This document shows, piece after piece, positions 1 to 64,000 of a stretch of 64,000 nt of DNA. Under the pieces are notes generated by a model. The model saw nothing but the letters and a program-made list of their open reading frames with translations, did not search any database and was not told the DNA's origin. Numbering within the stretch: the first letter of the stretch is position 1; each line of letters starts with the position of its first letter. The stretch is from positions 1 through 64,000 of the forward strand of contig SIBJ01000008.1 of assembly GCA_009695195.1 (NCBI GenBank), written 5' to 3'. The position numbers and the translations under genes were made by a program. The stretch comes from Pedosphaera sp. GTDB lineage: Bacteria > Verrucomicrobiota > Verrucomicrobiia > Limisphaerales > JADLHS01.

Positions 1-86
1 GGAACGCGGTCCTTTTTGGCCTGAATCAGCAGTTGTTCGAGTTTTCGGGTGACCTTGAAATCACCGCTGGCATATACGGGTTCCAT
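1..86 (-). CDS. 5' end of an unidentified gene, cut by the window edge
   Basis: An open reading frame starts with ATG at 86 and runs off the left end of the window, giving MEPVYASGDFKVTRKLEQLL and a few more residues. Nothing in these 28 residues identifies a family. It follows the redox operon on the same strand, 45 bases after that operon's last stop codon, so it may be its next member. No clear ribosome binding site is visible, so the start is uncertain. Confidence 0.35.
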   Translation of the reverse strand, partial: MEPVYASGDFKVTRKLEQLLIQAKKDRV

Positions 87-131
87 ATTTGCCAGCAAAA
101 ATAGCCTGTAACTCGACCATTGTCGAATTAC

Positions 132-833
132 TTATGCGCGGCTATATAGCACTTGTTTATTGACGGGTTTGCCATCGGCAGAGACCAGCAACAGATAAAT
201 CGCCGGGCCGTCCTTTTGTCGCACGAGCAACACGGGTGGCACTCCGCCACTGATGCAACGGATGGCGCAGGCGCGATGCGGTGTGAGATGTCCCGGATTC
301 ATCACGCCGAGAAAACATTTGCTGTCCACGATCTCGCCGAGAAGCGTCTGTCGGCCCAGTGGCACGACTGATGGCAAACCGATGGTTGATGCCGTGTTCG
401 TTGCGCGGATAGAATCGGGCATGACTTCGATCATCGTCTGATTGCCGCGATAGATCAGCGTGCCTTTGAGCGATACGGATTTGCCGTCGAACGTGGCGAT
501 GGAGGCGCGATCCAATCCAAACTTCCACGGCGCGACGAGGTGGTAGGCTGAAGCCGAAGCCGGGCTGTTTATCACACTTTGCAAAGTGTGATAATCGTTC
601 GTGCCCGGTCGCGGCACGAGCAGGTGCGGATACGGCTGCGTTCGCAGGACGCCGGTGAAACTCTTGACCGCGCCCCACTCGAACACGCTCACGCCAATCA
701 TGCGTTGCGACATCGCCAGCAAAACTGGCACGAGCACCGCCAGCACGAGCAAGCAAACAACCGCCTTGCGCAACGTCTTGCCGATGCCCGGTGCGGCCTT
801 GGCTTCCCAGCCGATGTAGAATTCGTCGTTCAT
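132..833 (-). CDS. Membrane-anchored protein with a Cys/His motif, last gene of the redox operon
   Basis: The 233-residue protein has one N-terminal membrane segment at about residues 25-43, followed by an exported or periplasmic part. The C-terminal third carries DSKCFLGVMNPG and, about eight residues on, HRACAIRCISGG. This three-cysteine, two-histidine set could bind metal or a cofactor, but I cannot name the family. Its ATG overlaps the stop of the upstream haem-Rieske gene (ATGA at 830-833), so the two are probably translationally coupled. The context implies a part in the same membrane redox chain; that is inference. Confidence 0.75.
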   Translation of the reverse strand: MNDEFYIGWEAKAAPGIGKTLRKAVVCLLVLAVLVPVLLAMSQRMIGVSVFEWGAVKSFTGVLRTQPYPHLLVPRPGTNDYHTLQSVINSPASASAYHLVAPWKFGLDRASIATFDGKSVSLKGTLIYRGNQTMIEVMPDSIRATNTASTIGLPSVVPLGRQTLLGEIVDSKCFLGVMNPGHLTPHRACAIRCISGGVPPVLLVRQKDGPAIYLLLVSADGKPVNKQVLYSRA

Positions 834-1993
834 TTCTTCGTAGCAGCCAAGGTAACGAGGCTCTCACTATTTCCGGTTACAGAATGAGCCTCCTCACGTC
901 GGCTGCTACCGTCAATTGTTGCCGGCTTGGCGCGCGTTCCGGCGGGATTCGGTTTCGGATGAACAAACACCCGGCCATTCTTCACGCGCACGTTGAATGT
1001 CGGGATTTTCTCCACGAAGGGTGGCGGCGACGCGCCGGTGTCCGGCTGATACTGGTAGCCGTGCCACGGACAGGTGATGCAGCCGGACACAATTTTGCCC
1101 TCGCCGAGCGGGCCGTTCTGGTGTTGGCAGACGTTCGACACGGCGGATATTTTTCCCTCGTATTTGAAAATCGCCACGCGCTCGCCGGAGAGGCAGACGA
1201 TACGCGCGCGGTTTTCGGAAATGTCGGCGACGGCGCAGGCGTCAACAAATTCGTCCTCTGTAGGAGACGAGGTAACGAGGCTCTGACTTTCCGTGGGGCG
1301 TGAGGCGTGAGGCGTGAGGCGTGATTCCGAATCGAGCGCAACTTCCCTTCGTGCCGCCGTGATATGCAACCCAAGCACAGTCACCAGCCCAAGTGCCACC
1401 GTGCCGACGTAAAGTGGACTTCCCTCGCCTTGTATTACGCCGAATGTCACATGCAACACCAGCAGCGCATACGCGACATACACCAGCATGTGCAGCGATT
1501 TCCAAACGGGCGCGCTCAAATTCGCGAGCCAGAAATCGTGGCTCGTCGCAGCCATCAGAAATAAAATGATGAGTGCGAAGAAGCCGAATGGCTGAAATGG
1601 GACGCTGGACACCGAACCGTTGATGGGACTTGAAACAAAGATGCTCAGGATCGGGTTCGTGTCGCTGCCGGCGTGATACGTGATGACGACGAGCGCTGCA
1701 TGAATCAATCCGAGCAGGAAGCAAGTCACGCCCGCGTGCCGGCGATTGTAAAGCAGCGGCAGGAACTGCGGATTCAGCCGGCACAGCGGCCCGATGCAAA
1801 GGATGATATGCAACAACAGGAACGCTCCTGTGCCGAAGGCGCGGATGAGCATGATCTCATCGGTGACGCGTGGGAACAGCACTTTGGTCAGCACGCTGAA
1901 GATGACGAGAAACGCCGCCACGCCGCCCACGAGCACGGCATCGTAGAACTTCTTCTGACGATTCCATTGAACTGAGACGTATTCGACGCCCAT
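830..1993 (-). CDS. Ferric-reductase-like haem membrane domain fused to a C-terminal Rieske [2Fe-2S] domain
   Basis: The 387-residue protein starts at the ATG at 1993 (MGVEYVSVQW), five bases after the upstream stop. Residues 20-210 form about six membrane helices with histidines at 62, 86, 98, 168 and 181, the pattern of the ferric-reductase/YedZ-type bis-haem b domain. Residues 248-345 form a Rieske domain with CQH (C289, H291) and CPWH (C308, H311). The usual FAD/NAD module of ferric reductases is missing and the Rieske domain stands in its place. The linker (about 222-246) and the last 26 residues are encoded by repeat elements (see repeats at 1260-1325 and 840-909). Likely role: electron transfer between an iron-sulphur centre and membrane haem; the substrate is unknown. 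Confidence 0.85.
   Translation of the reverse strand: MGVEYVSVQWNRQKKFYDAVLVGGVAAFLVIFSVLTKVLFPRVTDEIMLIRAFGTGAFLLLHIILCIGPLCRLNPQFLPLLYNRRHAGVTCFLLGLIHAALVVITYHAGSDTNPILSIFVSSPINGSVSSVPFQPFGFFALIILFLMAATSHDFWLANLSAPVWKSLHMLVYVAYALLVLHVTFGVIQGEGSPLYVGTVALGLVTVLGLHITAARREVALDSESRLTPHASRPTESQSLVTSSPTEDEFVDACAVADISENRARIVCLSGERVAIFKYEGKISAVSNVCQHQNGPLGEGKIVSGCITCPWHGYQYQPDTGASPPPFVEKIPTFNVRVKNGRVFVHPKPNPAGTRAKPATIDGSSRREEAHSVTGNSESLVTLAATKK
840..909. repeat. Palindromic element GTAGCAGCC, inside the haem-Rieske gene
   Basis: Arms at 840-863 and 886-909 are 24 bp, identical in complement over the outer 8 and inner 7 bases with about five mismatches between. On the minus strand the element encodes the end of the haem-Rieske protein, GSSRREEAHS...SLVTLAATKK, directly before the ATGA overlap with the next gene. 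Single arms occur at 1260, 7060 and 41429. Confidence 0.85.
1260..1325. repeat. Repeat arm plus heptamer array in the linker of the haem-Rieske gene
   Basis: GTAGGAGACGAGGTAACGAG at 1260-1279 is one arm of the 840-909 family. It is followed at 1298-1325 by four tandem GCGTGAG heptamers. Both are in the reading frame and encode most of the linker between membrane and Rieske domains (RLTPHASRPTESQSLVTSSP). Confidence 0.85.
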
Positions 1994-1997
1994 ATGC

Positions 1998-2486
1998 TTA
2001 TGGCTTTTGAAGCGCGAACGGCTTCGATACTTCGACGATTTTCTGGTCTGCCAGACTATAAAGGACGAGCACGCCACTGGCCGACGCGGCGTCGGGTGAC
2101 AACGGCAGCGCCACGGATGAATTAAACGCGCCGAGCAAGCGCGCGTTGTCCGGCAGCGTCTCGGTGATGTTCGGATTGCCCGCGATCCAATAGACGATCA
2201 AATCCGGTTTCACGAAATCTTTCGCTGCGGAAAACTCCACGGCGAAGCGGCCGCCGCCAACACTCTCGCGAAACAGCCGAACTTGAATCGGTGTCTTCGC
2301 GAAAAGGTCGGTGCGTTCCCATTCGGTGACTGCAAATGTTTGCGGCGACGCGACCAATTCCTTCGGCAACGAAGTCATGCCCGGCACAGGCTTGCGCGCG
2401 GCGATGCCGACGGCGAACGCGATTGGCAGAATCACGCCAAGCACGATGACCACGCGGCGATGTCGTTGGCGCAACGGACGGATCAT
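1998..2486 (-). CDS. Hypothetical membrane-anchored exported protein of the redox operon
   Basis: The start at 2486 (MIRPLRQRHRR) is chosen because its ATG overlaps the upstream stop by four bases and because it gives a normal anchor: a basic N-terminus followed by a hydrophobic helix at about residues 12-30. The remaining 130 residues look like a small extracytoplasmic domain without recognisable motifs. It sits between a small membrane protein and the haem-Rieske protein, so a structural or assembly role in that complex is plausible but unproven. Confidence 0.75.
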   Translation of the reverse strand: MIRPLRQRHRRVVIVLGVILPIAFAVGIAARKPVPGMTSLPKELVASPQTFAVTEWERTDLFAKTPIQVRLFRESVGGGRFAVEFSAAKDFVKPDLIVYWIAGNPNITETLPDNARLLGAFNSSVALPLSPDAASASGVLVLYSLADQKIVEVSKPFALQKP

Positions 2487-2743
2487 GGCGCAACTCCCTT
2501 CCGTGCCGCGCGACGATGTGCGTTGCACTCTTCGGGCGGCTCTTTCACGCCAGTGGCCCAACGGCGAAGGAGTAACGGCCACAACGCCATCACGCCGGGT
2601 ATGATCAGCAGACGGAATCCCCACGGGCCTTGCGCGGCATGCGGATCAATTCTTTTTGCGCCGACCAGCACGAACGGAAGTGCGAACACCAGTCCGCACG
2701 CCAGATAAATTCCCAGCGCGATGAGGAATGCGGCGGCGATCAT
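2483..2743 (-). CDS. Small two-helix membrane protein of the redox operon
   Basis: This 86-residue protein has two hydrophobic segments, at about residues 3-27 and 42-60, and a basic C-terminus. It overlaps both neighbours by four bases (ATGA), so it is a true operon member rather than a chance frame. No family recognised. Small subunits of this kind often accompany membrane oxidoreductases, but nothing in the sequence proves that here. Confidence 0.75.
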   Translation of the reverse strand: MIAAAFLIALGIYLACGLVFALPFVLVGAKRIDPHAAQGPWGFRLLIIPGVMALWPLLLRRWATGVKEPPEECNAHRRAARKGVAP

Positions 2744-3906
2744 GGAGTCGTCGGGTTTGTTTCAACTTCGAGCCGGTGCGCCTTGCGGCCGCCGCGTTGT
2801 GTTTTGTCGCACGGCTGGTCGCTCTCGATCAACATGCCGGCCAGGTTCACGGCACGTTCCGCCAAAGCGCATGCACCCTCGCGCAGTTCGGCGCTGTGCT
2901 GGACGGCGGCGATGTTTTTCTCCATGTCTTCCGCAGTCCAGCCGCGCGAGTGGGCGATGAAGGGAAACTGCGGAACGTGAAAGCCCAGTTCGGTAAAGAA
3001 ACTCAGGAGCTGGCCGGCCACGCCCTGGATGTTGTCCTGTCCGCCGGTGATGATGAAGCTGGCGACCTTGTTTTGAATCAGCACGCGATCCTTGATGGTG
3101 ATCTGGTTTTGAACACAGTTCAATCGCTCGGCCATTTTGAAATAGAGCGAACTCGCCTGACCCCAGCGGATCGGCGTGGCCATCAACACCACGTCGGCCC
3201 AATGCACGATGGCTTCATACACCGGCGTCAACTGGTCGGCTTCATCCATCTGGGTAATGGAGCAGGGCCAGGTGCAGGCGTGTGCGCTCTTGGAGTAATA
3301 ACCTTCGCACGCGCGGAACTTGAGTTCGGAGAGTTTGATCAACTGTGTCTCGCACTTGAGGTGTTCCCGAACGTGTTTTAGCGCGACTTCCAACAGCGCC
3401 TCGGAGGTGGAATAACGCGGGTTCGCGGGGTCTTGCGCTGTGGTGGAAATGCCGACCACACGGATCGCGCCGGGTTCGCGTTTCACGGGGCGGGCCAGCG
3501 GATGCGGCGCGTGCGGCTTTTTGCTACGCGCCGTGGCGGGCGTGGCGCGAACAAACAGGCGGCCATTCTCAACTTTCACTTCATGGCTCGGAACAGCGTC
3601 GTCTTCAAATCCCGGTTCGCCCTTGCCGTGCAAGCGATGAAACTTCCAATTGTGCCAGGGGCAGACCACGTATTCGCCATCGAGCCGGCCCTGGCCGAGC
3701 GGCCCGCCCGCATGGTTGCAGATATTGGAGATCGCGCCGAACACTCCGTCACTGTGCGAAATGGCGAGCTTGGTTTTCCCGAGGGAAATCTCGGTGAGCG
3801 CTTTTCCGGCGAAGGTTTCGACCGGACCGGCGTTGAACCAGGAGTTGGTGGTGTCAGGCATGATTGGTTCGGTTGACGAGTTTATTGGGTTGCGTTGAAA
3901 ATTCAT
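2740..3906 (-). CDS. Rieske ferredoxin domain fused to an NAD(P)H-dependent FMN-reductase-like flavodoxin domain
   Basis: The 388-residue soluble protein has two domains. Residues 22-125 are a Rieske domain with CNH (C63, H65) and CPWH (C82, H85) ligands. After a Pro/Lys-rich linker, residues 146-370 are a flavodoxin-like NAD(P)H:FMN reductase domain beginning VVGISTTAQDPANPRYS, with ATPIRWGQASSLYFKMAERL as the flavin-binding loop region. Known members of each family move electrons from NAD(P)H to flavin or through a [2Fe-2S] cluster, so one chain could carry NAD(P)H-to-FMN-to-Rieske transfer. The ATG overlaps the preceding gene's stop (ATGA at 3903-3906). It probably supplies electrons to the haem-Rieske membrane protein downstream. 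Confidence 0.88.
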   Translation of the reverse strand: MNFQRNPINSSTEPIMPDTTNSWFNAGPVETFAGKALTEISLGKTKLAISHSDGVFGAISNICNHAGGPLGQGRLDGEYVVCPWHNWKFHRLHGKGEPGFEDDAVPSHEVKVENGRLFVRATPATARSKKPHAPHPLARPVKREPGAIRVVGISTTAQDPANPRYSTSEALLEVALKHVREHLKCETQLIKLSELKFRACEGYYSKSAHACTWPCSITQMDEADQLTPVYEAIVHWADVVLMATPIRWGQASSLYFKMAERLNCVQNQITIKDRVLIQNKVASFIITGGQDNIQGVAGQLLSFFTELGFHVPQFPFIAHSRGWTAEDMEKNIAAVQHSAELREGACALAERAVNLAGMLIESDQPCDKTQRGGRKAHRLEVETNPTTP

Positions 3907-4241
3907 CCGGCCTCGGCTTTCGGTCCGGACTTCAATTCCGCGTTCAGCGAATAACTGATGACCGTGCGGATGAGAACCATGCCGCCGAGCACGATCAGGT
4001 CGTCGCGGCTGGGTTTCATGAGCGTGTCAATGATGTCCGCCGCGATCAGAAATTCCAAGCCCAACAAAAGATAATAGCCCAGCGAGTGCCGGAGATGCTT
4101 GCGATCCGCGTCCACATTCCGCCCGCGCAGGGCGTGAACCTCCGTACGCACGCACCGCAACACTCCGATGACCACGCCATAGACAATCACCAGCACGCCC
4201 AGCACGCCGATGGCAAAACTTGTGTGATGCAGGTATGCCAT
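3903..4241 (-). CDS. DUF1622 family membrane protein, first gene of the redox operon
   Basis: The 112-residue protein has three hydrophobic segments and the DUF1622 signature region LEFLIAADIIDTLMKPSRDD followed by LIVLGGMVLIRTVISYSLN. The family is widespread, small, membrane-bound and of unknown function. It starts the run of genes that overlap by four bases, so it is probably co-transcribed with the Rieske genes. The gap to the upstream Spondin_N gene is only three bases, so a longer transcript is possible. Confidence 0.85.
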   Translation of the reverse strand: MAYLHHTSFAIGVLGVLVIVYGVVIGVLRCVRTEVHALRGRNVDADRKHLRHSLGYYLLLGLEFLIAADIIDTLMKPSRDDLIVLGGMVLIRTVISYSLNAELKSGPKAEAG

Positions 4242-4244
4242 TCG

Positions 4245-5117
4245 TTAATCCAAGCGCGTGAAGGTGAAAGTTCCGAACGGCACAATGACCCCGTTTTGAA
4301 TCGCCGGAAAGCCGGTGAACTGGGTCACGACGCCGCGCGGCACGGTGACCAGGTCGGGCGAGGCGTAGGAGACGCCGCTGTCCGTGCCTGTGTCTTTGGC
4401 GTACAGCGTCACGACATTGTTCGTCACCCACTGGCCGTTTTCAATCAGGTTGAGACTGTCAACGCCCACGAACCAGTCGGGGCTGGGCGCAATCATGGAT
4501 ACAAGTGTGACGAGCGGAAAATTCCGGCTCATCGGTTGAGGAAAGGTCAAGCTCACGCTGCCGGGACTCGGACTGATGCCGCCGCCGGACAATTGAAAGT
4601 GCGCCGTGCCACTCGAAATCGCGGGCGCGATTTCATTGAGGAGCGTGGTCTTCTGTCCCAACTCCGCCATGAGCCGCATCCCCTCGCTCGCGGTTTCGCC
4701 GTCGCGCCAGAAATGCACGCTCGCGTTGTGCGTGCCGCCCACCAGGCCGGAGAAGTGTGCGTTGGCCGGCCAGTTGGTCGGATGCGTCGCCTGACTCCAA
4801 GTTGCATTGAAAACGACTTGATAACGCGCGGTAAAATCGGAAACGACTCGGAAAAAGGCCTGGCTGCCATTCATCGGAATAACAGCGACGTTGTTGCTCG
4901 TCGGCGCACCGATATTGACCCAGTTCCCGAAAAGGCGGGCTGCCGCCTGCACTTGATAACTCGCGCGACCGCCGCTCCAGCTTAAAGTGATTTGTCCGTC
5001 GCTCGCCGTGATGTTGTTGATGACCGGCTGTGCTAATGAAACGTCCGCGTGGAGATTCGCCGCAGAGAAGCTGACCGACATCCCAACGATTGCTTTGATG
5101 AGTAATTGCTTTTGCAT
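4245..5117 (-). CDS. Secreted protein with a Spondin_N domain
   Basis: The 290-residue protein starts at MQKQLLIKAIVG (5117) and has a signal peptide ending near AANLHA. Residues 28-95 form a beta-rich module common in verrucomicrobial secreted proteins (GQITLSWSGG, then AFFRV). From about residue 98 the Spondin_N domain is clear: YQVVFNATWSQATHP, AHFSGLVGGTHN, SMIAPSPDWFVGVDSLNL and KDTGTDSGVSY. In animals this domain is extracellular and adhesive; bacterial copies are known but uncharacterised. Role here: probably cell-surface or matrix binding. Confidence 0.85.
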   Translation of the reverse strand: MQKQLLIKAIVGMSVSFSAANLHADVSLAQPVINNITASDGQITLSWSGGRASYQVQAAARLFGNWVNIGAPTSNNVAVIPMNGSQAFFRVVSDFTARYQVVFNATWSQATHPTNWPANAHFSGLVGGTHNASVHFWRDGETASEGMRLMAELGQKTTLLNEIAPAISSGTAHFQLSGGGISPSPGSVSLTFPQPMSRNFPLVTLVSMIAPSPDWFVGVDSLNLIENGQWVTNNVVTLYAKDTGTDSGVSYASPDLVTVPRGVVTQFTGFPAIQNGVIVPFGTFTFTRLD

Positions 5118-5158
5118 ACCCGTTCGTCGGGGATGAGTCTCCAAAACTTACAGCCGTA

Positions 5159-6763
5159 TCACGCGACCGCGAGTTGGGGCGTAATCGGCGTCTTCAAAGT
5201 TCCGTTCACACGCTGCATTGCGACGTCACTCGCTCCGAGTCGCTGGAGCAAATGATCCCCCACGCGTAAGGCGTTGGCAACGATAGTGAGTGTCGGATTT
5301 ACTGCACCGCTCGAAACGAAGAAGCTGCCGTCCACGACGTAAAGGTTGTCCACGTCGTGAGCGCGGCAATTCAAGTCCAGCACGGATGTTTTCGGGTCTT
5401 CGCCAAATTTGCACGTGCCGACCTGGTGGCCGAGGCTGTGCATTGGCATCTTGGTTTGGAAATATCCGGTTGTGGCCTTCGGTGAATTCTCCGAATCAAT
5501 CTCCCGCAGAATGTTTTCCCAACGCGCGTTCAGACGCGCGAACGGTTCGCTGTTGTTCTCGGTGTAATCAATCACGATCTTGTCGCCGTCAGTGCGGACT
5601 TGGTTGCGCGTGTCGGGCAAATCTTCCGTCGTGAGCCACCAATCCACCGAACACTTCGCGACTTCTTCCAGCGTGAGCGGCGCGTATTTGGCTTCCTGGC
5701 CGACGAGGCCGTCCATGACTGTCTTGCCCATGAGTTGGATGTTGCCCATCGGAAATTCGTAGCCCGGTTCGCCCCAATAAAAATCATTGATCGCCATCGT
5801 CTTTTGGAACTTCGACGGATTGATCTTAGCGTTCGTGACCGCGATGAGCGAACCAAGGACGTGCTTCATCAAATTGCGACCCACGAGCCCGGAGGAATTG
5901 TTCGCCAGACCTCGCGGATGTTTCTCATTCGCCGAACGCAGCAGCAACGCCGCTGAATTCACTGCGCCGCATGACACGACGACGATGTCGCCGGTAAACG
6001 TCGTCGGCTCACCTTTCACTTCGGCCACGACGCCGCTGATTTCGCGACCCGACGCGCTGGTTAGCAGCCGCAAAACTTTCGCCTCCGTGACGAGCGTGAC
6101 GTTCGACTTGTCCATCACGGGCCGGACACCAAGAACATCCGCGTCTGATTTCGCGCCGACCATGCAGGGGTAACCGTCGCACGTCGCGCAACGGATGCAG
6201 GGGCTGCTGTGCATCGCGGCTTCGTTGAGGCGCACGCCCATCGGCGCGGGATAGGGCTTGAGGCCGCGCGCCTTGAGCGTTTGAAACACTTCCGCGATGC
6301 GCGGTTCGTGACTGATCGGCGGGAACGGATAATCCTGCGCGCGCCACGGCTCGGTCGGGTCTTCGCCGGCCTTGCCGTGAACCTGGAATAACTCCTCGGC
6401 CTGCGTGTAATAATTCTCCCAATCGCGATACTTGATCGGCCACTCGGGCGAAATTCCATCGCGATGGCGGAACGATTCAAAATCCTTTTCGCGCAACCGG
6501 AACAGCGCCGCACCATAAACCTTCGTGTTGCCGCCGACGTGATAACTGAAGCCCGGATAAATCTCGCCGCCGTCCTTGTTGAACATCTTCTCGGACGAAT
6601 AATACTTGAATGAACCTTTGTAGCTCCAGTTCTCCTTCTCGCGTGGCAGAAACGGTCCACGCTCCAGCACAAGAATGTTTTTGCCGCTGGGCGCAAGGCG
6701 ATTCAACAGCGTGCCGCCGCCCGCGCCCGTGCCGATGATGATGACGTCGAAGTGTTCGTTCAT
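5159..6763 (-). CDS. GMC family FAD-dependent oxidoreductase
   Basis: The 534-residue protein starts at MNEHFDVIIIGTGAGGGTLL (6763), giving the FAD dinucleotide-binding GxGxxG at residues 11-16 and the acidic strand end LVLERG. The middle contains the cysteine-rich CIRCATCDGYPC. The C-terminal GMC block is GHQVGTCKFGEDPKTS, then LYVVDGSFFVSSGAVNPTLT. GMC enzymes oxidise alcohols, sugars or sterols; the substrate cannot be told here. No signal peptide is seen. It lies 41 bases upstream of the Spondin_N gene on the same strand. Confidence 0.9.
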   Translation of the reverse strand: MNEHFDVIIIGTGAGGGTLLNRLAPSGKNILVLERGPFLPREKENWSYKGSFKYYSSEKMFNKDGGEIYPGFSYHVGGNTKVYGAALFRLREKDFESFRHRDGISPEWPIKYRDWENYYTQAEELFQVHGKAGEDPTEPWRAQDYPFPPISHEPRIAEVFQTLKARGLKPYPAPMGVRLNEAAMHSSPCIRCATCDGYPCMVGAKSDADVLGVRPVMDKSNVTLVTEAKVLRLLTSASGREISGVVAEVKGEPTTFTGDIVVVSCGAVNSAALLLRSANEKHPRGLANNSSGLVGRNLMKHVLGSLIAVTNAKINPSKFQKTMAINDFYWGEPGYEFPMGNIQLMGKTVMDGLVGQEAKYAPLTLEEVAKCSVDWWLTTEDLPDTRNQVRTDGDKIVIDYTENNSEPFARLNARWENILREIDSENSPKATTGYFQTKMPMHSLGHQVGTCKFGEDPKTSVLDLNCRAHDVDNLYVVDGSFFVSSGAVNPTLTIVANALRVGDHLLQRLGASDVAMQRVNGTLKTPITPQLAVA

Positions 6764-7188
6764 GACGGCAGTTGGTCGGGGCGGGAGGGGAAACCTTACA
6801 GGGTGCGGCAAAGACAATTCCCGCCCATGAGCACAACAGCCCAGCCTAGCCCAGCCTAGACCGCCACTGTAAATGAATCCCAACGGGATTCCGACCATCA
6901 GCCCAAGGTTGCGAGGAACGAGCTACCTTGGGGATGGTCCGAAAATGGAAACCAACCCCAACGGGGTTGCGACCAAAATCATTCGTTCGGTGTCGGGGCG
7001 GATTTGCCACAACCCCGTTGGGGCGGGCGGGACGGCGAAGGTGGGAAAACTTTTTACCCGTAGCAGCCGACGTGAAGGGGCTCAAATTTTCCCTGACCTG
7101 AATGCAGCGCCGTTAATTCGCCACCGCTACGCAGTGGAAAATCATGACCCGCTCCCTTGCGCTACGCCGAGAGGAAATCCGGGGCTGT
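6764..7188. repeat. Intergenic region filled with short palindromic repeats
   Basis: No gene is seen. It holds a compound repeat at about 6877-7030 made of small self-complementary words: CCCAACGGGATT, CCCAAGG...CCTTGGGG, CCCCAACGGGGTTG and CAACCCCGTTGGGG. The same words recur in reverse order and orientation at about 10784-10950, on the other side of the IS-interrupted gene and regulator. At 7060-7084 is a single copy of the GTAGCAGCCGACGTGA-type repeat also found at 840-909. Confidence 0.7.
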
Positions 7189-8219
7189 TTACTTCTGTTG
7201 CACATGCACGTGGTTAACCACACCTTCCGGTACGACCTTGCCGTAATTGTCAGCAAAACGTTTTAGAAGGTTGTAGTCTTTATGGTCTTTACCGTCCGCG
7301 TTGAAGTCGCTGACTCGAAAATCCACAGCCGCTCCGTACAGGTGTTGGCTTCCCCACTTCACCGGCTTATGCACCTCCAGAAGGTACACGTTTGCGTGAT
7401 GCACTGGATTCCTATAACAGGAGGATACCGAGGTGGTGATTGGCGGAACTCCTCCGCCAGCGTCCGCGACGACCCCGGCGGCAGCATTCACTGCCCATCC
7501 CGTCACCAACCCCCAGTTTGGGTAATCGCCGAAATTTAGCTCCGGATGTGCTCCGGTGAAATCGGAGACATCGGGCACGCCCCCCGTGACAGGAAAATCA
7601 ACATATTCCTGACGGAGTTGCCCCAAATCGGATTGTTGAATTGTTTTGGCGCGTGGATTGCCCACAATGTTTCCAGCGCCGTCAACAAGCGTAGCCGTCA
7701 CGGTGAACCCGAGTAATGGGCGCGGTTCGTAGTGTCTGCCTGCCTCCGTCGGCGCGTAATTGGGCCAGCCGATGAGGGACGCCAAGTTGAAGTCGAAAGA
7801 CGATCCAACACCACTGTTTGGGCTGGCCACGAAATAGGTTTCACTGCTAGGACTGGTATCGCTCGGGTCAATCATCCAAATCACAGAATATCCAGCCGGA
7901 ACGGTTGTTATCACTTGGCATCGAATCAAGTCGTCAGAGCAAAATGAAAGGTCGCCATCGGGGGTTTCGTTTGCAAACTGCGATGGGATGTAAACATAGA
8001 AATCTAGCACCTGTGACGGTAAGGAAACATTGTCAAGCAGCGTGGCAAGTCCGAAGGCTGGCCCTGTTGACTGGAAGACGAGCGTGTATGAGCCTGGGTT
8101 TAAGCTCAACTGCATGGAGTGGGAAACCCAGTTCGGGAAATGTGAAGCATTCAGGCTTGTGCTCGCCACCACGCCAGCCCCGGAACTGACGGTCACTGAA
8201 TAGGGGGAGGCATCCGGGT
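7189..8219 (-). pseudogene. 3' part of a secreted M15-like peptidase gene interrupted by an IS
   Basis: This is the C-terminal piece of a gene whose 5' piece lies at 9685-10015. It has no start of its own: sequence upstream of 8219 is the IS element. The last 53 residues contain SQHLYGAAVDF and NHVHV, matching the SxHxxGxAxD and terminal His pattern of M15-type zinc peptidases (D,D-carboxypeptidase/endolysin fold). Upstream parts look like beta-sandwich domains of the NGSFE type. Joining 9685 directly to 8219 restores one frame of 453 residues across the junction (FDNAGDHPDASPYSVTV). The gene is therefore probably inactive unless the IS excises precisely. Confidence 0.85.
8209..8219. repeat. 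Left target-site duplication of the IS4 element
   Basis: GGCATCCGGGT, identical to 9674-9684 immediately after the right inverted repeat. Removing the IS and one copy joins the two halves of the interrupted gene in frame. Confidence 0.93.
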
Positions 8220-9673
8220 CACTGCCATTGAAAGAAGAATACGAAGTGAAGATTTTGAATGTACAAAGTAAATACAATCTGCTTGTACACTGGGGATGCG
8301 AAACGACATTTCCCTTCGACAACGCGCACTCGAACTCATTGTGCTGCTCCGTGCGCAGATCATCACGCCCGCGTTCTGCCGGCGGCATCGGCGGCATCCC
8401 GCCGATTTCACGCGCGAACGCAAACTGACTTTCCCCATCCTCATGCTCCTCTTGCTCCAGAAAAGTTTGAAGTCACTCCAGACTCACGCGCATGAGTTTT
8501 TCTTCCAACTGCAACAGGGTCTCCCATCTCAATCGGTGTCGGCTTCCGCGCTGACTCATGGGCGTGCCAAACTGCAAGCCACTGCCTTTGTCGAGCTGAA
8601 CCGCACCGTCCTCGACACGGTGTACGGCCAGACGCACGGTGCGCTCGTCCAACGCTGGCTGGGTCATCGGCTGCTGGGCGTGGACAGTTCACTCGTGCGT
8701 TTCCCCAGCAGTGACGCGCTGGGCGAGCACTTCGGCTGGGTGCAATGCGTCAATCGTCACGGGTTGCAGGAGCGTTATCCGCAGGCGCGCGTGTCGGTGC
8801 TCTACGATGTGCTTAACGAAGTGGCCGTGGAAGGCCGGCTGGCCGCCTCGACCGTGGCCGAAACCGCGATGGCGCACGAACACCTGGCCGCCGTGCAGCC
8901 GGGCGACGTGCTCATCAATGATCGCGGCTACACGGGCTATGGGTGGTTCGCGGCGGTGCGCTCGGTGCAGGCGCATTTCGTAAGCCGTTGTTCCAAGGGA
9001 AGTTTTGCCGCCGTGCAGGAGTTGTTCGCGAGGGATGAGGCGGGCGTGAGTCGGATCGTGACGTTGCCCGCGCCGCCGTCTTGCCGGGTTGTATTGCGCG
9101 AAGGCGGCTGGCCGCTGGAACTGGTGGTGCGGCTGGTGACGGTGCGGTTGTCCACCGGCGAACTCGAAGTGTTGGCGACCTCGCTGCTGGAGGAGACGGT
9201 TTATTCGGCAGACGCGCTGGCGGCGGTGTACTGGGAGCGGTGGGGACATGAAACGTATTACGGAAGATTGAAAGGGCGGTTGGACTTGGAACACAGCAGT
9301 GGCCAGACCGTGGCGGCGGTGAAACAAGACTTTCACGCGACGGTGCTGTTGAGCAATGTGGAGAGCGTGGTGATCGGGCCTGCGCGGGAACGACTGGCGG
9401 TGCGAAGCGTGACCCGGAAACAACCCGCGCAAGTGAACCGCGCGGTGAGCGTCCATGCGATCAAGCATCGGCTGATCGAATTGTTAAGCAGCCGCGTGAG
9501 CGCGGAGCGGGTGTTGAGTGAATTGACGGAATGGTTCGTGGCCAATCCGGTAAGTGTGCGTCCCGGACGCAAAGTCGAACGGAGGGAAAGCTCGCCTGCC
9601 CGTTCCTACCATTTCCAACGCCGCGTCAGAAAACTCGTGTTCTGATTATGATTTCCTTAATTCAATGGCAGTG
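8220..9673 (+). mobile_element. Complete IS4-family insertion sequence, 1454 bp
   Basis: The ends are exact 13-bp inverted repeats, CACTGCCATTGAA at 8220-8232 and its complement TTCAATGGCAGTG at 9661-9673. The element is flanked by an 11-bp direct repeat, GGCATCCGGGT, at 8209-8219 and 9674-9684. One transposase gene fills the element. The duplication length and the YREK transposase signature agree with the IS4 family. The perfect ends and target duplication suggest a fairly recent insertion. Confidence 0.95.
8296..9645 (+). CDS. IS4-family DDE transposase
   Basis: The 449-residue protein is full length for the family. The N-terminus has FTRERKLTFPILMLLLLQKS, a typical IS4 block. Catalytic regions are visible: the first Asp in LGVDSSLVRFPSS, the second in VLINDRGYTGYGWF, and the Glu in the signature YWERWGHETYYGRLK, which fits Y-x2-R-x3-E-x6-K exactly. 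There are no frameshifts and the element ends are intact, so it is probably active. It starts at ATG 8296, 76 bases inside the left end. Confidence 0.95.
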   Translation: MRNDISLRQRALELIVLLRAQIITPAFCRRHRRHPADFTRERKLTFPILMLLLLQKSLKSLQTHAHEFFFQLQQGLPSQSVSASALTHGRAKLQATAFVELNRTVLDTVYGQTHGALVQRWLGHRLLGVDSSLVRFPSSDALGEHFGWVQCVNRHGLQERYPQARVSVLYDVLNEVAVEGRLAASTVAETAMAHEHLAAVQPGDVLINDRGYTGYGWFAAVRSVQAHFVSRCSKGSFAAVQELFARDEAGVSRIVTLPAPPSCRVVLREGGWPLELVVRLVTVRLSTGELEVLATSLLEETVYSADALAAVYWERWGHETYYGRLKGRLDLEHSSGQTVAAVKQDFHATVLLSNVESVVIGPARERLAVRSVTRKQPAQVNRAVSVHAIKHRLIELLSSRVSAERVLSELTEWFVANPVSVRPGRKVERRESSPARSYHFQRRVRKLVF

Positions 9674-9684
9674 GGCATCCGGGT
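9674..9684. repeat. Right target-site duplication of the IS4 element
   Basis: GGCATCCGGGT, the second copy of the 11-bp duplication at 8209-8219. It lies inside the former coding sequence of the interrupted peptidase-like gene. Confidence 0.93.
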
Positions 9685-10015
9685 GGTCACCTGCATTGTC
9701 GAACCACCTAAGCTCATACGTTCCTGCGGTCGTGATGGTGAATGCTTGAGACAACGCAGCCCCGCCGCCGATCGCGGCGTACTGCTGGCCATCCTGTGGC
9801 CCAGAATATTCCGGAACACCATAGTTTCCGTTCAACACACGGATGAATGGACTACCGTTCCCCTGCCAGGAGGTTGGAGTGGCAGTCGAAATAGCATTAG
9901 CCGGAATGGCGGGAGACTCGAAGCTGCCGTTGAGCAACAAATTCTGAGCGTGCGCCGAGAATCCAATAATTCCGCAGAGCACAAATGCCCCGGCAATGGT
10001 CACGAGCTTTTTCAT
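9685..10015 (-). pseudogene. 5' part of the IS-interrupted secreted protein gene
   Basis: The start is ATG at 10015, preceded by a good ribosome binding site (AGGAGA, seven bases upstream). The product begins MKKLVTIAGAFVLCGIIGFS with signal cleavage near SAHAQ, then the NLLLNGSFESP module common to verrucomicrobial secreted proteins. After FDNAGDHPDA the frame enters the IS end and stops at 9662. Its natural continuation is at 8219-7189. An exported fragment of about 118 residues could still be made. Confidence 0.85.
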
Positions 10016-10251
10016 AGTTTTCTCCTGTGTGCGTGGCTCATCCGCCACAACGAAGGGGGAAGTGCCAGTTTTCGATTCGTTTACATCGTTGTTTCTGAGC
10101 GAACATCGCCATTGAACCGGAAACAGTCCGTTTCAGCAAGTCTCGGTTTTCGAGATTCGGCTGCGTTCACGTTTTCCAAAGATTAAGGAGGAAACGGATC
10201 ACGAAGTAAAGCCTCGTGTTTGGCTGCGAGGCTTTTCGAGAGGATTCGAGT

Positions 10252-10494
10252 ATGCCGTCGCGCAAACCCGAATCCTGTCCGCACCGAACGCGGCTCGGAA
10301 AGAACGTGGCCGCATTGCGGGCACGCCGGGATTTGACTCAAGAGGAACTTGCAGAAAAAGTCGGTGTGAGCGCCCGATACATTCAAAACGTGGAAGCTGG
10401 TGAGAACTTTCCCAGCCTTCCAACGCTTGCGAGCTTGCGCGCCACGCTTCGTTGTGATTGGAACGAACTCTTCTCCGGTTGCGACAAGGTGTAA
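10252..10494 (+). CDS. XRE-family helix-turn-helix regulator
   Basis: The 80-residue protein starts at MPSRKPESCPHRTR, with GAGGA 6-10 bases before the ATG. It is a single HTH_3 domain: LGKNVAALRARRDLTQEELA, then EKVGVSARYIQNVEAG and a short tail. It would act as a small DNA-binding repressor. It is divergent from the IS-interrupted gene, with 236 bases between starts, and may regulate that gene or itself. No adjacent toxin gene is seen. Confidence 0.85.
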   Translation: MPSRKPESCPHRTRLGKNVAALRARRDLTQEELAEKVGVSARYIQNVEAGENFPSLPTLASLRATLRCDWNELFSGCDKV

Positions 10495-10951
10495 GGATTC
10501 ATTGTTCATCAAGGAAACCACGTGCTTTGCACGTGGTCAGAGACATCGCTATGCGGTTTCGGTCTTTCTTTGTGCAGTACTGAATGCGGCTTGAGCGGAT
10601 TGTGTCCGGCTGCCGCAAAGCAGTCCGATTGCAGACTGTGAAGCCGTGGCCAGCACCGAGACTGTCGAATTCAGGAGGTGTTACCGTTTGCACGAAAGCG
10701 TTTTTGGCCTCTTATAGAGGCCACTTCTCAATACCACGCCCTTTGGGCGTGGATCTTTATTCGCACCGTCGCGCGCACCGTTCGCCACAACCCCGTTGGG
10801 GTTGATTCCAATTTGTCACGTTCACCCAAGGTAGGCGCTGCGCCAACCTTGGGCTGGAGGCCGCAATCCCTTTGGGATTATTCGCGCCCGAACGCGATTC
10901 GATTTCATCACACTGCCACGCGCTCGCGTCATCCGGGACTCTCAACGGGAT
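10495..10951. repeat. Intergenic region with hairpins and palindromic repeats
   Basis: No convincing gene. It contains perfect hairpins at 10517-10537 (ACCACGTGC, loop TTT), 10706-10722 (GGCCTCT, loop TAT) and 10734-10752 (CCACGCCC, loop TTT). From about 10784 a compound repeat follows: CAACCCCGTTGGGGTTG, CCCAAGGTAGG...CCAACCTTGGG and ATCCCTTTGGGAT. It is the inverted counterpart of the repeat at 6877-7030. Confidence 0.65.
10517..10537 (+). terminator. Hairpin after the XRE regulator gene
   Basis: A perfect 9-bp stem with a three-base loop lies 22 bases after the stop codon of the regulator. No T-run follows, so it may be a weak or factor-dependent terminator, or simply one of the local palindromes. 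Confidence 0.35.
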
Positions 10952-11776
10952 TCATGCCGCAACCAGCGCCGGTTGTTGGGCGCGGGGTTTGGCGGCGGCC
11001 TTGGCCGGTTTGAGCGAAGTAGTTTTCTTCGCCGCCATATTCCTCGGCTGAAGCAGCTTCGCCACGAGTCCGATCCAGCCGGTTTGATGAGATGCACCGA
11101 CGCCACGTCCGTTGTCGCCGTGGAAATACTCATGGAACAAAACGTAATCCTTGAAGTGCGGATCGGTCGCGAGCTTCGGGTGATACTTCAAGACGGGGCG
11201 CTGGCCGTCTTCGCCTTTCAGGAAAAGTTTTGCAAGGCGGAGTGGGCTTAACCCGGTTTGATGGGCACCTTGGAGGGGATGCGCTACAAAGAAAGCGCGA
11301 ATGAACAAAGAGACAAAAGCTGAGGCGAAGAACATCCGCGCCGAACCTTTCAGCGTGTGGGCCGCGATCGTGATCGTGATGGGGTCCTGCCGTTCGATCG
11401 CGCCGGGAAATCTTCCCAGCAGTTCGGGCGCGTGGTCACAAAATGATTTCGCCAACTGCCGCAGCAACGCCAGGTCGCCGTCCGTGAGTTTCAGCGCCGC
11501 GGTTTGATCCCAGATTTCCGCCGTGGCGGCGGGAGCGTCGCCCGCGGCGGACGGGTGCGGGTCCGGAGACTTCACCGCGCACCAGCGTTGCAACGCCGCC
11601 GCCAGCACCGGTGCCGAGACCGGCTTGCTGAGGTAATCATCCATGCCGGCCTGCAAACATTTCTCCCGGTCGCCGACCATCGCGTCCGCCGTCACCGTGA
11701 CAATGGGAATCCGCCGGCCACCGTCGCCGGCACGGCGAATCGCCTGCTCGTCGTCTAAGATGAGGATTTGCTTCAT
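10952..11776 (-). pseudogene. Chimeric remnant: receiver start, receiver end plus Hpt, then GH63 C-terminus
   Basis: An open frame from ATG 11776 joins pieces of unrelated genes. It begins [13 protein letters not shown], the first strand of a response-regulator receiver. It jumps to [20 protein letters not shown] and [10 protein letters not shown], the end of a hybrid-kinase receiver, so about 60 residues including the phospho-acceptor Asp are lost. An Hpt-like part follows, ending [12 protein letters not shown]. From about 11250 the frame continues [15 protein letters not shown] and [20 protein letters not shown], the very C-terminus of GH63/MGH1-type glucosidases, with an Ala/Lys-rich tail. 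The frame is open but no domain is complete, so I call it a deletion scar. Confidence 0.65.
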
Positions 11777-11954
11777 TGCGCCGCCCGGCCCCGACCGCAA
11801 CCACTCATCGGGCTTTCGTGTTATCGGCGGATTGTGCCGCCGCCTTGAGGGCAAAATGAAAAGCCGCGTCCAGAATCGTTTCTCACCAAACAATTTTTCC
11901 CGCGCCGGAGTCTTGCTGACCGGGCATCGTTGCGTTATCAAACGCGTCAACGTG

Positions 11955-13736
11955 ATGAAAACATTTCGTCTTGCACCATTTTTTCTCCTCGCAACGCTCG
12001 CGTGGCTGCCGGGCTGCGGCCAAAAGATGCCGCCGCCCAAGCCGCCGGCCGCCGGCCATCCGCTACCCTCGGCGGCGGTCGCCGCGTGCGAACCGGGCCA
12101 ATCCGGTGGGCGGTTGACGCTCGTCACGGCCAGTGAGCCGCGCACTTTCAATCCCGTCCTGGCGACCGACGCCGCCTCCGACTCCGTCATCCGTTTGCTT
12201 TTCGCCGGCCTGATCGCCACCGACCTGCTCAGCGGGGAACCGCGGCCCGGCCTGGCGGAATCGTGGAGCACCACCCCGGACGGCAGGACGTGGACGTTCA
12301 AATTGCGCCCGGGTTTGCGCTGGAGCGACGGCGAACCGCTCACGGCGGACGACGTGGTCTTCACCTGGAACGAAGTGATGTTCAACCCGGACATGAACCG
12401 CATGACCTACGATTTTTTCCGCGTGGACGGAAAAAACTTTGTCGTGAGCAAGGTGGACGAGGTCACCGTGCGCGTGGTGACGCCGGTCGCGTTCGCGCCG
12501 TTCCTCGAATTTTTCGGCGGCGTGTCCATCCTCCCGAAGCACAGCCTCGGTCGCGATGTGGCCGCGCGCCAGTTTCTCAGTTCGTATTCCGTCAAGACGC
12601 GGCCGGATAGAATCGTCGGCGCCGGGCCGTTCCGTCTCAAAGAATATTCGCCCGGCAAATTCGCGCTGCTCGAACGCAACCCCGAGTTCTGGGTCGCCGA
12701 CAAGACCGGGCGGCGGCTGCCGTATCTCGATGAAGTGCGCATCGAATTCGGCGGGCCGGGCGCGGCGCAACGCGCGTTCCTCGATGGTCACAGCGATGTC
12801 TGCGACCACACGCGCACCGAGGACTTCGCCACGTTTCAAGCGGGCCTGCCGTCCGGAAAATATCAACTCATCGAACTCGGCCCCGGTTCGGAGCGGGATT
12901 TTCTCTGGTTCAACTTGAACACCAACACCGTCGCCAACGGCAAACCAATCGTGCCGCCGGTGAAGGCGAAATGGTTTCGCGAGAAAATTTTCCGGCAGGC
13001 GGTCTCGTGCGCGATTGACCGCGACCGGCTCGTGCGCGAAGCCTACGGCGGACGCGCCATCGCGAGCCTCACATTTCTCGGCGGCGAGAATCCGAAGTGG
13101 AACAATCCCGGCGTCGCAAAATTCGGTTACGACCCGGCGCGCGCGAAGACGTTGCTCGCGGGCATTGGCATTCAGGATCGCAACGGCGACGGAAAGTTTG
13201 AGGACGCGGAGGGCAACGTGATCGAGTTCACCCTGCTCTCGAACGGCGGCAATCCGCTGCGTGAAGCGGCGGTGAAGGTCGTGGCGGAGCAACTGAGCCA
13301 GTTCGGTTTCAAGGTCACGCCGCAGACCGTGCCGTACGAAATGCTCATCCAACGGATCAACGGCAGCTTCGATTACGAAGGCGTGCTGATGGGTCTCGGC
13401 GGCGGCGGAATGGATCCGACCGCGCAATCGCTCGTCCTGAAATCCAGCGAGCAATTGCACCAATGGTTTCCCAACCAGCGCGCGCCGGCCACGGACTGGG
13501 AGGCGCGGATTGATTTCCTGATGGACGCGCAGATGCGCACGATGGATTTCGCGGCGCGGAAAAAACTTTACGACGAAGTGCAGGCGATCCTTGCCGAACA
13601 GATGCTGATGATCTACACCGTCACGCCGCTCCACTTCGCCGCCGCGCGGCCCGGCCTCGGGAATCTGCGCCCCTCGGTCATCTCGCCCTATCACCTCACG
13701 TGGAACGTGGAGGAACTTTTCTTCAAGAAACCGTGA
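11955..13736 (+). CDS. ABC transporter substrate-binding lipoprotein, peptide/nickel (SBP_bac_5) family
   Basis: The 593-residue protein starts at [12 protein letters not shown] (11955) and has a lipoprotein signal with lipobox LPGC at about residues 17-20. The mature part has family-5 solute-binding blocks: [59 protein letters not shown] and, later, [15 protein letters not shown]. It should deliver oligopeptides or similar to a permease at the inner membrane. No permease or ATPase genes are adjacent, so it is an orphan binding protein in this window. Confidence 0.92.
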
Positions 13737-13743
13737 TGTACCA

Positions 13744-13789
13744 TCCCGGTCCTGATCGTAATCTTTCTCTTAATTTTAATCCTTCCCCA
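13744..13789. repeat. TTAATC-type repeat, single arm
   Basis: The stretch TCCCGGTCCTGATCGTAATC followed by TTTCTCTTAATTTTAATCC closely matches the left arm of the inverted repeat at 15815-15901 and its lead-in. It shows that the TTAATC element is dispersed. Confidence 0.6.
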
Positions 13790-13873
13790 ATTCGCTCATG
13801 CTCGGATTAAGAGCACCCCGGAAACTTTGCAAAAAGCTCGGGATTGTTGAGAAAGAACTGGAAGCAGCAGAGA

Positions 13874-15007
13874 ATGAAGCTCACAATAAACTCCATGAAA
13901 ACTCACCTGCCGGCGCAGACGCAAACGGGAGTAGCCGATATCAAACCAGCCACACCGAGAACTGAACTGCAACCATCAACCCAAGTTCGAAAAGCAGTTT
14001 TCGGAGGTTACAGTTCACTTCGCTTCCTTTTGGTGTTGAGCTTGTCCGTTTTAGCAGTGGTGCCATGGGTCTACCCTCAGAATCAGGCTGGTTTGGGCAT
14101 TCAACTGTATGCTGGGCTGAGCATCACGGGCGCGGTAGGTGCGGTGTATGCGATTGAATACATAACGGATGTTGCCCAAACGAACAATTGGCATTGCTTG
14201 GTGTTTCTCCAACTCCCAGCCACGAACTATTTGTGGTTTGATTCAACGTTCCCGGCTACAGGCCGGCGATTTTATCGCGCACGCCAACAGACAGCACCCA
14301 CAAACATGGTGTTCATTCCTCCCGGCACTTTCAGGATGGGCAGCCCGACCAACGAAGTGGACCGCGACGCCAACGAGGGTCCGCAGACGGCAGTAACGAT
14401 CAGCCGAGGATTCTGGATGGGGAAATACGAATTGGCGCAAAAGGATTATCAGGCAGTGATCGGTAGCAATCCGAGTTGGTTTCTCGGCGACTCCAACCAC
14501 CCGGTGGAGCAGGTGAGCTGGAACGATGCCACTAGTTACTGTAACCAACTCACGCAGCAGGAACGGAATGCTGGTCGGATTCCGACTAATTGTGTCTATC
14601 GTCTCCCGACGGAGGCGGAGTGGGAGTATGCATGCCGGGCTTGGACTTCCACGCGGTTTAATTACGGGGATGATCTAGGTTATACGAACGCTAACCAGTA
14701 CGAGTGGGACTTCGACAACAGCACGAACCAAACGCACGCCGTGGGGCAGAAGCAACCAAATCCTTGGGGGTTGTACGACATGCATGGGAATGTATTCGAG
14801 TGGTGCCAAGACTGGTACGGCCCCTATCTTGGCGGAAGTGCGACCGATCCACAGGGGCCTGCCACCGGTCTGTACCGCGTGCATCGTGGCGGCAGTTGGA
14901 CTTACTATGCGTGGCATTGCCGGTCGGCGTTTCGCGACTATCGCTTGCCAGGTTCCGGGTATTACTCGGTTGGATTTCGGGTTGTCTTGGCCCCGGGCCA
15001 GCCCTAG
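13874..15007 (+). CDS. Membrane-anchored protein with a SUMF1 (FGE-sulfatase) domain
   Basis: The protein has about 377 residues from ATG 13874; a start at 13895 is also possible. A hydrophobic segment at about 50-66 exports it. A beta module follows (GLGIQLYAGLSITGAVGAVY, ending GRRFYRARQ) that precedes many verrucomicrobial secreted domains. Residues 140-375 are the SUMF1 fold: MVFIPPGTFRMGSPTNEVDR, PVEQVSWNDATSYCNQL, YRLPTEAEWEYACRA, NVFEWCQDWY, RGGSW and CRSAFRD. True formylglycine-generating enzymes have a cysteine pair in the last block; only one is present here, so this is more likely a non-catalytic or differently acting relative. Confidence 0.85.
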   Translation: MKLTINSMKTHLPAQTQTGVADIKPATPRTELQPSTQVRKAVFGGYSSLRFLLVLSLSVLAVVPWVYPQNQAGLGIQLYAGLSITGAVGAVYAIEYITDVAQTNNWHCLVFLQLPATNYLWFDSTFPATGRRFYRARQQTAPTNMVFIPPGTFRMGSPTNEVDRDANEGPQTAVTISRGFWMGKYELAQKDYQAVIGSNPSWFLGDSNHPVEQVSWNDATSYCNQLTQQERNAGRIPTNCVYRLPTEAEWEYACRAWTSTRFNYGDDLGYTNANQYEWDFDNSTNQTHAVGQKQPNPWGLYDMHGNVFEWCQDWYGPYLGGSATDPQGPATGLYRVHRGGSWTYYAWHCRSAFRDYRLPGSGYYSVGFRVVLAPGQP

Positions 15008-15046
15008 CGGATAGCCGCCAAGTCGAGCGCTGTTTTCGCCGCCAGA

Positions 15047-15754
15047 TCAAGGCTTCTTGAGTTGCTCGAAGCGGGCGATTCGCGCTTCGATGTCGCGCAC
15101 GATTCCCCGGAGTTCATGGAGGTCGCCCGCTTCCAAGTGGGGTTGCAATCGCTGGAGCAGCGGTTCGACGGCGGGCCGGTGCCGCTGGAGGAGACTTGCG
15201 ATATCCGATTCGTACACCGACACGCGGTCAAACAATCCCTGCCGGTAGAGGGAGGGCAGCGCGTAGAGCTTGAGCAGAACCAGCCCTTCCGGCGTCGCGG
15301 TCGAAACGTCCAGTTCCGCGAACCGGTGCGTGGTCCCGAAACCTTGCTTCACCTCGGCAAAGAGAGCATTGGCCGTCAGCAACACTTTCACCCGCACGTT
15401 GCCAATGCGGCCCCGGATGAAATATTCGTTCTGCTCCTCGATGGAAATTTCAGGGAGTTGCTTCAACGAAGGCAATGACATGAGGAGGTCAATGTCTTCG
15501 GTGTTCCGTCCCTCGACATAGCGGAGCATCGCAATGCCGCCCACCAGCAGATAGGGAGTCGCACGTTCCCGGAGCAGCGTGAATAGTTCGACCACATCGC
15601 GGTCGGTCGGAAGCAGATTGTCCGCTGGATTCGGTTTAACGTTGCGCTCCGGCAGTGAGCCACCCTTCCAAGCATCCGGGCCACGGAGCATCGCGTTGCG
15701 GACGATCTCCGCAATCCGGCGAAGGCTGGCACCTGGGGCGATGGTCACATTCAT
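15047..15754 (-). CDS. Nucleotidyltransferase-fold protein
   Basis: The 235-residue protein contains PYLLVGGIAMLRYVEGRNTE followed by DIDLLM, the GG-x-A ... DxD-type pattern of minimal nucleotidyltransferases similar to AbiEii-like antitoxin-linked proteins. The C-terminal 60 residues are helical and charged. No HEPN or AbiEi-type partner is adjacent, so it looks solitary. The true start might be an internal one, because the first 45 residues look atypical. Confidence 0.6.
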   Translation of the reverse strand: MNVTIAPGASLRRIAEIVRNAMLRGPDAWKGGSLPERNVKPNPADNLLPTDRDVVELFTLLRERATPYLLVGGIAMLRYVEGRNTEDIDLLMSLPSLKQLPEISIEEQNEYFIRGRIGNVRVKVLLTANALFAEVKQGFGTTHRFAELDVSTATPEGLVLLKLYALPSLYRQGLFDRVSVYESDIASLLQRHRPAVEPLLQRLQPHLEAGDLHELRGIVRDIEARIARFEQLKKP

Positions 15755-15814
15755 AACGGCGGTTTGATCATCTCATATTCCATCGGACAAAGGAATGGTG
15801 ATTTTTCGTCCCGG

Positions 15815-15901
15815 TCTTAATCGTAATCTTTTTCTTAATCTTAATCTCTCCATGAACGAACCGGGGAAGGATTAAGATTAAGAAAAAGATTATGATTAAG
15901 A
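15815..15901. repeat. Large inverted repeat of TTAATC-type units
   Basis: The arms at 15815-15846 and 15870-15901 are 32 bp each and complementary except for one position, with a 23-base loop. They are built of repeats of CTTAATC and CTTAATCGTAATCTTTTT. It lies just after the 3' end of the HEAT-repeat gene (stop at 15910) and could act as a transcription barrier. A single arm recurs at 13744-13789. Confidence 0.85.
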
Positions 15902-15909
15902 TTTGAAGT

Positions 15910-17295
15910 TCACGCCGGCGCGCGGGCGGGGAGTGATTTCAACGCCGCTTCCGCCGCCACGCGCACGCCGGTGTCGGCATCCGTCATCGCGCGCGCGAGG
16001 GCGGATTGCGCGCGCGGGTCGCCCAGCCGGCCCAACGCTTCCGCCGCGGCCTGACGCAGATCGCGGTCGGCATCGCACAACACGGCGGCGAATAAACTCA
16101 CGGCCAGCTTGCGGCGTTTCTCCGGCGTGGACGCGGCGGTCGCGTCGCCGGGCGGCAACGCGGCGCTTTCCGGCGCGGCCTGACCGAGACTGACGAGCAA
16201 TCGCCCGACGAGATAGCGCACGTCCGGATCCTTGTCGGTCAGGGAAGTTTTCAATTCTTCAATCGCCACCTGCGCTTCGGGCGACGCGCTCCAGTCCTCG
16301 TCAATCCGCGAGAGCGCCGCCGCCGCGATGCGCCGCACGCCGCTCGTCGAGTCTTTCAGCGACTTCACCAACGCCCCGATGGCGCGGCGGTCGCTCAAGC
16401 TGCCGAGCGCCAGCGCCGTCGCTTCGCGCACGTCGGCGTCCAGATCGTTGAGATTGGTCGAGAGCGCCTCGACGGACTTCGCATCCTTGAGCCGGCCCAG
16501 CGTCTCGGCGGTAGCGCGGCGCACGTCCCACGACGGATCTTTGAGCAGCGAGCGGAGCGGTTCGATGGCTTGCTTCGCGCCGAGCCGTCCGAGGGATTCG
16601 GTCGCGGCGACGCGGGCCGCGGGTTCCTTGTGCCGCAGCAAGCTGATGATGCCGGGGATGGCCTGGGCTTCGCCGCGTTTGGTCAGCACGTCAATGGCGG
16701 CGACGCATACCGAGGAGTCGGGAGATTTCAACGCGCTGAGCAACGGACGCAACGCGCGGTCGTCGTCAATCTTGCCGAGCGCCTCGACGGCGGCGACGCG
16801 AAAATTATATGGGCCGCTGCTGAGGACCGATTCGAGCGCGGGGATGGCGGCGGTGCCGCAGGCGGCGGCGCGGAGGAATTGATTCCGCGAAACGGCGAAC
16901 CAGATTTCGTCCTCGCGGCGTGTGGGTTTCCAACCGGCGGCTTCCAACGCGGCCCCGGCGTGACCGCGCACGCCCGCGTCCACGTTGCGGACCAGCGGCG
17001 CGATGGCCGCGATGACGTTGGGATCAATGGAACGTTTGAGGCCGGTGATCGCGGTCTTGACCACTTCCGGGTCGCGGTCGCGGAGCGCGGTGAGCAGCGG
17101 TTCGATCTTGTTATCATCCTCAAGTTTGGCGAGCGCCGTCGTGGCCAGCCGCCGAACTTCCACGTCGTCGTCGGCGAGCGCGGTGCGGAAAGCGGCGAGC
17201 GCGCGCGCGTCGGGCGCTTGGCAAAGCTCCTGCATCGCCTTGCGCCTGACCGCGGGGTCCTTCGAACCGAGCTGTCGTTGTGATAGCCAGAGCAT
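15910..17295 (-). CDS. HEAT-repeat protein
   Basis: The protein has 461 residues from ATG 17295 (MLWLSQRQLGSKDPAVRRKA). It consists of about 13 HEAT/PBS-lyase-type repeats of roughly 31 residues, each like DPEVVKTAITGLKR or DADVREATALALGSLSDRRA. These form a helical solenoid used for protein binding. There are no catalytic motifs and no signal peptide, so it is probably cytoplasmic. The sequence upstream of 17295 is a palindromic repeat rather than gene, which supports this start. Confidence 0.88.
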   Translation of the reverse strand: MLWLSQRQLGSKDPAVRRKAMQELCQAPDARALAAFRTALADDDVEVRRLATTALAKLEDDNKIEPLLTALRDRDPEVVKTAITGLKRSIDPNVIAAIAPLVRNVDAGVRGHAGAALEAAGWKPTRREDEIWFAVSRNQFLRAAACGTAAIPALESVLSSGPYNFRVAAVEALGKIDDDRALRPLLSALKSPDSSVCVAAIDVLTKRGEAQAIPGIISLLRHKEPAARVAATESLGRLGAKQAIEPLRSLLKDPSWDVRRATAETLGRLKDAKSVEALSTNLNDLDADVREATALALGSLSDRRAIGALVKSLKDSTSGVRRIAAAALSRIDEDWSASPEAQVAIEELKTSLTDKDPDVRYLVGRLLVSLGQAAPESAALPPGDATAASTPEKRRKLAVSLFAAVLCDADRDLRQAAAEALGRLGDPRAQSALARAMTDADTGVRVAAEAALKSLPARAPA

Positions 17296-17361
17296 GATCG
17301 GTGGCCAACGAATACTCGAACGGCGGCGCCGCGTCACGCGCGAAGGAGAGGAAGAAAAGTA

Positions 17362-17430
17362 CCCAATTACCCAAACACCCAAGCACCCAAAGTCCGGAGA
17401 TTGGGTCTTTGGGTGTTTGGGTAATTGGCC
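17362..17430. repeat. Inverted repeat of ACCCAA-type units
   Basis: The left arm contains CCAATTACCCAAACACCCAA and the right arm its complement TTGGGTGTTTGGGTAATTGG, separated by further CCCAA/TTGGG words. The element lies between the divergent HEAT-repeat and M42 peptidase genes, in the space where their promoters should be. Confidence 0.85.
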
Positions 17431-17485
17431 CCTGGTTCTGCGGGTATTTCTCGACGCCCGCCGCCGGTCTGCGTAATTTCCCGCC

Positions 17486-18556
17486 ATGCGCGAACCCTCT
17501 CTGCACTTTCTCAAAACGCTCGTCAACACGCCCAGCCCCGTTGGCCACGAGACGCGCGGGCAACGCGTCTGGCTCGATTACGCCAAACAATTTGCCGACG
17601 AAACTTTTTCCGACGCCTACGGCAATTGCGTGGCCGTGCTGAACAAAGGCGGCTCGCCGCGCATCATGCTCGCCGGCCACGCGGACGAGATCGCGATGGC
17701 GGTGAATTACATTGACGACAACGGTTTCATTTACGTCCGCAAAATGGGCGGCGTGGACGCGGCCATCACGAAGGCGCAACGCATCGTCATCCACACACGC
17801 GGCGGGCCGGTAAAGGGCGTCGTCGGCAACGTCGCGCCGCACTTGATGAAGCTGGAAGGCGATCCGAAGCCGCCGAAGATTCATGAAATTTTCATAGACA
17901 TCGGCGTGGCGTCGCGAAAGGAAGCGGAAAAAGTCATCCGCGTCGGCGATCCCATCACGCTGGTGGACGAGTTCGACATTTTGCGCGGCGATCTGGCGGT
18001 GGCGCGGGCGTTTGACAATCGCATCGGCACGTTCGCCGTGATCGAAGCGTTGCGGTTGTTGAAGGAGTCCAAAGCGCCGTTGCACGCGGAGGTTTGCGCT
18101 GTCTCGAATGTGCAGGAGGAAGTCGGTTTGCTCGGTGCGCGGCAGATCGCGTATTCGCTCAAGCCCGACATCGCGCTCGTGGTGGACGTGACGCACGCAA
18201 CGGATTATCCGACCGTGAGCAAGATGCAGCACGGCGATGTGAAGGTCGGCAAAGGTCCGGCGCTCACGCACGGCGGCTGCAATCATCCCGAAGTGGTGAA
18301 GCGATTGGAGGAGGTCGCCGCGAAGAAAAAGATTTCGCTGCAACACGAAGCGATGTCGAGCACGAGCGGCACGGACACAGACGCGATTTTTTGGACGCGC
18401 GGCGGCATCGCGAGCGCACTGATCAGCCTGCCGAACCGTTACATGCACTCGCCCGTCGAGGTCGTGAGCCTGAAAGACCTCGAACAAATCCCGCAACTCC
18501 TCGCCGCGTTCGTGTCGTCGTTGAAGAAGGGCGAGCAGTTCAAGGTGCAGATTTGA
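17486..18556 (+). CDS. M42-family metallopeptidase (glutamyl aminopeptidase/endoglucanase M type)
   Basis: The 356-residue protein starts MREPSLHFLKTLVNTPSPVG. M42 metal-ligand motifs are visible: LAGHADEIAM, then VARAFDNRIG, VSNVQEEVGLLGARQ, LVVDVTHATDYP and NRYMHSPVEV. This family has a two-metal centre, forms dodecameric assemblies and cleaves N-terminal residues from peptides in the cytoplasm. The length is normal and no signal peptide is seen. A degenerate copy of its 3' tail lies at about 19520-19590. Confidence 0.93.
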   Translation: MREPSLHFLKTLVNTPSPVGHETRGQRVWLDYAKQFADETFSDAYGNCVAVLNKGGSPRIMLAGHADEIAMAVNYIDDNGFIYVRKMGGVDAAITKAQRIVIHTRGGPVKGVVGNVAPHLMKLEGDPKPPKIHEIFIDIGVASRKEAEKVIRVGDPITLVDEFDILRGDLAVARAFDNRIGTFAVIEALRLLKESKAPLHAEVCAVSNVQEEVGLLGARQIAYSLKPDIALVVDVTHATDYPTVSKMQHGDVKVGKGPALTHGGCNHPEVVKRLEEVAAKKKISLQHEAMSSTSGTDTDAIFWTRGGIASALISLPNRYMHSPVEVVSLKDLEQIPQLLAAFVSSLKKGEQFKVQI

Positions 18557-18570
18557 TCGGCTGCGGCGGT

Positions 18571-19392
18571 TCAGCCGTTTCGCCGCCGCCGGCTGACGAA
18601 GAAACCGATCGCTCCCACAGCCACCAACGCGACCGTGGTGGGTTCCGGTGTGGCGGCCTGCGTGGTGAAACCAACATCGTCAATGAAGGCGTCGCCCGTC
18701 ACCCCGACCGGCATCGTGACTTGCGTGATGGTCTGACCCGCTGGCGCGCTGAAGCCGTAAAATGTATCGCCGTTGGTGCGCGTGGTATTGACCACGGCCG
18801 CCGCCGTGACGGTGCCGCCGCCGCTGAAACTGGCGGTGGCTTTGAGCAGACCATAATTGACCGGGCTGGAAATCCCTTGCGAGAGAAACGTGAACCCAAA
18901 TTCTGTTACACCTAGGTCGGGTGCGCCAAAGTTGTTTGCGAAGGAGGAGAACACAAAGGTAAAGTCCGGCGTGAAGGCGCTGATGTTTTTCACGCCCACC
19001 TGATCGCTGGAGATCGGCTCGGAGAAAATCGTGTTGACCGACGTGAGCGTGCCGGGCGAGCCCTGCCCCAGGGTCAACGACTTGGACTGAACCGTGCCGT
19101 AGGAAAGCGAAACGGTGGTGACGTTCGCGTTGACGGCCACGTTGTCGAAGGTGAACACGCCGCCGAGGTCGCTGTTGAAAGCGGCGAGCATCTGGGGCGT
19201 GAACGCGCCGACGGAAATGACGTTCGCGGCGTTGGCGCCGCCGGTGCCGGAGAAAAAGTGCGCATCCTGATCCACCTGATTCGTATTATTTGAGGGATGG
19301 TCGTAGATGCCGGTCGTGGTGACGGCGGCCGCGCGCAGGGCGGCCAGCGTGACGGTCGCGCGACCAGCGAGGAGGTGTTTGAGATTGGTCAT
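18571..19392 (-). CDS. PEP-CTERM sorting domain protein
   Basis: The 273-residue protein starts MTNLKHLLAGRATVTLAALR. The middle is Gly/Thr/Asn-rich and beta-predicted. The C-terminus is a PEP-CTERM signal: PEPTTVALVAVGAIGFFVSR plus a basic tail. Such proteins are recognised by exosortase (EpsH/XrtA family) and sent to the surface or exopolysaccharide matrix. No exosortase gene is in this window. It is convergent with the M42 gene, 14 bases between stops. Confidence 0.88.
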   Translation of the reverse strand: MTNLKHLLAGRATVTLAALRAAAVTTTGIYDHPSNNTNQVDQDAHFFSGTGGANAANVISVGAFTPQMLAAFNSDLGGVFTFDNVAVNANVTTVSLSYGTVQSKSLTLGQGSPGTLTSVNTIFSEPISSDQVGVKNISAFTPDFTFVFSSFANNFGAPDLGVTEFGFTFLSQGISSPVNYGLLKATASFSGGGTVTAAAVVNTTRTNGDTFYGFSAPAGQTITQVTMPVGVTGDAFIDDVGFTTQAATPEPTTVALVAVGAIGFFVSRRRRNG

Positions 19393-19519
19393 ATTGAGGC
19401 TTGGTTGGGGAACAGTTCAACGGATCCACTTCTGATGAAGTGGCAAACCCGTGAGGCCTGAGCGGTAAATAATCAATGAAATTCGCACTCAGATACCGCA
19501 CAGGGGCATCCTTACCCGG

Positions 19520-19590
19520 ATCCGATCGCGAACAGCTCGCGGCCTTTGTGTCGTCGTCGAACCAGGCGAGGAGTTCAAAGTGGAGATTTG
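19520..19590 (+). pseudogene. Degenerate copy of the 3' end of the M42 peptidase gene
   Basis: The sequence from about GATCGCGAACAGCTCGCGGC to the TTTGA at 19587 aligns with 18495-18560, the last 20 codons of the M42 gene. With one base restored it reads DREQLAAFVSS, then EEFKVEI and a stop, against LLAAFVSSLKKGEQFKVQI in the intact gene. A lost base in the GGG run breaks the frame. It is probably the remains of a second M42 copy. Confidence 0.5.
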
Positions 19591-19631
19591 ACGGATCGGT
19601 TGTGCCGCGGGGCGTCGCGCCGGTATCGGGA

Positions 19632-20249
19632 TTACTTTGCCTCGAACTGGATGTCTTCCGGCCGGACTTCCAGACATTCATCATGGTCCTCCCAGATGAT
19701 CGCGGGATAGAAATTCAGGAGCTTCGGCGCCAGTTCACCGCCGGCGCGGGCGAGCAGGCGTTCGGCTTCTTGCGCGGCGTTTTCGTACGCGCGGTCGTAA
19801 TTGCCGGCGCTCTTGCGCTGGCGGTCGTCCCAATGCGCGACGGCGTGGACCGGGTCATATTGCGCCGCCCAGTTTTCCACATCGGGCCGGATTTCTGTCG
19901 CGATGTCTTCGAACGCGACGAGTGTTTCGTTGCAATGCTGACAGATGAGGCCGTCCCCGCGCACGTCGCGCGTGAGCAGCGGCAGCAGCGGCGCCCGGCA
20001 GCAGGCCGATTCCGCATAGGCGGCGGGCGGCGTGGCCAGGCGCTTGTGCCAGATTTGTTTGTCATGGCCGACTTGGGAGGCGAGCCGGTACGCGCCGACG
20101 AGGGGATGCGATTGCCGCCAGGCTTTGCCTTGGATCTGGCCGAGGGTTTGGGCGAGCCAGCGGGCCAGCGTGATGTCGTCGAACTCGCGGAAGGCGAGGC
20201 TGTATTCGCGCCAAAGCTGGTCAAGCGGATCGTTGGAATCAAAAGCCAT
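19632..20249 (-). CDS. Hypothetical protein with a possible zinc-ribbon-like cysteine set
   Basis: The 205-residue protein starts MAFDSNDPLDQLWREYSLAF. It has no signal peptide or membrane helix. The centre carries SACCRAPLLP and ICQHCNE, a CC ... CxxC spacing that could bind zinc. The C-terminus is acidic. Family not recognised. It is a lone gene between the M42 remnant and the tRNA. Confidence 0.7.
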   Translation of the reverse strand: MAFDSNDPLDQLWREYSLAFREFDDITLARWLAQTLGQIQGKAWRQSHPLVGAYRLASQVGHDKQIWHKRLATPPAAYAESACCRAPLLPLLTRDVRGDGLICQHCNETLVAFEDIATEIRPDVENWAAQYDPVHAVAHWDDRQRKSAGNYDRAYENAAQEAERLLARAGGELAPKLLNFYPAIIWEDHDECLEVRPEDIQFEAK

Positions 20250-20509
20250 GCGCTGGCAGGATGCGGCGGAGCGGGGGCGATGTCGAGCGAGGGATGACCG
20301 TTCGCGTTGTGAAGAACCGGTGGATAACCGGGTTGAATTCGGACAAGAATGACTTTGACAAATCCAACTGGCTCATTATGCTGCGGTCATTCGGGTAGCA
20401 GCACGTTTCTTCAGCGGGGTTCCCCACCCCCACCTCCTTGGCGTCTGCTGCCCGAATATTTTTTCTTTGACCGGTGGAGAATGTTTCCCTAACTTGCGAC
20501 TCCCCAAGC

Positions 20510-20586
20510 GGGGGCGTAGCTCAATTGGTTAGAGCGCTGCCCTGTCACGGCAGAGGTTACGGGTTCGAGCCCCGCCGCTCCCGCCA
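20510..20586 (+). tRNA. tRNA-Asp (GTC), CCA encoded
   Basis: The cloverleaf can be folded by eye: acceptor GGGGGCG pairs CGCTCCC, D-stem GCTC/GAGC, anticodon stem CTGCC/GGCAG with loop CTGTCAC giving anticodon GTC, and T-loop TTCGAGC. The discriminator is G and CCA is encoded at 20584-20586. The outermost T-stem pair is an A-C mismatch. Its 3' end, from 20561 on, is duplicated at 23680-23710. Confidence 0.95.
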
Positions 20587-20591
20587 TTTTC
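20561..20591. repeat. attL-like direct repeat overlapping the tRNA-Asp 3' end
   Basis: These 31 bp, from GGGTTCGAGCCCCGCC through CATTTTC, are identical to 23680-23710. They span the T-arm, acceptor 3' strand, CCA and five bases beyond, the classic location of an integrative-element attachment site. Confidence 0.88.
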
Positions 20592-20685
20592 CTCGAACTG
20601 ATTCCAAGTTCAATCCGCCATGGCGTGGCGGAATTTTCGTTGCCCGTCCGCCGCGTTGAAATACGATGCCCGCACCTTTGGCCGC

Positions 20686-21774
20686 ATGAATTCATTCCGC
20701 AATAACCGACTCCGCGACTTGGCCGTGCCGATGAGCACCAACTGGCTGCTCAACGATCTCGCCGAGGCCAAAGGCAAGCAGGAGCTTTACACCCGCCAAT
20801 CGCCCCAGGTCCTCAAAGCCCTGCGCGAAATGGCCCTCGTGCAAAGCGTCGAATCTTCCAACCGCATCGAAGGCGTCACCGTCGCCGCCGATCGCCTCCG
20901 CCCGCTCGTCCTCGGCCACGCCCGCCCAAAGGACCGCTCCGAGCAGGAAATCGCCGGCTACCGCAGCGCGTTGAATCTCATCCACACGAAAGCGGAGCAT
21001 CTTCAAATCACCCCCGACTTGATGCGCCGGCTGCACCAGCTTTGCCAGGAAGGCAGCGGCGACGCCGGCCAGTTCAAGAAAGTGAACAACGAAGTCATCG
21101 AACTCCGGCCCGGCGCTGCGCCCATCATCCGGTTCAAGTGTGTTTCCGCTAAAGCCACCCCCGCCGCCGTGGACGAACTCTGCCTCGTCTATCGCCACGC
21201 CATTGATCAAGACCGCATCCCACCGCTCGTGGCCATCGGTGCGCTCATTCTTGATTTCCTGTGCATCCATCCGTTCCGCGACGGCAACGGACGCGTGTCG
21301 CGCCTGCTCACCCTGCTCGCACTGTACCAGCACGGCTACGAAGTTGGGCGCTACATCAGCTTGGAGCGCCTCGTCGAAGAGGCGAAGGAAGATTACTACC
21401 ACGTCCTGCAAAAAAGCTCCCAACGCTGGCACGACAGCAAGCACGACCTGCTCCCCTGGCTGAATCATTTCCTCGCCATCGCCCGCCGCGCCTATGGCGA
21501 GTTCGAGCAGCGTGCCGGCGACATGAAATCCCGGCGCGGCGCGAAAACCGAACTGGTGGAACACGCCATTGAAGCCACCGTTGGCGAATTCGGCATTACC
21601 GATCTGGAACGAGCCTGCCCCGGCGTCAGCCGCGACATGATCCGGCTCTTGTTGCGAGATTTAAAAACCGCCGGGCGCATCGAATGTCTTGGCCGCGGCC
21701 CGGGCGCAAAATGGCGAAAGAGGGTAATACCCTCAAAAGAGGGTAAGAAAGAGGGTAGCAAGGCTAAGCGATGA
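20686..21774 (+). CDS. Fic family protein, class II, with C-terminal winged helix
   Basis: The protein has 362 residues from ATG 20686. The Fic core motif HPFRDGNGR is at 195-203, complete for AMP transfer. An inhibitory motif SNRIEG at 58-63 fits (S/T)xxxE(G/N) upstream of the Fic fold, which defines self-inhibited class II proteins. The region after about residue 285 is helical with a likely winged-helix DNA-binding segment and ends in a Lys-rich tail. Known Fic enzymes AMPylate target proteins at Thr/Tyr/Ser; the target here is unknown. The location in a decayed island with restriction debris suggests a toxin or defence role. Confidence 0.9.
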   Translation: MNSFRNNRLRDLAVPMSTNWLLNDLAEAKGKQELYTRQSPQVLKALREMALVQSVESSNRIEGVTVAADRLRPLVLGHARPKDRSEQEIAGYRSALNLIHTKAEHLQITPDLMRRLHQLCQEGSGDAGQFKKVNNEVIELRPGAAPIIRFKCVSAKATPAAVDELCLVYRHAIDQDRIPPLVAIGALILDFLCIHPFRDGNGRVSRLLTLLALYQHGYEVGRYISLERLVEEAKEDYYHVLQKSSQRWHDSKHDLLPWLNHFLAIARRAYGEFEQRAGDMKSRRGAKTELVEHAIEATVGEFGITDLERACPGVSRDMIRLLLRDLKTAGRIECLGRGPGAKWRKRVIPSKEGKKEGSKAKR

Positions 21775-21884
21775 AACACCTCGCCAAACTCGGCATTGCC
21801 CGCGAAACCACTGGTCGCAATTGCGGTCGCATTTACGCGTATGACAAATATCTCAAGCTTCTAAGCGAAGGCACAGAACCATGA
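21771..21884 (+). pseudogene. Detached C-terminal fragment of a Fic-family protein
   Basis: A 37-residue frame overlaps the Fic stop (ATGA at 21771-21774): MKHLAKLGIARETTGRNCGR, then IYAYDKYLKLLSEGTEP. This matches the usual C-terminal end of Fic proteins with a winged helix (LGI...TG...RxYxYxxYLxIL), so it is either the original tail of the Fic gene displaced by a frameshift or the remains of a second one. Confidence 0.55.
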
Positions 21885-22055
21885 CAATTAACGAACTCCT
21901 ATCATCGTTGATGACAGCCGCTGCTGGCACATCGGGGCGTCAATCAAAGATGCGGGCGGAAAGACGTTCATGATTAGCGAACTGGAGGACGCCACGAACC
22001 GCGACGCATTGAAGCAGGCATTTGCCTCAAGTTGGGCCATCGGCCAAGCCTTATG
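21881..22055 (+). pseudogene. Fragment resembling the C-terminus of an ORF6N-type protein
   Basis: A frame without its own start reads PIIVDDSRCWHIGASIKDAG, then GKTFMISELEDATNRDALKQ and stops at TTATGA, overlapping the next gene's ATG. The DD...(Y/W)HxGASxKDxG core is what I recall from tails of ORF6N-domain proteins of mobile elements. No N-terminal part is present. Confidence 0.4.
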
Positions 22056-23252
22056 AACTCCGCATCCTTCGTCTGGCAACGCTTCCACGCCTATCGCGTT
22101 TTTGACGAGTTTCTTGACCGCTTCGTCCTCAAGCGAAAGAGCTACGTCACCGGCCACCCCGACCCGCTCGATCTGACCGCGGCCTTCGAAGACATCCGGG
22201 AGCGCTTCGTCGCCGCCTTCGATGATTCCGAGGCGCACTTCGAGGAAAAAGTCGCCCATCAGTTCGAGGGCGCATCTGAGCAAACCAAGATCGTCTTCGC
22301 CAACGTCGAATTCCTATGGGCGATGCCGATGGAGAACATTTCCCCGCAGAAGAAACGTTCCTACGCCGAGCGCTGGTTCCCCGGGCCGGATCAGGTGGTC
22401 AACAGTGAGCGCCTCTTTTTCGGCTACCCCCACATCATCGCCAACCCCGGCTCCTGGTATCTGCGCAATAAATACTGGGAGCTGGTGGCCGCGCTGCGCG
22501 TGCTGAGCCTCGTCGCGGCGGATTCGGCCCCCACGGACCTCCCCACGCTCAAGCAGAAGATCGCCGCGATCTGCCATGCGGCGATCTACGAAGGAATCCC
22601 TGCCGGAGAGAACTTCGCCGTCTCCAAGGTCTGCGGCATCCATTCCGCCTTGATGCACTTGGCCGATCCCGAGCGCTACGAGTCGATTATCTCCGCCTCG
22701 CACCGCAGGCGGATATGCGCTGTCTTCGGGCATGTGGTCGAGAATCCGTCCCCGGATGCCGAAGTCCTGCTCAAGCAGATCCGAAGCACCCTCTACGGTT
22801 CACACGGCAACGATGATGACCCGGACCGCAAGTATCGCTGGTTCTTTTACACCAAAGACGTGCGCCCGCTTTGGATCGACAAAAAGAGCAAGAAGGAACA
22901 GCGGGTGAGTTCCGCCGTCTTCGACGTGCGCAACGAGGAAGACGCCGCCGACCTCGAGGGGGACAAGGAGGAAATCACAGGCTACCGCATCCGCCGCAGC
23001 GCCAAACTCGTCAAAGCCACGAAGGAACGCGACGGCCATACCTGCCGCGCCTGCGGCTTCCACTTCGAGAATCAGATTGTCCACGTTCACCACCTCGACC
23101 CCCTGAGCGAATACAAGCGCCCTCAAGAGACAAAGCTGGAGGACCTGCTCACCCTCTGCCCAACTTGCCACTATCTTGCGCACTATTGGTTGCGGAAAAG
23201 CCCACGCTACAAGCGGCTGGAAACACTTCTTGCAACGCTGAAACCAGGCTAG
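22053..23252 (+). CDS. HNH endonuclease domain protein
   Basis: The protein has 399 residues from ATG 22053. The first 300 residues are helical and charged with no recognised family. The last 85 hold an HNH nuclease: DGHTCRACGFHF (CxxC), VHVHHLDPLSEY and LLTLCPTCHYLAHYW (CxxCH). Such C-terminal HNH domains occur in restriction-like nucleases of defence islands. It probably cuts DNA, with the N-terminal region setting the trigger. It is preceded directly by gene debris and followed by an HsdR-like fragment in the same frame. Confidence 0.82.
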   Translation: MNSASFVWQRFHAYRVFDEFLDRFVLKRKSYVTGHPDPLDLTAAFEDIRERFVAAFDDSEAHFEEKVAHQFEGASEQTKIVFANVEFLWAMPMENISPQKKRSYAERWFPGPDQVVNSERLFFGYPHIIANPGSWYLRNKYWELVAALRVLSLVAADSAPTDLPTLKQKIAAICHAAIYEGIPAGENFAVSKVCGIHSALMHLADPERYESIISASHRRRICAVFGHVVENPSPDAEVLLKQIRSTLYGSHGNDDDPDRKYRWFFYTKDVRPLWIDKKSKKEQRVSSAVFDVRNEEDAADLEGDKEEITGYRIRRSAKLVKATKERDGHTCRACGFHFENQIVHVHHLDPLSEYKRPQETKLEDLLTLCPTCHYLAHYWLRKSPRYKRLETLLATLKPG

Positions 23253-23372
23253 CAATTGATCCCCGCCGGGCAGGAGCACATCCTCGAACAGGAAGACGGC
23301 AAGAAACCCTGGGTGCAGGTGGTGACGGAACTCTCCCGCGCCTTCGCCCTTTGCGCCGAGTGGGTGGGCTGA
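23253..23372 (+). pseudogene. Fragment resembling the C-terminal region of type I restriction HsdR
   Basis: Reading on in frame after the HNH stop gives LIPAGQEHILEQEDGKKPWV, then QVVTELSRAFALCAEWVG and a stop. The EHI...EDGKKxxxxxVTxLSRAFAL pattern is typical of HsdR helical-domain sequences. Nothing else of the restriction system is present. Confidence 0.5.
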
Positions 23373-23679
23373 GGCTGAATAGAATTCCTTTTCAAAACGC
23401 GGTGCGCGCCGTTGTCGTCTCTGTCGAGTCACGGCCTGTTTGCATTTCGCCTTTTCACTCAGGCATAGGAATTCTACAAGGAGCCTTAGCCGGTGGCCGG
23501 CGCGCTGCGCGCGCTCGGCCACCGTCCAAGGTATCCTCTTAACTTTTACACACGCCACAGTTGCTTTGGCGTTTGACCATCTATCCCGCATTTGTGGCAG
23601 CGGGCGGACTTAACCGCGCTGGCTGCTGGTATTTGTGAAAGCGGGCAATTTTCAGGCCCGTCTTTATTGGGTTTGAATT
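23373..23679. other. Right end of the island, no gene
   Basis: No coding frame is supported. There is an inverted pair TAGAATTCC/GGAATTCTA about 95 bases apart, and a strong hairpin CGGTGGCCG...CGGCCACCG around an alternating GC core near 23490-23525, which could stop transcription before the attachment repeat. Confidence 0.45.
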
Positions 23680-23710
23680 GGGTTCGAGCCCCGCCGCTCC
23701 CGCCATTTTC
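23680..23710. repeat. attR-like direct repeat, copy of the tRNA-Asp 3' end
   Basis: Identical over 31 bp to 20561-20591. The 5' part of a tRNA is missing upstream, so this is not a second tRNA gene. It marks the right border of the island, 51 bases before the adenine deaminase start. Confidence 0.88.
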
Positions 23711-23761
23711 AAAAAGCATTTTCGTTCCCGGTCCGATGCGGTACACTCGCCAAAACGAGTC

Positions 23762-25468
23762 ATGCGCAACCTCCAGCACAAACTCAGTATCGCGCGCGGC
23801 GAGCGCCCGGCGGAACTGCTCTTCCAGAACGCCCGCCTCGTCAACGTCCTGAGCGGTGAAATCCACCCGGCCAATGTCGCGGTGGACGACGGGCGCGTGA
23901 TCGGCTTCGGCGAGTACGAGGCAAAACAAGTCGTTGACCTCAACGGTTCGTATCTCGCGCCGAGTTTGATTGACGGGCATTTCCACGTCGAAAGCTCGAT
24001 GCTCACCGCGCCGGAATTCGCGCGCGCGGTCGTGCCGCACGGGACGGGCGCGGTGGTGATTGACCCACACGAATACGCGAACGTCCTCGGTCTCGACGGC
24101 ATCCGCTACGTGCTCGAATCCACGAAGAATCTGCCGGTGGATTTTTTCATCATGTTGCCGAGTTGCGTTCCGGCCACGCATCTCGAAACGGCTGGCGCGC
24201 GCATCACGGCGGACGATTTGAAATTGATGATCGCCGACGAACGCATCGCGGGCGTGGCGGAGTTGATGAATTTCCCCGGCGTCTATCTCGGCGACGAACG
24301 CGAACTGGCGAAGATAGAAGCGGGCAAGGGCAAGAACATTGACGGCCACGCGCCCGGCTTGCGCGGAAAAAATCTGAACGCCTACGCGCTCGCTGGTGTG
24401 CGGTCGGACCATGAGTCCACCGAGGTCGAGGAGGCGCGCGAGAAGTTGCGGCTCGGGATGCACATTCTCCTGCGCGAAGGCAGCACCGAACGGAATCTGG
24501 CGCACCTGCTCCCGTTGCTGAACGCGCACAACTTCGCCAACTGCTCCTACGCCACCGACGACAAGCTCGCCGGTGATCTGGCGGGCGAAGGCCACATTGA
24601 CCACGCCGTCCGCAAGTCCATCGCGCTCGGCCTAGCGCCCATCACCGCGTTCCAGATCGCCAGCATCAACACCGCGCGGCATTACCGGTTGCGAAACTTC
24701 GGGGCCATCGCCCCGCGTTTCTGGGCCGACTTCGTTGTCTTCGACGACCTGAAGAATTTCTCTGTCCGCCAGACCTGGAAGAAAGGAAAACTGGTGGCTG
24801 AGAATGGGAAATATCTCGCGACGCATCCCGCCGTCGTCCAATTACCGCGCAGCACAATGAACCTGCGCTATGATGCGGCGAAAGACTTCTCGGTGAAAGC
24901 CGAGCCCGGAAAAATCCGCGTTATCGAAATCGTTCCGAACCAGATCGTGACGAAGAAGATCATTGAGACGCCCAGTGTTGAAAACAGTCAGGTCGTCTCC
25001 GACCCCGCGCGCGATATTCTCAAGTTGGTCGTCGTCGAACGTCACCGCGCGACGGGGAACGTGGGCGTGGGTTTTGTGCGCGGCTTCAAGCTTCGCGGTG
25101 GCGCGCTCGGCTCGACCGTGGCGCACGACGCGCACAACGTCGTGGTGGTGGGCACGAACGACGCGGACATTTTATGCGTCATCCGCGAGCTGGAAAAACT
25201 TCAAGGCGGACAGGTCGCGGTGGCGGACGGCGTGGTGAAGGCGGAGTTGGGCTTGCCGGTGGCTGGACTGGTCTCCGATCAACCGCTCGCCGAAGTCATC
25301 CGGCGCATCGAGGGTTTGAACGCCGCGGCGCACGCGCTGGGTTGCGACTTGGAAGCGCCGTTCATGACGCTTTCGTTTCTGAGCCTCTCCCCGATTCCCG
25401 AGTTGAAGCTGACGGACCAGGGCTTGATTGACGCGGTGAATCTGCGGAAGACGAGTTTGTTCGTATAA
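23762..25468 (+). CDS. ade: Adenine deaminase
   Basis: The protein has 568 residues from MRNLQHKLSIARGERPAELL, the normal length. It shows the amidohydrolase metal motif LIDGHFHVESSML, then VIDPHEYANVLG, and the Ade C-terminal region with VAHDAHNVVVVGTNDADI and MTLSFLSLSPIPELKLTDQG. It converts adenine to hypoxanthine and ammonia in purine salvage, in the cytoplasm. The island border lies just upstream, so integration may have separated it from its original promoter next to the tRNA. Confidence 0.95.
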   Translation: MRNLQHKLSIARGERPAELLFQNARLVNVLSGEIHPANVAVDDGRVIGFGEYEAKQVVDLNGSYLAPSLIDGHFHVESSMLTAPEFARAVVPHGTGAVVIDPHEYANVLGLDGIRYVLESTKNLPVDFFIMLPSCVPATHLETAGARITADDLKLMIADERIAGVAELMNFPGVYLGDERELAKIEAGKGKNIDGHAPGLRGKNLNAYALAGVRSDHESTEVEEAREKLRLGMHILLREGSTERNLAHLLPLLNAHNFANCSYATDDKLAGDLAGEGHIDHAVRKSIALGLAPITAFQIASINTARHYRLRNFGAIAPRFWADFVVFDDLKNFSVRQTWKKGKLVAENGKYLATHPAVVQLPRSTMNLRYDAAKDFSVKAEPGKIRVIEIVPNQIVTKKIIETPSVENSQVVSDPARDILKLVVVERHRATGNVGVGFVRGFKLRGGALGSTVAHDAHNVVVVGTNDADILCVIRELEKLQGGQVAVADGVVKAELGLPVAGLVSDQPLAEVIRRIEGLNAAAHALGCDLEAPFMTLSFLSLSPIPELKLTDQGLIDAVNLRKTSLFV

Positions 25469-25788
25469 GCGGACAGCTCGTTAAACGCCGAGACACCGAG
25501 CGGCGGAGCCGCAACCAAATTACCGGCCTGAAGGAACCGCAGAGACGCGATTGACGCAGAGGTTATTGTTCGCCGGCCTTTCTCTGCGGATATCGCGTCT
25601 CTGCGGTTGAATGGCTGGACCAAAAATCTTTGCAGAACGCGATGAAGTTGGGAGATAGCACTGCAGAGGCCGCAAAGAGACGCAGAGATTTTGAAAGCGG
25701 AAGTTGACCGGTGCCGGGATGTTATGTTTGAGAAGCTCTGCGATTCTCCGCGGCCTCCGCGTCTCTGCGTTTTTCCGGTCGTCAACCG
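25469..25788. repeat. Two GCAGAGA-type palindromic elements, no gene
   Basis: The first palindrome has perfect 17-bp arms AACCGCAGAGACGCGAT at 25535-25551 and its complement at 25592-25608. The second pairs GCAGAGGCCGCAAAGAGACG near 25663-25690 with CGCGGCCTCCGCGTCTCTGC near 25750-25770. The same words recur at 54372-54486. Confidence 0.75.
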
Positions 25789-25971
25789 TCACTTGGGCGA
25801 GCTTTGCAGGAGCCACATCACCAGCGCAAAAATTCCGGCCACGATCACTCCGACCACGATGGACGCCTTGAGCACGATGCTCTGCTTGCGGCGATACGCG
25901 CGCCCGCCCATGCCGGGCAGCAGATAATACCGCTCGCGTTCTTTATCTTTTTTCCAGCCGAACATGGGCAT
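25789..25971 (-). CDS. Small single-pass membrane protein
   Basis: About 60 residues from MPMFGWKKDKERERYYLLPG; a start two codons later is also possible. A basic cytoplasmic head (GGRAYRRKQS) precedes one membrane helix, IVLKASIVVGVIVAGIFALV. No family recognised. It lies alone between repeats and galactokinase. Confidence 0.6.
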   Translation of the reverse strand: MPMFGWKKDKERERYYLLPGMGGRAYRRKQSIVLKASIVVGVIVAGIFALVMWLLQSSPK

Positions 25972-26153
25972 TGGTTTCCGAGAACCACCGATGCGATGTA
26001 CGAACCGCACGGTTAGTTCCACAACTGGAGCGACGAGAAAATAAGTCTAGGCCGGCAAACCATCGCGCCTTCCCCGCCTGCTTCCTTCGCCAGCCAGTAT
26101 TAGACCCAAAACCACCGCGGCTCAAGGTGAAATCCTGATTCCCAGAAAGTTTC

Positions 26154-27371
26154 TTAATTCGCCCCCTCGACCACCTGGCAGACGATGGGTTTCATTTTGT
26201 GGCCGGTCTGCGCTTCGTAACTGCGCGCCATGTGCTCCATGAATTTTTCGGCTTGATGATAGGCGACGAGGTTGATGGTCGAGCCGCCGAAGCCGCCGCC
26301 GGTCAGCCGCGCCCCAAGACAGCCGGGATGTTTACGGGCGAGTTCCACCAGCGTGTCGAGTCCGGGCGTGCTGTTCTTGAGCGAGTCGCGTGAGCTTTCG
26401 TGGCTTGCGAACATGTATTGGCCGAACTGCCGGTGGTCTTCGTCGCGCAACGCGCGTTCGCCCGCCACCACCCGCGCGATCTCGCTGACGACATGATGCG
26501 CGCACTCGTATTCGCGCGGCGTGAGCGCGGCCTGATGCTGCTTCAACAGTTTCATCTCGACCGAGCGCAGCGATTTCGCGCCGAGCTTCTTCGCGGCGGA
26601 TTCGCAATTCTGCCGCAACTCCGCGTATTCACCGCCGACGAGCGCGTGCTTCACGCCCGAGTTGAAGACGATGATCGCCTCGCCGACCAGCGGCGCGTGG
26701 TCCACGGTCAGGAAGCGGCAGTCAATGTTGATCACGTTCCACGGCTTGCCGAAGAGCGACGAGACCTGATCAAGAATGCCGCACGGCACGCCGACAAATT
26801 CATTCTCCGCCGCGCGGCAAAGTTTCGCGAAGAACATCCGTTCCGCTTTTTCCAGCGGCGGGAGATGACCGCGCTCGTCTCGTTTCGGCGGCACGGTCGC
26901 GCCGGTTTCGCTGAGGCTGAAGGGAAATAATTTGCGCACGGCCAGCGCGGTGGCGACTTCAAGCGCGGCGGAACTGCTCATGCCCGCGCCCATCGGGATG
27001 TTGCTCCAGATCGCGGCGTTGAAGCCGGAAAAATTCACGCCGCGTTTGCGCAACTGCGCGAGCACGCCCTTCACGTAATCGGCCCACGGCGCGGCGGGAT
27101 TCTTTTTCATCTCGCTCATCCAGAAAATTTCGGACTCCGGAAACGCGGACGAGACGAGTTCGATTTTCCCATCCGTGCGCGGCGCAATGGCCATCTGGAT
27201 GTAACGGTCCACGGCCACGGACATGACGACGCCTTCGTTGTAGTCCGTGTGGTTGCCGAGCAATTCGAGCCGGCCCGGCGCTTTGACGAGGTGCGGCGGC
27301 GTGTAGCCGAAGTGGTGTTTGAAGACGCCCTTGACGTCGTCGGCTTTCGTGTGCGGCGGGGCAGAGGGCAT
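26154..27371 (-). CDS. galK: Galactokinase
   Basis: The protein has 405 residues from MPSAPPHTKADD (27371). The GHMP signature motifs are complete: GRLELLGNHTDYNEG at 33-47, the ATP-binding IPMGAGMSSSAALEVATAL, and the C-terminal GARLTGGGFGGSTINLV. It phosphorylates galactose to galactose-1-phosphate (Leloir pathway). No other gal genes are adjacent. The next gene upstream encodes a pterin dehydratase 35 bases away on the same strand. Confidence 0.94.
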   Translation of the reverse strand: MPSAPPHTKADDVKGVFKHHFGYTPPHLVKAPGRLELLGNHTDYNEGVVMSVAVDRYIQMAIAPRTDGKIELVSSAFPESEIFWMSEMKKNPAAPWADYVKGVLAQLRKRGVNFSGFNAAIWSNIPMGAGMSSSAALEVATALAVRKLFPFSLSETGATVPPKRDERGHLPPLEKAERMFFAKLCRAAENEFVGVPCGILDQVSSLFGKPWNVINIDCRFLTVDHAPLVGEAIIVFNSGVKHALVGGEYAELRQNCESAAKKLGAKSLRSVEMKLLKQHQAALTPREYECAHHVVSEIARVVAGERALRDEDHRQFGQYMFASHESSRDSLKNSTPGLDTLVELARKHPGCLGARLTGGGFGGSTINLVAYHQAEKFMEHMARSYEAQTGHKMKPIVCQVVEGAN

Positions 27372-27406
27372 CGGAACGTGAATCGTGAATGGTGAATCGG
27401 CGCGCT

Positions 27407-27685
27407 TCAGGCGAACGAGTCGAATTGTTTCGCGAGTTTGAAATCCTTCCCCGTCAACCCGCCTTCGGAGTGCGTCGTCAGCGCGAGCGTGACCTTGTTC
27501 CAACGGATATCAATGTCCGGATGATGCCACGCCTTCTCCGCGAGACGCGCGATGGCGTTGGTGAATTTAATCGCGGCCACAAAATCCTTGAACACGAACG
27601 TGCGTGAGATGACAGCGCCCGTGCGTTTCCAGTCGGGCAATTTGGCCAGCCCGGATTTGATTTGCGAAGCATTGAGTTTTGCCAT
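27407..27685 (-). CDS. 4a-hydroxytetrahydrobiopterin dehydratase (PCD/DCoH)
   Basis: The 92-residue protein contains the family core AEKAWHHPDIDIRWNKVTLA followed by LTTHSEGGLTGKDFKLA, with the active-site HH and later H. It dehydrates the pterin carbinolamine formed by aromatic amino-acid hydroxylases, and in bacteria often serves pterin or molybdopterin use. It may share a transcript with galK. Confidence 0.92.
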   Translation of the reverse strand: MAKLNASQIKSGLAKLPDWKRTGAVISRTFVFKDFVAAIKFTNAIARLAEKAWHHPDIDIRWNKVTLALTTHSEGGLTGKDFKLAKQFDSFA

Positions 27686-27761
27686 GCCGAATTATTGCCA
27701 GAAAGCCGCCGGCACGTCACGGAGGAAGCTCGCGGTGGCATTCGCATTGGCAGCACCGATT

Positions 27762-27913
27762 GCGCGCCAGCGTTTTGGAGTGCGGTGGGTGAGGGGTGAG
27801 GGGCACACACCGCTCTCGGCCCCGCGGTATTGGCTGGAGTTCTGTATGCCTGAAGGAAAAGCGGTGTCAGCCCCGTTCCCCGCCAGCCACCGCACTCCAA
27901 GACGCTGGCGCGC
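27762..27913. repeat. Palindromic element, family with ACACCGCT core
   Basis: Outer arms GCGCGCCAGCG...GTGCGGTGG at 27762-27788 and 27887-27913 are 27 bp with one mismatch. Inner complementary words ACACCGCT and AGCGGTGT flank a variable centre of about 50 bases. A second copy with the same ends but a different centre is at 40531-40697, and a related one at 34961-35077. Confidence 0.88.
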
Positions 27914-27986
27914 TTTCGGGGCGCACTGATTTTTGACGGCGTCATCCGGGCTTGGCAGTGCCGTCAGCGCGCTTCGGTCAGGACGT

Positions 27987-28385
27987 TCAATTCAGCTTCG
28001 GCGGTTTCTCGCGTTCGGTTTCGCGTTTGGCCGAGCGCAGGATTGTGGCGTTGGTCGCGGCGGCCCAAAGCCACGAAATTGCAAACAGGCCGATGCCCAG
28101 CAGCGCCCAGCGCACGGCGGTCCAGATGGAGAGGAGCGTTTCCACCGGATCGGAATCCGCACCGTAAAGCGCCGAAATGTTTTTGAGAAACCAGAGCAAA
28201 AACCGGAGGCCGAAAATTGCCGAGAGCGCAAACCCGATAACTGTGAGCGCCGCCTGCGGCCAGCCGACGGCGCGCTTGGCCGCGAGCGAACCGAAGCCGG
28301 GCAGCGCGACATTGGTGGCCACACAGCCGCGCGCGGTTTGGAGACTGGGCGGTTCAGGGTTTGCGCTCGCCGAAGAGGTTTTCAT
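27987..28385 (-). CDS. Hypothetical membrane protein
   Basis: About 132 residues from MKTSSASANPEPPS (28385). Two to three hydrophobic segments are seen (AALTVIGFALSAIFGLRFLL, then AVRWALLGIGLFAISWLW) and a basic tail. It overlaps the end of the GYF-domain gene by 32 bases on the same strand, so the two are probably one operon and may work together in the membrane. Family not recognised. Confidence 0.65.
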   Translation of the reverse strand: MKTSSASANPEPPSLQTARGCVATNVALPGFGSLAAKRAVGWPQAALTVIGFALSAIFGLRFLLWFLKNISALYGADSDPVETLLSIWTAVRWALLGIGLFAISWLWAAATNATILRSAKRETEREKPPKLN

Positions 28386-29334
28386 ACGCGCGCGCCACGA
28401 CGCCGACGGCAAAGAACAGGCTTAACAACATCGCGATCTGAACCATCAACGCCGCCGAGAGCAGTTGTTTCATGAATTCATCCATGTGTTGCCGGAGCCA
28501 GTCGAGCCAGCGCATCGGATCGTGATTCGCTTCGGTCCAAGTCGTCATCAGGAAGCCGAAAAGTTTCACGCTGACGATGACCTGGCCGATGATGAACGGC
28601 AGAAATGCCAGCAGCAGCAGCAACGCCATTTGCGGCCAGACGCGCGTGACGACCTTGCGGCTCAGTTCCATCGCCGACCAGAATTCGAGCCGCCGGTCGG
28701 CCACCAGCGGCAGCGCGAACACCCACGCCACCACCAGATAGATTCCCGGCAGCGTGCAAACCAGGAAACCGATTTGCGTCAGCATTTTCGAGATCGCGCC
28801 CGCGAGCATCAGTTGCACGAAATTGTTTTTGAATCCGGCGAAGACGTCGCCGATCGAAGCCGGTTCACCGCGCATCCGCCGCAGGCAGGCGAGGTAAAGT
28901 CCGCCCATCACCACGCCGCTCAGGAGCAGATGCACGATGCCGCCGATCAGCGGAAAAAACGCAAACAGAAAATTCGCGGCCCACGCCAGAAAAACACAGC
29001 CGATGACGAAGCCGAGGTTTGACAGAAAAAAACTCATCCCGCCGTTCAAACATTCTCCCATCCGCAGGTCGGGTTTGCGCGCGAGAATCAGGCCTGTCCA
29101 CGAGGTGGGGTTGGCGGGCGCACCGCTGGTTGACAATTGCGGCGGCTCGGGGAACGGACCCGGCGCCGCGGCAAATTCCGGGAACATCGCCAGCGGTTTC
29201 CATTCGTTCGTGCCTTCGAGTTTCACGAGCGACTGGCCGCTGAGCCGGCCCTCGGCGATCCATTCACGCACTTCGTCCGCCGTGACCGGGCCGTATTCCT
29301 TGTGATCGCCGCCGATGATTTGATAATTTGCCAT
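28354..29334 (-). CDS. GYF_2-domain membrane protein
   Basis: The 326-residue protein starts with a GYF_2 domain at residues 3-50 (YQIIGGDHKEYGPVTADEVR, then WIAEGRLSGQSLVKLEGTNEWKPL). A Pro-rich linker is followed by at least five membrane helices with amphipathic loops. GYF_2 domains bind proline-rich peptides or report on partners; the membrane part looks like bacterial DUF975/GlpF-like integral proteins but is not assigned. Confidence 0.82.
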   Translation of the reverse strand: MANYQIIGGDHKEYGPVTADEVREWIAEGRLSGQSLVKLEGTNEWKPLAMFPEFAAAPGPFPEPPQLSTSGAPANPTSWTGLILARKPDLRMGECLNGGMSFFLSNLGFVIGCVFLAWAANFLFAFFPLIGGIVHLLLSGVVMGGLYLACLRRMRGEPASIGDVFAGFKNNFVQLMLAGAISKMLTQIGFLVCTLPGIYLVVAWVFALPLVADRRLEFWSAMELSRKVVTRVWPQMALLLLLAFLPFIIGQVIVSVKLFGFLMTTWTEANHDPMRWLDWLRQHMDEFMKQLLSAALMVQIAMLLSLFFAVGVVARAYENLFGERKP

Positions 29335-29394
29335 GTCGCGCGGAGCAGCTTCAGAGAATTTGCGCCGAGGCGCAAGCTCCGCCCGCAGCTCGCG

Positions 29395-31170
29395 CTACAA
29401 TCGCGACACGAGCAGTTCGCGCTGGAAAATCATTTCCTTCGGCAGGTGCGAATAGATTTTCATGAACAACTCGTCGTGGCTGATGATCTCGCGCCGCCAG
29501 TCCTCGTAGTTGATGGATTGCAACTTCGCGAGCGTGTCGCGCGAAAAATTCGGCAGGCCGTTGATGTCGAAACAATGCGGCCCGGGCACCCAGCCCAGCG
29601 GCGCCTCGTCGGCGTCCGCGCGGCCCCGGCAACGATCCACGATCCATTTGAGCACACGCATGTTTTCGCCGAAGCCGGGCCAGAGATATTTTCCTTCGGC
29701 GTCCTTGCGGAACCAGTTCACGTAATAAATGCGCGGCGGGAATTTTATTTTTTTGCGCATCCCGATCCAATGCCGGAAATAATCGCCCATGTTGTAGCCG
29801 CAGAACGGCAGCATCGCCATCGGGTCGCGGCGCACCTGGCCCACGCCGCCGACCGCCGCCGCCGTGGTTTCCGAACCCATTGTCGCGCCGACGTAAACTC
29901 CGTGGATCCAGTTGAACGCCTGATAAACGAGCGGCAACGTGTCCGCGCGGCGTCCGCCGAAAATGATCGCGCTGATCGGCACGCCCTTGGGGTCGTCGGC
30001 CTCCGGCGCGAGCATCGGGTTGTTGATCATCGGCGTGGCGAAGCGCGAATTCGGATGCGCCGCTTTCTCCTTCGACTCGGGCGTCCATTTGTTGCCGCGC
30101 CAGTCGAGACATTCCGCCGGCGGCGGATCATCGTGACCTTCCCACCAGACCGTGCCATCGGGTTTGAGCGCGACGTTGGTGAAGATCGTGTCGTGCTGGA
30201 TCATTGTCATCGCGTTCGGATTCGATTTGGAATTCGTTCCGGGCACGGCGCCGAAGTAGCCGGACTCGGGATTGATCGCCCACAAACGACCATCCGGCCC
30301 CGGCTTCATCCACGCGATATCGTCGCCGACCGTCCAGACTTTCCATCCCTTGAACTGCGGCGGCGGGACGATCATCGCAAAATTCGTTTTGCCGCATGAG
30401 CTGGGAAACGCCGCCGCGACAAATGTTTTCTCGCCCTCCGGAGATTCGACGCCGAGGATCAACATGTGCTCCGCCAGCCAGCCCTCGCGCCGGCCGAGAT
30501 ACGAACCGATGCGCAACGCTAGACATTTTTTCCCGAGCAGCACATTGCCGCCGTAATTCGAGCCGACGGAAATGATCGCATTGTCCTGCGGGAAGTGCGC
30601 GATGTAACGCCGCTCCGGGTTGATATCCAACATGCAATGCAACCCGCGATTGAACTCCGCGCCGTCGCCAAGTTGCTCGTAAGCGACGCGGCCCATCCGC
30701 GTCATGATCCTCATGCTGAGCGCGACGTAGATCGAATCGGTCAACTCAATGCCGACCTTTGTCAGCGGCGAACCCAATGGCCCCATGAGATACGGCACGA
30801 CGTACATAGTCCGTCCGCGCATCGCGCCGTCGCATAGCGCGCGGAGCTTGGTGTACATCGCTTTCGGCGCCAGCCAGTTGTTGGTCGGCCCGGCGTCCTC
30901 CTCGGTCTCGGTGCAGATGTAAGTGCATTGCTCGACGCGCGCAACGTCGTTCGCGTTCGAGCGGTGGTAGTAACAGCCGGGAAGTTTTTTTTGATCGAGC
31001 CGGACGAGCACGCCTTCCGTGACGGCGCGTTCGGTCAGATATTCTTTTTCCGCCGCCGAGCCGTCGCACCAGAAGATCCGGTCCGGCGCGCAAAGTTTCG
31101 CCTGGGCTTCCACCCACTGCATGACGGCCGGATTCGGCGCGAGCCAGTGGCCGAGAGTTTGTTCATTCAT
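29395..31170 (-). CDS. pckG: Phosphoenolpyruvate carboxykinase (GTP)
   Basis: The 591-residue protein is typical of the GTP-dependent class. Visible motifs are VVPYLMGPLGSPLTKVGIEL, the nucleotide-binding AAFPSSCGKTNFAMI, VGDDIAWMKPGPDGRLWAIN and GVPISAIIFGGRRADTLPLV. It converts oxaloacetate and GTP to PEP, CO2 and GDP, the first committed step of gluconeogenesis. Its ATG at 31168-31170 overlaps the tail of a truncated toxin gene by eight bases. Confidence 0.96.
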   Translation of the reverse strand: MNEQTLGHWLAPNPAVMQWVEAQAKLCAPDRIFWCDGSAAEKEYLTERAVTEGVLVRLDQKKLPGCYYHRSNANDVARVEQCTYICTETEEDAGPTNNWLAPKAMYTKLRALCDGAMRGRTMYVVPYLMGPLGSPLTKVGIELTDSIYVALSMRIMTRMGRVAYEQLGDGAEFNRGLHCMLDINPERRYIAHFPQDNAIISVGSNYGGNVLLGKKCLALRIGSYLGRREGWLAEHMLILGVESPEGEKTFVAAAFPSSCGKTNFAMIVPPPQFKGWKVWTVGDDIAWMKPGPDGRLWAINPESGYFGAVPGTNSKSNPNAMTMIQHDTIFTNVALKPDGTVWWEGHDDPPPAECLDWRGNKWTPESKEKAAHPNSRFATPMINNPMLAPEADDPKGVPISAIIFGGRRADTLPLVYQAFNWIHGVYVGATMGSETTAAAVGGVGQVRRDPMAMLPFCGYNMGDYFRHWIGMRKKIKFPPRIYYVNWFRKDAEGKYLWPGFGENMRVLKWIVDRCRGRADADEAPLGWVPGPHCFDINGLPNFSRDTLAKLQSINYEDWRREIISHDELFMKIYSHLPKEMIFQRELLVSRL

Positions 31171-31300
31171 AGCAGTTCAAAATCAATTCGCCGTCGGGAT
31201 CGCCCGTCTCGGTTTTGGTCCACGCGGAAAGACAGTCGACCGGTTTGCCATTCCAAAAACTGGCGTTGGCCGCGACGTTCGTATCAAAGACAACTCTCAT
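31163..31300 (-). pseudogene. Truncated PIN-domain (VapC-like) toxin
   Basis: Only 45 residues remain, beginning MRVVFDTNVAANASFWNGKP with the first PIN catalytic Asp at residue 6. A PIN toxin is normally 130-150 residues; the other acidic residues are missing because the frame ends at the pckG start. It overlaps the antitoxin stop by four bases (ATGA), the normal arrangement for such pairs. Confidence 0.75.
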
Positions 31301-31554
31301 CGCGAGCGCCGCCGGCGCACGGTGGCCAGCGCATCCTGCACCTCGGCTTCGCCGTCGGCTGTCAACGCGGGCAGGTCGCGCCCGGCGAGAATTAGCGCGT
31401 GCGCGCGCGCGGCCGTCAGCGGCACGCGCTTGCGCAAGACCACCAACCCGTTGGCATAGGCGACGTCCAATCGGTCGCCGGATTTCAAACGCGCCTGGTT
31501 GCGGATCGCCTCGGGAATCACAACCTGGCCTTTGGTGGAGAGACTCGTAATCAT
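31297..31554 (-). CDS. AbrB/SpoVT-type antitoxin
   Basis: The 85-residue protein has the swapped-hairpin AbrB domain: MITSLSTKGQVVIPEAIRNQ, then RLKSGDRLDVAYANGLVVLR. The C-terminal part, which would bind the toxin, is helical and basic. It would repress its own operon and neutralise the PIN toxin, but that toxin is truncated here, so it now stands as an orphan. Confidence 0.88.
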   Translation of the reverse strand: MITSLSTKGQVVIPEAIRNQARLKSGDRLDVAYANGLVVLRKRVPLTAARAHALILAGRDLPALTADGEAEVQDALATVRRRRSR

Positions 31555-31666
31555 GCGGCAAGGCTAAACTTGCCGGCGTAAGAATCAAGCTGGCTTCCGA
31601 AGCCCATCCGTTGATCGCAATTCCGTCGCCGCGCCGGCGGGAATGTGATACAAATCAAGCAGTCGC

Positions 31667-33997
31667 ATGAGCCTGACGATTTCGCCAACCCGGGACGAAC
31701 GCGAGCCGAACCGCTGCCTCGCGCGTTCGGTCGTGTCCACACTCGCCGTCGAGCCGGCGCTGGAGGCCGTTACCATTGATCGCGCGCAGCAAAAAATCTC
31801 CGTCGCCACGCTCGGGCGCGCGGACGTGGGGCGGTTGACGGACCGGCTGACGGAAAAATTTCACGAAGCGCAGGAACTCGGCGGCGCGCGCGCCTGCGGG
31901 CTGTTGTCCGGCCACGGTGATTGTGAAACCTGCGATGCGCCGCTGTCGCCGGCGGAACTTCAACTCGTCACCATCAAGAGCGAGGGCAATGCCACGACCA
32001 TCGCGCGCGTGACGTGTCCGACGGCGCCGAAGTTCTGGCGCTGGCGCGACATGCCGTTTCCAAAAGTCGTCCAGCGCGACGTGGAGTTTCTCGAACACGC
32101 CGACCACGAGGACGAATGGAAGCCGCAACTGGTGCTGGCTTTGCTTTGCGGGGCGCTCGGATTGCTGGCGGCGTTTGTGGCGCCAGCGGCCTGGCGGGTG
32201 CCGTTGTTTGTCCTCAGCTATGTGGCCGGCGCGTGGTTTCCCGCGGTGGAAGTTTGGGAGCGATTGCAGCAGCGCGCCATTGACGTTCACTTTCTCATGC
32301 TCGCCGTCGCCGCGGGCAGCGCGAGCATCGGCGCGTGGGGCGAGGGCGCGACGTTGTTGTTCTTGTTTTCGCTGTCCGGGGCGCTGGAACATTTCGCGCT
32401 GGGCCGGACGCAGAAAGAAATCCGCTCGCTCTTTCGTGAAGCGCCGAAGGTCGCGACCGTGCTCGATGGGCAGGGCAACGAGCGCGAAGTGAAAGTGGAA
32501 GCGCTGCAACGCGGAATGCGTTTGCTCGTGAAGCCCGGCTCGCAATTCGCCGTGGATGCCGAAGTCCTCAAAGGCGGCACGGCGGCGGACGAATCGAATC
32601 TCACCGGCGAAGCGACGCCTGTGGAAAAGAAGATTGGCGACACCGTGCTCGCCGGCACGATCAATCTTTGGGGCGCGGTCGAGGTGACGGTGTTGCGACC
32701 GGTGGCCGAGAGTTCGCTCCAGAAAATCATCCACCTCATCAGGGAAGCGCAGCAGCAGAAGGCGCCGTCGCAGCAGTTCACCGACAAGTTCGGCACGTAT
32801 TACACCTACATCGTGCTCGCGTTGTCGCTGGCGATGTTTTTTGTGTGGTGGCTGGCGTTCGGGTGGCCGGCGTTCACATCCACGGCGGAATTGCGCAGCG
32901 CGTTTTACCGCGCGATGACGCTCCTCGTCGTGGCGTCGCCGTGCGCGCTGGTGCTTTCAATTCCTTCGGCGGTGCTCGCCGCCATCGCGTGGGGCGCGCG
33001 GCACGGCGTGCTCATTCGCGGCGGCGCGGCGGTGGAAAAACTCGCGGACGTAAACGTCGTCGCGCTCGACAAGACCGGCACGCTGACCACCGGCGAGTTG
33101 CGGGTGGAAAAGGTGGAAAGCTTTCCCGCGGGAAAAGAAACCGAGGTCGCGCGGCTCGCATTTTCGCTCGACCGGTTGTCCACGCATCCGCTCGCGCGCG
33201 CCGTCACGCGCCACGGCAAGCAGCAAGGCTTCACGCCGGTGGAGTTCGCGCACTTTGAATCCGTGACGGGGCAGGGCGTGAAAGGCCGCTGCGAACGTGG
33301 CGAATGTCTCTTGGGCCGCCGTGAATGGATCGCGTTGGCGCGCGGCGATCAAGTGGTCGCGCAGGTCACACCGACCGAAGCCGGGTTTTCGGAAGTGTGG
33401 TTGAGCAGCGGTGATCTCGTCGGTCGCATCATCCTGCGCGATGACATCCGCCCGCAGGCGCGGGCCGTCGTGGATGAATTGAAACGAAGCGGCCTGCGCA
33501 CGCTGGTGCTCACTGGCGACCGGCGAGCGACGGCGGAGCATTTGAAAACCGAACTGCATCTCGACGAAGTCCGCGCCGAATTGAAGCCGGAGGAAAAAGT
33601 CGCCGCCATCAAATCATTGAGTGACGCGGGCAATCGCGTCGCGATGATCGGCGACGGCGTGAATGACGCGCCAAGCCTCGCTGTCGCGCACGTCGGCGTG
33701 GCGATGGGCGCGCGCGGCTCGGACGCCGCGCTCGAACAGGCGGACGTGGTGTTGATGCACGACCGGCTGGAGAATTTTCTCGCCGCGTTCCGGTTGAGCC
33801 AGCGCGCGCGCCGCATCATCCGGCAAAATCTCGTGGTCTCGCTGGGCACGGTGGCGGTGCTGGTCGTGTTCGCGCTGCTGGGAAAAATTCCTTTGCCCGT
33901 CGGCGTCGTCGGCCACGAAGGCAGCACGGTCGTCGTCGTGATGAACAGTCTGCGGCTTTTGTTCGGCGGGAATGTGCGCCCGGCGCCGCGCGCTTGA
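31667..33997 (+). CDS. Heavy-metal P1B-type ATPase, SPC/HEGST (P1B-4-like)
   Basis: The 776-residue protein has a long N-terminal region with a Cys/His cluster (CGLLSGHGDCETCD) instead of a standard CxxC metal domain. The pump core is complete: phosphatase motif TAADESNLTGEATPVEKK, SPCALVLSIPSA in the ion-path helix, phosphorylation site DKTGTLTTGEL, and GDGVNDAPSLAVA hinge. The last helix carries HEGST. SPC plus HEGxT is the pattern of P1B-4 pumps for Co/Fe/Zn export, rather than the CPC of Cu or Cd/Zn pumps. Located in the inner membrane. Confidence 0.93.
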   Translation: MSLTISPTRDEREPNRCLARSVVSTLAVEPALEAVTIDRAQQKISVATLGRADVGRLTDRLTEKFHEAQELGGARACGLLSGHGDCETCDAPLSPAELQLVTIKSEGNATTIARVTCPTAPKFWRWRDMPFPKVVQRDVEFLEHADHEDEWKPQLVLALLCGALGLLAAFVAPAAWRVPLFVLSYVAGAWFPAVEVWERLQQRAIDVHFLMLAVAAGSASIGAWGEGATLLFLFSLSGALEHFALGRTQKEIRSLFREAPKVATVLDGQGNEREVKVEALQRGMRLLVKPGSQFAVDAEVLKGGTAADESNLTGEATPVEKKIGDTVLAGTINLWGAVEVTVLRPVAESSLQKIIHLIREAQQQKAPSQQFTDKFGTYYTYIVLALSLAMFFVWWLAFGWPAFTSTAELRSAFYRAMTLLVVASPCALVLSIPSAVLAAIAWGARHGVLIRGGAAVEKLADVNVVALDKTGTLTTGELRVEKVESFPAGKETEVARLAFSLDRLSTHPLARAVTRHGKQQGFTPVEFAHFESVTGQGVKGRCERGECLLGRREWIALARGDQVVAQVTPTEAGFSEVWLSSGDLVGRIILRDDIRPQARAVVDELKRSGLRTLVLTGDRRATAEHLKTELHLDEVRAELKPEEKVAAIKSLSDAGNRVAMIGDGVNDAPSLAVAHVGVAMGARGSDAALEQADVVLMHDRLENFLAAFRLSQRARRIIRQNLVVSLGTVAVLVVFALLGKIPLPVGVVGHEGSTVVVVMNSLRLLFGGNVRPAPRA

Positions 33998-34003
33998 CGC
34001 CGG

Positions 34004-34273
34004 TCACACGCCCGACTCGGGGAAGCGCTCGCGGATTCGTCGGCGAAGTTTTTCTTCGTGGACCGGCTGAAGCCGGCGGCGGTTGATGAGCCGTTCCACG
34101 GCGTCGAGGAGTTCCAGCCAGTCTTCGAGCGGCGGCTCGGGCACGGCCTGCCACTGGTCGAAGCGTTTCTCGCGGTGAGAAAAAATCCATTCGCCGCCGA
34201 CGCGCTGGGCATTGACTTGCAGTTTTTGCCCGTCGTCGGTGACGCGTTTCCAACTGACTTCGGCTTTGGGCAT
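34004..34273 (-). CDS. Small hypothetical protein
   Basis: 89 residues from MPKAEVSWKRVTDDGQKLQV. A start further upstream would lie within the palindrome at 34280-34365, so this one is preferred. The protein is basic, with EKRFDQWQAVPEPPLEDWLE and helices, and no signal peptide. Family not recognised. It is convergent with the P1B ATPase gene, six bases apart. Confidence 0.6.
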   Translation of the reverse strand: MPKAEVSWKRVTDDGQKLQVNAQRVGGEWIFSHREKRFDQWQAVPEPPLEDWLELLDAVERLINRRRLQPVHEEKLRRRIRERFPESGV

Positions 34274-34279
34274 CTTCTT

Positions 34280-34365
34280 AGTCCAGAGTCCAGAGTCCAG
34301 AGTCCAGAGTCGAAAGACCAGCGGTCGCATGTCGCGAAGACTCTGGACTCTGGACTCTGGACTCT
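34280..34365. repeat. Palindrome of TCCAGAG heptamers
   Basis: The left arm at 34280-34311 is a tandem array of AGTCCAG-type heptamers; the right arm at 34339-34365 is the exact complement over 27 bp (GACTCTGGACTCTGGACTCT and on). The loop is 27 bases. It lies between ispF and the small hypothetical gene and would provide a spurious N-terminus (LWTLDSGLWT) if translated. Confidence 0.9.
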
Positions 34366-34372
34366 GAGCAGT

Positions 34373-34849
34373 TCATGGCAGGTCCACGCTCGCCACCGCC
34401 ATCGCGGCGATGCCTTCTTCGCGGCCGATGAAACCCATGTGCTCGTTCGTCGTGGCCTTGATCCCGATCTGCGCCTCGCGCAGGCCGAGCGCGTCGGCGA
34501 TGTTCTTTTTCATCGCGGCGATGTGCGGATAAAGTTTCGGTTGCTGCGCGATGATCGTGGCGTCCACGTTCACGATGCGGCCGTTGCGCGGTAAAACCTG
34601 TCGCGCGGCTTCTTCGAGAAACACACTGCTCGCCACGCCTTTCCAGCGCGGGTCGGTGTTCGGGAAAAAATGGCCGATGTCCTCCTCGCCCAGCGCGCCG
34701 AGAATCGCGTCGGTGATGGCGTGCATCAGCGCGTCGGCGTCCGAATGACCGTCGAGCCCTTTCGGATGCGGAATCTCTACGCCGCCGAGGATGAGCTTTC
34801 GCCCCGCGACGAGTTGATGAACGTCATAGCCGATGCCCACGTGAACCAT
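34373..34849 (-). CDS. ispF: 2-C-methyl-D-erythritol 2,4-cyclodiphosphate synthase
   Basis: The 158-residue protein matches the family from end to end: IGYDVHQLVAGRKLILGGVE (metal ligands D, H), GLDGHSDADALMHAITDAIL, GEEDIGHFFPNTDPRWKG and TTNEHMGFIGREEGIAAMAV. It cyclises CDP-ME-2-phosphate in the MEP isoprenoid pathway. No other MEP gene is adjacent. Confidence 0.96.
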   Translation of the reverse strand: MVHVGIGYDVHQLVAGRKLILGGVEIPHPKGLDGHSDADALMHAITDAILGALGEEDIGHFFPNTDPRWKGVASSVFLEEAARQVLPRNGRIVNVDATIIAQQPKLYPHIAAMKKNIADALGLREAQIGIKATTNEHMGFIGREEGIAAMAVASVDLP

Positions 34850-34960
34850 GCGCTCAGGTTAGCGGTATTGAATGAGGCGACCAAGAAGTTTTCCAAGCCC
34901 TTGATGTTCTGGGGTGCGATTAAAGGCAGGTGAGGGTGAGCGGGTGCTGGCGGTATTTTT

Positions 34961-35077
34961 GGACTGCGGTGGCAAGTCGGACGCGACACCGCTTTCGAGC
35001 GCGCGGGGCGGGTTGCTCATTTCCCTCGCCGTCGTCGGTGCCAAAGCGGTGTCGCGTCCGACTTGCCACCGCAGTCC
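34961..35077. repeat. Perfect 35-bp palindromic element
   Basis: Arms at 34961-34995 and 35043-35077 are perfectly complementary over 35 bp (beginning GGACTGCGGTGGCAAGTCGG) around a 47-base centre. The inner ends ACACCGCTTT/AAAGCGGTGT and outer GCGGTGG relate it to the elements at 27762 and 40531. It lies between the divergent ispF and FKBP genes; the whole 34850-35170 gap holds nothing else recognisable. Confidence 0.92.
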
Positions 35078-35170
35078 ATAATGCCCTCACCCGTTTTTAG
35101 TCACACCCGATGTTCCGCGATGCGTGCGCCAGGAATTGACCCGCGGATTCCGTTCTGCTCACAATCACGA

Positions 35171-35503
35171 ATGGCGACCACCGAATTAAGAATCGAAAAA
35201 CTCACCGACGGCCGCGGCCCCACACCGGAAAAAGGCCAGACCGTCACCGTCCACTACACCGGCTGTTTCACCGACGGCAAGAAGTTCGACAGCTCGGTGG
35301 ATCGCAACGAACCGTTCAGCTTTGTGCTGGGTGAGGGACAGGTCATCGCCGGCTGGGACGTTGGCGTGGCGAAGATGAAAGTGGGCGACAAGGTCAAGCT
35401 CACCATCCCACCGGAACTCGCCTACGGCCGCGACGGCTATTCGGGTGCCATCCCGCCCGATTCGACTTTGGTCTTCGAGGTCGAACTGCTCGCCATTGGA
35501 TAA
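35171..35503 (+). CDS. FKBP-type peptidyl-prolyl isomerase
   Basis: 110 residues from [20 protein letters not shown], a minimal single-domain FKBP. Motifs: [38 protein letters not shown] and [20 protein letters not shown]. There is no signal peptide, so it acts in the cytoplasm, isomerising proline bonds during folding. Confidence 0.95.
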
Positions 35504-35512
35504 TGCGGTGGA

Positions 35513-35614
35513 GTGCGCCCGTCCTCGGGCGCAGCAAATTTGGAACTGCGGCAGGCGTGGGTTTTTCGAGTGCGGCTGAAATGTTCGCGCTGCTGCGCCC
35601 GGGGACGGGCGCAC
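35513..35614. repeat. Palindromic element GTGCGCCCGTCC
   Basis: Arms GTGCGCCCGTCCTCGGGCGC... at 35513-35536 and 35591-35614 are 24 bp with one mismatch. It fills the gap between the convergent FKBP and SUI1 genes and could serve both as a bidirectional terminator. Confidence 0.85.
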
Positions 35615-35624
35615 GCCGATGCCG

Positions 35625-36020
35625 CTACCCGCCCGCGAACACCGGCCGAAAATTCGCCTCGGTCAGGATGCGCGCGACCTCCGCGCGTTTGTCGCCTTGA
35701 ATCTCGATCTGACCGTCCTTCACCGTGCCGCCGGTGCCGCAGGTTTTCTGCATCGCCTTGGCCAGTTGCTCTTTTTCCGGCAGGCCGATGCCGACAAATC
35801 CCTTGATCACCGTCACGGTCTTGCCGCCGCGACCGGCTTTCACGCGGAGGATGTCCACGCGGCCGCGATTTTTCTTCGCCGGTGTCGCGATGGTCGTCGG
35901 CGCTGATTCGGTTGGTAAATTTTCAGGTGCGGGAGGAAGACCTTCGCTGGACAAAGCTCCGAATGGATTGTGTCCGAAACTCGATCCGCCGTCAGTGGGA
36001 ATGCGTTTGGAGCTGCTCAT
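35625..36020 (-). CDS. SUI1/YciH-type translation initiation factor
   Basis: The 131-residue protein has a Pro/Ser-rich N-terminal extension of about 50 residues and a SUI1 domain: GRGGKTVTVIKGFVG, AMQKTCGTGGTVKDGQIEIQ and GDKRAEVARILTE. Relatives of eukaryotic eIF1 in bacteria (YciH) affect start-site fidelity or translation under stress. The family assignment is sure; the role is inferred. Confidence 0.92.
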   Translation of the reverse strand: MSSSKRIPTDGGSSFGHNPFGALSSEGLPPAPENLPTESAPTTIATPAKKNRGRVDILRVKAGRGGKTVTVIKGFVGIGLPEKEQLAKAMQKTCGTGGTVKDGQIEIQGDKRAEVARILTEANFRPVFAGG

Positions 36021-36080
36021 GCAATTGTTCGCCGGTGAACTTAGCCATCAGCCAGCGCGCGGGAAATCAAAAACCCAGAC

Positions 36081-37691
36081 TCACGCCGCCGTGAGCGCAG
36101 CGCGTTCATCTTCGACGCCGCCGGTTTTCTCCAGGAAATAATCGTAGCCGCCCGCATACGGCGTGACTTCGCCGGCGCAGACGTGCAGCACTTTCGTCGC
36201 AAGTTGCCGGATGAAATGCACGTCGTGCGAAATGAAGATGAGCGTGCCCTCGTAACGTTCGAGCGCGAGCGTGAGCGATTCGACGGTGTGAATGTCCAGG
36301 TGCGTCGTGGGTTCGTCCATGAGCAGCAGGTTCGGCGGGTCCACGAGAAACTTGATGAGATTGAGCCGGCTTTTCTCGCCACCGCTGAGCACCGCCGTCT
36401 TCTTGAAGATGTCGTCCTTGCGGAACAGGAACGATCCCAAGACGGCGCGCGCCTCGTCCTCGGGCATCAGCGGCGCGCTGGCATTCACCTCTTCGAGCAC
36501 CGTCCGCTCGGGATCGAGCGTGTCGGCGCGATGCTGGCTGAAGTAACCGATCTTCGCGTTGTGCCCGAGATCGCGCTCACCTTTTTGAAATTGCACCACG
36601 CCCGCCAGAATTTTCAGCAACGTGGATTTCCCCGCGCCATTCGGTCCGACCAGCACCGTGCGCTCGCCGCGTTCCACCGTGAGATCGAGGTCGCGGTAAA
36701 CCTGGTTCGTGCCGTAGGCCATGTGAATGTCCACCAACGACACCGCTCTCTGGCCACCGCGCGGCGGTTGCGGAATCTGAAACCGGAACGGTTTCTTCGG
36801 CGCCATCGGCTGCTCGATCAACTCCATCCGCTCGATCTGCTTGAGCTTGCTCATCGCCTGCGACGCCTTGGACGTCACTGAGCGAAACCGCGATACGAAC
36901 TCCTGGAGGTTCGCGATCTCCTTCTGCTGATTTTTGTAGGCGGCGAGTTGCTGGTCGTAACGTTCCTCCCGTTGCCGGAGGTAGTCGGTGTAATTGCCCG
37001 TGTAGGCGATCAGCTTCTTGTCGGAAATTTCGTGAACTTGATCCACCACCTCATCCATGAACTGGCGATCATGCGAAATCAACAGCACCGCGCCGGAATA
37101 ATTCTTGAGATAATCTTGCAGCCAGAGCAGCGCGAGCAGATCGAGATGATTCGTCGGTTCGTCCAGCAGCAGGAGGTCCGGCTCCATCACCAGCAACCGC
37201 GCCAACCGCGCGCGCATGATCCAGCCGCCGCTCATCTCCGTCGCCTTGCGCTCGAAATCGGTGTCGCGAAAACCCAGCCCGCGCAACATCTTCTTCGCCT
37301 TCACGTCCACGTGCGGATCGTTCAACTTGTCGTGCTTGGCGTGAACCTCCATGTATTCCGGCGTGGAGACTGCGCCGAGTTTCTCCAGCTCGTGCAAACG
37401 TTTTTCCAACGCCGGCAATTCATCCACGCGACCCGTCGCCACGTCCAGCACCGTTTCGTCCCCGTGCGCTTCGCCTTCCTGCGGGAGATAACCGACCATC
37501 GTCCATTCATCGCGCTCGACCGTGCCGGCGTCCGGCTCGCGTTCTTTGAGAATGATGGAGAACAAGGTGGTTTTGCCCGTGCCGTTCGCCCCGACCAGCG
37601 CCACGCGGTCGCCGTAGTTCACCTGGAACGACGCGTTCTCGAACAGCGTCCGCGCGCCGAGCGTTATCTTAAGGTCACGAATGATGAGCAT
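36081..37691 (-). CDS. ABC-F family ATPase
   Basis: The 536-residue soluble protein has two ABC domains: Walker A GANGTGKTT with signature MSGGW and Walker B LLLLDEPTNHLD in the first half, and VGPNGAGKSTLLK, LSGGEKSRL and LLMDEPTTHLD in the second. They are joined by a charged linker with KQIERMELIEQP. There is no membrane domain. ABC-F proteins act on the ribosome; whether this one is an EttA-like translation factor or gives antibiotic resistance cannot be told. Confidence 0.95.
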   Translation of the reverse strand: MLIIRDLKITLGARTLFENASFQVNYGDRVALVGANGTGKTTLFSIILKEREPDAGTVERDEWTMVGYLPQEGEAHGDETVLDVATGRVDELPALEKRLHELEKLGAVSTPEYMEVHAKHDKLNDPHVDVKAKKMLRGLGFRDTDFERKATEMSGGWIMRARLARLLVMEPDLLLLDEPTNHLDLLALLWLQDYLKNYSGAVLLISHDRQFMDEVVDQVHEISDKKLIAYTGNYTDYLRQREERYDQQLAAYKNQQKEIANLQEFVSRFRSVTSKASQAMSKLKQIERMELIEQPMAPKKPFRFQIPQPPRGGQRAVSLVDIHMAYGTNQVYRDLDLTVERGERTVLVGPNGAGKSTLLKILAGVVQFQKGERDLGHNAKIGYFSQHRADTLDPERTVLEEVNASAPLMPEDEARAVLGSFLFRKDDIFKKTAVLSGGEKSRLNLIKFLVDPPNLLLMDEPTTHLDIHTVESLTLALERYEGTLIFISHDVHFIRQLATKVLHVCAGEVTPYAGGYDYFLEKTGGVEDERAALTAA

Positions 37692-37817
37692 GAAATAAAA
37701 GTGGTGGCCGACGATTCATCGTCACGAAACGAACAGAGGGGAACTCCGCCCGAGCCGGAGTCATGGATTCACCAGCGGCAACACAAGTCGCAGAGGATAT
37801 GGCCGAAACGCGCGGCG

Positions 37818-39020
37818 TCAATGAGCCATTTGACGCTCGGAGGCCGGCGTCTCCTTCGCGGCGGGCAGCGTGAAGGAAAACGTCGTGCCCGTCCCGACCT
37901 CGCTCGCCGCCCACACTTCGCCGCCGTGACTTTGCACGAGGTGCTTCACGATGGCGAGGCCGAGGCCCGTGCCGCCGGCATCGCGCGACCGGGCTTTGTC
38001 CACACGATAAAACCGTTCGAACACGCGGCTGAGCGATTCCGCCGAAATGCCCGGGCCATCGTCGCGCACGGAAACTTCGATCTTGTCGCTGCCGGTCTCG
38101 CGCGCGGCGACGATCACATTGCCGCCGGCGCGACCATACTTGATGGCGTTGTCCACGAGATTGCCGAGGATTTGTTGCAACCGCACTTCGTCGGCTTGCG
38201 CGCGAAGTGCGCCGGTCTCATGGCGCAGGGTGATTTCCTTGCGCGCGCCGCGTTCCGCAAAATCGGCGAAAACTTTTTCCGTCACGCTGGCGAGTGCGAC
38301 TGGTTGCAGGTTGAGCGCGACGTGGCCGGATTCGAGCTGCGAAATCGTGAGCAGGTCTTCGATGAGCAATTGCAGCCGCCCGGCGTTGCGTTCGATGCTC
38401 TGGAGAAAACGCGTGGCGACTTCCGGATCATTCTGCGCGCCGTCGAGCAGCGTCTCGGTGTAACCCTTGATGAGCGAGAGCGGCGTGCGGAGTTCGTGGC
38501 TGACGTTCGCGACGAATTCCTCGCGCGTGCGTTCGAGTTGCTTGAGGCGCGTGAGGTCATGGAAGACGAGAATCGTGCCGAGCCGCCGGCGATCCACACT
38601 CGTGAGCGCCGCGGCATTAACTTGCAACCAACGCCCACCACCACCGGGCAATTCCAATTCGTGATCAACCACCCGCCCCGCGGCGCTCGCGCGCTCGACT
38701 AGCTCCGTTACTTCATGCACGCGCACCGCTTCGAGCAACGCCTGCCCGCGCAGAATTCCCGTCGTGCCGAACATCTGCGCGAAAGCGCGGTTCGCGAACT
38801 GCACTCGTCCCGCATCGTCGAGCACCAGTACGCCTTCGATCATGCTGTCGAACAACGCGTCCTGACGGGCGAGGGTTTCCGTGGCGGCGGATTGGGCGCG
38901 GCTCTCGCGCCGGGCGAGTTCCGCGCGCCACGATTCCTGTTCGCGTCGCAACTTCGCGCGCCACCAGAAATGCAGCGCGATGGCGGCCAGAAAAATCAGG
39001 ATGGTCAGCGCTGGCCACAT
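37818..39020 (-). CDS. Sensor histidine kinase, PhoR-like
   Basis: The protein has 400 residues from MWPALTILIFLAAIALHFWW, a single N-terminal membrane helix. A coiled region and a PAS domain follow (FDSMIEGVLVLDDAGRVQFA). The HisKA box is FVANVSHELRTPLSLIKGYT, and the ATPase boxes are NLVDNAIKYG, DDGPGIS, FYRVDKARSRDAGGTGLGLA. The order PAS-HisKA-HATPase with one helix resembles PhoR. The response regulator is the next gene upstream. The sequence before 39020 is a repeat, which argues against a longer start. Confidence 0.92.
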   Translation of the reverse strand: MWPALTILIFLAAIALHFWWRAKLRREQESWRAELARRESRAQSAATETLARQDALFDSMIEGVLVLDDAGRVQFANRAFAQMFGTTGILRGQALLEAVRVHEVTELVERASAAGRVVDHELELPGGGGRWLQVNAAALTSVDRRRLGTILVFHDLTRLKQLERTREEFVANVSHELRTPLSLIKGYTETLLDGAQNDPEVATRFLQSIERNAGRLQLLIEDLLTISQLESGHVALNLQPVALASVTEKVFADFAERGARKEITLRHETGALRAQADEVRLQQILGNLVDNAIKYGRAGGNVIVAARETGSDKIEVSVRDDGPGISAESLSRVFERFYRVDKARSRDAGGTGLGLAIVKHLVQSHGGEVWAASEVGTGTTFSFTLPAAKETPASERQMAH

Positions 39021-39029
39021 CAGACGGGA

Positions 39030-39125
39030 AATGAAGAATGAGGAATGAAGAATGAAGAATTCAAAGGAAGACCAAGAGGCCCACGCCACCGGGCTTCTTC
39101 ATTCTTAATTCTTAATTCTTCATTC
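39030..39125. repeat. Palindrome of GAATGAA-type units
   Basis: AATGAAGAATGAGGAATGAA and further units at 39030-39062 are complementary to TTCTTCATTCTTAATTCTTA at 39095-39125. The element sits between the regulator and kinase genes of one two-component operon, so it could reduce read-through to the kinase. Confidence 0.82.
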
Positions 39126-39840
39126 ACTCAACAAACCGATACCCGACACCCCGCACCGTATCCAGATGTTTCGCGGCGGGGCCGAGCTTCTCGCGCAGCC
39201 GGCGCATGTGCGTGTCCACCGTGCGCGTGTCAATTGCCGCGTCGTATTCCCACACGTCGCGCAGCAACGCATCGCGCGTCTGCACGCGACCGGCACGCTC
39301 GGCGAGCACGGTCACCAGCTTGAACTCCGTCGCCGTCAACTCGATCGCCTTGCCCTTCCACGACACGAGATGTTTCGGCAGATCAATCAACAGCTCGCCG
39401 AAGCGCATCGTCTCGCGCTTTTCTCCGGACGCCGCGCCGCGTTGCAAAATCTTTTTCACGCGCAAGACGAGTTCGCGCGGGCTGAACGGCTTCGTCACGT
39501 AATCGTCCGCGCCGAGTTCGAGGCCGAGCACGCGATCAATTTCCGCCGCCTTCGCGGTGAGCATGAGGATGGGAATTTTCGCCGTGGCGGAATCGCGGCG
39601 CAGGAGTTTGCAGACTTCCAGACCGTCAATTTCCGGTAGCATCACGTCCAGCACCACGAGCGCGGGCAATTGCGCCTTGGCCTTCTTCAACGCCTCGCCG
39701 CCATCCGCCGCCGTGGCGATGTCGAAGCCGGCCTGCTTGAGGTTGAACGCGACGAGTTCCACCGCCTCCGGTTCGTCGTCCACGATGAGAATCTTCTGTT
39801 TCAACGACGGAGAGATAGCAGGCGCGCGGGCGGGACTCAA
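39124..39840 (-). CDS. OmpR/PhoB-family response regulator
   Basis: The 238-residue protein has a receiver with ILIVDDEPEAVELV, phospho-acceptor Asp in LVVLDVMLPEIDGL, Thr/Ser in LMLTAK and Lys in YVTKPFSPRE. The C-terminal winged helix has ELTATEFKLVTVLAERAGRV and TRTVDTHMRRLREKLG. It pairs with the PhoR-like kinase 103 bases downstream and may control phosphate or envelope genes. The first 14 residues could be an over-long start. Confidence 0.92.
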   Translation of the reverse strand: MSPARAPAISPSLKQKILIVDDEPEAVELVAFNLKQAGFDIATAADGGEALKKAKAQLPALVVLDVMLPEIDGLEVCKLLRRDSATAKIPILMLTAKAAEIDRVLGLELGADDYVTKPFSPRELVLRVKKILQRGAASGEKRETMRFGELLIDLPKHLVSWKGKAIELTATEFKLVTVLAERAGRVQTRDALLRDVWEYDAAIDTRTVDTHMRRLREKLGPAAKHLDTVRGVGYRFVE

Positions 39841-39896
39841 TTCAATCCCGGCAACAGAACGGTGACGGGTTTGTTACGGGAAGGTGACGAAGCGAT

Positions 39897-40023
39897 GAAA
39901 GCTCCAAGCACCAACATCCAAGCTCCAGAGAAGCTCCAAAACCCAAACCTCAAACCAGCTTGGCCAGTTGGAGCTTGGTGCTTGAAGTTTCTCTGGAGCT
40001 TGGTGCTTGGAATTTGGAGCTTC
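39897..40023. repeat. Palindrome of AGCTCCAAGCACC units
   Basis: AGCTCCAAGCACCAACATCC and following words at 39897-39932 are largely complementary to TTCTCTGGAGCTTGGTGCTT and following at 39989-40023. It is the same family as the 35-bp perfect palindrome at 48113-48255 inside the TolC-like gene. Here it is intergenic, between arsC and the response regulator gene. Confidence 0.85.
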
Positions 40024-40465
40024 ATTTTCGCCCGTCCCGCAAACCATCCGCATAGGCACCGAACACGCGGCGGATTTCATCCCGCACGCGGCGGAAAATT
40101 TCCATCTGCTCGGCCTCGCTGCCGGTGGCGTGCGCCGGATCGTCGAACGGCCAGTGGTGCCGGTTCACCTGGGCGGGAAACACGGGGCAAACCAGATCCG
40201 CCTTGCCGCAAACGGTGATGACGGTGTGGACGGGCTGTTTCAGAAATTCGTCGAGGTGCTTCGAGCGCTGGCCGGAAATATCAATGCCGATTTCCGCCAG
40301 CGCCTTGATCGCGAGCGGATGCACGAAGCCCGCCGGGTTGCTGCCCGCGCTCGCCACATTCACGAGATCACCTGCCGCCGCGCGGAGGATTCCTTCGGCG
40401 ATGTGGCTGCGACACGAATTGCCGGTGCAGAGGATCAGGACGAGCGGTTTGGAATCGGATGGCAT
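40022..40465 (-). CDS. arsC: Arsenate reductase, thioredoxin-coupled type
   Basis: The 147-residue protein has the low-molecular-weight phosphatase loop LCTGNSCRS with Cys13, and the redox pair C86 and C93 in [10 protein letters not shown], spaced as in thioredoxin-dependent ArsC. It reduces arsenate to arsenite in the cytoplasm. The next gene upstream on the same strand is an aquaporin, an arrangement known from arsenic operons in which a channel lets arsenite out. Confidence 0.9.
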
Positions 40466-40530
40466 GGCGTCTCATTAGCACCGGACTTCAGCCCGGTGTT
40501 CGCGTTGAAATGATTGAGGCTGCCGTGGTC

Positions 40531-40697
40531 GCGCCAGCGTCATGGAGTGCGGTGGGTGAGGGGTGAGGGCACACACCGCTTTGGAATGGGGAAAAATCAA
40601 ACTTTCAATACCCGACGTCCAACCTCGAACATTGCAGCCCGAAAGCGGTGTCAGCCCTGTTCCCCGCCAGCCACCGCACTCCAAGACGCTGACGCGC
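40531..40697. repeat. Palindromic element, second copy of the 27762 family
   Basis: The ends GCGCCAGCGT...GGAGTGCGGTGG (40531-40555) and CCACCGCACTCC...(40671-40697) match those at 27762-27913, as do the inner words ACACCGCTTT and AAGCGGTGT. The central 50 bases differ between copies. It lies between the aquaporin and arsC genes. Confidence 0.88.
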
Positions 40698-40743
40698 GTT
40701 CCTTTCCGACTGTTGGCCCGTGGTGATGAGATGAGATTTCGGC

Positions 40744-41418
40744 TCATGGCACTTTTTGTAATTCTCCTGCGCGGCAACAATTCTCGCGCGCGCAAATGCA
40801 CGCCGGCACCGCCAGCGCCGCGCCCAGCACCGGCGCGAGCAGATAAATCCAAAGCGCGTCAACTTGTCCGCTGACTAACGCCGGCGCGAGCGAGCGGGCC
40901 GGATTCATCGAAGCGCCGCAGATCGGCCCGGCGAACATCGCTTCCAATCCGATCACCGCACCGATGGCGATGCCCGCCGTCATGCCCTTTTCCTTCGCGC
41001 CCGTGGAGACGTTCAGGATAACCAGCACCAGGAGCGCGGTGAGAACGATTTCCAAAACGAACGATTGCATGGCCGGGCCGGCGGGTTGTGTCGCGCCGAG
41101 CAGTTTGCTCGCGGGAAACAGGCAGCGCATCAAGCCGCTCGCCACGAGCGCGCCGGCGCATTGCGCGAGCACGTAAGGCAAAACCTGTTTGCCGGAAAGC
41201 CGTCGCGCGAGCCAGAAGCCGAACGTGACGGCGGGATTGAAATGCGCGCCCGAGACATCGCCGAAGGTGTAAATCATCGTCATCACCACCAGCCCGAACG
41301 TGAGCGCGATGCCGACGTGCGTGATCGCGCCGCCGCTCGCTTCGTTGATGACGATGGCGCCCGTCCCCGCAAACACCAGCGCAAACGTGCCGAGAAATTC
41401 CGCCGCGAGTGATTTCAT
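40744..41418 (-). CDS. Aquaporin (MIP family), arsC-linked
   Basis: The 224-residue protein has six membrane helices and both NPA boxes: SGAHFNPAVT at N61 and GASMNPARS at N172. MIP channels pass water, glycerol or uncharged arsenite. Its position upstream of arsC on the same strand, with only a repeat element between, suggests an AqpS-like role: arsenite made by ArsC leaves through the channel. A cysteine-rich C-terminus (CICARENCCRAGE) is unusual. Confidence 0.92.
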   Translation of the reverse strand: MKSLAAEFLGTFALVFAGTGAIVINEASGGAITHVGIALTFGLVVMTMIYTFGDVSGAHFNPAVTFGFWLARRLSGKQVLPYVLAQCAGALVASGLMRCLFPASKLLGATQPAGPAMQSFVLEIVLTALLVLVILNVSTGAKEKGMTAGIAIGAVIGLEAMFAGPICGASMNPARSLAPALVSGQVDALWIYLLAPVLGAALAVPACICARENCCRAGELQKVP

Positions 41419-41428
41419 TTCCGCGATT

Positions 41429-41452
41429 GTAGGAGACGACGTGAGGAGTCTC
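41429..41452. repeat. Single GTAGGAGACGACGTGAGGAG repeat arm
   Basis: One arm of the repeat family seen at 840-909 and 1260-1283, here just upstream of the aquaporin start. Confidence 0.6.
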
Positions 41453-41471
41453 TAACTTATTTTTTGATTCG

Positions 41472-41565
41472 GAGCGCGGGCTTCAGCCCGCTTCACGGTC
41501 CGGTAGTTGCATTGGCGTCGTGCGTGAGGAAAGGCGGGCGGTGAAGCGGACTGAAGTCCGCGCTC
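41472..41565. repeat. Palindromic element GAGCGCGGGCTTCAGCCCGC
   Basis: Arms at 41472-41496 and 41541-41565 are 25 bp with two differences. The differences are in paired positions of a smaller hairpin inside each arm (GGGCTTCAGCCC against GGACTGAAGTCC), so each arm keeps its own fold. Confidence 0.82.
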
Positions 41566-41634
41566 CGGCGCGGCCTGTTTCCCGCGTGCCGGAAGTCCGC
41601 CGCTTCGTGGAGCTGGCGCATGGCGCCGGCTCGC

Positions 41635-42975
41635 TCAGAATTTCCAAACGCCATCCACTTGCAATCGCGTCATGCCCGTCTCCGAGCCGGCGGGGCTGGG
41701 GTGGATCAGTTCGGTGAAGAAGCACGCGACGCCGAGCGTGAAGGAGTCGTACGGCGAGTAGCTCAACTTCACCCAATGTCCGCGCACGTTTGTGCCCGCG
41801 CCGTAGCCTGCGCCCGGCGCGGTGAAGCCGGCGTTCGGTTGTTGCACCTGATAAAACGCGCCGAAGTCGGACTCGGGAAATTCCTCGAACCACGCGTCCG
41901 CCCCCAGGCTTTCGTAACGATACGCCAGTTCCCACGTCCGCTTCTTGCCCGCTTTGCCGAAGGCGATCCCGGCGGAGTAACCCTGGTGATCGCGCGGCGC
42001 GGCGGGGTTGTTCACGTAATCGCCGCTGACATGGATGGGAAATGCGCCGGGATAACACGGGAATTTTTCCAGCGTCCACGTCACACCGGCGTCCAGGTAG
42101 ATCGGATTGAAATTAAACATCGGTGCGCCCGCGGCGTTGCGGGTGTTGCCGCGGTTCCCGTTCGGCACGTTGCCGTTGATCAAGTTTTCGTCGTTGCCAA
42201 TCCCGAACCCGGCGATGCCCAGCGTCGTGGCGAGGTGCGGATTCCAGTTGGCGTCCCAGCGCCACTGCGCGCCCGCCAGCCAGGGATCTCGGCCGCTCGC
42301 GCTCAACTCGTCGAGCACGAACGCGCCGCCGTTGAACTTGAGACTGTGATGTTTGTTCAGCGTGTAGGTCAGTTGCGCCGCGGCGCCTTCCGGCGTGTAA
42401 TCGCGGTCGAACATCATCGTCGAGGGGAAGTGGAAGGGGTTTTCCATTTTGCCGAAGGTGAGCGCGCCCGCCCAGTCGGCCGTGTGGATCGGCGACCACT
42501 TGCCGTAAGCGAGATCGAAGTAAACGAACTTCTTCGAGGCGTTGTCGGCGAACGTCGCGTTGCCGGAGATGGGATCGCCGCCGAACGCGCCGGACGCTTC
42601 GCTGGAAGTCAGCCGCAAGCCGACCTCCATGTCGTCGAGCAAAATCGCCGTGACGCCGAACCGCATCCGATAGCGGAACCGGTCGCGGTCCACGAACGCC
42701 GGGTTCGCGCCGTAAAATCCCTCGAAGCGTCCGCGCAGGTCACCGCTGAATTTCAACGCCGAAACCCATTCCGGCATTTCGCGCCGGGCCGCGGCCGGGG
42801 CGGCTGGCTTTTTGTCGCCCTCCTCGCGCAACTCACGCGCTTCCTTCACGGTCAGCACACCTTTGTCCACGAGTTTGTTGAGCAGCGCGTCCACGCTTTG
42901 GGCGTGACTGGTGAGCGTGAAGGCGATTCCCGCCGCGACCGCGAGGAGCGTCGTCTGGAGTTCTGATTGTTTCAT
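41635..42975 (-). CDS. Outer-membrane porin (putative porin family)
   Basis: The protein has 446 residues from MKQSELQTTLLAVAAG, with signal peptide cleavage near TSHAQS. A short helical segment (LLNKLVDKGVLTVKEARELR) precedes the barrel, as in many verrucomicrobial and Bacteroidetes porins. The barrel shows alternating strands with aromatic girdles and ends in Phe (VDGVWKF), the outer-membrane insertion signal. Substrate unknown; it may take up phosphate or anions given the nearby regulators, but that is speculation. Confidence 0.82.
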   Translation of the reverse strand: MKQSELQTTLLAVAAGIAFTLTSHAQSVDALLNKLVDKGVLTVKEARELREEGDKKPAAPAAARREMPEWVSALKFSGDLRGRFEGFYGANPAFVDRDRFRYRMRFGVTAILLDDMEVGLRLTSSEASGAFGGDPISGNATFADNASKKFVYFDLAYGKWSPIHTADWAGALTFGKMENPFHFPSTMMFDRDYTPEGAAAQLTYTLNKHHSLKFNGGAFVLDELSASGRDPWLAGAQWRWDANWNPHLATTLGIAGFGIGNDENLINGNVPNGNRGNTRNAAGAPMFNFNPIYLDAGVTWTLEKFPCYPGAFPIHVSGDYVNNPAAPRDHQGYSAGIAFGKAGKKRTWELAYRYESLGADAWFEEFPESDFGAFYQVQQPNAGFTAPGAGYGAGTNVRGHWVKLSYSPYDSFTLGVACFFTELIHPSPAGSETGMTRLQVDGVWKF

Positions 42976-43085
42976 GCACGTTGAAGTCCTAGACTTCGGC
43001 GCGAAACCTAGATGTGCCGCGTTACGCGCGCGAGGCAGAAGTGTGACAATCGCGTGACGAAGCGGATTGCACCAAACCAACCGGA

Positions 43086-43712
43086 ATGAAAATGAAAACC
43101 CTCAACTCCCTGATCGTTATGACCAGCCTCCTCACCAGCGGCGCCTGGGCCGAAACCGTGAACTTCGATGACGCCAAACCCGGCGCCGCGCCGCCCGGTT
43201 GGACCGCAACCCAAACCGGCAAAGGCGACGCGAAATGGACCATCGAGAAGGACGCCAGTGCCCCGAGCCAACCGAACGTCCTCAAGCAATCCGGCGAAGC
43301 CGCGTATCCCGTCTGCTTCAAGAACGCGACTAGCCTCAAGGACGGTTTCGTGGAAGTGAAGTTCAAGCCCGTCTCCGGCAAGGAGGATCAGGCGGGCGGC
43401 GTGGTCTGGCGCGCGAAGGATTCGGACAATTACTACATCGCCCGCGCCAACGCGCTCGAAGACAACGTCTGCATTTACCATACGATCAAAGGAAAACGCA
43501 CCGAGAAGAAGCGCACGGAACTGAAAGTGGCCACCGGCGTCTGGCACACTCTGCGGGTGGATTTCAGCGGCGGACATTTCACTGTCACATGCGACGGGAA
43601 GAAAGCCATCGAGTGGGACGACCAGACTTTCATCGAAGCCGGCATGGTCGGCGTGTGGACGAAGGCCGACAGCGTGACGCTGTTTGACGATTTCACATAC
43701 GGGGCCAAGTGA
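43086..43712 (+). CDS. Secreted DUF1080-like (3-keto-disaccharide hydrolase fold) protein
   Basis: The 208-residue protein has a signal peptide (MKMKTLNSLIVMTSLLTSGA, cleavage near AWAE). The rest is a jelly-roll of the LamG/DUF1080 type: GFVEVKFKPVSGKEDQAGGV, VWRAKDSDNYYIARANALED, TGVWHTLRVDFSG and a final WTKADSVTLFDDFTY. Such domains bind or cleave sugars. It is divergent from the porin gene. Confidence 0.8.
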   Translation: MKMKTLNSLIVMTSLLTSGAWAETVNFDDAKPGAAPPGWTATQTGKGDAKWTIEKDASAPSQPNVLKQSGEAAYPVCFKNATSLKDGFVEVKFKPVSGKEDQAGGVVWRAKDSDNYYIARANALEDNVCIYHTIKGKRTEKKRTELKVATGVWHTLRVDFSGGHFTVTCDGKKAIEWDDQTFIEAGMVGVWTKADSVTLFDDFTYGAK

Positions 43713-43801
43713 AGTTGAGTTAGGAGCGTGGCTACTCCTTGAGTTCCAGAATTTAAATTGTTCCCATGCTTGCGCCGAGCCGCTAATTGTTTGTCCAACC
43801 T

Positions 43802-46800
43802 ATGAGCCTTGTTCAACTCGCCCTGCGCCGACCGCTGACCGTCGTTGTGCTCATCATTGGGGTGGTGCTCGGCGCCGGCGTCGCCTTGAAAAAGATGTCG
43901 CGCGACGTTTTTCCGCCGCTCGGCATTCCCACGATCTACGTCGCGCAACCCTTCGGCGGCATGGACCCGGCGCAGATGGAGGGCTACCTCACTTACTATT
44001 ACGAATACCATTTCCTCTACATCACCGGGATCGAACACGTCGAATCCAAGTCCATCCAGGGCGCGAGCTTGATGAAGCTGCAGTTTCATCCGGGCACGGA
44101 CATGTCGGCGGCGATGTCGGAGACAGTCGCCTACGTGAACCGCGCGCGCGCCTTCATGCCGCCGGGCACGCCCGGGCCGTTCATCACCCGCTTCGATGCC
44201 GGCAGCGTGCCGGTCGGCTATCTCGTTTTCTCCACCACCAATGAGAATCGCACCGTCGGCCAGATGCAGGACGCCGCGCTCAACTCGGTGCGCCCGCTGT
44301 TCGCCACGTTGCCCGGCGTGTCCGCGCCGCCACCGTTTGGCGGCAGCGCACGCACCATCGTGATTAACGTCAAACCGGATCGCCTCCGCGCCTACAATCT
44401 TTCGCCCGACGAAATCGTCCAGGCCATGTCGCAGGCCAACACCATCAGTCCGTCGGGCAACATGAATCTCGGCGACAAATATCCCATCGTCCCCGTCAAC
44501 GCCGTCGTGAAGAACATCAAAGACCTGGAAGGCGTGCCGCTTCGCGTGAACACCAGCGGCGCAGTTTTTCTGCGCGACGTCGCCACGGTCGAGGACGCCG
44601 CGGACATCGTCACGAGCTACGCGCTCGTCAACGGGCGGCGCACCGTTTATCTGCCCGTCACGAAACGCTCCGATGCCTCGACGCTCACCGTGGTCGAGTT
44701 GGTGAAGAAAAACATCCCCAAGTTCCAAAGCGTCGTGCCCGATGACATCAAGGTGAGCTACGAATTCGACCAGTCGCCCATCGTGCGCCGTTCCATTCGC
44801 GACCTCGTGAAGGAAGGCGCGATCGGCGCGGTGCTGACTGGCCTGATGGTGCTGTTGTTTCTGCGCGACTGGCGGAGTGCGTTCATCGTCGTGGTCAACA
44901 TCCCGCTCTCGCTCCTCGCCGCGACGTTCGCGCTCTCGCTCACCGGCCAAAGCATCAACCTGATGACGCTCGGCGGCCTCGCGCTAGCCGTCGGCATCCT
45001 CGTGGACGAAGCGACCGTGACGGTGGAGAACATTCACGCACATCTCGCTCGCGGCCGTTCGCTGGCCCGCGCCGCGCTCGACGCCACGCGCGAAACCGCG
45101 CTCCCTCGCTTGCTGGCAATGCTCTGCGTCCTCGCCGTGTTCATTCCCGCGTTCTTCATGACCGGCGCGGCCAAGGCGCTGTTCGTTCCGCTCGCGCTGG
45201 CAGTCGGTTTTTCGATGGTCGCCTCCTTCATCCTGTCGAGCACGCTCGTGCCGGTCTTGAGCATCTGGTTCCTGCGCGGACACGCCAGCGAAGTTCACGA
45301 CGCATCCTTCTTTAGCAAACTTCAGAAAACCTACGCTGACTTGCTTCGCCGCACGGTGGCGATGCGCTGGGCCGTCCTGCCGATTTACCTCATCGCCTCA
45401 GTGTTGGTGATCTGGCTGGTCGGTAGCCGGCTCGGGACGGAAATCTTTCCGACCGTCGAAGCCGGGCAAATGGCGCTGCGTGTCCGCACTCCCACTGGCA
45501 CGAAAGTCGAACTCACCGAGCAGTTCGCGCTGAAGACGCTAGACCTCATCAAGCGCGAAGCCGGCGCGGACAACATCGCGCTGACGATGGGCCTCGTGGG
45601 CGTTCACGCGGCGAACTATCCCGTCAACCTCATCCATCTTTGGAATGGCGGCCCGGAAGAAGCCTGGCTCGCCGTCCAGTTCAAGCCAGACGCTCGCGTG
45701 AAGATTTCCGAACTCAAGGAAAAGCTCCGCGCCGTCCTCGCGAATGAATTGCCAGACGTGCGCGTGTCGTTCGAGCCGAGCGACATCGTGAGCCGCGTCA
45801 TGAGTTTCGGCTCGCCCACGCCCATTGAAGTCGCGGTGCAAGGGCCGAGCCTTACAGTGAACAAGGAGTTCGCCGACAAGATTTACGCCGAGGTGAAAAA
45901 AATTCCCGCGCTGCGTGACGTGCATTTTGCGCAGTCGCTAGACTTCCCGACCGTGGACGTGAACGTGAACCGCGAGCGCGCCGGCTTGCTCGGCGTGAAG
46001 ATGGGCGACGTGACGCGTTCGCTCGTGGCGGCCACCACGTCGAGCCGTTTCACCGTCGCGAATTTTTGGTCCGATCCCAATTCCGGTGTGAGCTACAACC
46101 TGCAAATCCAAATCCCGCAGGCCAAGACCACCTCTCTCGAAGACTTGAGGAACGTCCCGGTTTCCGGGAGCGGCGCGAAATCCGTGCTGCTGCGCAACCT
46201 CGCCAGCGTCGCGCCCGGCACCGCCGTCGGCCAATACGAACGCTACAACATGGCCCGCGTCGTCAGCATCACTGCCAATCTCCAGGGCGCGGATCTCGGC
46301 AGCGTCACGAAGCAAATCACGAAAGCCATCGCCGCCGTGGGCGCGCCGCCGCCGAAGACCAGCGTCGCCGTGCGCGGGCAGATGGTGCCGTTACAGGAAT
46401 TGTTCGGTGGCTTTCAATCCGGCCTCATCATTGCCATCGTCGTCGTGTTCCTGATGCTGGCGGCGAACTTCCAATCACTGCGCCTGTCCCTGGCCGTTGT
46501 CTCGACCGTGCCGGCGGTCATCGCCGGAGTCGTGCTCACGCTTTGGCTCACCGGCACGACGCTGAACGTCCAGTCCGCGATGGGCGCGATTATGGCCGTG
46601 GGCGTGGCCGTGGCGAACGCGATTCTGCTCGTGACGTTTGCCGAGAAAGCCAGGAGCGCGGGCGGCTCGCCCGCCAGTCCCGATGTCTTTGCCGCCGCCG
46701 TCGAAGGCGCCCGCAGCCGGCTGCGCCCGATTTTGATGACCAGCTTCGCGATGATCGCCGGCATGTTGCCGCTCGCGCTCGGTCTCGGCGAAGGCGGCGA

Positions 46801-46981
46801 TCAAACCGCGCCGCTGGGCCGCGCCGTCGTGGGCGGCCTCGCGACGGCGACACTCGCCACGTTGTTCGTGTTGCCGTCTGTGTTCGCAATTCTGGCGGGC
46901 CGCAAAGTTCGCTCGCCCTCGCTCGACCCGGAAGATTCGGCGAGCGGATTTTATGAAGCGCCCGCAAAAATAATTTTATGA
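43802..46981 (+). CDS. RND-family efflux pump
   Basis: The protein has 1059 residues from MSLVQLALRRPLTVVVLIIG. It has the RND layout of two sets of one plus five membrane helices and two large periplasmic loops. Visible motifs include TLGGLALAVGILVDEATVTV in helix 4 and NVQSAMGAIMAVGVAVANAI in helix 10. It is the inner-membrane proton-driven pump of a tripartite complex with the next two genes, which overlap it by four bases. The substrate is not evident; the helix-4 sequence is of the HAE/multidrug rather than the heavy-metal type. Confidence 0.92.
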   Translation: MSLVQLALRRPLTVVVLIIGVVLGAGVALKKMSRDVFPPLGIPTIYVAQPFGGMDPAQMEGYLTYYYEYHFLYITGIEHVESKSIQGASLMKLQFHPGTDMSAAMSETVAYVNRARAFMPPGTPGPFITRFDAGSVPVGYLVFSTTNENRTVGQMQDAALNSVRPLFATLPGVSAPPPFGGSARTIVINVKPDRLRAYNLSPDEIVQAMSQANTISPSGNMNLGDKYPIVPVNAVVKNIKDLEGVPLRVNTSGAVFLRDVATVEDAADIVTSYALVNGRRTVYLPVTKRSDASTLTVVELVKKNIPKFQSVVPDDIKVSYEFDQSPIVRRSIRDLVKEGAIGAVLTGLMVLLFLRDWRSAFIVVVNIPLSLLAATFALSLTGQSINLMTLGGLALAVGILVDEATVTVENIHAHLARGRSLARAALDATRETALPRLLAMLCVLAVFIPAFFMTGAAKALFVPLALAVGFSMVASFILSSTLVPVLSIWFLRGHASEVHDASFFSKLQKTYADLLRRTVAMRWAVLPIYLIASVLVIWLVGSRLGTEIFPTVEAGQMALRVRTPTGTKVELTEQFALKTLDLIKREAGADNIALTMGLVGVHAANYPVNLIHLWNGGPEEAWLAVQFKPDARVKISELKEKLRAVLANELPDVRVSFEPSDIVSRVMSFGSPTPIEVAVQGPSLTVNKEFADKIYAEVKKIPALRDVHFAQSLDFPTVDVNVNRERAGLLGVKMGDVTRSLVAATTSSRFTVANFWSDPNSGVSYNLQIQIPQAKTTSLEDLRNVPVSGSGAKSVLLRNLASVAPGTAVGQYERYNMARVVSITANLQGADLGSVTKQITKAIAAVGAPPPKTSVAVRGQMVPLQELFGGFQSGLIIAIVVVFLMLAANFQSLRLSLAVVSTVPAVIAGVVLTLWLTGTTLNVQSAMGAIMAVGVAVANAILLVTFAEKARSAGGSPASPDVFAAAVEGARSRLRPILMTSFAMIAGMLPLALGLGEGGDQTAPLGRAVVGGLATATLATLFVLPSVFAILAGRKVRSPSLDPEDSASGFYEAPAKIIL

Positions 46982-48114
46982 AGCGACTCTTTCAAAACGG
47001 CGTAGCGGCGTCTCGGCAGAGCGCCGCACTTGTTCACGAACATCGAGATGGCGGCGCTCTGCCGAGACGCCGCTACACCGACTGGGTGGCCATAACGATT
47101 CTCGCGTTCGCGCAACTCACGTTCGCCGCCGAGGCGCCGAAGCCGGCCGAGGTGAAGGTCGCGCGCCCGACGCGCGGCGAGATCATCCGTTATGTCACCG
47201 TTCCCGGCGGCATCCGAGCCAATCAACAGGCCACGCTTTATGCGAAGGTCGCCGGTTACTTGAAATCTTTGGCCGTGGACAAAGGCGATCGCGTGCAAGC
47301 CGGCCAGTCGCTCGGCGAAATCGAAGTGCCGGAACTGCTGGCCGACTCTTCAAAATACAAAGCCGAAGTGAAGGTGGCCGAAACAGACTTCCAGCGCGTG
47401 AGCGCGGCGCAGAAAAAATCTCCCGACCTCGTTACGCCGCAAGCCGTGGACGAAGCCAAAGGTCGGTTTGAAATCGCGAGCGCGAACCTCGAGCGCACGC
47501 AGACTTTGTTGAGTTACGCCAAGATCACCGCGCCCTTTTCCGGCATCGTGACGGCGCGCTTTGTTGATCCCGGCGCGTTCATTCCGTCGGCGACGTCTGG
47601 GAGCGCGGCGCAGAATGCCGCCATCGTCACGCTCGCGGATTTCAACACCGTGCGGGCGCAGGTGGCGCTGCCGGAAGTCGAAGCGTCGCTCGCGCAGGTC
47701 GGCCAGCCGGTCAAGCTCACTGTCGAAGGTCTCGCCGGAAAAACGTTTGAAGCGAAAGTCAGCCGTCTGAGCTACGCGCTCGACGACGCCACCAAAACGA
47801 TGTTGATCGAAGCCGATCTGCCCAATCCCGATCTCGCCCTCCGCCCCGGCATGTATGCCACCGTGAAAGTCGGCGTGGAGAAACACGTTGACGCACTGCT
47901 TCTTCCCGTCGAAGCACTGGTGATGGAAAAAGCCAACGCCTTCACGTTCGTCGCCGAGAGCGGCAAGGCGAAGAAGACGGCGATCAAAATCGGTTTCAAC
48001 GACGGCGCGAAGGTTGAAGTGCTCACCGGCTTGAAGGGAAACGAGGCGGTGATTCTCGTGGGCAAGATGACTTTGGCGGATGGAGCGGCGGTCAATGTGA
48101 CGGAGGCGAAATGA
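46978..48114 (+). CDS. RND periplasmic adaptor (membrane fusion protein)
   Basis: The 378-residue protein overlaps the pump stop (ATGA). The barrel-sandwich, hairpin and beta-barrel parts of an MFP are clear: GGIRANQQATLYAKVAGYLK, VDKGDRVQAGQSLGEIEVPE, SYAKITAPFSGIVTARFVDP and LRPGMYATVKVGV. It bridges pump and channel. A perfect 26-bp inverted repeat is embedded in frame after six residues (MKRLFQ), adding about 27 Arg/Ala-rich residues before the hydrophobic export segment WVAITILAFAQLTFAAEAPK. Export may be affected. Confidence 0.9.
   Translation: MKRLFQNGVAASRQSAALVHEHRDGGALPRRRYTDWVAITILAFAQLTFAAEAPKPAEVKVARPTRGEIIRYVTVPGGIRANQQATLYAKVAGYLKSLAVDKGDRVQAGQSLGEIEVPELLADSSKYKAEVKVAETDFQRVSAAQKKSPDLVTPQAVDEAKGRFEIASANLERTQTLLSYAKITAPFSGIVTARFVDPGAFIPSATSGSAAQNAAIVTLADFNTVRAQVALPEVEASLAQVGQPVKLTVEGLAGKTFEAKVSRLSYALDDATKTMLIEADLPNPDLALRPGMYATVKVGVEKHVDALLLPVEALVMEKANAFTFVAESGKAKKTAIKIGFNDGAKVEVLTGLKGNEAVILVGKMTLADGAAVNVTEAK
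47002..47076. repeat. Palindromic element within the adaptor gene
   Basis: Perfect 26-bp arms, GTAGCGGCGTCTCGGCAGAG... at 47002-47027 and its complement at 47051-47076, with a 23-base centre. The 75 bp are a multiple of three and keep the frame open, encoding VAASRQSAALVHEHRDGGAL and a few more residues. Confidence 0.93.
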
Positions 48115-49517
48115 AGCACCAAGCACCAAGCTCCAAGCACCAGAGAAGCTCCAAGCTCCAAGCTCCAAAGACCACTTGCGCGCGCCGGGGACTTGGTGCT
48201 TGGTGTTTGGTGTTTGGATGTTCTCTGGTGCTTGGAGCTTGGTGCTTGGTGCTTCGCGGCCGCGCGCAACCGACAAACGAAGTTTCCCCAATTGACCTTC
48301 CCACCGCGCTCCGTCTCGCCGGCGCGCAGAATCTCGACGTGCAGATCGCGCGCGAACGGTTGGTCGAGGCGAAGGCCAATCATCGGAGCGCCGTCGCGCA
48401 ATTTTTCCCGTGGGTCGCCCCGGGCATCACGTATCGCCAGCACGACGACAAGCTCCAGGATGTCGCCGGCAACCTCATTGACGTTCACAAATATTCCTAC
48501 GCGCCCGGCGCCACGGTCGGCGTGCAACTCGATCTGGGCGACGCGATCTACAAATCGCTCGCGGCGAAACAAATCGCCCACGCCGCCGGGCACGCACTGG
48601 AAGCGCAACGGCGGGAGAGCGTGTTGGCGGCGGCGCAGGGTTATTTTGAGCTGGCGCTGGCGCAGGGCGCGGTCGGCGTGGCCAGGGAGGCCGTGCGGAT
48701 TGCCGGCGATTACGAATCGCAACTCGGCAGCGCGGTCGAAACCGGCATCGCGTTCAAGGGCGATCTGCTCCGCGCGCGCGTGCAAATGGAGCGCAACCGG
48801 CTGACGTTGCGGCGGGCGCAGGAACAACAGCGCGTCGGCGCCGCGCGGCTGGCGCAGGTGCTCCACCTCGATCCCACGGTGGAGTTGGTCGCGTCGGATT
48901 CCGAACTCGCGCCACTCTCGCTCATCGAAACGAACGCGGCGCTCGACCCGTTCGTGCAGCAAGCCATCGCTTCCCGGCCGGAACTCAAGCAGGGCCGGGC
49001 GTTGACCCTGGCCGCGCGCGACGCGAAGAACGGCGCGGCATTCGGCCCGTTGATTCCCTCGCTCGGCGCGCAAGGATTCTGGGGCGGGCTGGGCGGTGGA
49101 CGACAGGGGATTTCCGACACGTTTGGCGGACAACAGGATTTCGTGTTGGGCGCAAGCTGGCGCATTGGCCCGGGCGGATTGTTTGACTTTGGCCGCGTGC
49201 GCGCGGCGGAGTCGCGCTGGAAAATGGCGGAGCTGGGTTTCGACAAATTGCGCGACGAGGTGACGCGACAGGTGATCGAGGCGTTCACGCGCTGGCAATC
49301 GCTGGGCGACCAGCTCGTCATGGCCAGACGCGCGCTCGCCGCCGCCGAAGAAGGTTTGCAACTGGCGCAGCAGCGGAAGGAATACGCGGTGGGCGTCGTG
49401 TTGGAAACGATCCAGGCTGAGCAGGACCTGACCCGGGCGCGGCTGGAGTATTTGAAGGCGGTGGCGGAGTTCAACTCGGCGCAATACCTCTTGTCCAAGG
49501 CGGCCGGCCGGCTCTGA
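48111..49517 (+). CDS. TolC-like outer-membrane efflux channel with repeat-derived signal peptide
   Basis: The 468-residue protein overlaps the adaptor stop (ATGA). The OEP fold starts at about residue 62 (DLPTALRLAGAQNLDVQIAR) with the two long coiled-coil repeats, for example FELALAQGAVGVAREAVRIA and VGVVLETIQAEQDLTRARLE. The first 48 residues after Met are encoded by a 143-bp palindrome and read KHQAPSSKHQ..., then GLGAWCLVFGCSLVLGAWCL. This hydrophobic run with a basic head is the only possible signal peptide, cleaved perhaps after RGRA. It completes the tripartite pump. Confidence 0.9.
   Translation: MKHQAPSSKHQRSSKLQAPKTTCARRGLGAWCLVFGCSLVLGAWCLVLRGRAQPTNEVSPIDLPTALRLAGAQNLDVQIARERLVEAKANHRSAVAQFFPWVAPGITYRQHDDKLQDVAGNLIDVHKYSYAPGATVGVQLDLGDAIYKSLAAKQIAHAAGHALEAQRRESVLAAAQGYFELALAQGAVGVAREAVRIAGDYESQLGSAVETGIAFKGDLLRARVQMERNRLTLRRAQEQQRVGAARLAQVLHLDPTVELVASDSELAPLSLIETNAALDPFVQQAIASRPELKQGRALTLAARDAKNGAAFGPLIPSLGAQGFWGGLGGGRQGISDTFGGQQDFVLGASWRIGPGGLFDFGRVRAAESRWKMAELGFDKLRDEVTRQVIEAFTRWQSLGDQLVMARRALAAAEEGLQLAQQRKEYAVGVVLETIQAEQDLTRARLEYLKAVAEFNSAQYLLSKAAGRL
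48113..48255. repeat. Perfect 35-bp palindrome encoding the signal region of the TolC-like protein
   Basis: The arms at 48113-48147 (GAAGCACCAAGCACCAAGCT and on) and 48221-48255 are exact complements over 35 bp. The centre is 73 bases with more of the same words. It begins two bases after the start of the ATG, and the frame stays open throughout. Relative at 39897-40023. Confidence 0.95.
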
Positions 49518-49616
49518 ACCGGCGGTCGGCGGCCGGTTCCGCGCCGGCGCCCGCGTCACGAGATTGTAACAAACTTTTGCGTGCGGACGGCGGCGCGCCG
49601 TGCAAAATGTCCGCGT

Positions 49617-50246
49617 ATGTTTTCACTCCAACAACTCTTCGGCAAAGGCGACAAGTTCCACGAACTCCTCGAAGCCGCCGCGGCGGAAACCCATCAAAGC
49701 GTCCGGCTCGTCATCGAGATCATGAAGGTGCCGCGCGATACAAAAAAATTCGACGACCTCGTCCTCGCGCGCCGCAAGGAGAAAAAGATCTCCGAGCAGA
49801 TCAGCGAGGAACTGGTGAAGACGTTTGTCACCGGCCTCGAACGCGAGGACATCGAGTCGCTGGCGCGCGGGCTGTACAAGATTCCCAAGACGGCGGAGAA
49901 GCTGGCCGAGCGCTTCGTCATGGCGGGCCGGCACGTCGAGGGCATTGATTTCTCGAAGCAGGCCGACATGATGGAGAAGGCCACCGACGCCGTTCACACC
50001 ATGATCAAACAACTCCACGCGATGGAGGATCTGGAAAAGATCAAGGAATTGAACGACAAGCTGCAATACGTGGAGGGGGAGGCGGACAAGTACATGAATG
50101 ATTTGCTTCACGAACTTTACAGCGGCAAATACGAAGCGCTCCGCGCCATCGTCATCCGCGACATCTACGAGTTGATCGAGAAAGTCGTGGACCGCTGCCG
50201 CGATGTCGGCAACGTGGTCATGCAAATCGTCCTGAAGAATTCCTGA
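49617..50246 (+). CDS. DUF47/PhoU-like protein paired with Pit transporter
   Basis: The protein has 209 residues from MFSLQQLFGKGDKFHELLEA. It is an all-helical PhoU-like (TIGR00153/DUF47) protein with repeated acidic faces: TGLEREDIESLARGLYKIPK, LQYVEGEADKYMNDLLHELY and DVGNVVMQIVLKNS. Family members sit beside low-affinity phosphate transporters and are thought to regulate them. The Pit gene follows nine bases later. Confidence 0.9.
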   Translation: MFSLQQLFGKGDKFHELLEAAAAETHQSVRLVIEIMKVPRDTKKFDDLVLARRKEKKISEQISEELVKTFVTGLEREDIESLARGLYKIPKTAEKLAERFVMAGRHVEGIDFSKQADMMEKATDAVHTMIKQLHAMEDLEKIKELNDKLQYVEGEADKYMNDLLHELYSGKYEALRAIVIRDIYELIEKVVDRCRDVGNVVMQIVLKNS

Positions 50247-50255
50247 GCCAACACG

Positions 50256-51350
50256 ATGACCCTCATCCTGTTCGTCATCTTCGTGGCGCTGGTGTTCGAG
50301 TATATCAACGGCTTTCACGACACCGCGAATTCCATCGCCACGGTCGTCTCGACGAAAGTCCTCTCGCCGCGTCAAGCCATCGTGCTGGCGGCCTTCACCA
50401 ACCTGCTCGGCGCGATGTGGGGGACGGCGGTCGCCAAGACCGTTGCCTCCGGACTGGTGGACACGAAGATTGTGACCTCGGAAATCCTCGTGTGCGCATT
50501 GCTCGGCGCGATTGTCTGGAATCTCCTCACGTGGTGGGTCGGGTTGCCGTCGAGTTCGTCGCACGCGCTGGTGGGCGGATTGTGCGGCGCGTGTCTCGCG
50601 GCCGCGCACGACAAGTGGAGCGTCATCATCTGGAGCATTCCGGGCAAGACGCATTGGTGGGAGGGCAAGGGAATTCTCTGGAAGGTGCTCGTGCCGATGG
50701 TCACGTCGCCGGTGGTCGGCTTCACCGTCGGCCTCCTCTTCATGGGGTTGCTTTATTTTCTGCTGCGCAAATGGCGGCCCGTGACCGTGAATCGCGTCTT
50801 CGGCAAACTCCAGTTGTTCAGTGCCGCTTACATGGGCTTCAGCCACGGCTCGAATGATGCGCAAAAAACCATGGGCATCATCGCCCTCGCGCTCGTGGCG
50901 GCGACCAGCGCGGGCGCGTTCAGCAACCTTCCTGATTGGTTGCACTTTTTGAAACTGTCGGAGCCGACCACCGAGAAGCCACTCGTAATCGCCATCTGGA
51001 TCAAAGTTCTTTGCGCCCTCACGATGTGCGCCGGCACCGCCGCGGGCGGCTGGCGCATCATCAAAACGCTCGGCCACAAAATGGTGAAGCTCCATCCCGT
51101 TCACGGCTTCGCCGCGGAAGCCACGGGCGCGACGGTGTTGTTGACCGCCGCGCACTTCGGCATGCCGGTTTCCACCACGCACGCCATCACGACCTCGATC
51201 ATGGGCGTGGGTTGCGCGAAAGGTTTGAATCACCTCAAACTTAAAGTTGTCGAGCGCATCCTCTGGGCGTGGGTGCTGACGATTCCCGCGGCGGGTGGCG
51301 TAGCGTATGGACTCGTCCGGCTCGCCCGCGCGCTGGGCTGGATCGTTTAA
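50256..51350 (+). CDS. pit: Low-affinity inorganic phosphate transporter, Pit family
   Basis: The 364-residue protein has about ten membrane helices and the two inverted family motifs: EYINGFHDTANSIATVVSTK near the start, and GFSHGSNDAQKTMGIIALAL in the second half. It takes up metal-phosphate with protons across the inner membrane. It follows the PhoU-like gene, as usual for this pair. Confidence 0.94.
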   Translation: MTLILFVIFVALVFEYINGFHDTANSIATVVSTKVLSPRQAIVLAAFTNLLGAMWGTAVAKTVASGLVDTKIVTSEILVCALLGAIVWNLLTWWVGLPSSSSHALVGGLCGACLAAAHDKWSVIIWSIPGKTHWWEGKGILWKVLVPMVTSPVVGFTVGLLFMGLLYFLLRKWRPVTVNRVFGKLQLFSAAYMGFSHGSNDAQKTMGIIALALVAATSAGAFSNLPDWLHFLKLSEPTTEKPLVIAIWIKVLCALTMCAGTAAGGWRIIKTLGHKMVKLHPVHGFAAEATGATVLLTAAHFGMPVSTTHAITTSIMGVGCAKGLNHLKLKVVERILWAWVLTIPAAGGVAYGLVRLARALGWIV

Positions 51351-51431
51351 GTTTCCGCGATTTGCCGTTCAGACTTTCCGAACCGCAACGCTCGCGCCGG
51401 CAACGCGACGCGGTTCGGCGCCTCGAGGTAA

Positions 51432-53045
51432 TCAACCCGCCCGCGATTTGCCGCGCATCAACAGGTAGTACAGCGTCGGCGTGGCGACCAGTGACAGCAA
51501 CACCGAGATGCAGAGCGCGCCAATCACCGCGATCGCCAGCGGCTTGAGCATGTCCGCGCCGGTGCCGATGCCGTAGGCCAGCGGCAACATGCCCAATCCT
51601 GCCGCGAGCGACGTCATCAGCACGGGCCGCAAGCGCCGATGGCCGGAGCGCACCAGCGCGTCCTCCAATCCCAGTCCGCCCGCCAGCAGGTGATCCACCT
51701 GATCGAGCATCAGGATGCCGTTCTTGGCGACGTGCCGGTGATCCACAGCGCGAGCACGGTGCCGAAGAGCGCCAGCACCGAGCCGAACACGATCGCCACC
51801 GGCTCCGCGAAGGAGCGGAACTCGATCAGCAGCGTCGTGAACACGAGGAAGATCGCCATGAGCAGCACGAGCAGCAGGTTGCGGAACGACTCCTGTTGCT
51901 GCTGAAACAGACCGCCAAATTCAATCGTGCCCGGCGGCAGCGTCGGGTCCGCGCCGAGCCGGGCCTGGATTTCTTTCATCGCGCTGCCGAGGTCGCGGCC
52001 TTCCAGTCGTGCGGTGACGGCCACGTCCTGGCGCAGGTCTTCGCGGCGCAGTTCGAGCTGGCCGGGCGTCTCGACGACGTCGGCGACTTGCGAGAGTTTC
52101 ACCAGCGCGCCGGTGGGCGTGCGCAAGGGCAGGTCGCGCAAGGTCGCCACGCGGTCGAGACGCGCGGGGTCCACGCGCACGCGGATGTTCACGACGCGGT
52201 CGCCTTCGAGCACGCTCGACGCCGTCTGGCCGAGCAGCGCGGTATTGACGGCGGTGGCGATGTCGTCGGCGCTCAGCCCGACGCGGTGCGCTTCCAGATG
52301 ACGCACGCGCAGGCTCAGGCTCGGCCCGGTCATCACCAGTCCGTCGAACGTGTCCACCACGCCTTTGATCTGCTTCAATTGTTCCTCCAGTTCCGGCGCT
52401 TTCTGTTTCAAAAACTCGATGTCCGTCGAGAAAAGTTTTACTTCAATCGGCTTGGGCGACCAGGTGAGGTCGCCGATCAGATCGCCGAGCACGCCGGGGA
52501 ATTCCCATTCACAGCCGGGCACGGCCGCGTTGATCTTGGCGCGCAATTCGGAAATCACCTCCTCGGTGCTGCGCGGGCGGTCATTGCGAAGCTTGACGAG
52601 AAAATCACCGGTGTTCGGTTCGGCGATGGACAGCGCGAGCCGCGCGCCGGTGCGGCGCGAATAACTTTCCACTTCGGGCGTCGCTCGAAGAATTTCCTCG
52701 GCCTGAAGCAATTGCCGGTCGGTTTCCGCGAGACTCGTGCCCCACGGCGCGATGTAATCAATGACGAAGCCGCCCTCGTCCATCGCCGGCAGAAACTCGC
52801 TTTCCAAGTGCTGGTAAATCAGCAGGCCCAGACCCAGCACCAGGCCGCACGCGCCGAGCGTGAGCCAGCGCCAGCGCAACGCGCGACGCACGGCCACTTC
52901 ATAAAACCGCACCACGCGCCGCAACAGAAAACCGCCTTCGTCCGGCGTCGCTTCCTTTCCAGTCTGGCCGGGGCGCGCGCGCATGAGCCACGCGGCCAGC
53001 GACGGCGTCAGCGTGATGGCGAGCGCCAGCGACGTGCGCGCGCGA
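51432..53045 (-). pseudogene. Truncated and frameshifted CzcA-type metal RND pump
   Basis: The N-terminal half (about 450 residues) of a roughly 1040-residue pump is gone. The remainder starts abruptly at LALAITLTPSLAAWLMRARP and runs through the second periplasmic loop (FLPAMDEGGFVIDYIAPWGT, SPKPIEVKLFSTD) to LALWITGT at about 51735. There a deletion of roughly 15 codons and a frame change skip the conserved helix, and the reading resumes as VAKNGILMLDQVDHLLAGG up to 51432. Two lesions make function impossible. Confidence 0.85.
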
Positions 53046-53286
53046 CGTCGAGGTCGGGATGAAAATAAAACGCCGCGAGCGTGCAGGTTTCCAGATTCCA
53101 CGCGGCGCGTGGCCAGTCGGGCAGCGCCGCTGAGAGGTTGGTTTGGATAAAAGCCCGCAACCCTTCGTCCGCGAGCGAACGGTGGTTGAAATCTTCGGCC
53201 CGCTTTTCCGCGTCGAGCGGCTGTGGCCGATAGTGAACGCAGCCGGTGAGCGCGACGATTCCGATGATGATGCCCCAACGTCTCAT
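53036..53286 (-). pseudogene. 5' fragment of a CzcC/CusC-type outer-membrane lipoprotein
   Basis: The frame starts at ATG 53286, overlapping the kinase stop (ATGA). It encodes a lipoprotein signal (MRRWGIIIGIVALTGC) and the family opening RSLADEGLRAFIQTNL, WPRAAWNLETCTLAAFYFHP and DLDVARA. After about 84 residues it runs into the CzcA fragment at a GCGCGC-rich junction near 53036-53045. The rest of czcC, all of czcB and half of czcA are missing. Confidence 0.82.
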
Positions 53287-54356
53287 GGAGTTTTGCCCGC
53301 GGCTTCGAGCGGCAGGCGAACGGTGACGATTGTGGAGATTGCCGGCGCGGACGCGATCCGGATTGAGCCGCCATGCGCGGAAACGATCCACTGCGCGATG
53401 CTCAAGCCGAGGCCGCAGCCATCCACTTCGGCGTTGTGCGAAGCGTCGCCACGAAAGAAGCGGTCAAAAACTTTGGGCAACAATTCCGGGGGAATTCCGG
53501 CGCCGGTGTTCGCGATGGTGAATTCGGCGGCGTCGCCGGCGTGGCGGAGCGCCAGCTTGACGTCGCCGCGCGGCGCGTTGTATTTGATCGCGTTGTCCGC
53601 GAGGTTGAGCAGCAATTGCCGCAGGCGATGGCGGTCGCCGCGAACCGTCAATTCCTCGCACGCGGTCAACTCCACCTTCACGCCGCGCGGCTCCGCGAGG
53701 ATTTGCGCGTCGGCGAACGTCTCGCGCACCACTTCGTCGAGGCGGACCGGCTCGGCGACGAGTTGAACCTGGCCGGCGTCGGCTTTCGTGAGGAGCGTGA
53801 GGCCGTCCACGATCTTCGAGAGGCGCTGGACTTCATCGAGCTGGCTCACGCGCTGTTCGCGTTGGGCGGCGGCAAGTTTTTCGTCGCGTAATTCGGTTTC
53901 CAGTTCGCCGTGCATGATGGTTAGCGGCGTTTTCAATTCGTGCGAGGCGTGCAGCGTGAATTCGCGAACGCGCTGGAACGAACCGTCGAGCCGCGCCGTC
54001 ATGGCGTTGAAAACTTCCGTGAGGCGGTCCAGCTCGTCGCCGTTGCCGGAGCGCGGCAACTGGCGGCGGAGATTGCTTTCGTTGACCTGCCCGGCGGCGG
54101 CGGTGAGGGCGGCGACGGGCGTCAAGGCGCGGCGCATGAGGAACCAGCCGCCGGCGAGGGCCAGCAGCGCCGCGGGGATGCCGCACCAGAGGATGTTGGC
54201 GAGGGCTTCCTGAAAATCCTCCTTGTCGGCCGCCTGCTTTTTCGCCGGGCGGTCGGGTTCAGGCGCGAACTGCTCATAGGTCAGCACGCCCATCACCAGC
54301 AGCGAGATGAACATGATCGTCGCATACCAAAGGCTGAGGCGCGTGCGGATGGTCAT
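53283..54356 (-). CDS. Sensor histidine kinase, CusS/metal-sensing type
   Basis: The 357-residue protein has two membrane helices (about 8-27 and 54-74) with a short periplasmic loop, then HAMP, HisKA (FTLHASHELKTPLTIMHGEL) and HATPase (NLADNAIKYN, NTGAGIP, VDGCGLGLSIAQWIV). The order regulator-kinase-czcCBA is usual for metal efflux systems, but the efflux operon directly downstream is destroyed, leaving this sensor without its local target. Confidence 0.92.
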   Translation of the reverse strand: MTIRTRLSLWYATIMFISLLVMGVLTYEQFAPEPDRPAKKQAADKEDFQEALANILWCGIPAALLALAGGWFLMRRALTPVAALTAAAGQVNESNLRRQLPRSGNGDELDRLTEVFNAMTARLDGSFQRVREFTLHASHELKTPLTIMHGELETELRDEKLAAAQREQRVSQLDEVQRLSKIVDGLTLLTKADAGQVQLVAEPVRLDEVVRETFADAQILAEPRGVKVELTACEELTVRGDRHRLRQLLLNLADNAIKYNAPRGDVKLALRHAGDAAEFTIANTGAGIPPELLPKVFDRFFRGDASHNAEVDGCGLGLSIAQWIVSAHGGSIRIASAPAISTIVTVRLPLEAAGKTP

Positions 54357-54371
54357 GGGTCGAAGCCGGAT

Positions 54372-54486
54372 GAACGCAGAGACGCAGAGGCCGCAGAGAA
54401 ACGCAGAGAAAAGTTTTGAATTGGTGCACCCGCCGCATGGTGAAACGGATTCTGTCTCTCGGCGGGCCTCTGCGGCCTCTGCGTTC
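54372..54486. repeat. Palindrome of GCAGAGA-type units
   Basis: GAACGCAGAGACGCAGAGGC at 54372 onward is complementary to GCCTCTGCGGCCTCTGCGTT near 54467-54486, with shifts between units. It is the same word family as at 25535-25770. It separates the regulator and kinase genes of this two-component system, as the GAATGAA element does in the one at 39 kb. Confidence 0.75.
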
Positions 54487-54504
54487 GTTCTGTTCGGCAG
54501 CGCA

Positions 54505-55179
54505 TCATGGCGTTTCCTTCATCACATAGCCCGAGCCGCGCACGGTGTGCAGCAGCTTCGGCTCGAAGTCCGCGTCAATTTTTTCCCGCAGGCGGCGGAC
54601 GTAAACGTCCACGAGATTCGTGCCCGGATCGAAATGGTAATCCCAGACTTTTTCCAGAATCATCATCCGCCCGCACAGCCGGCCCGCCGAGCGCATGAGA
54701 AACTCCAGCAGCCGGTACTCGCGCGCGGTCAACTCGATCTCCTTGCCGCCGCGCTGCGCCCGGTGTGAAATCGTGTCCAGCGTGAGGTCGGCCACACGCA
54801 GCACGGTGGATTTGCTTTCGCCGCTGCGCCGCGTCAGCGCGCGCACGCGGGCGACGAGTTCGGCGAGCGCGAATGGTTTCGGAAGATAATCATCCGCGCC
54901 GGCGTTCAAGCCTTCAACGCGCTCGTTGACCTCGCCCCGGGCGGAGAGGAGCAGGACGGGCGTGGTGTTCTTGCGGGCGCGGAGTTGTTTCAACACGCCG
55001 AGGCCGTCGCGACCGGGCAGCATGATGTCGAGCACGATGCCGTCGAACGGCGTCGTGGAAGCGAGGGCCAGCGCGTCGTCGCCGTTGTGCGTCACGTCCA
55101 CGGCAAAGTTTTCGGCCTGGAGCGCCTTGCGGATGAACGAGGCGGTTTTTTTTTCATCTTCGACGACGAGCACGCGCAT
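54505..55179 (-). CDS. OmpR-family response regulator, CusR/CopR type
   Basis: The protein has 224 residues from MRVLVVEDEKKTASFIRKAL. The receiver Asp is in GIVLDIMLPGRDGL and the Lys in YLPKPFALAE. The winged helix contains IELTAREYRLLEFLMRSAGR and TNLVDVYVRRLREKID. The KKTASFI start is typical of metal-responsive regulators. It pairs with the kinase 148 bases downstream. Confidence 0.92.
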   Translation of the reverse strand: MRVLVVEDEKKTASFIRKALQAENFAVDVTHNGDDALALASTTPFDGIVLDIMLPGRDGLGVLKQLRARKNTTPVLLLSARGEVNERVEGLNAGADDYLPKPFALAELVARVRALTRRSGESKSTVLRVADLTLDTISHRAQRGGKEIELTAREYRLLEFLMRSAGRLCGRMMILEKVWDYHFDPGTNLVDVYVRRLREKIDADFEPKLLHTVRGSGYVMKETP

Positions 55180-55256
55180 GAGGAGAAGTTTAATCGGTGC
55201 CGAGCGAAATCCCAACGACGAAAGCGATCCCGGGCCTGACGTCGGGTTTTCTTTCG

Positions 55257-56480
55257 TCAATTACCGGGCCCGGCGGCGGGCGGATTGACGCCGGCGCGTT
55301 GCAACAATTTCGCGAGGTCCTTGTTGGCTTCGAGAAAGGCGGCGTTCAGGGTTTTGTCGTTCTTGACGTAATCCTGTTGCAGATAGGACTGCGTCAGCGT
55401 GTAACGCCTGGCGACGATGGGGATATCCGTGGGAGTGAGATTTTTGTCGTTGAGCAAGCCGTCCTGGTCCAGATCCAAAACGAGTTCTTTGCGCTGGGCC
55501 GGCGTGAGGGTCGGGTCCAGGATGGAGTTGTGATACACCTGCGCGACCTGCTCGTTCGCGCTGGCACCTACATAAGTGAGCACCCCGCGGGCGAGCGCTT
55601 CCCGGCTGTCCGCGTCCGCCACGCGGGGGTCCGCGAGGGTTTGCGCGGCGAAGGCGACGCTTTTCTCGCCGAGCGATTGCTGAAGATAGCGCAGGGCGGT
55701 GGCGTCCACTTTGCCGTCGGTCTGGATCAACCCTGCCAGGGCGGTGTTAACGAGTGACGTGTCCTTGGCCGCGACCAGCACATCGTAAAGCTGGTTGCGC
55801 TCGGCGGCGGCGGTGATTTTGCCGCTGGCGAGGAGGTTGCGCGCGGCGGTGAGCGTGGCTTCGCGATATTTGCCGGGCGATAATTCTTCGAGGAGCTGGC
55901 CGAGATAGGCAAGTTCCGCGCTTCGGCCCGTGGCGGCAAGGGTTTCGGAAAGGATGGCCTCGGCCTCCGTGCCGCCGATCTGGCGGACGACATCAAACAA
56001 TCCCATCCGCAGTGACGGCGGGAGGAGCGGGTTACCGTTTCCTTTGCGCCCGCCGCCGCTTGTGCTGTTGTAGGCCACGTCGCGATCGCCGGCGAGAAAT
56101 TGCCGCAGCGCCGGCAGCGCCGCGGCACCGCTTTGCGCCAACTGATCGAGCAGCGCAAGAATCCGGTACTGGGCGCGGGCCTGGCCGGGGCCGGGCGTGA
56201 TCTGAATGGCGGCGAGTTCATTGAGCAAATCCTGCGGCGTCCGCGCCGCTGGCGCGGGGGCGATGGCTGGCCAATCCGGTTGCGCAGGTTCCGGCGACGC
56301 CAGCCGGCGGCCGGGAACTCTGTCAGGCGCGCCCGCCATGCGCGGGGCAGGTGAACCGGAACCGGTCAGGCTGTCCGGGGACGCGGTGGGCGATGGCGCT
56401 GCGGGTCGGTGATCGAACCAGATCACCGCAGCCAAGAAGCCCACCATCACCGCCAGTAGAATCGTGATGGTTTGTTTCAT
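55257..56480 (-). CDS. Membrane-anchored protein with EF-hand-like loop
   Basis: The 407-residue protein has an N-terminal anchor (MKQTITILLAVMVGFLAAVI) and a Pro/Ala-rich region to about 80, then a helical region. The C-terminal 100 residues carry ELVLDLDQDGLLNDKNLTPT, whose DLDQDGLLND resembles a calcium-binding EF-hand/dockerin loop. The same C-terminal block occurs in the next gene. Family not recognised. Confidence 0.75.
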   Translation of the reverse strand: MKQTITILLAVMVGFLAAVIWFDHRPAAPSPTASPDSLTGSGSPAPRMAGAPDRVPGRRLASPEPAQPDWPAIAPAPAARTPQDLLNELAAIQITPGPGQARAQYRILALLDQLAQSGAAALPALRQFLAGDRDVAYNSTSGGGRKGNGNPLLPPSLRMGLFDVVRQIGGTEAEAILSETLAATGRSAELAYLGQLLEELSPGKYREATLTAARNLLASGKITAAAERNQLYDVLVAAKDTSLVNTALAGLIQTDGKVDATALRYLQQSLGEKSVAFAAQTLADPRVADADSREALARGVLTYVGASANEQVAQVYHNSILDPTLTPAQRKELVLDLDQDGLLNDKNLTPTDIPIVARRYTLTQSYLQQDYVKNDKTLNAAFLEANKDLAKLLQRAGVNPPAAGPGN

Positions 56481-56516
56481 TTTATTGCTTGGTGTATTTG
56501 CCGGGCATTTCCGCCA

Positions 56517-57131
56517 TTACCGAACCGGTTCGCCGCCGCCCTGGGTGATTTGCGCCAGGTTCGCGAGGTCCTTGTAGGCTTCGCGCAAGTGTTCCAGCAT
56601 GAAATCGTCGGCGGTGACCGCGATCTCCTCGATGCGCTGGAGACGATACAAGATCACTGGCAAGTCCTGCGGCCCGGGGTGCTTCGGGTCGGACAGACCG
56701 TCCTCGTTCAGATCTTCAATGAGGTCCTCACGTTCTGGTTCCGGCAGGCTCGTATCATAAATCGCTTCGAGCCAGTACGCTTCGGCGGCGGCATCAAACC
56801 CGACCAGACCCATGGCAACGCGCGCGTCCGGGTCGTGCAACGGCTCCTTTGGTTTTTTCGCCGGCTTGGATTGAGCGGCGATTGCCGGTTGGTCTTTCGC
56901 CTCCGGCAACGGCGCGGTCGGAGTGTTCGCTGAATCGCTGACCTCGGGTTCAACCGGTCGCGGCTTTGTCGTCACGATCGGTGCCGCGGCGGGGAGGGCC
57001 GGCGCTGGTGCCGCGGCGGACTTCGCGCTGGTCGGCGCGGTTTCCGCGGACTGCTTGACCAGCAGCCGGCTGCTGATCGCCAACCCGATGGCGATGGCCA
57101 ATCCTAAAACTAAAAGCGTTTTTGTTTTCAT
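56517..57131 (-). CDS. Paralogue of the preceding EF-hand-like protein
   Basis: The protein has 204 residues from MKTKTLLVLGLAIAIGLAIS with an N-terminal anchor and a Pro/Ala/Lys linker to about 95. The C-terminal part, EREDLIEDLNEDGLSDPKHP followed by DLPVILYRL and LREAYKDLANL, aligns with the end of the 55257-56480 product (RKELVLDLDQDGLLNDKNLT, DIPIVARRY, LEANKDLAKLL). It is 36 bases upstream of that gene on the same strand. Confidence 0.75.
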   Translation of the reverse strand: MKTKTLLVLGLAIAIGLAISSRLLVKQSAETAPTSAKSAAAPAPALPAAAPIVTTKPRPVEPEVSDSANTPTAPLPEAKDQPAIAAQSKPAKKPKEPLHDPDARVAMGLVGFDAAAEAYWLEAIYDTSLPEPEREDLIEDLNEDGLSDPKHPGPQDLPVILYRLQRIEEIAVTADDFMLEHLREAYKDLANLAQITQGGGEPVR

Positions 57132-57151
57132 GACGGCACCGCGCCTTCCGC

Positions 57152-58114
57152 TTAGCGGGTTGTGTGTGACTTGAGCACCACGTCGCCGCCCGCGGGAACT
57201 TCCCGCACCACGCCCACGCCGGGCGCGTAGTATTTGAATTCTATTTCGCCATCGGCGAGCACTTCCTTCACCTTCACGCAATTCTCATACGTCCCCGCCG
57301 GAACGGAAACGGTTTCGTTCACGGCCACTACTTCGTCGTCCTCATGGATTTCCTTGTTCACGTCCTCGGACTTGAATTTGTCGCCCACTTTCGGATGCGC
57401 CGGGATGATGACGCCGGGATGTTGCGTGTCCTTGCCAAACAACCACGCGCCCGAATGGCCTTTCACTTTGCCACCGTCGTATTCGTCCACATCTTCGCCG
57501 AGATAATAGACTGTGCCCTCGTCGTCCTGCGCGAAATAGTCCAGCGTCACTTCCTCTAACGCGCCGTTCTTGATCTCGCGGTCTTCCATCACGAGCGAAT
57601 CAATCGTTTGGCCGGCGATCGTGAATTTCTTGTGCTTGTTCAGCAGGATGGTGCGCTCGATGCGGATGGTCTGGCCGCCTTCCTTGCCTTCGAGAATGTC
57701 CTGCTTCAAATATGCCAGCGGCAGCAACGGATTCGTGATGTCGCGCGGATGGCTGAACTTCATCGCGGCGGAAACTTTCTTTCCGCCTCCGGCTTTCGCC
57801 TGTTCCGCCGCGAGGTCGGCGGCATCGTCGTGCTTGGTCTCGACGAGCTTGCCGTCCTCCGTGATGACGAGGTCGGCGATGCTGCCGTCCTTGTCCTTCA
57901 CACCGGCTTCATAAACAGTCAGGCCTTTGATCTTCCCGTTCTCGCGGTCCACCGTTTGCCCGGCGACGCCGCCATTGGCGAGCACGGTGGCGCGGACGGC
58001 CTCCGGCAGGTCCGCCCATTTCATCGGGTGCCCGGCGCGCGCGGTGAGGGTGAGCGCGCCGCCGAGTGCCATCACGGTGGCCAGTTTCGTCAGTTTCAAA
58101 ATTGCGTTGTTCAT
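57152..58114 (-). CDS. Secreted protein of an unnamed family
   Basis: The protein has 320 residues from MNNAILKLTKLATVMALGGA, signal cleavage near LTARAG. Residues 25-90 resemble a PepSY-like domain (WADLPEAVRATVLANGGVAG, then DLVITEDGKLVE). The rest is beta-rich and acidic with EEVTLDYFAQDDEGTVYYLG and GKVKGHSGAWLFGKDTQHPG. I know this type from other environmental bacteria but not a function. It is probably the first gene of a run with the two EF-hand-like genes. Confidence 0.72.
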   Translation of the reverse strand: MNNAILKLTKLATVMALGGALTLTARAGHPMKWADLPEAVRATVLANGGVAGQTVDRENGKIKGLTVYEAGVKDKDGSIADLVITEDGKLVETKHDDAADLAAEQAKAGGGKKVSAAMKFSHPRDITNPLLPLAYLKQDILEGKEGGQTIRIERTILLNKHKKFTIAGQTIDSLVMEDREIKNGALEEVTLDYFAQDDEGTVYYLGEDVDEYDGGKVKGHSGAWLFGKDTQHPGVIIPAHPKVGDKFKSEDVNKEIHEDDEVVAVNETVSVPAGTYENCVKVKEVLADGEIEFKYYAPGVGVVREVPAGGDVVLKSHTTR

Positions 58115-58288
58115 CGGGTGCCTTTCATCGGTGGATTTTTGGAATTCAGTTTTCCGGTTGATCATTGGTTTACATTCCGGTGGTTGCCGGTGGCAAGAAT
58201 GAAACCATGCGCCCGTGAACGCCGCATGAATCGGGGATTACAGTTTTGTCATCCACTTGCGGCCGCAACTGGCCGCGCGGACCCTCCG

Positions 58289-59152
58289 TCACTCGTCTCC
58301 GTTCGAGAACGCCAGATACAAGAAGGCGAAGAGGCTCACCACGGGGAGCAACAACGCAATCGCCACCAAGATGCTTTTGCCGCGCGCCGCCGTGATCTTG
58401 AAACACCAGATGATTTGGGAAACCCAACCCAGGACCACCGTGAGTACGGTCGCAACGAGAATCACCAGGAACTCGAGACCCGCCAGCGCCGGGCTGCCGT
58501 AGCGGGCAAGCAGTGGCAAACCCAGCAAGGCCAACACGAGGATCATGGCTGGCAGCAGCCACAACAAAGACATGCTTGCGGCACGCAGCGCTGGAATGAT
58601 TTGCAGCCCCGGCAGCCAGATGAGCAACCCCGGCTGGTATCCCGCCTTTACGCAAATCAATTTCAGACAGAAACTGAAGAACAAGTGAATCGCCACAAAC
58701 ACTCCGAGGGCTAGCAATCCATTCGTGAGTTCGAGGGCTGGCCGGTGCTGCTTCAGCCACTCCCACTTTTCCCGGGCCTGATGCTGGTAGCGCGTGGCCG
58801 ATGATTCCGCCGCCGTCGGTGCATTGGTCACCGCGGTCGTGGTCTCACCGGTGGTCGGTTTGAGGACTTCCACTTTCACCGGTGGCGCCTTCAGTCCCAA
58901 CGCGACCAGCGCCGCGTCGTCCTGGATGTCGTCGAGCTTGACGTTGCCGAAGCCGCGCTCGTGCCGGATGTAAATGTCCGAGCCGGTCTTGGACATGACG
59001 ACCACGTTCGTGAACGAGCCGTGTTTGGTCTTGAGCGTCGGGAAGGTCACGTCCGCCGCGCTTGCACGGAAAAAGCCTCCCAGCATGGCCACCACCAAAA
59101 GTAAAAGCGCGAGCGCCCGGCTCATTCGCAAATTCGATTCACGGATTCTCAT
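58289..59152 (-). CDS. Hypothetical multi-pass membrane protein with exported N-terminal domain
   Basis: 287 residues; a start nine codons later (MSRALALLLLVVAML) is equally possible. The signal peptide ends near FRASA. A small beta domain (KTKHGSFTNVVVMSKTGSDI) precedes four or five C-terminal membrane helices, including LIWLPGLQIIPALRAASMSL. The helix block resembles DUF5684-type proteins. Function unknown. Confidence 0.7.
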   Translation of the reverse strand: MRIRESNLRMSRALALLLLVVAMLGGFFRASAADVTFPTLKTKHGSFTNVVVMSKTGSDIYIRHERGFGNVKLDDIQDDAALVALGLKAPPVKVEVLKPTTGETTTAVTNAPTAAESSATRYQHQAREKWEWLKQHRPALELTNGLLALGVFVAIHLFFSFCLKLICVKAGYQPGLLIWLPGLQIIPALRAASMSLLWLLPAMILVLALLGLPLLARYGSPALAGLEFLVILVATVLTVVLGWVSQIIWCFKITAARGKSILVAIALLLPVVSLFAFLYLAFSNGDE

Positions 59153-59228
59153 TGGACTCAGTCTTATTGCCTTGCCCGGCGCAAAACGTCAATTCGACTT
59201 GTGCGCAACCGGTTGTTAAACTCCCGCC

Positions 59229-59825
59229 ATGCCTGACATGAAACTCAACGTGCTCGCCGTCGTCGGCAGCTTGAACGAAACGTCCGTCACGCGCGTGGTC
59301 GTCAACCACCTCGCCGAACAACTCCGCGCCGGCGGCTGTGCCGTGGACGTGCTCGATCTCGATCACGAACCGCTGCCGCTCTACGACCCCGACACCGCCG
59401 AAGACCAGCCGCACTTCGCCGCGCTGAAATCGCGCGTCGAGCGGGCGGACGTTTTCATTCTCGGCACGCCTGATTACCACGGCAGCATCGGCAGCGCGAT
59501 GAAGAATTTCCTCGATCACTTCTGGCACGAGTTCGCCGGGAAACTTTTTTGCCCGGTCGTCGCTTCGCATGAGAAGGGTTTGACAGTGATTGACCAACTG
59601 CGCACCGTCGCGCGGCAATGTTACGCCTGGTCGCTGCCGTATGGCGTGTCGTTTGCGGAAAAAGCCGATGTCGCCAACGGTCAGATCGTGAGTGACAGCT
59701 TGAAGAAGCGCGTGGCGATGCTCGTCCGGGACGCGCGCGTTTACGGCGCGCTGCTCGCCCAACAACGCCGCGCAGATCTCGCCGGGAGCGAGCCAGGTTT
59801 CATGGAACGGTTGCGGAAAAAGTAA
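59229..59825 (+). CDS. NAD(P)H-dependent FMN reductase family protein
   Basis: The 198-residue protein has a flavodoxin-like fold: LAVVGSLNETSVTRVVVNHL for phosphate binding and ILGTPDYHGSIGSAMKNFLD for the flavin loop. It reduces FMN or azo/chromate-type substrates with NAD(P)H in the cytoplasm. It is a free-standing relative of the domain fused to Rieske at 2740-3906. Confidence 0.88.
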   Translation: MPDMKLNVLAVVGSLNETSVTRVVVNHLAEQLRAGGCAVDVLDLDHEPLPLYDPDTAEDQPHFAALKSRVERADVFILGTPDYHGSIGSAMKNFLDHFWHEFAGKLFCPVVASHEKGLTVIDQLRTVARQCYAWSLPYGVSFAEKADVANGQIVSDSLKKRVAMLVRDARVYGALLAQQRRADLAGSEPGFMERLRKK

Positions 59826-59886
59826 CGGAGGAGGGCGCATTTGTTGATGCGCAGACCGCGGTGACTTTGGTAGTTTCCAGCGACAC

Positions 59887-61149
59887 ATGAACTCATTTCG
59901 TTTTCTCCCGGCTCTGATCACAATGTTTTTTCTCATCGCGTCCGGTCGCGCGCAGGAATGGACGCGTTTCCGCGGACCGAACGGCAGCGGTCTCAGCGAG
60001 GCCAAGACCATTCCGGCGACGTGGAGCGAAAAAGATTTCAACTGGAGAATCGCCTTGCCGGGCGCGGGCCACTCGTCGCCGGTGTTGTGGGGTGAGAAAG
60101 TTTTTGTCACCTCGTGCGATGAAAAAAGCGGGAAGTTCTTCGTCCTGTGTTTCAACGCCACCGATGGGAGCAAACTCTGGCAGAAGGAATTTCCGCTCAC
60201 GACTTTCCAAAAAAACAATCGCAACACGTTCGCTTCCTCGACGCCGACGGTGGACGCGGAGCGCGTTTATGTTTGTCGCACGGACCCGTCGCACAACACG
60301 CTGCTGGCGCTGGATCACGCCGGCAAAATGATCTGGGAGCGCGACCTCGGCCCGTTCGCCGCGCGACATGGCAGCGGCACTTCGCCGATGGTCTGCGACG
60401 GCCTAGTCGTGCTGGCGAACGAACAGGACGGCGACAGTTTCCTCATTGCGGTGGATGCGCGCACCGGCGAAGTCCGTTGGAAAACCCCGCGTCGCTCCGG
60501 GGACGCCGCCTACTCGACTCCGTGCGTCTTTCAGCCGAATGGGGCCAAGTCCACGCTCATCTTCAACAGCAGCGCGCACGGCATCTCCGCCGTCGCGCCG
60601 GAATCGGGCAAGGTTGTTTGGGAATTCGCCGCGGCCTTCGACCAACGCTGCGTCAGTTCACCGGTCATCGCTGGCGAGCTGGTCCTCGGCTCGTGCGGCA
60701 GCGGTGGCGGCGGGAATTATATTGTGGCCGTGCGCCCCGGCGACGCCAGCGGCGCGAAGCCCGCGCGCGCCTACGAAGTCCGCAAGTCCGCGCCGTACGT
60801 GCCCACGAGCGTTTGCGTTGGCGAATGGCTTTATCTCTGGAGCGATGGCGGCATCGTCAGCCGCGTGCGCGCCGCGACCGGTGAAGTGCAATGGTCGGAG
60901 CGCGTCGGCGGAAATTATTTCAGTTCGCCCGTCTGCGTGGCCGGCCGGCTCTTTGGCATCTCGACGGGCGGCGAAGTCGTCGTGGTGGCAGCGGGCGAGA
61001 AATTTGAATTGCTCGCGCGCAACGCATTGAACGAAACGACGCAAAGCACACCGGCGGTTGCTGGCGGGCGGATGTTCATTCACACCAGCCGGCATCTGGT
61101 CAGCGTGGGCGGCGGCAAATCCCTGGCACGGGCGACGGGCGGGAAGTGA
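59887..61149 (+). CDS. Secreted PQQ-like beta-propeller protein
   Basis: The 420-residue protein has a signal peptide (MNSFRFLPALITMFFLIASG, cleavage near GRAQE). It begins WTRFRGPNGSGLSEAKTIPA, the classic opening of this family, and contains repeated blades such as FNATDGSKLWQKEFPL, VDARTGEVRWKTPRRSGDAA and RAATGEVQWSERVGG. These proteins are often scaffolds or quinoprotein-like; catalytic residues of alcohol dehydrogenases are not evident. A paralogue is at 62576-63856. Confidence 0.88.
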   Translation: MNSFRFLPALITMFFLIASGRAQEWTRFRGPNGSGLSEAKTIPATWSEKDFNWRIALPGAGHSSPVLWGEKVFVTSCDEKSGKFFVLCFNATDGSKLWQKEFPLTTFQKNNRNTFASSTPTVDAERVYVCRTDPSHNTLLALDHAGKMIWERDLGPFAARHGSGTSPMVCDGLVVLANEQDGDSFLIAVDARTGEVRWKTPRRSGDAAYSTPCVFQPNGAKSTLIFNSSAHGISAVAPESGKVVWEFAAAFDQRCVSSPVIAGELVLGSCGSGGGGNYIVAVRPGDASGAKPARAYEVRKSAPYVPTSVCVGEWLYLWSDGGIVSRVRAATGEVQWSERVGGNYFSSPVCVAGRLFGISTGGEVVVVAAGEKFELLARNALNETTQSTPAVAGGRMFIHTSRHLVSVGGGKSLARATGGK

Positions 61150-61311
61150 CCCGGCGTCAGCAGCGCCGGTCGGGCGCAACTTGGAAGGGCGCGCGGCGTT
61201 CCATAGTTCGGTGAATTACTCGTTTGAGAAACTCGTCCAGCAGTTATAGATTGCGAACGCTGGCCGAAGACTCCCTGGCCAGACCAGCGGAATGCCCAAC
61301 GAAACTAGCTT

Positions 61312-61995
61312 ATGAAAACGAAAATTATTTTTGCCTTTGCGCTCTGCGGCGCGCTGGCCTTCACGGCGACAGCGGCGGAGAATCCCGCGCAAACTTCCAG
61401 CGACAATTCCGCCGCGCCCGCCACCGCGGGCAAAGCCGCCGCACCAGCGAACAGCGCTCCCACAGCCAGGTCGCCGGCGCTGTCCACCGGCCTCGATGAC
61501 GTGGTGAAGCTCGCGAAGGCCGGCGTGGACGAATCGGTCATCCTGGCCTTCGTGCGGAATTCGGGCACGGCTTACACTCCGACCGCACAGGACGTGATCC
61601 AGCTTCGCGAGGCGGGAGTTTCCGCGCAGGTCACGACGACGTTGATGCAGCACGGTGCGGAAGTCCGTCAGTTGGCGGCGGAGTCGTATCAAAGAACTCA
61701 ACCGGCGGCGCCCGCCGCGCCCGCACCCGCCGCGACTTCCCAGCCGGTGATCGTCTATTCCGCGGCTCCGTCGTATGTCGCGCCGGTGTCCACCGTGACG
61801 GTCATCGGTTATCCGCGGAACGATTATTATAGCTATCCCGTCAGCTACAGCTACGGCGGCTACTACAACTCCGGCTATTCCTACCCTCGCTACAACTACA
61901 GCAGTTGCTACATCGCCCCGCGATTTTCCGTGGGCGTGAATTTCGGCGGCGGATTCCGCGGCGGTTTTCACAGCGGGTTCGGTCATCGTCGTTGA
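61312..61995 (+). CDS. Secreted protein with Tyr/Gly-rich C-terminus
   Basis: 227 residues with signal peptide MKTKIIFAFALCGALAFTAT. An Ala-rich stretch is followed by a conserved-looking helical part (LDDVVKLAKAGVDESVILAF, then LREAGVSAQVTTTLMQHG) found in verrucomicrobial and planctomycetal exported proteins. The last 80 residues are Tyr/Ser/Gly-rich (YYSYPVSYSYGGYYNSGYSY) and end FHSGFGHRR. Probably an envelope protein; function unknown. Confidence 0.75.
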   Translation: MKTKIIFAFALCGALAFTATAAENPAQTSSDNSAAPATAGKAAAPANSAPTARSPALSTGLDDVVKLAKAGVDESVILAFVRNSGTAYTPTAQDVIQLREAGVSAQVTTTLMQHGAEVRQLAAESYQRTQPAAPAAPAPAATSQPVIVYSAAPSYVAPVSTVTVIGYPRNDYYSYPVSYSYGGYYNSGYSYPRYNYSSCYIAPRFSVGVNFGGGFRGGFHSGFGHRR

Positions 61996-62035
61996 TACCT
62001 TCCAACGAAAAAGCCCTGCCGCAGATTCATCTCAA

Positions 62036-62518
62036 ATGACCAGCAACGCGAAAACCGTCGCGGAATATCTCCGCTCGTTGCCGGAGGATCGCCGCATCGC
62101 GATCAGCGCCGTGCGCAAAGTGATCCTCGCCAACCTGCCCGCGGGCTATGAGGAGATCATGCAATACGGCATGATTGGTTACGTCGTGCCGCTCCGAATT
62201 TATCCGGCGGGTTATCCTCCCGACCCGAAGCTGCCGCTTGGTTTCGCGTGCCTCGGCTCGCAGAAGAATCACATGGCGCTTTACATGATGTGCATTTACT
62301 GCGACCCGCCGACCGCCAAGTGGTTGAAGCAGGCGTTCAAAGACGCCGGCAAGCGACTCGACATGGGAAAGTCCTGCCTGCGTTTCAAGAAACTCGACGA
62401 TCTCCCGCTCGACGTCATCGGCCAGGTCATCGCGCGCGTGCCGGTGAAGGAATACATCGCCCGCGTCGAGAAAGTCTTCCAACGCAAACCCAGAAAACGC
62501 GGGAAGAAAGTGACGTGA
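62036..62518 (+). CDS. DUF1801 (YdhG-like) protein
   Basis: The 160-residue protein contains the DUF1801 core YLRSLPEDRRIAISAVRKVI, YEEIMQYGMIGYVVP and LGSQKNHMALYMMCIY, with KSCLRFKKLDDLPLDVIGQV. The family is cytoplasmic, single-domain and of unknown role. It has a basic C-terminus (RKPRKRGKK). Confidence 0.88.
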   Translation: MTSNAKTVAEYLRSLPEDRRIAISAVRKVILANLPAGYEEIMQYGMIGYVVPLRIYPAGYPPDPKLPLGFACLGSQKNHMALYMMCIYCDPPTAKWLKQAFKDAGKRLDMGKSCLRFKKLDDLPLDVIGQVIARVPVKEYIARVEKVFQRKPRKRGKKVT

Positions 62519-62575
62519 CGGCGGTCGCGGGGTCGGACCAACCCGACCGTTCGCCGCGCCGATGCCCGGCATGAA

Positions 62576-63856
62576 TTATTTCGCCGCCGCGATGTCGTAG
62601 CACCAAAGCGAATTCAATTCGCGGATGTAAAGCCGGCCGTTCGCCACCACTGGATAAGCCCACGCCTTGGATTGCCCGCGCTCGGACGGGCGGTTCGCCG
62701 GGGTGAAGCGGCCCCGCTCGCGATAGGCGTCGGGGGAAGGCTCGAGCAACGCCACGTCGCCGCTTTCGGCATGGACGTAGAGTCGTTGGTCGGCCGCGAG
62801 CCACGAACACGGGCCGAGCGAACGCTCCTCCCATTTGATCGTGCCGGTCTTGAACTCGACGCACAACGCGGACACGCTCGATGAGCCGTAAAAGAAATCT
62901 CCGACCTTCACCACACCACCGAGACCGACGGGAAGATTCTTCGCGGAATAAATTTCCTCGACGGTGAACGCGCCGTCTTTCTTCGCCGGTTTGACGAGCG
63001 CGCACGTCGCGCGATACGCGCCGCTGTAAATCATCCCGTCGCTCACGAGCGGCATGAGGATGACCGCGGGGCTGCCCTTCGCGGTTTTCTCGAAACGCCA
63101 GAGCAACCTGCCGGTTTTTGCCTCCACACCCACGAGACCCTTCGACAAGAACTGGACGTACTGCTTCACGCCGGAAACCTCGGCGGGGTTCACGGAGGAG
63201 TAGCTGGCATCGTCGCCCTCGGGCAACGCGCATTTCCAGATCACGTCGCCGGTCTTTTTGTTCAAGGCCACGAGCGTGGCGTTCGTGCCGCCGGGCGTGC
63301 AGATGAGCGCGTCGCCGTCCACGAGCGGCGATTCGGCGTAAGCCCACTCGCCATGCCTGCCGCCGAAGTCGGTGCGGAGATTCTTGCGCCAGACTTCCGT
63401 GCCCTTGGCGGTGTCGAGACAGACGAGATCGCCATCAGAGCCGAGCGCGTAAAGAAATTTGCGGTCCACCGTCGGCGTCGAGCGCGCGGCGGGATAATTC
63501 GGCTCCTGCTTCGGATTGCCGACCTTGCCGAGCTTCGTGGACCAGACGCGGCGACCGTCTTTCGCCGAGAGCGCGAGGGCGAATTCATTTTCCAATCCCT
63601 CGTTGCCCGCCAGATAAATCCGGTCGCCGACGACGGACGGCGTCGAGTAGCCCGTGCCGATGTCCTTCACCTGCCACAGAAGTTTCGGCCCGTCCTTGGG
63701 CCATGCCTGAAGCAAACCCGTCTCCGCCGAGACGCCCGTGCGCTGCGGCCCGCGCCATTGCGGGAAGTCGGCGGCGCCAAGGGGCAGTGCAACGAGTGCG
63801 AGCGCGGCGAATTGAACGAGCGAAACTTTCCGGCGGAGTTGGGGGATTATTTTCAT
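62576..63856 (-). CDS. Secreted PQQ-like beta-propeller protein, paralogue
   Basis: The protein has 426 residues from MKIIPQLRRKVSLVQFAALA, cleavage near PLGAA. The mature start FPQWRGPQRTGVSAETGLLQ is the family opening, followed by blades such as LDTAKGTEVWRKNLRT, LNKKTGDVIWKCALPEGDDA and VEAKTGRLLWRFEKT. Its role is probably the same kind as that of the 59887-61149 product; they are on opposite strands and not tandem. Confidence 0.88.
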   Translation of the reverse strand: MKIIPQLRRKVSLVQFAALALVALPLGAADFPQWRGPQRTGVSAETGLLQAWPKDGPKLLWQVKDIGTGYSTPSVVGDRIYLAGNEGLENEFALALSAKDGRRVWSTKLGKVGNPKQEPNYPAARSTPTVDRKFLYALGSDGDLVCLDTAKGTEVWRKNLRTDFGGRHGEWAYAESPLVDGDALICTPGGTNATLVALNKKTGDVIWKCALPEGDDASYSSVNPAEVSGVKQYVQFLSKGLVGVEAKTGRLLWRFEKTAKGSPAVILMPLVSDGMIYSGAYRATCALVKPAKKDGAFTVEEIYSAKNLPVGLGGVVKVGDFFYGSSSVSALCVEFKTGTIKWEERSLGPCSWLAADQRLYVHAESGDVALLEPSPDAYRERGRFTPANRPSERGQSKAWAYPVVANGRLYIRELNSLWCYDIAAAK

Positions 63857-63946
63857 GCGAGTGATTTGGGTTCGACCCAATGGTTAACCACAACGCGCCC
63901 GCATTTCAACTGCGACGTGACGCGCCTGCTTTCGGCGACCGCCGCT

Positions 63947-64000
63947 CTACTCCTCCAGAAACTTGATCGAGCGGCTCTTCTCCGAACGCTTGCGCGCGTT
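63947..64000 (-). CDS. 3' end of a gene cut by the window edge
   Basis: The last 17 codons, NARKRSEKSRSIKFLEE followed by TAG at 63947-63949, are open to the window end. The basic sequence does not identify a family. Confidence 0.35.
   Translation of the reverse strand, partial: NARKRSEKSRSIKFLEE

Follow-up and report, generated by a model that had tools for sequence, protein, structure and literature searches.

A dispersed heptad palindrome as the probable signal peptide of a TolC-type channel in Pedosphaera sp.

The outer-membrane channel gene of an RND pump operon in Pedosphaera sp. opens with a copy of a dispersed palindromic repeat. We propose that this copy replaced the native Sec signal peptide of the channel, that its reading frame is translated throughout, and that the product is cleaved at the native site. 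We assign this reading a probability of about 0.77; translation from position 48111, export, cleavage and the origin by insertion are inferences. A presumed export signal coded by a palindrome is not an isolated case, as it recurs in other genes and in other species. Our only source was MAG sequence (draft assembly, 162 contigs), and the window referred to below is the whole analysed stretch of 64,000 nucleotides.

The palindrome inside the channel gene

The operon has the order RND pump, adaptor, TolC-type channel. Its relevant features, all on the plus strand, are:

43787-46981, plus: RND (AcrB-type) pump gene, in the same operon as the adaptor and channel genes (domain search)
46978-48114, plus: periplasmic adaptor gene, HlyD/CusB type (domain search)
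46997-47081, plus: second, different palindrome, within the n-region of the adaptor signal peptide
48102-48106, plus: GGAGG, Shine-Dalgarno-like, 4 nt upstream of the channel ATG (from the sequence; predicted to be mostly paired)
48111-48114, plus: ATGA overlap of the channel start codon (48111-48113) and the adaptor TGA stop codon (48112-48114)
48111-49517, plus: TolC/OEP outer-membrane channel gene, 468 aa (Pfam OEP, 2.4e-37; AlphaFold model with PDB matches)
48111-48266, plus: proposed signal peptide, cleavage after Ala52 (GRA/QPTN), inferred from hydropathy, charge and alignment
48113-48255, plus: palindromic element of the heptad family CCAANNN, 143 bp, in frame, channel codons 1-49
48113-48174, plus: left arm, 62 nt, coding for a basic hydrophilic n-region (KHQAPSSKHQRSSKLQAPK...)
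48175-48193, plus: loop, 19 nt, separating the arms
48194-48255, plus: right arm, 62 nt, coding for the hydrophobic core (GAWCLVFGCSLVLGAWCLVL)

A sequence-only reading of the window had described a 143-bp palindromic element starting in the first channel codons. The inverted repeat is real and has this length, and the ATG at 48111-48113 opens a 468-aa frame that runs through it. The arms are 87% complementary over 62 nt and consist of 7-nt units, in most of which three variable bases come after CCAA (CCAAGCA and CCAAGCT being frequent); the termini are GAAGC...GCTTC. The predicted RNA fold (-123.5 kcal/mol, z = -11.3) has no break in its outer ~36 pairs, and the hairpin starts at the channel start codon. 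This codon is native, being part of the overlapping ATGA, and does not derive from the element. A search of Rfam returned only animal microRNA models, far under their thresholds. The 62-nt right arm matches two Neisseria gonorrhoeae records of a plasmid collection (NZ_CP119140.1 and NZ_CP119142.1, ~2.17 Mb) with 84% identity, at several places in each.

By simple measures, the segment encoded by the element resembles a signal peptide; that it directs export is inferred. It has a positive n-region, a hydrophobic core and a GRA/Q site with small residues at -3 and -1, as expected of the Sec type. Likeness was judged by hydropathy, charge and the A-X-A pattern alone, without SignalP or another signal-peptide program. 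The head carries a charge of +7 over 26 residues; the ordinary signal peptides measured in orthologues all have a lower charge, and their heads have only 2-9 residues. The core comprises 22 uncharged residues and its best 12-residue Kyte-Doolittle mean is 2.36, compared with 1.98-2.74 in ordinary orthologues. The hydrophobic run after a basic head, predicted for the right half of the repeat, was thus borne out, except that the uncharged core (GLGAWCLVFGCSLVLGAWCLVL) is two residues longer than the string first given. The stretch from the element to the OEP domain contains no hydrophobic segment, in agreement with the earlier claim that no other signal peptide precedes that domain.

The remainder of the protein is an unremarkable TolC/OEP outer-membrane factor, as judged from the Pfam OEP match (2.4e-37) and the TolC fold. 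The fold occupies residues 58-468 of the AlphaFold model, outside the element, and from about residue 58 the model matches CusC, TolC and OprM in the PDB (E ~1e-17 to 1e-15). Residues 1-55 almost all have pLDDT values below 50.

We envisage the following course of events. A copy of the high-copy palindrome would have come to sit at the adaptor stop codon. With the channel ATG overlapping this stop, the copy would lie between the start codon and the cleavage-site codons, in place of the native Sec signal peptide. Ribosomes would initiate at ATG 48111, or restart there after the adaptor stop, and read through the palindrome, the left arm yielding the Lys/Arg-rich head and the complementary right arm the 22-residue hydrophobic core. 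Signal peptidase would then cut at the retained native Ala-Gln site and release an ordinary TolC protomer. According to the predicted fold, the hairpin at the ATG and the mostly paired Shine-Dalgarno-like site should hinder initiation, so that expression may depend on coupling to adaptor translation.

The hairpin's overlap with the channel ATG also leaves room for translation to begin inside the element, where in-frame TTG/GTG codons are indeed present (codons 33, 34, 40, 47 and 48); the signal peptide would then be shorter and still coded by the element. Another gene with the palindrome, encoding an MbnP-MauG fusion (L139), seemingly has only a GTG start, inside its element. An internal start in the channel gene would, however, drop the basic head, and the stop-overlapping ATG is kept in position among the orthologues and has GGAGG 4 nt upstream. 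We therefore consider an internal start unlikely.

Two further observations concern the surroundings of the element. The palindrome at 46997-47081 has many dispersed copies in the genome, and the adaptor and channel, adjoining genes of one operon, have different palindromes in their two export signals. About a dozen more strong inverted repeats, of several kinds and with units such as CTTAATC, CAGAGTC and AATGAAG, occur in the window, apparently at or near gene junctions (15816, 17363, 25535, 27762, 34284, 34960, 35513, 39034, 40530, 41470 and 54382).

The same site in channel orthologues

In most orthologues the channel gene likewise begins at an ATGA or GTGA overlap, and the signal peptide encoded there is usually of normal length. 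Orthologues with a normal signal peptide at a start further downstream would have refuted the sequence-only reading. Among the orthologues read, none starts downstream of the element position; most share the ATGA/GTGA overlap. The common start and the ordinary signal peptides support the view that the element replaced one of the latter; insertion as the origin is inferred. All eight N-termini compared align at the Ala-Gln of the cleavage region, which in the window channel comes just after the element. We infer that the element stands in for the native head and core, and that the end of the native signal peptide was retained.

Repeats are frequent at this site. Strong repeats, either inverted or of ~7 nt (score of at least 13), were found in the signal-coding DNA of 20 of 79 TolC orthologues, compared with 0 of 79 downstream controls and 2 of 79 upstream; in three of the twenty (L086, L089 and L096) the repeat may precede the start codon. 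Several of the twenty carry other palindrome families, the types seen being TTTCGGA, TTAATC and GAATGAACAC palindromes and one-armed GATTTGC and TTCAGTG repeats. When orthologues are labelled as repeat-bearing or ordinary on their tree, the label requires 13 changes, and at least eight of these are forced by strongly supported branches. In L071, for example, the signal peptide consists of a TTTCGGA palindrome, and the L071 genome contains dozens of related copies; the near sisters L065 and L079 are without this signal-coding palindrome. In L016 (G036), a GATTTAC heptad repeat relic lies upstream of the channel gene, ahead of a TTAATC palindrome, and the start codon now used seems to be inside the latter.

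Two orthologues, L061 and L102, carry an element of the same family as that of the window, at the same site and with the same length and orientation, and their signal segments are exactly as long as the window's. Among the copies in genome G000, the best match of the L061 element is the channel copy (86 vs 72). The G000 and L061/L102 elements are nevertheless dissimilar in their inner arms, and their genes do not cluster on the tree; from the sequences we cannot decide between shared ancestry and parallel insertion. The age of the insertion is similarly ambiguous. The arm symmetry of the channel copy, 0.89, is the maximum of 62 copies and might indicate a young insertion; the same-family element at the same site of L061 and L102, with its identical signal length, might indicate an old one. 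Substitutions between the L061 and L102 elements (five nonsynonymous, four synonymous; P = 0.31) do not demonstrate purifying selection, but this is one close pair only.

The palindrome family and other exported-type proteins

A genome search with the window element gave at least 80 strand-wise matches, corresponding to about 40 places (the best 40 of 127 candidates scored), and the motif AAGCNCCAAGCNCCAA has 323 genome matches, compared with 2 for a reversed control. We estimate that the heptad family has at least 75 copies; 76 were retrieved, and this set is partial. The recurrence of the family within the window, previously put at 39897-40023 in intergenic DNA, holds with corrected limits and context:

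39899-40023, plus: second heptad-palindrome copy in the window, touching the stop codon of the minus-strand gene 40022-40471

Copies differ from each other by ~17-30%. This divergence bears on whether repeat copies were misjoined in the assembly, a concern with any repeat-rich short-read MAG in as many as 162 contigs. Misjoining is hard to reconcile with copies that are so distinct, with flanks of the element that keep the adaptor-channel order of the orthologues, and with comparable insertions at the same place in independent MAGs; we regard an artefact as very improbable. Likeness of the arms is 0.67 within one copy and 0.705 between different copies. Pairing is thus not kept by compensation, since the arms of one copy are no more alike than those of others, and covariation between arms was rejected on the same ground. 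In the copies at L138-L199, the heptads vary in the three-base slot (CCAANNN), and the palindrome is kept as a unit type, not as exact pairing.

What we observe is dispersal of the family; mobility can be inferred at most. Of the features of MITEs, inverted arms are present; the flanks, inspected by eye, are without an obvious target-site duplication, and no transposase was identified. Y1_Tnp has six matches in the genome, and one copy (C12) lies ~0.6 kb from one of them, about what the density of copies would give. A link of the palindrome to RAYT is accordingly weak.

Placement of the copies is far from random. Of 73 copies having two flanking genes, 58 sit between tandem genes, with a median gap of 3 nt to the upstream stop codon and ~23 nt to the downstream gene. 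Forty-two of these 58 lie within 7 nt of the upstream stop; random placement of each copy in its own gap gave a mean of 22.4 and a maximum of 33 in 20,000 trials. Gene ends were called by a codon-usage script, and downstream starts are approximate. We infer from these counts that, where two genes overlap, a copy at the stop codon of the first lies at codon 1-2 of the second.

Most copies thus occupy gene junctions behind a stop codon and are capable of strong hairpins, and REPs are known near 3' ends, apparent N-terminal REPs often having been judged extragenic (PMC3733652). The channel element could be just such an intercistronic RNA hairpin (a terminator, processing site or attenuator, in the manner of REPs behind stop codons), its open frame being incidental and the channel poorly made, unexported or dying. 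This seems improbable to us. We found no start codon between the element and the OEP domain, unlike in cytosolic neighbours, which have an ATG after the element; the channel frame is intact and 71% identical to the nearest relative found; and the same arrangement is seen in six exported-type genes. A hairpin role and a coding role of the element may coexist.

These six genes emerged from a scripted search of 66 genes beside a copy, nine of which have a frame open through the hydrophobic arm and nothing hydrophobic after it. In three of the nine, the element is soon followed by the gene's own ATG. The remaining six encode proteins of exported kinds: the channel, PSCyt1/PSD1, LolA, GDPD, a PQQ propeller and the MbnP-MauG fusion. 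In the five besides the channel, the family arm is the only N-terminal hydrophobic stretch. A sulfatase (L198) was rejected as a seventh case, as the frames of its two arms disagree. The GDPD orthologues have ordinary signal peptides. Another 7-nt repeat makes up the signal segments of the LolA orthologues of G001, G004 and G020, and a repeat of ~8 nt those of two PSCyt1 orthologues. LolA, GDPD and PSCyt1 were picked because G000 carries the element there, and G000 therefore has to be excluded from any rates.

The structure of the repeat suggests why palindromes would suit this role. Because 7 is not divisible by three, a run of 7-nt units yields one and the same heptapeptide in every frame; CCAAGCA reads KHQAPST one way and CLVLGAW the other. 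When every 7-mer that is open on both strands is translated both ways, the two hydropathies are anticorrelated (r = -0.71); a palindrome of heptads therefore tends to combine a hydrophobic half with one that is hydrophilic and often basic. A basic first half followed by a hydrophobic second half occurs in 27% of element frames (62 full-length copies, six frames) and in 2.1% of background windows. Right arms are more hydrophobic in signal-coding copies than in other copies (4 vs 49, p = 0.0024), a small sample in which case selection may play a part. The preference for stop codons, the frame-neutral heptads and the opposite hydropathy of the arms are likely reasons for the recurrence, as inferred from these counts. 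More broadly, dispersed heptad palindromes might constitute a permanent reservoir of ready-made Sec signal peptides in one order of Verrucomicrobiota, by which, through stop-codon placement, near-irrelevance of frame and basic/hydrophobic arms, the signals of exported proteins were repeatedly replaced; on this wider proposal we find the odds evenly balanced.

Significance and comparison with known systems

To our knowledge, the origin of new signal peptides has largely gone unobserved. New export signals, it seems, can readily be drawn from repetitive 'junk' DNA. The donor DNA is recognisable here because it is repetitive and occurs in several genes and many species, and through it one could follow, and test directly, how signal peptides arise and are replaced. 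Antisense hydropathy and frame-neutral 7-nt units provide a simple reason for the suitability of palindromes. For gene callers and REP surveys, N-termini at such junctions may be misassigned. In the open-access literature we came across no description of a palindrome used as a signal peptide; already known are in-frame protein palindromes, REPs beside stop codons and heptanucleotide repeats (PMC10969869, PMC3733652, PMC4679880).

REPs with GTAG or CGTC tags and RAYT transposases lie near the 3' ends of upstream genes, mostly between tandem or convergent genes, and Opitutus terrae, another member of the Verrucomicrobia, is rich in within-gene REPs (PMC3733652). The heptad palindromes share the proximity to upstream 3' ends. 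They differ from REPs (20-40 bp, terminal GTAG/CGTC tag) in their size of ~130 bp (143 bp for the channel element, which thus does not qualify), their GAAGC...GCTTC ends and the lack of a clear Y1 transposase link.

Intergenic repeats of 7-nt units close to the ends and starts of genes are also familiar. The STRR of cyanobacteria are heptanucleotide repeats in direct tandem arrays. The TAACTGA repeats of Beggiatoaceae likewise form direct tandem arrays and put stop codons into all frames one way (PMC4679880). Unlike both, the heptad family has two facing arms of variable heptads, and many of its frames are open.

Compared with the ordinary Sec signal peptides of TolC/OEP channels, the proposed one has the same basic head, hydrophobic core and small-X-Ala cleavage site; it is set apart by an unusually long head and by head and core being coded by a dispersed repeat.

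The closest precedent is provided by the Rickettsia palindromic elements (RPE) of Ogata, Claverie and colleagues, together with the protein-coding palindromes of Wolbachia (accounts in PMC10969869 and PMC2996958); proteins with an N-terminal RPE-1 are expressed in vivo (PMC3733652). The RPE accounts consulted make no mention of signal peptides. The channel element satisfies the description of an RPE-like coding palindrome, since it belongs to a dispersed family and is read in frame inside a protein that is otherwise conserved, and the two groups agree in their dispersal, their length of ~100-150 bp and their in-frame insertion in coding genes. The heptad palindromes differ from RPE in occurring in unrelated bacteria, in their 7-nt units, in their placement at gene junctions and in replacing a functional targeting segment.
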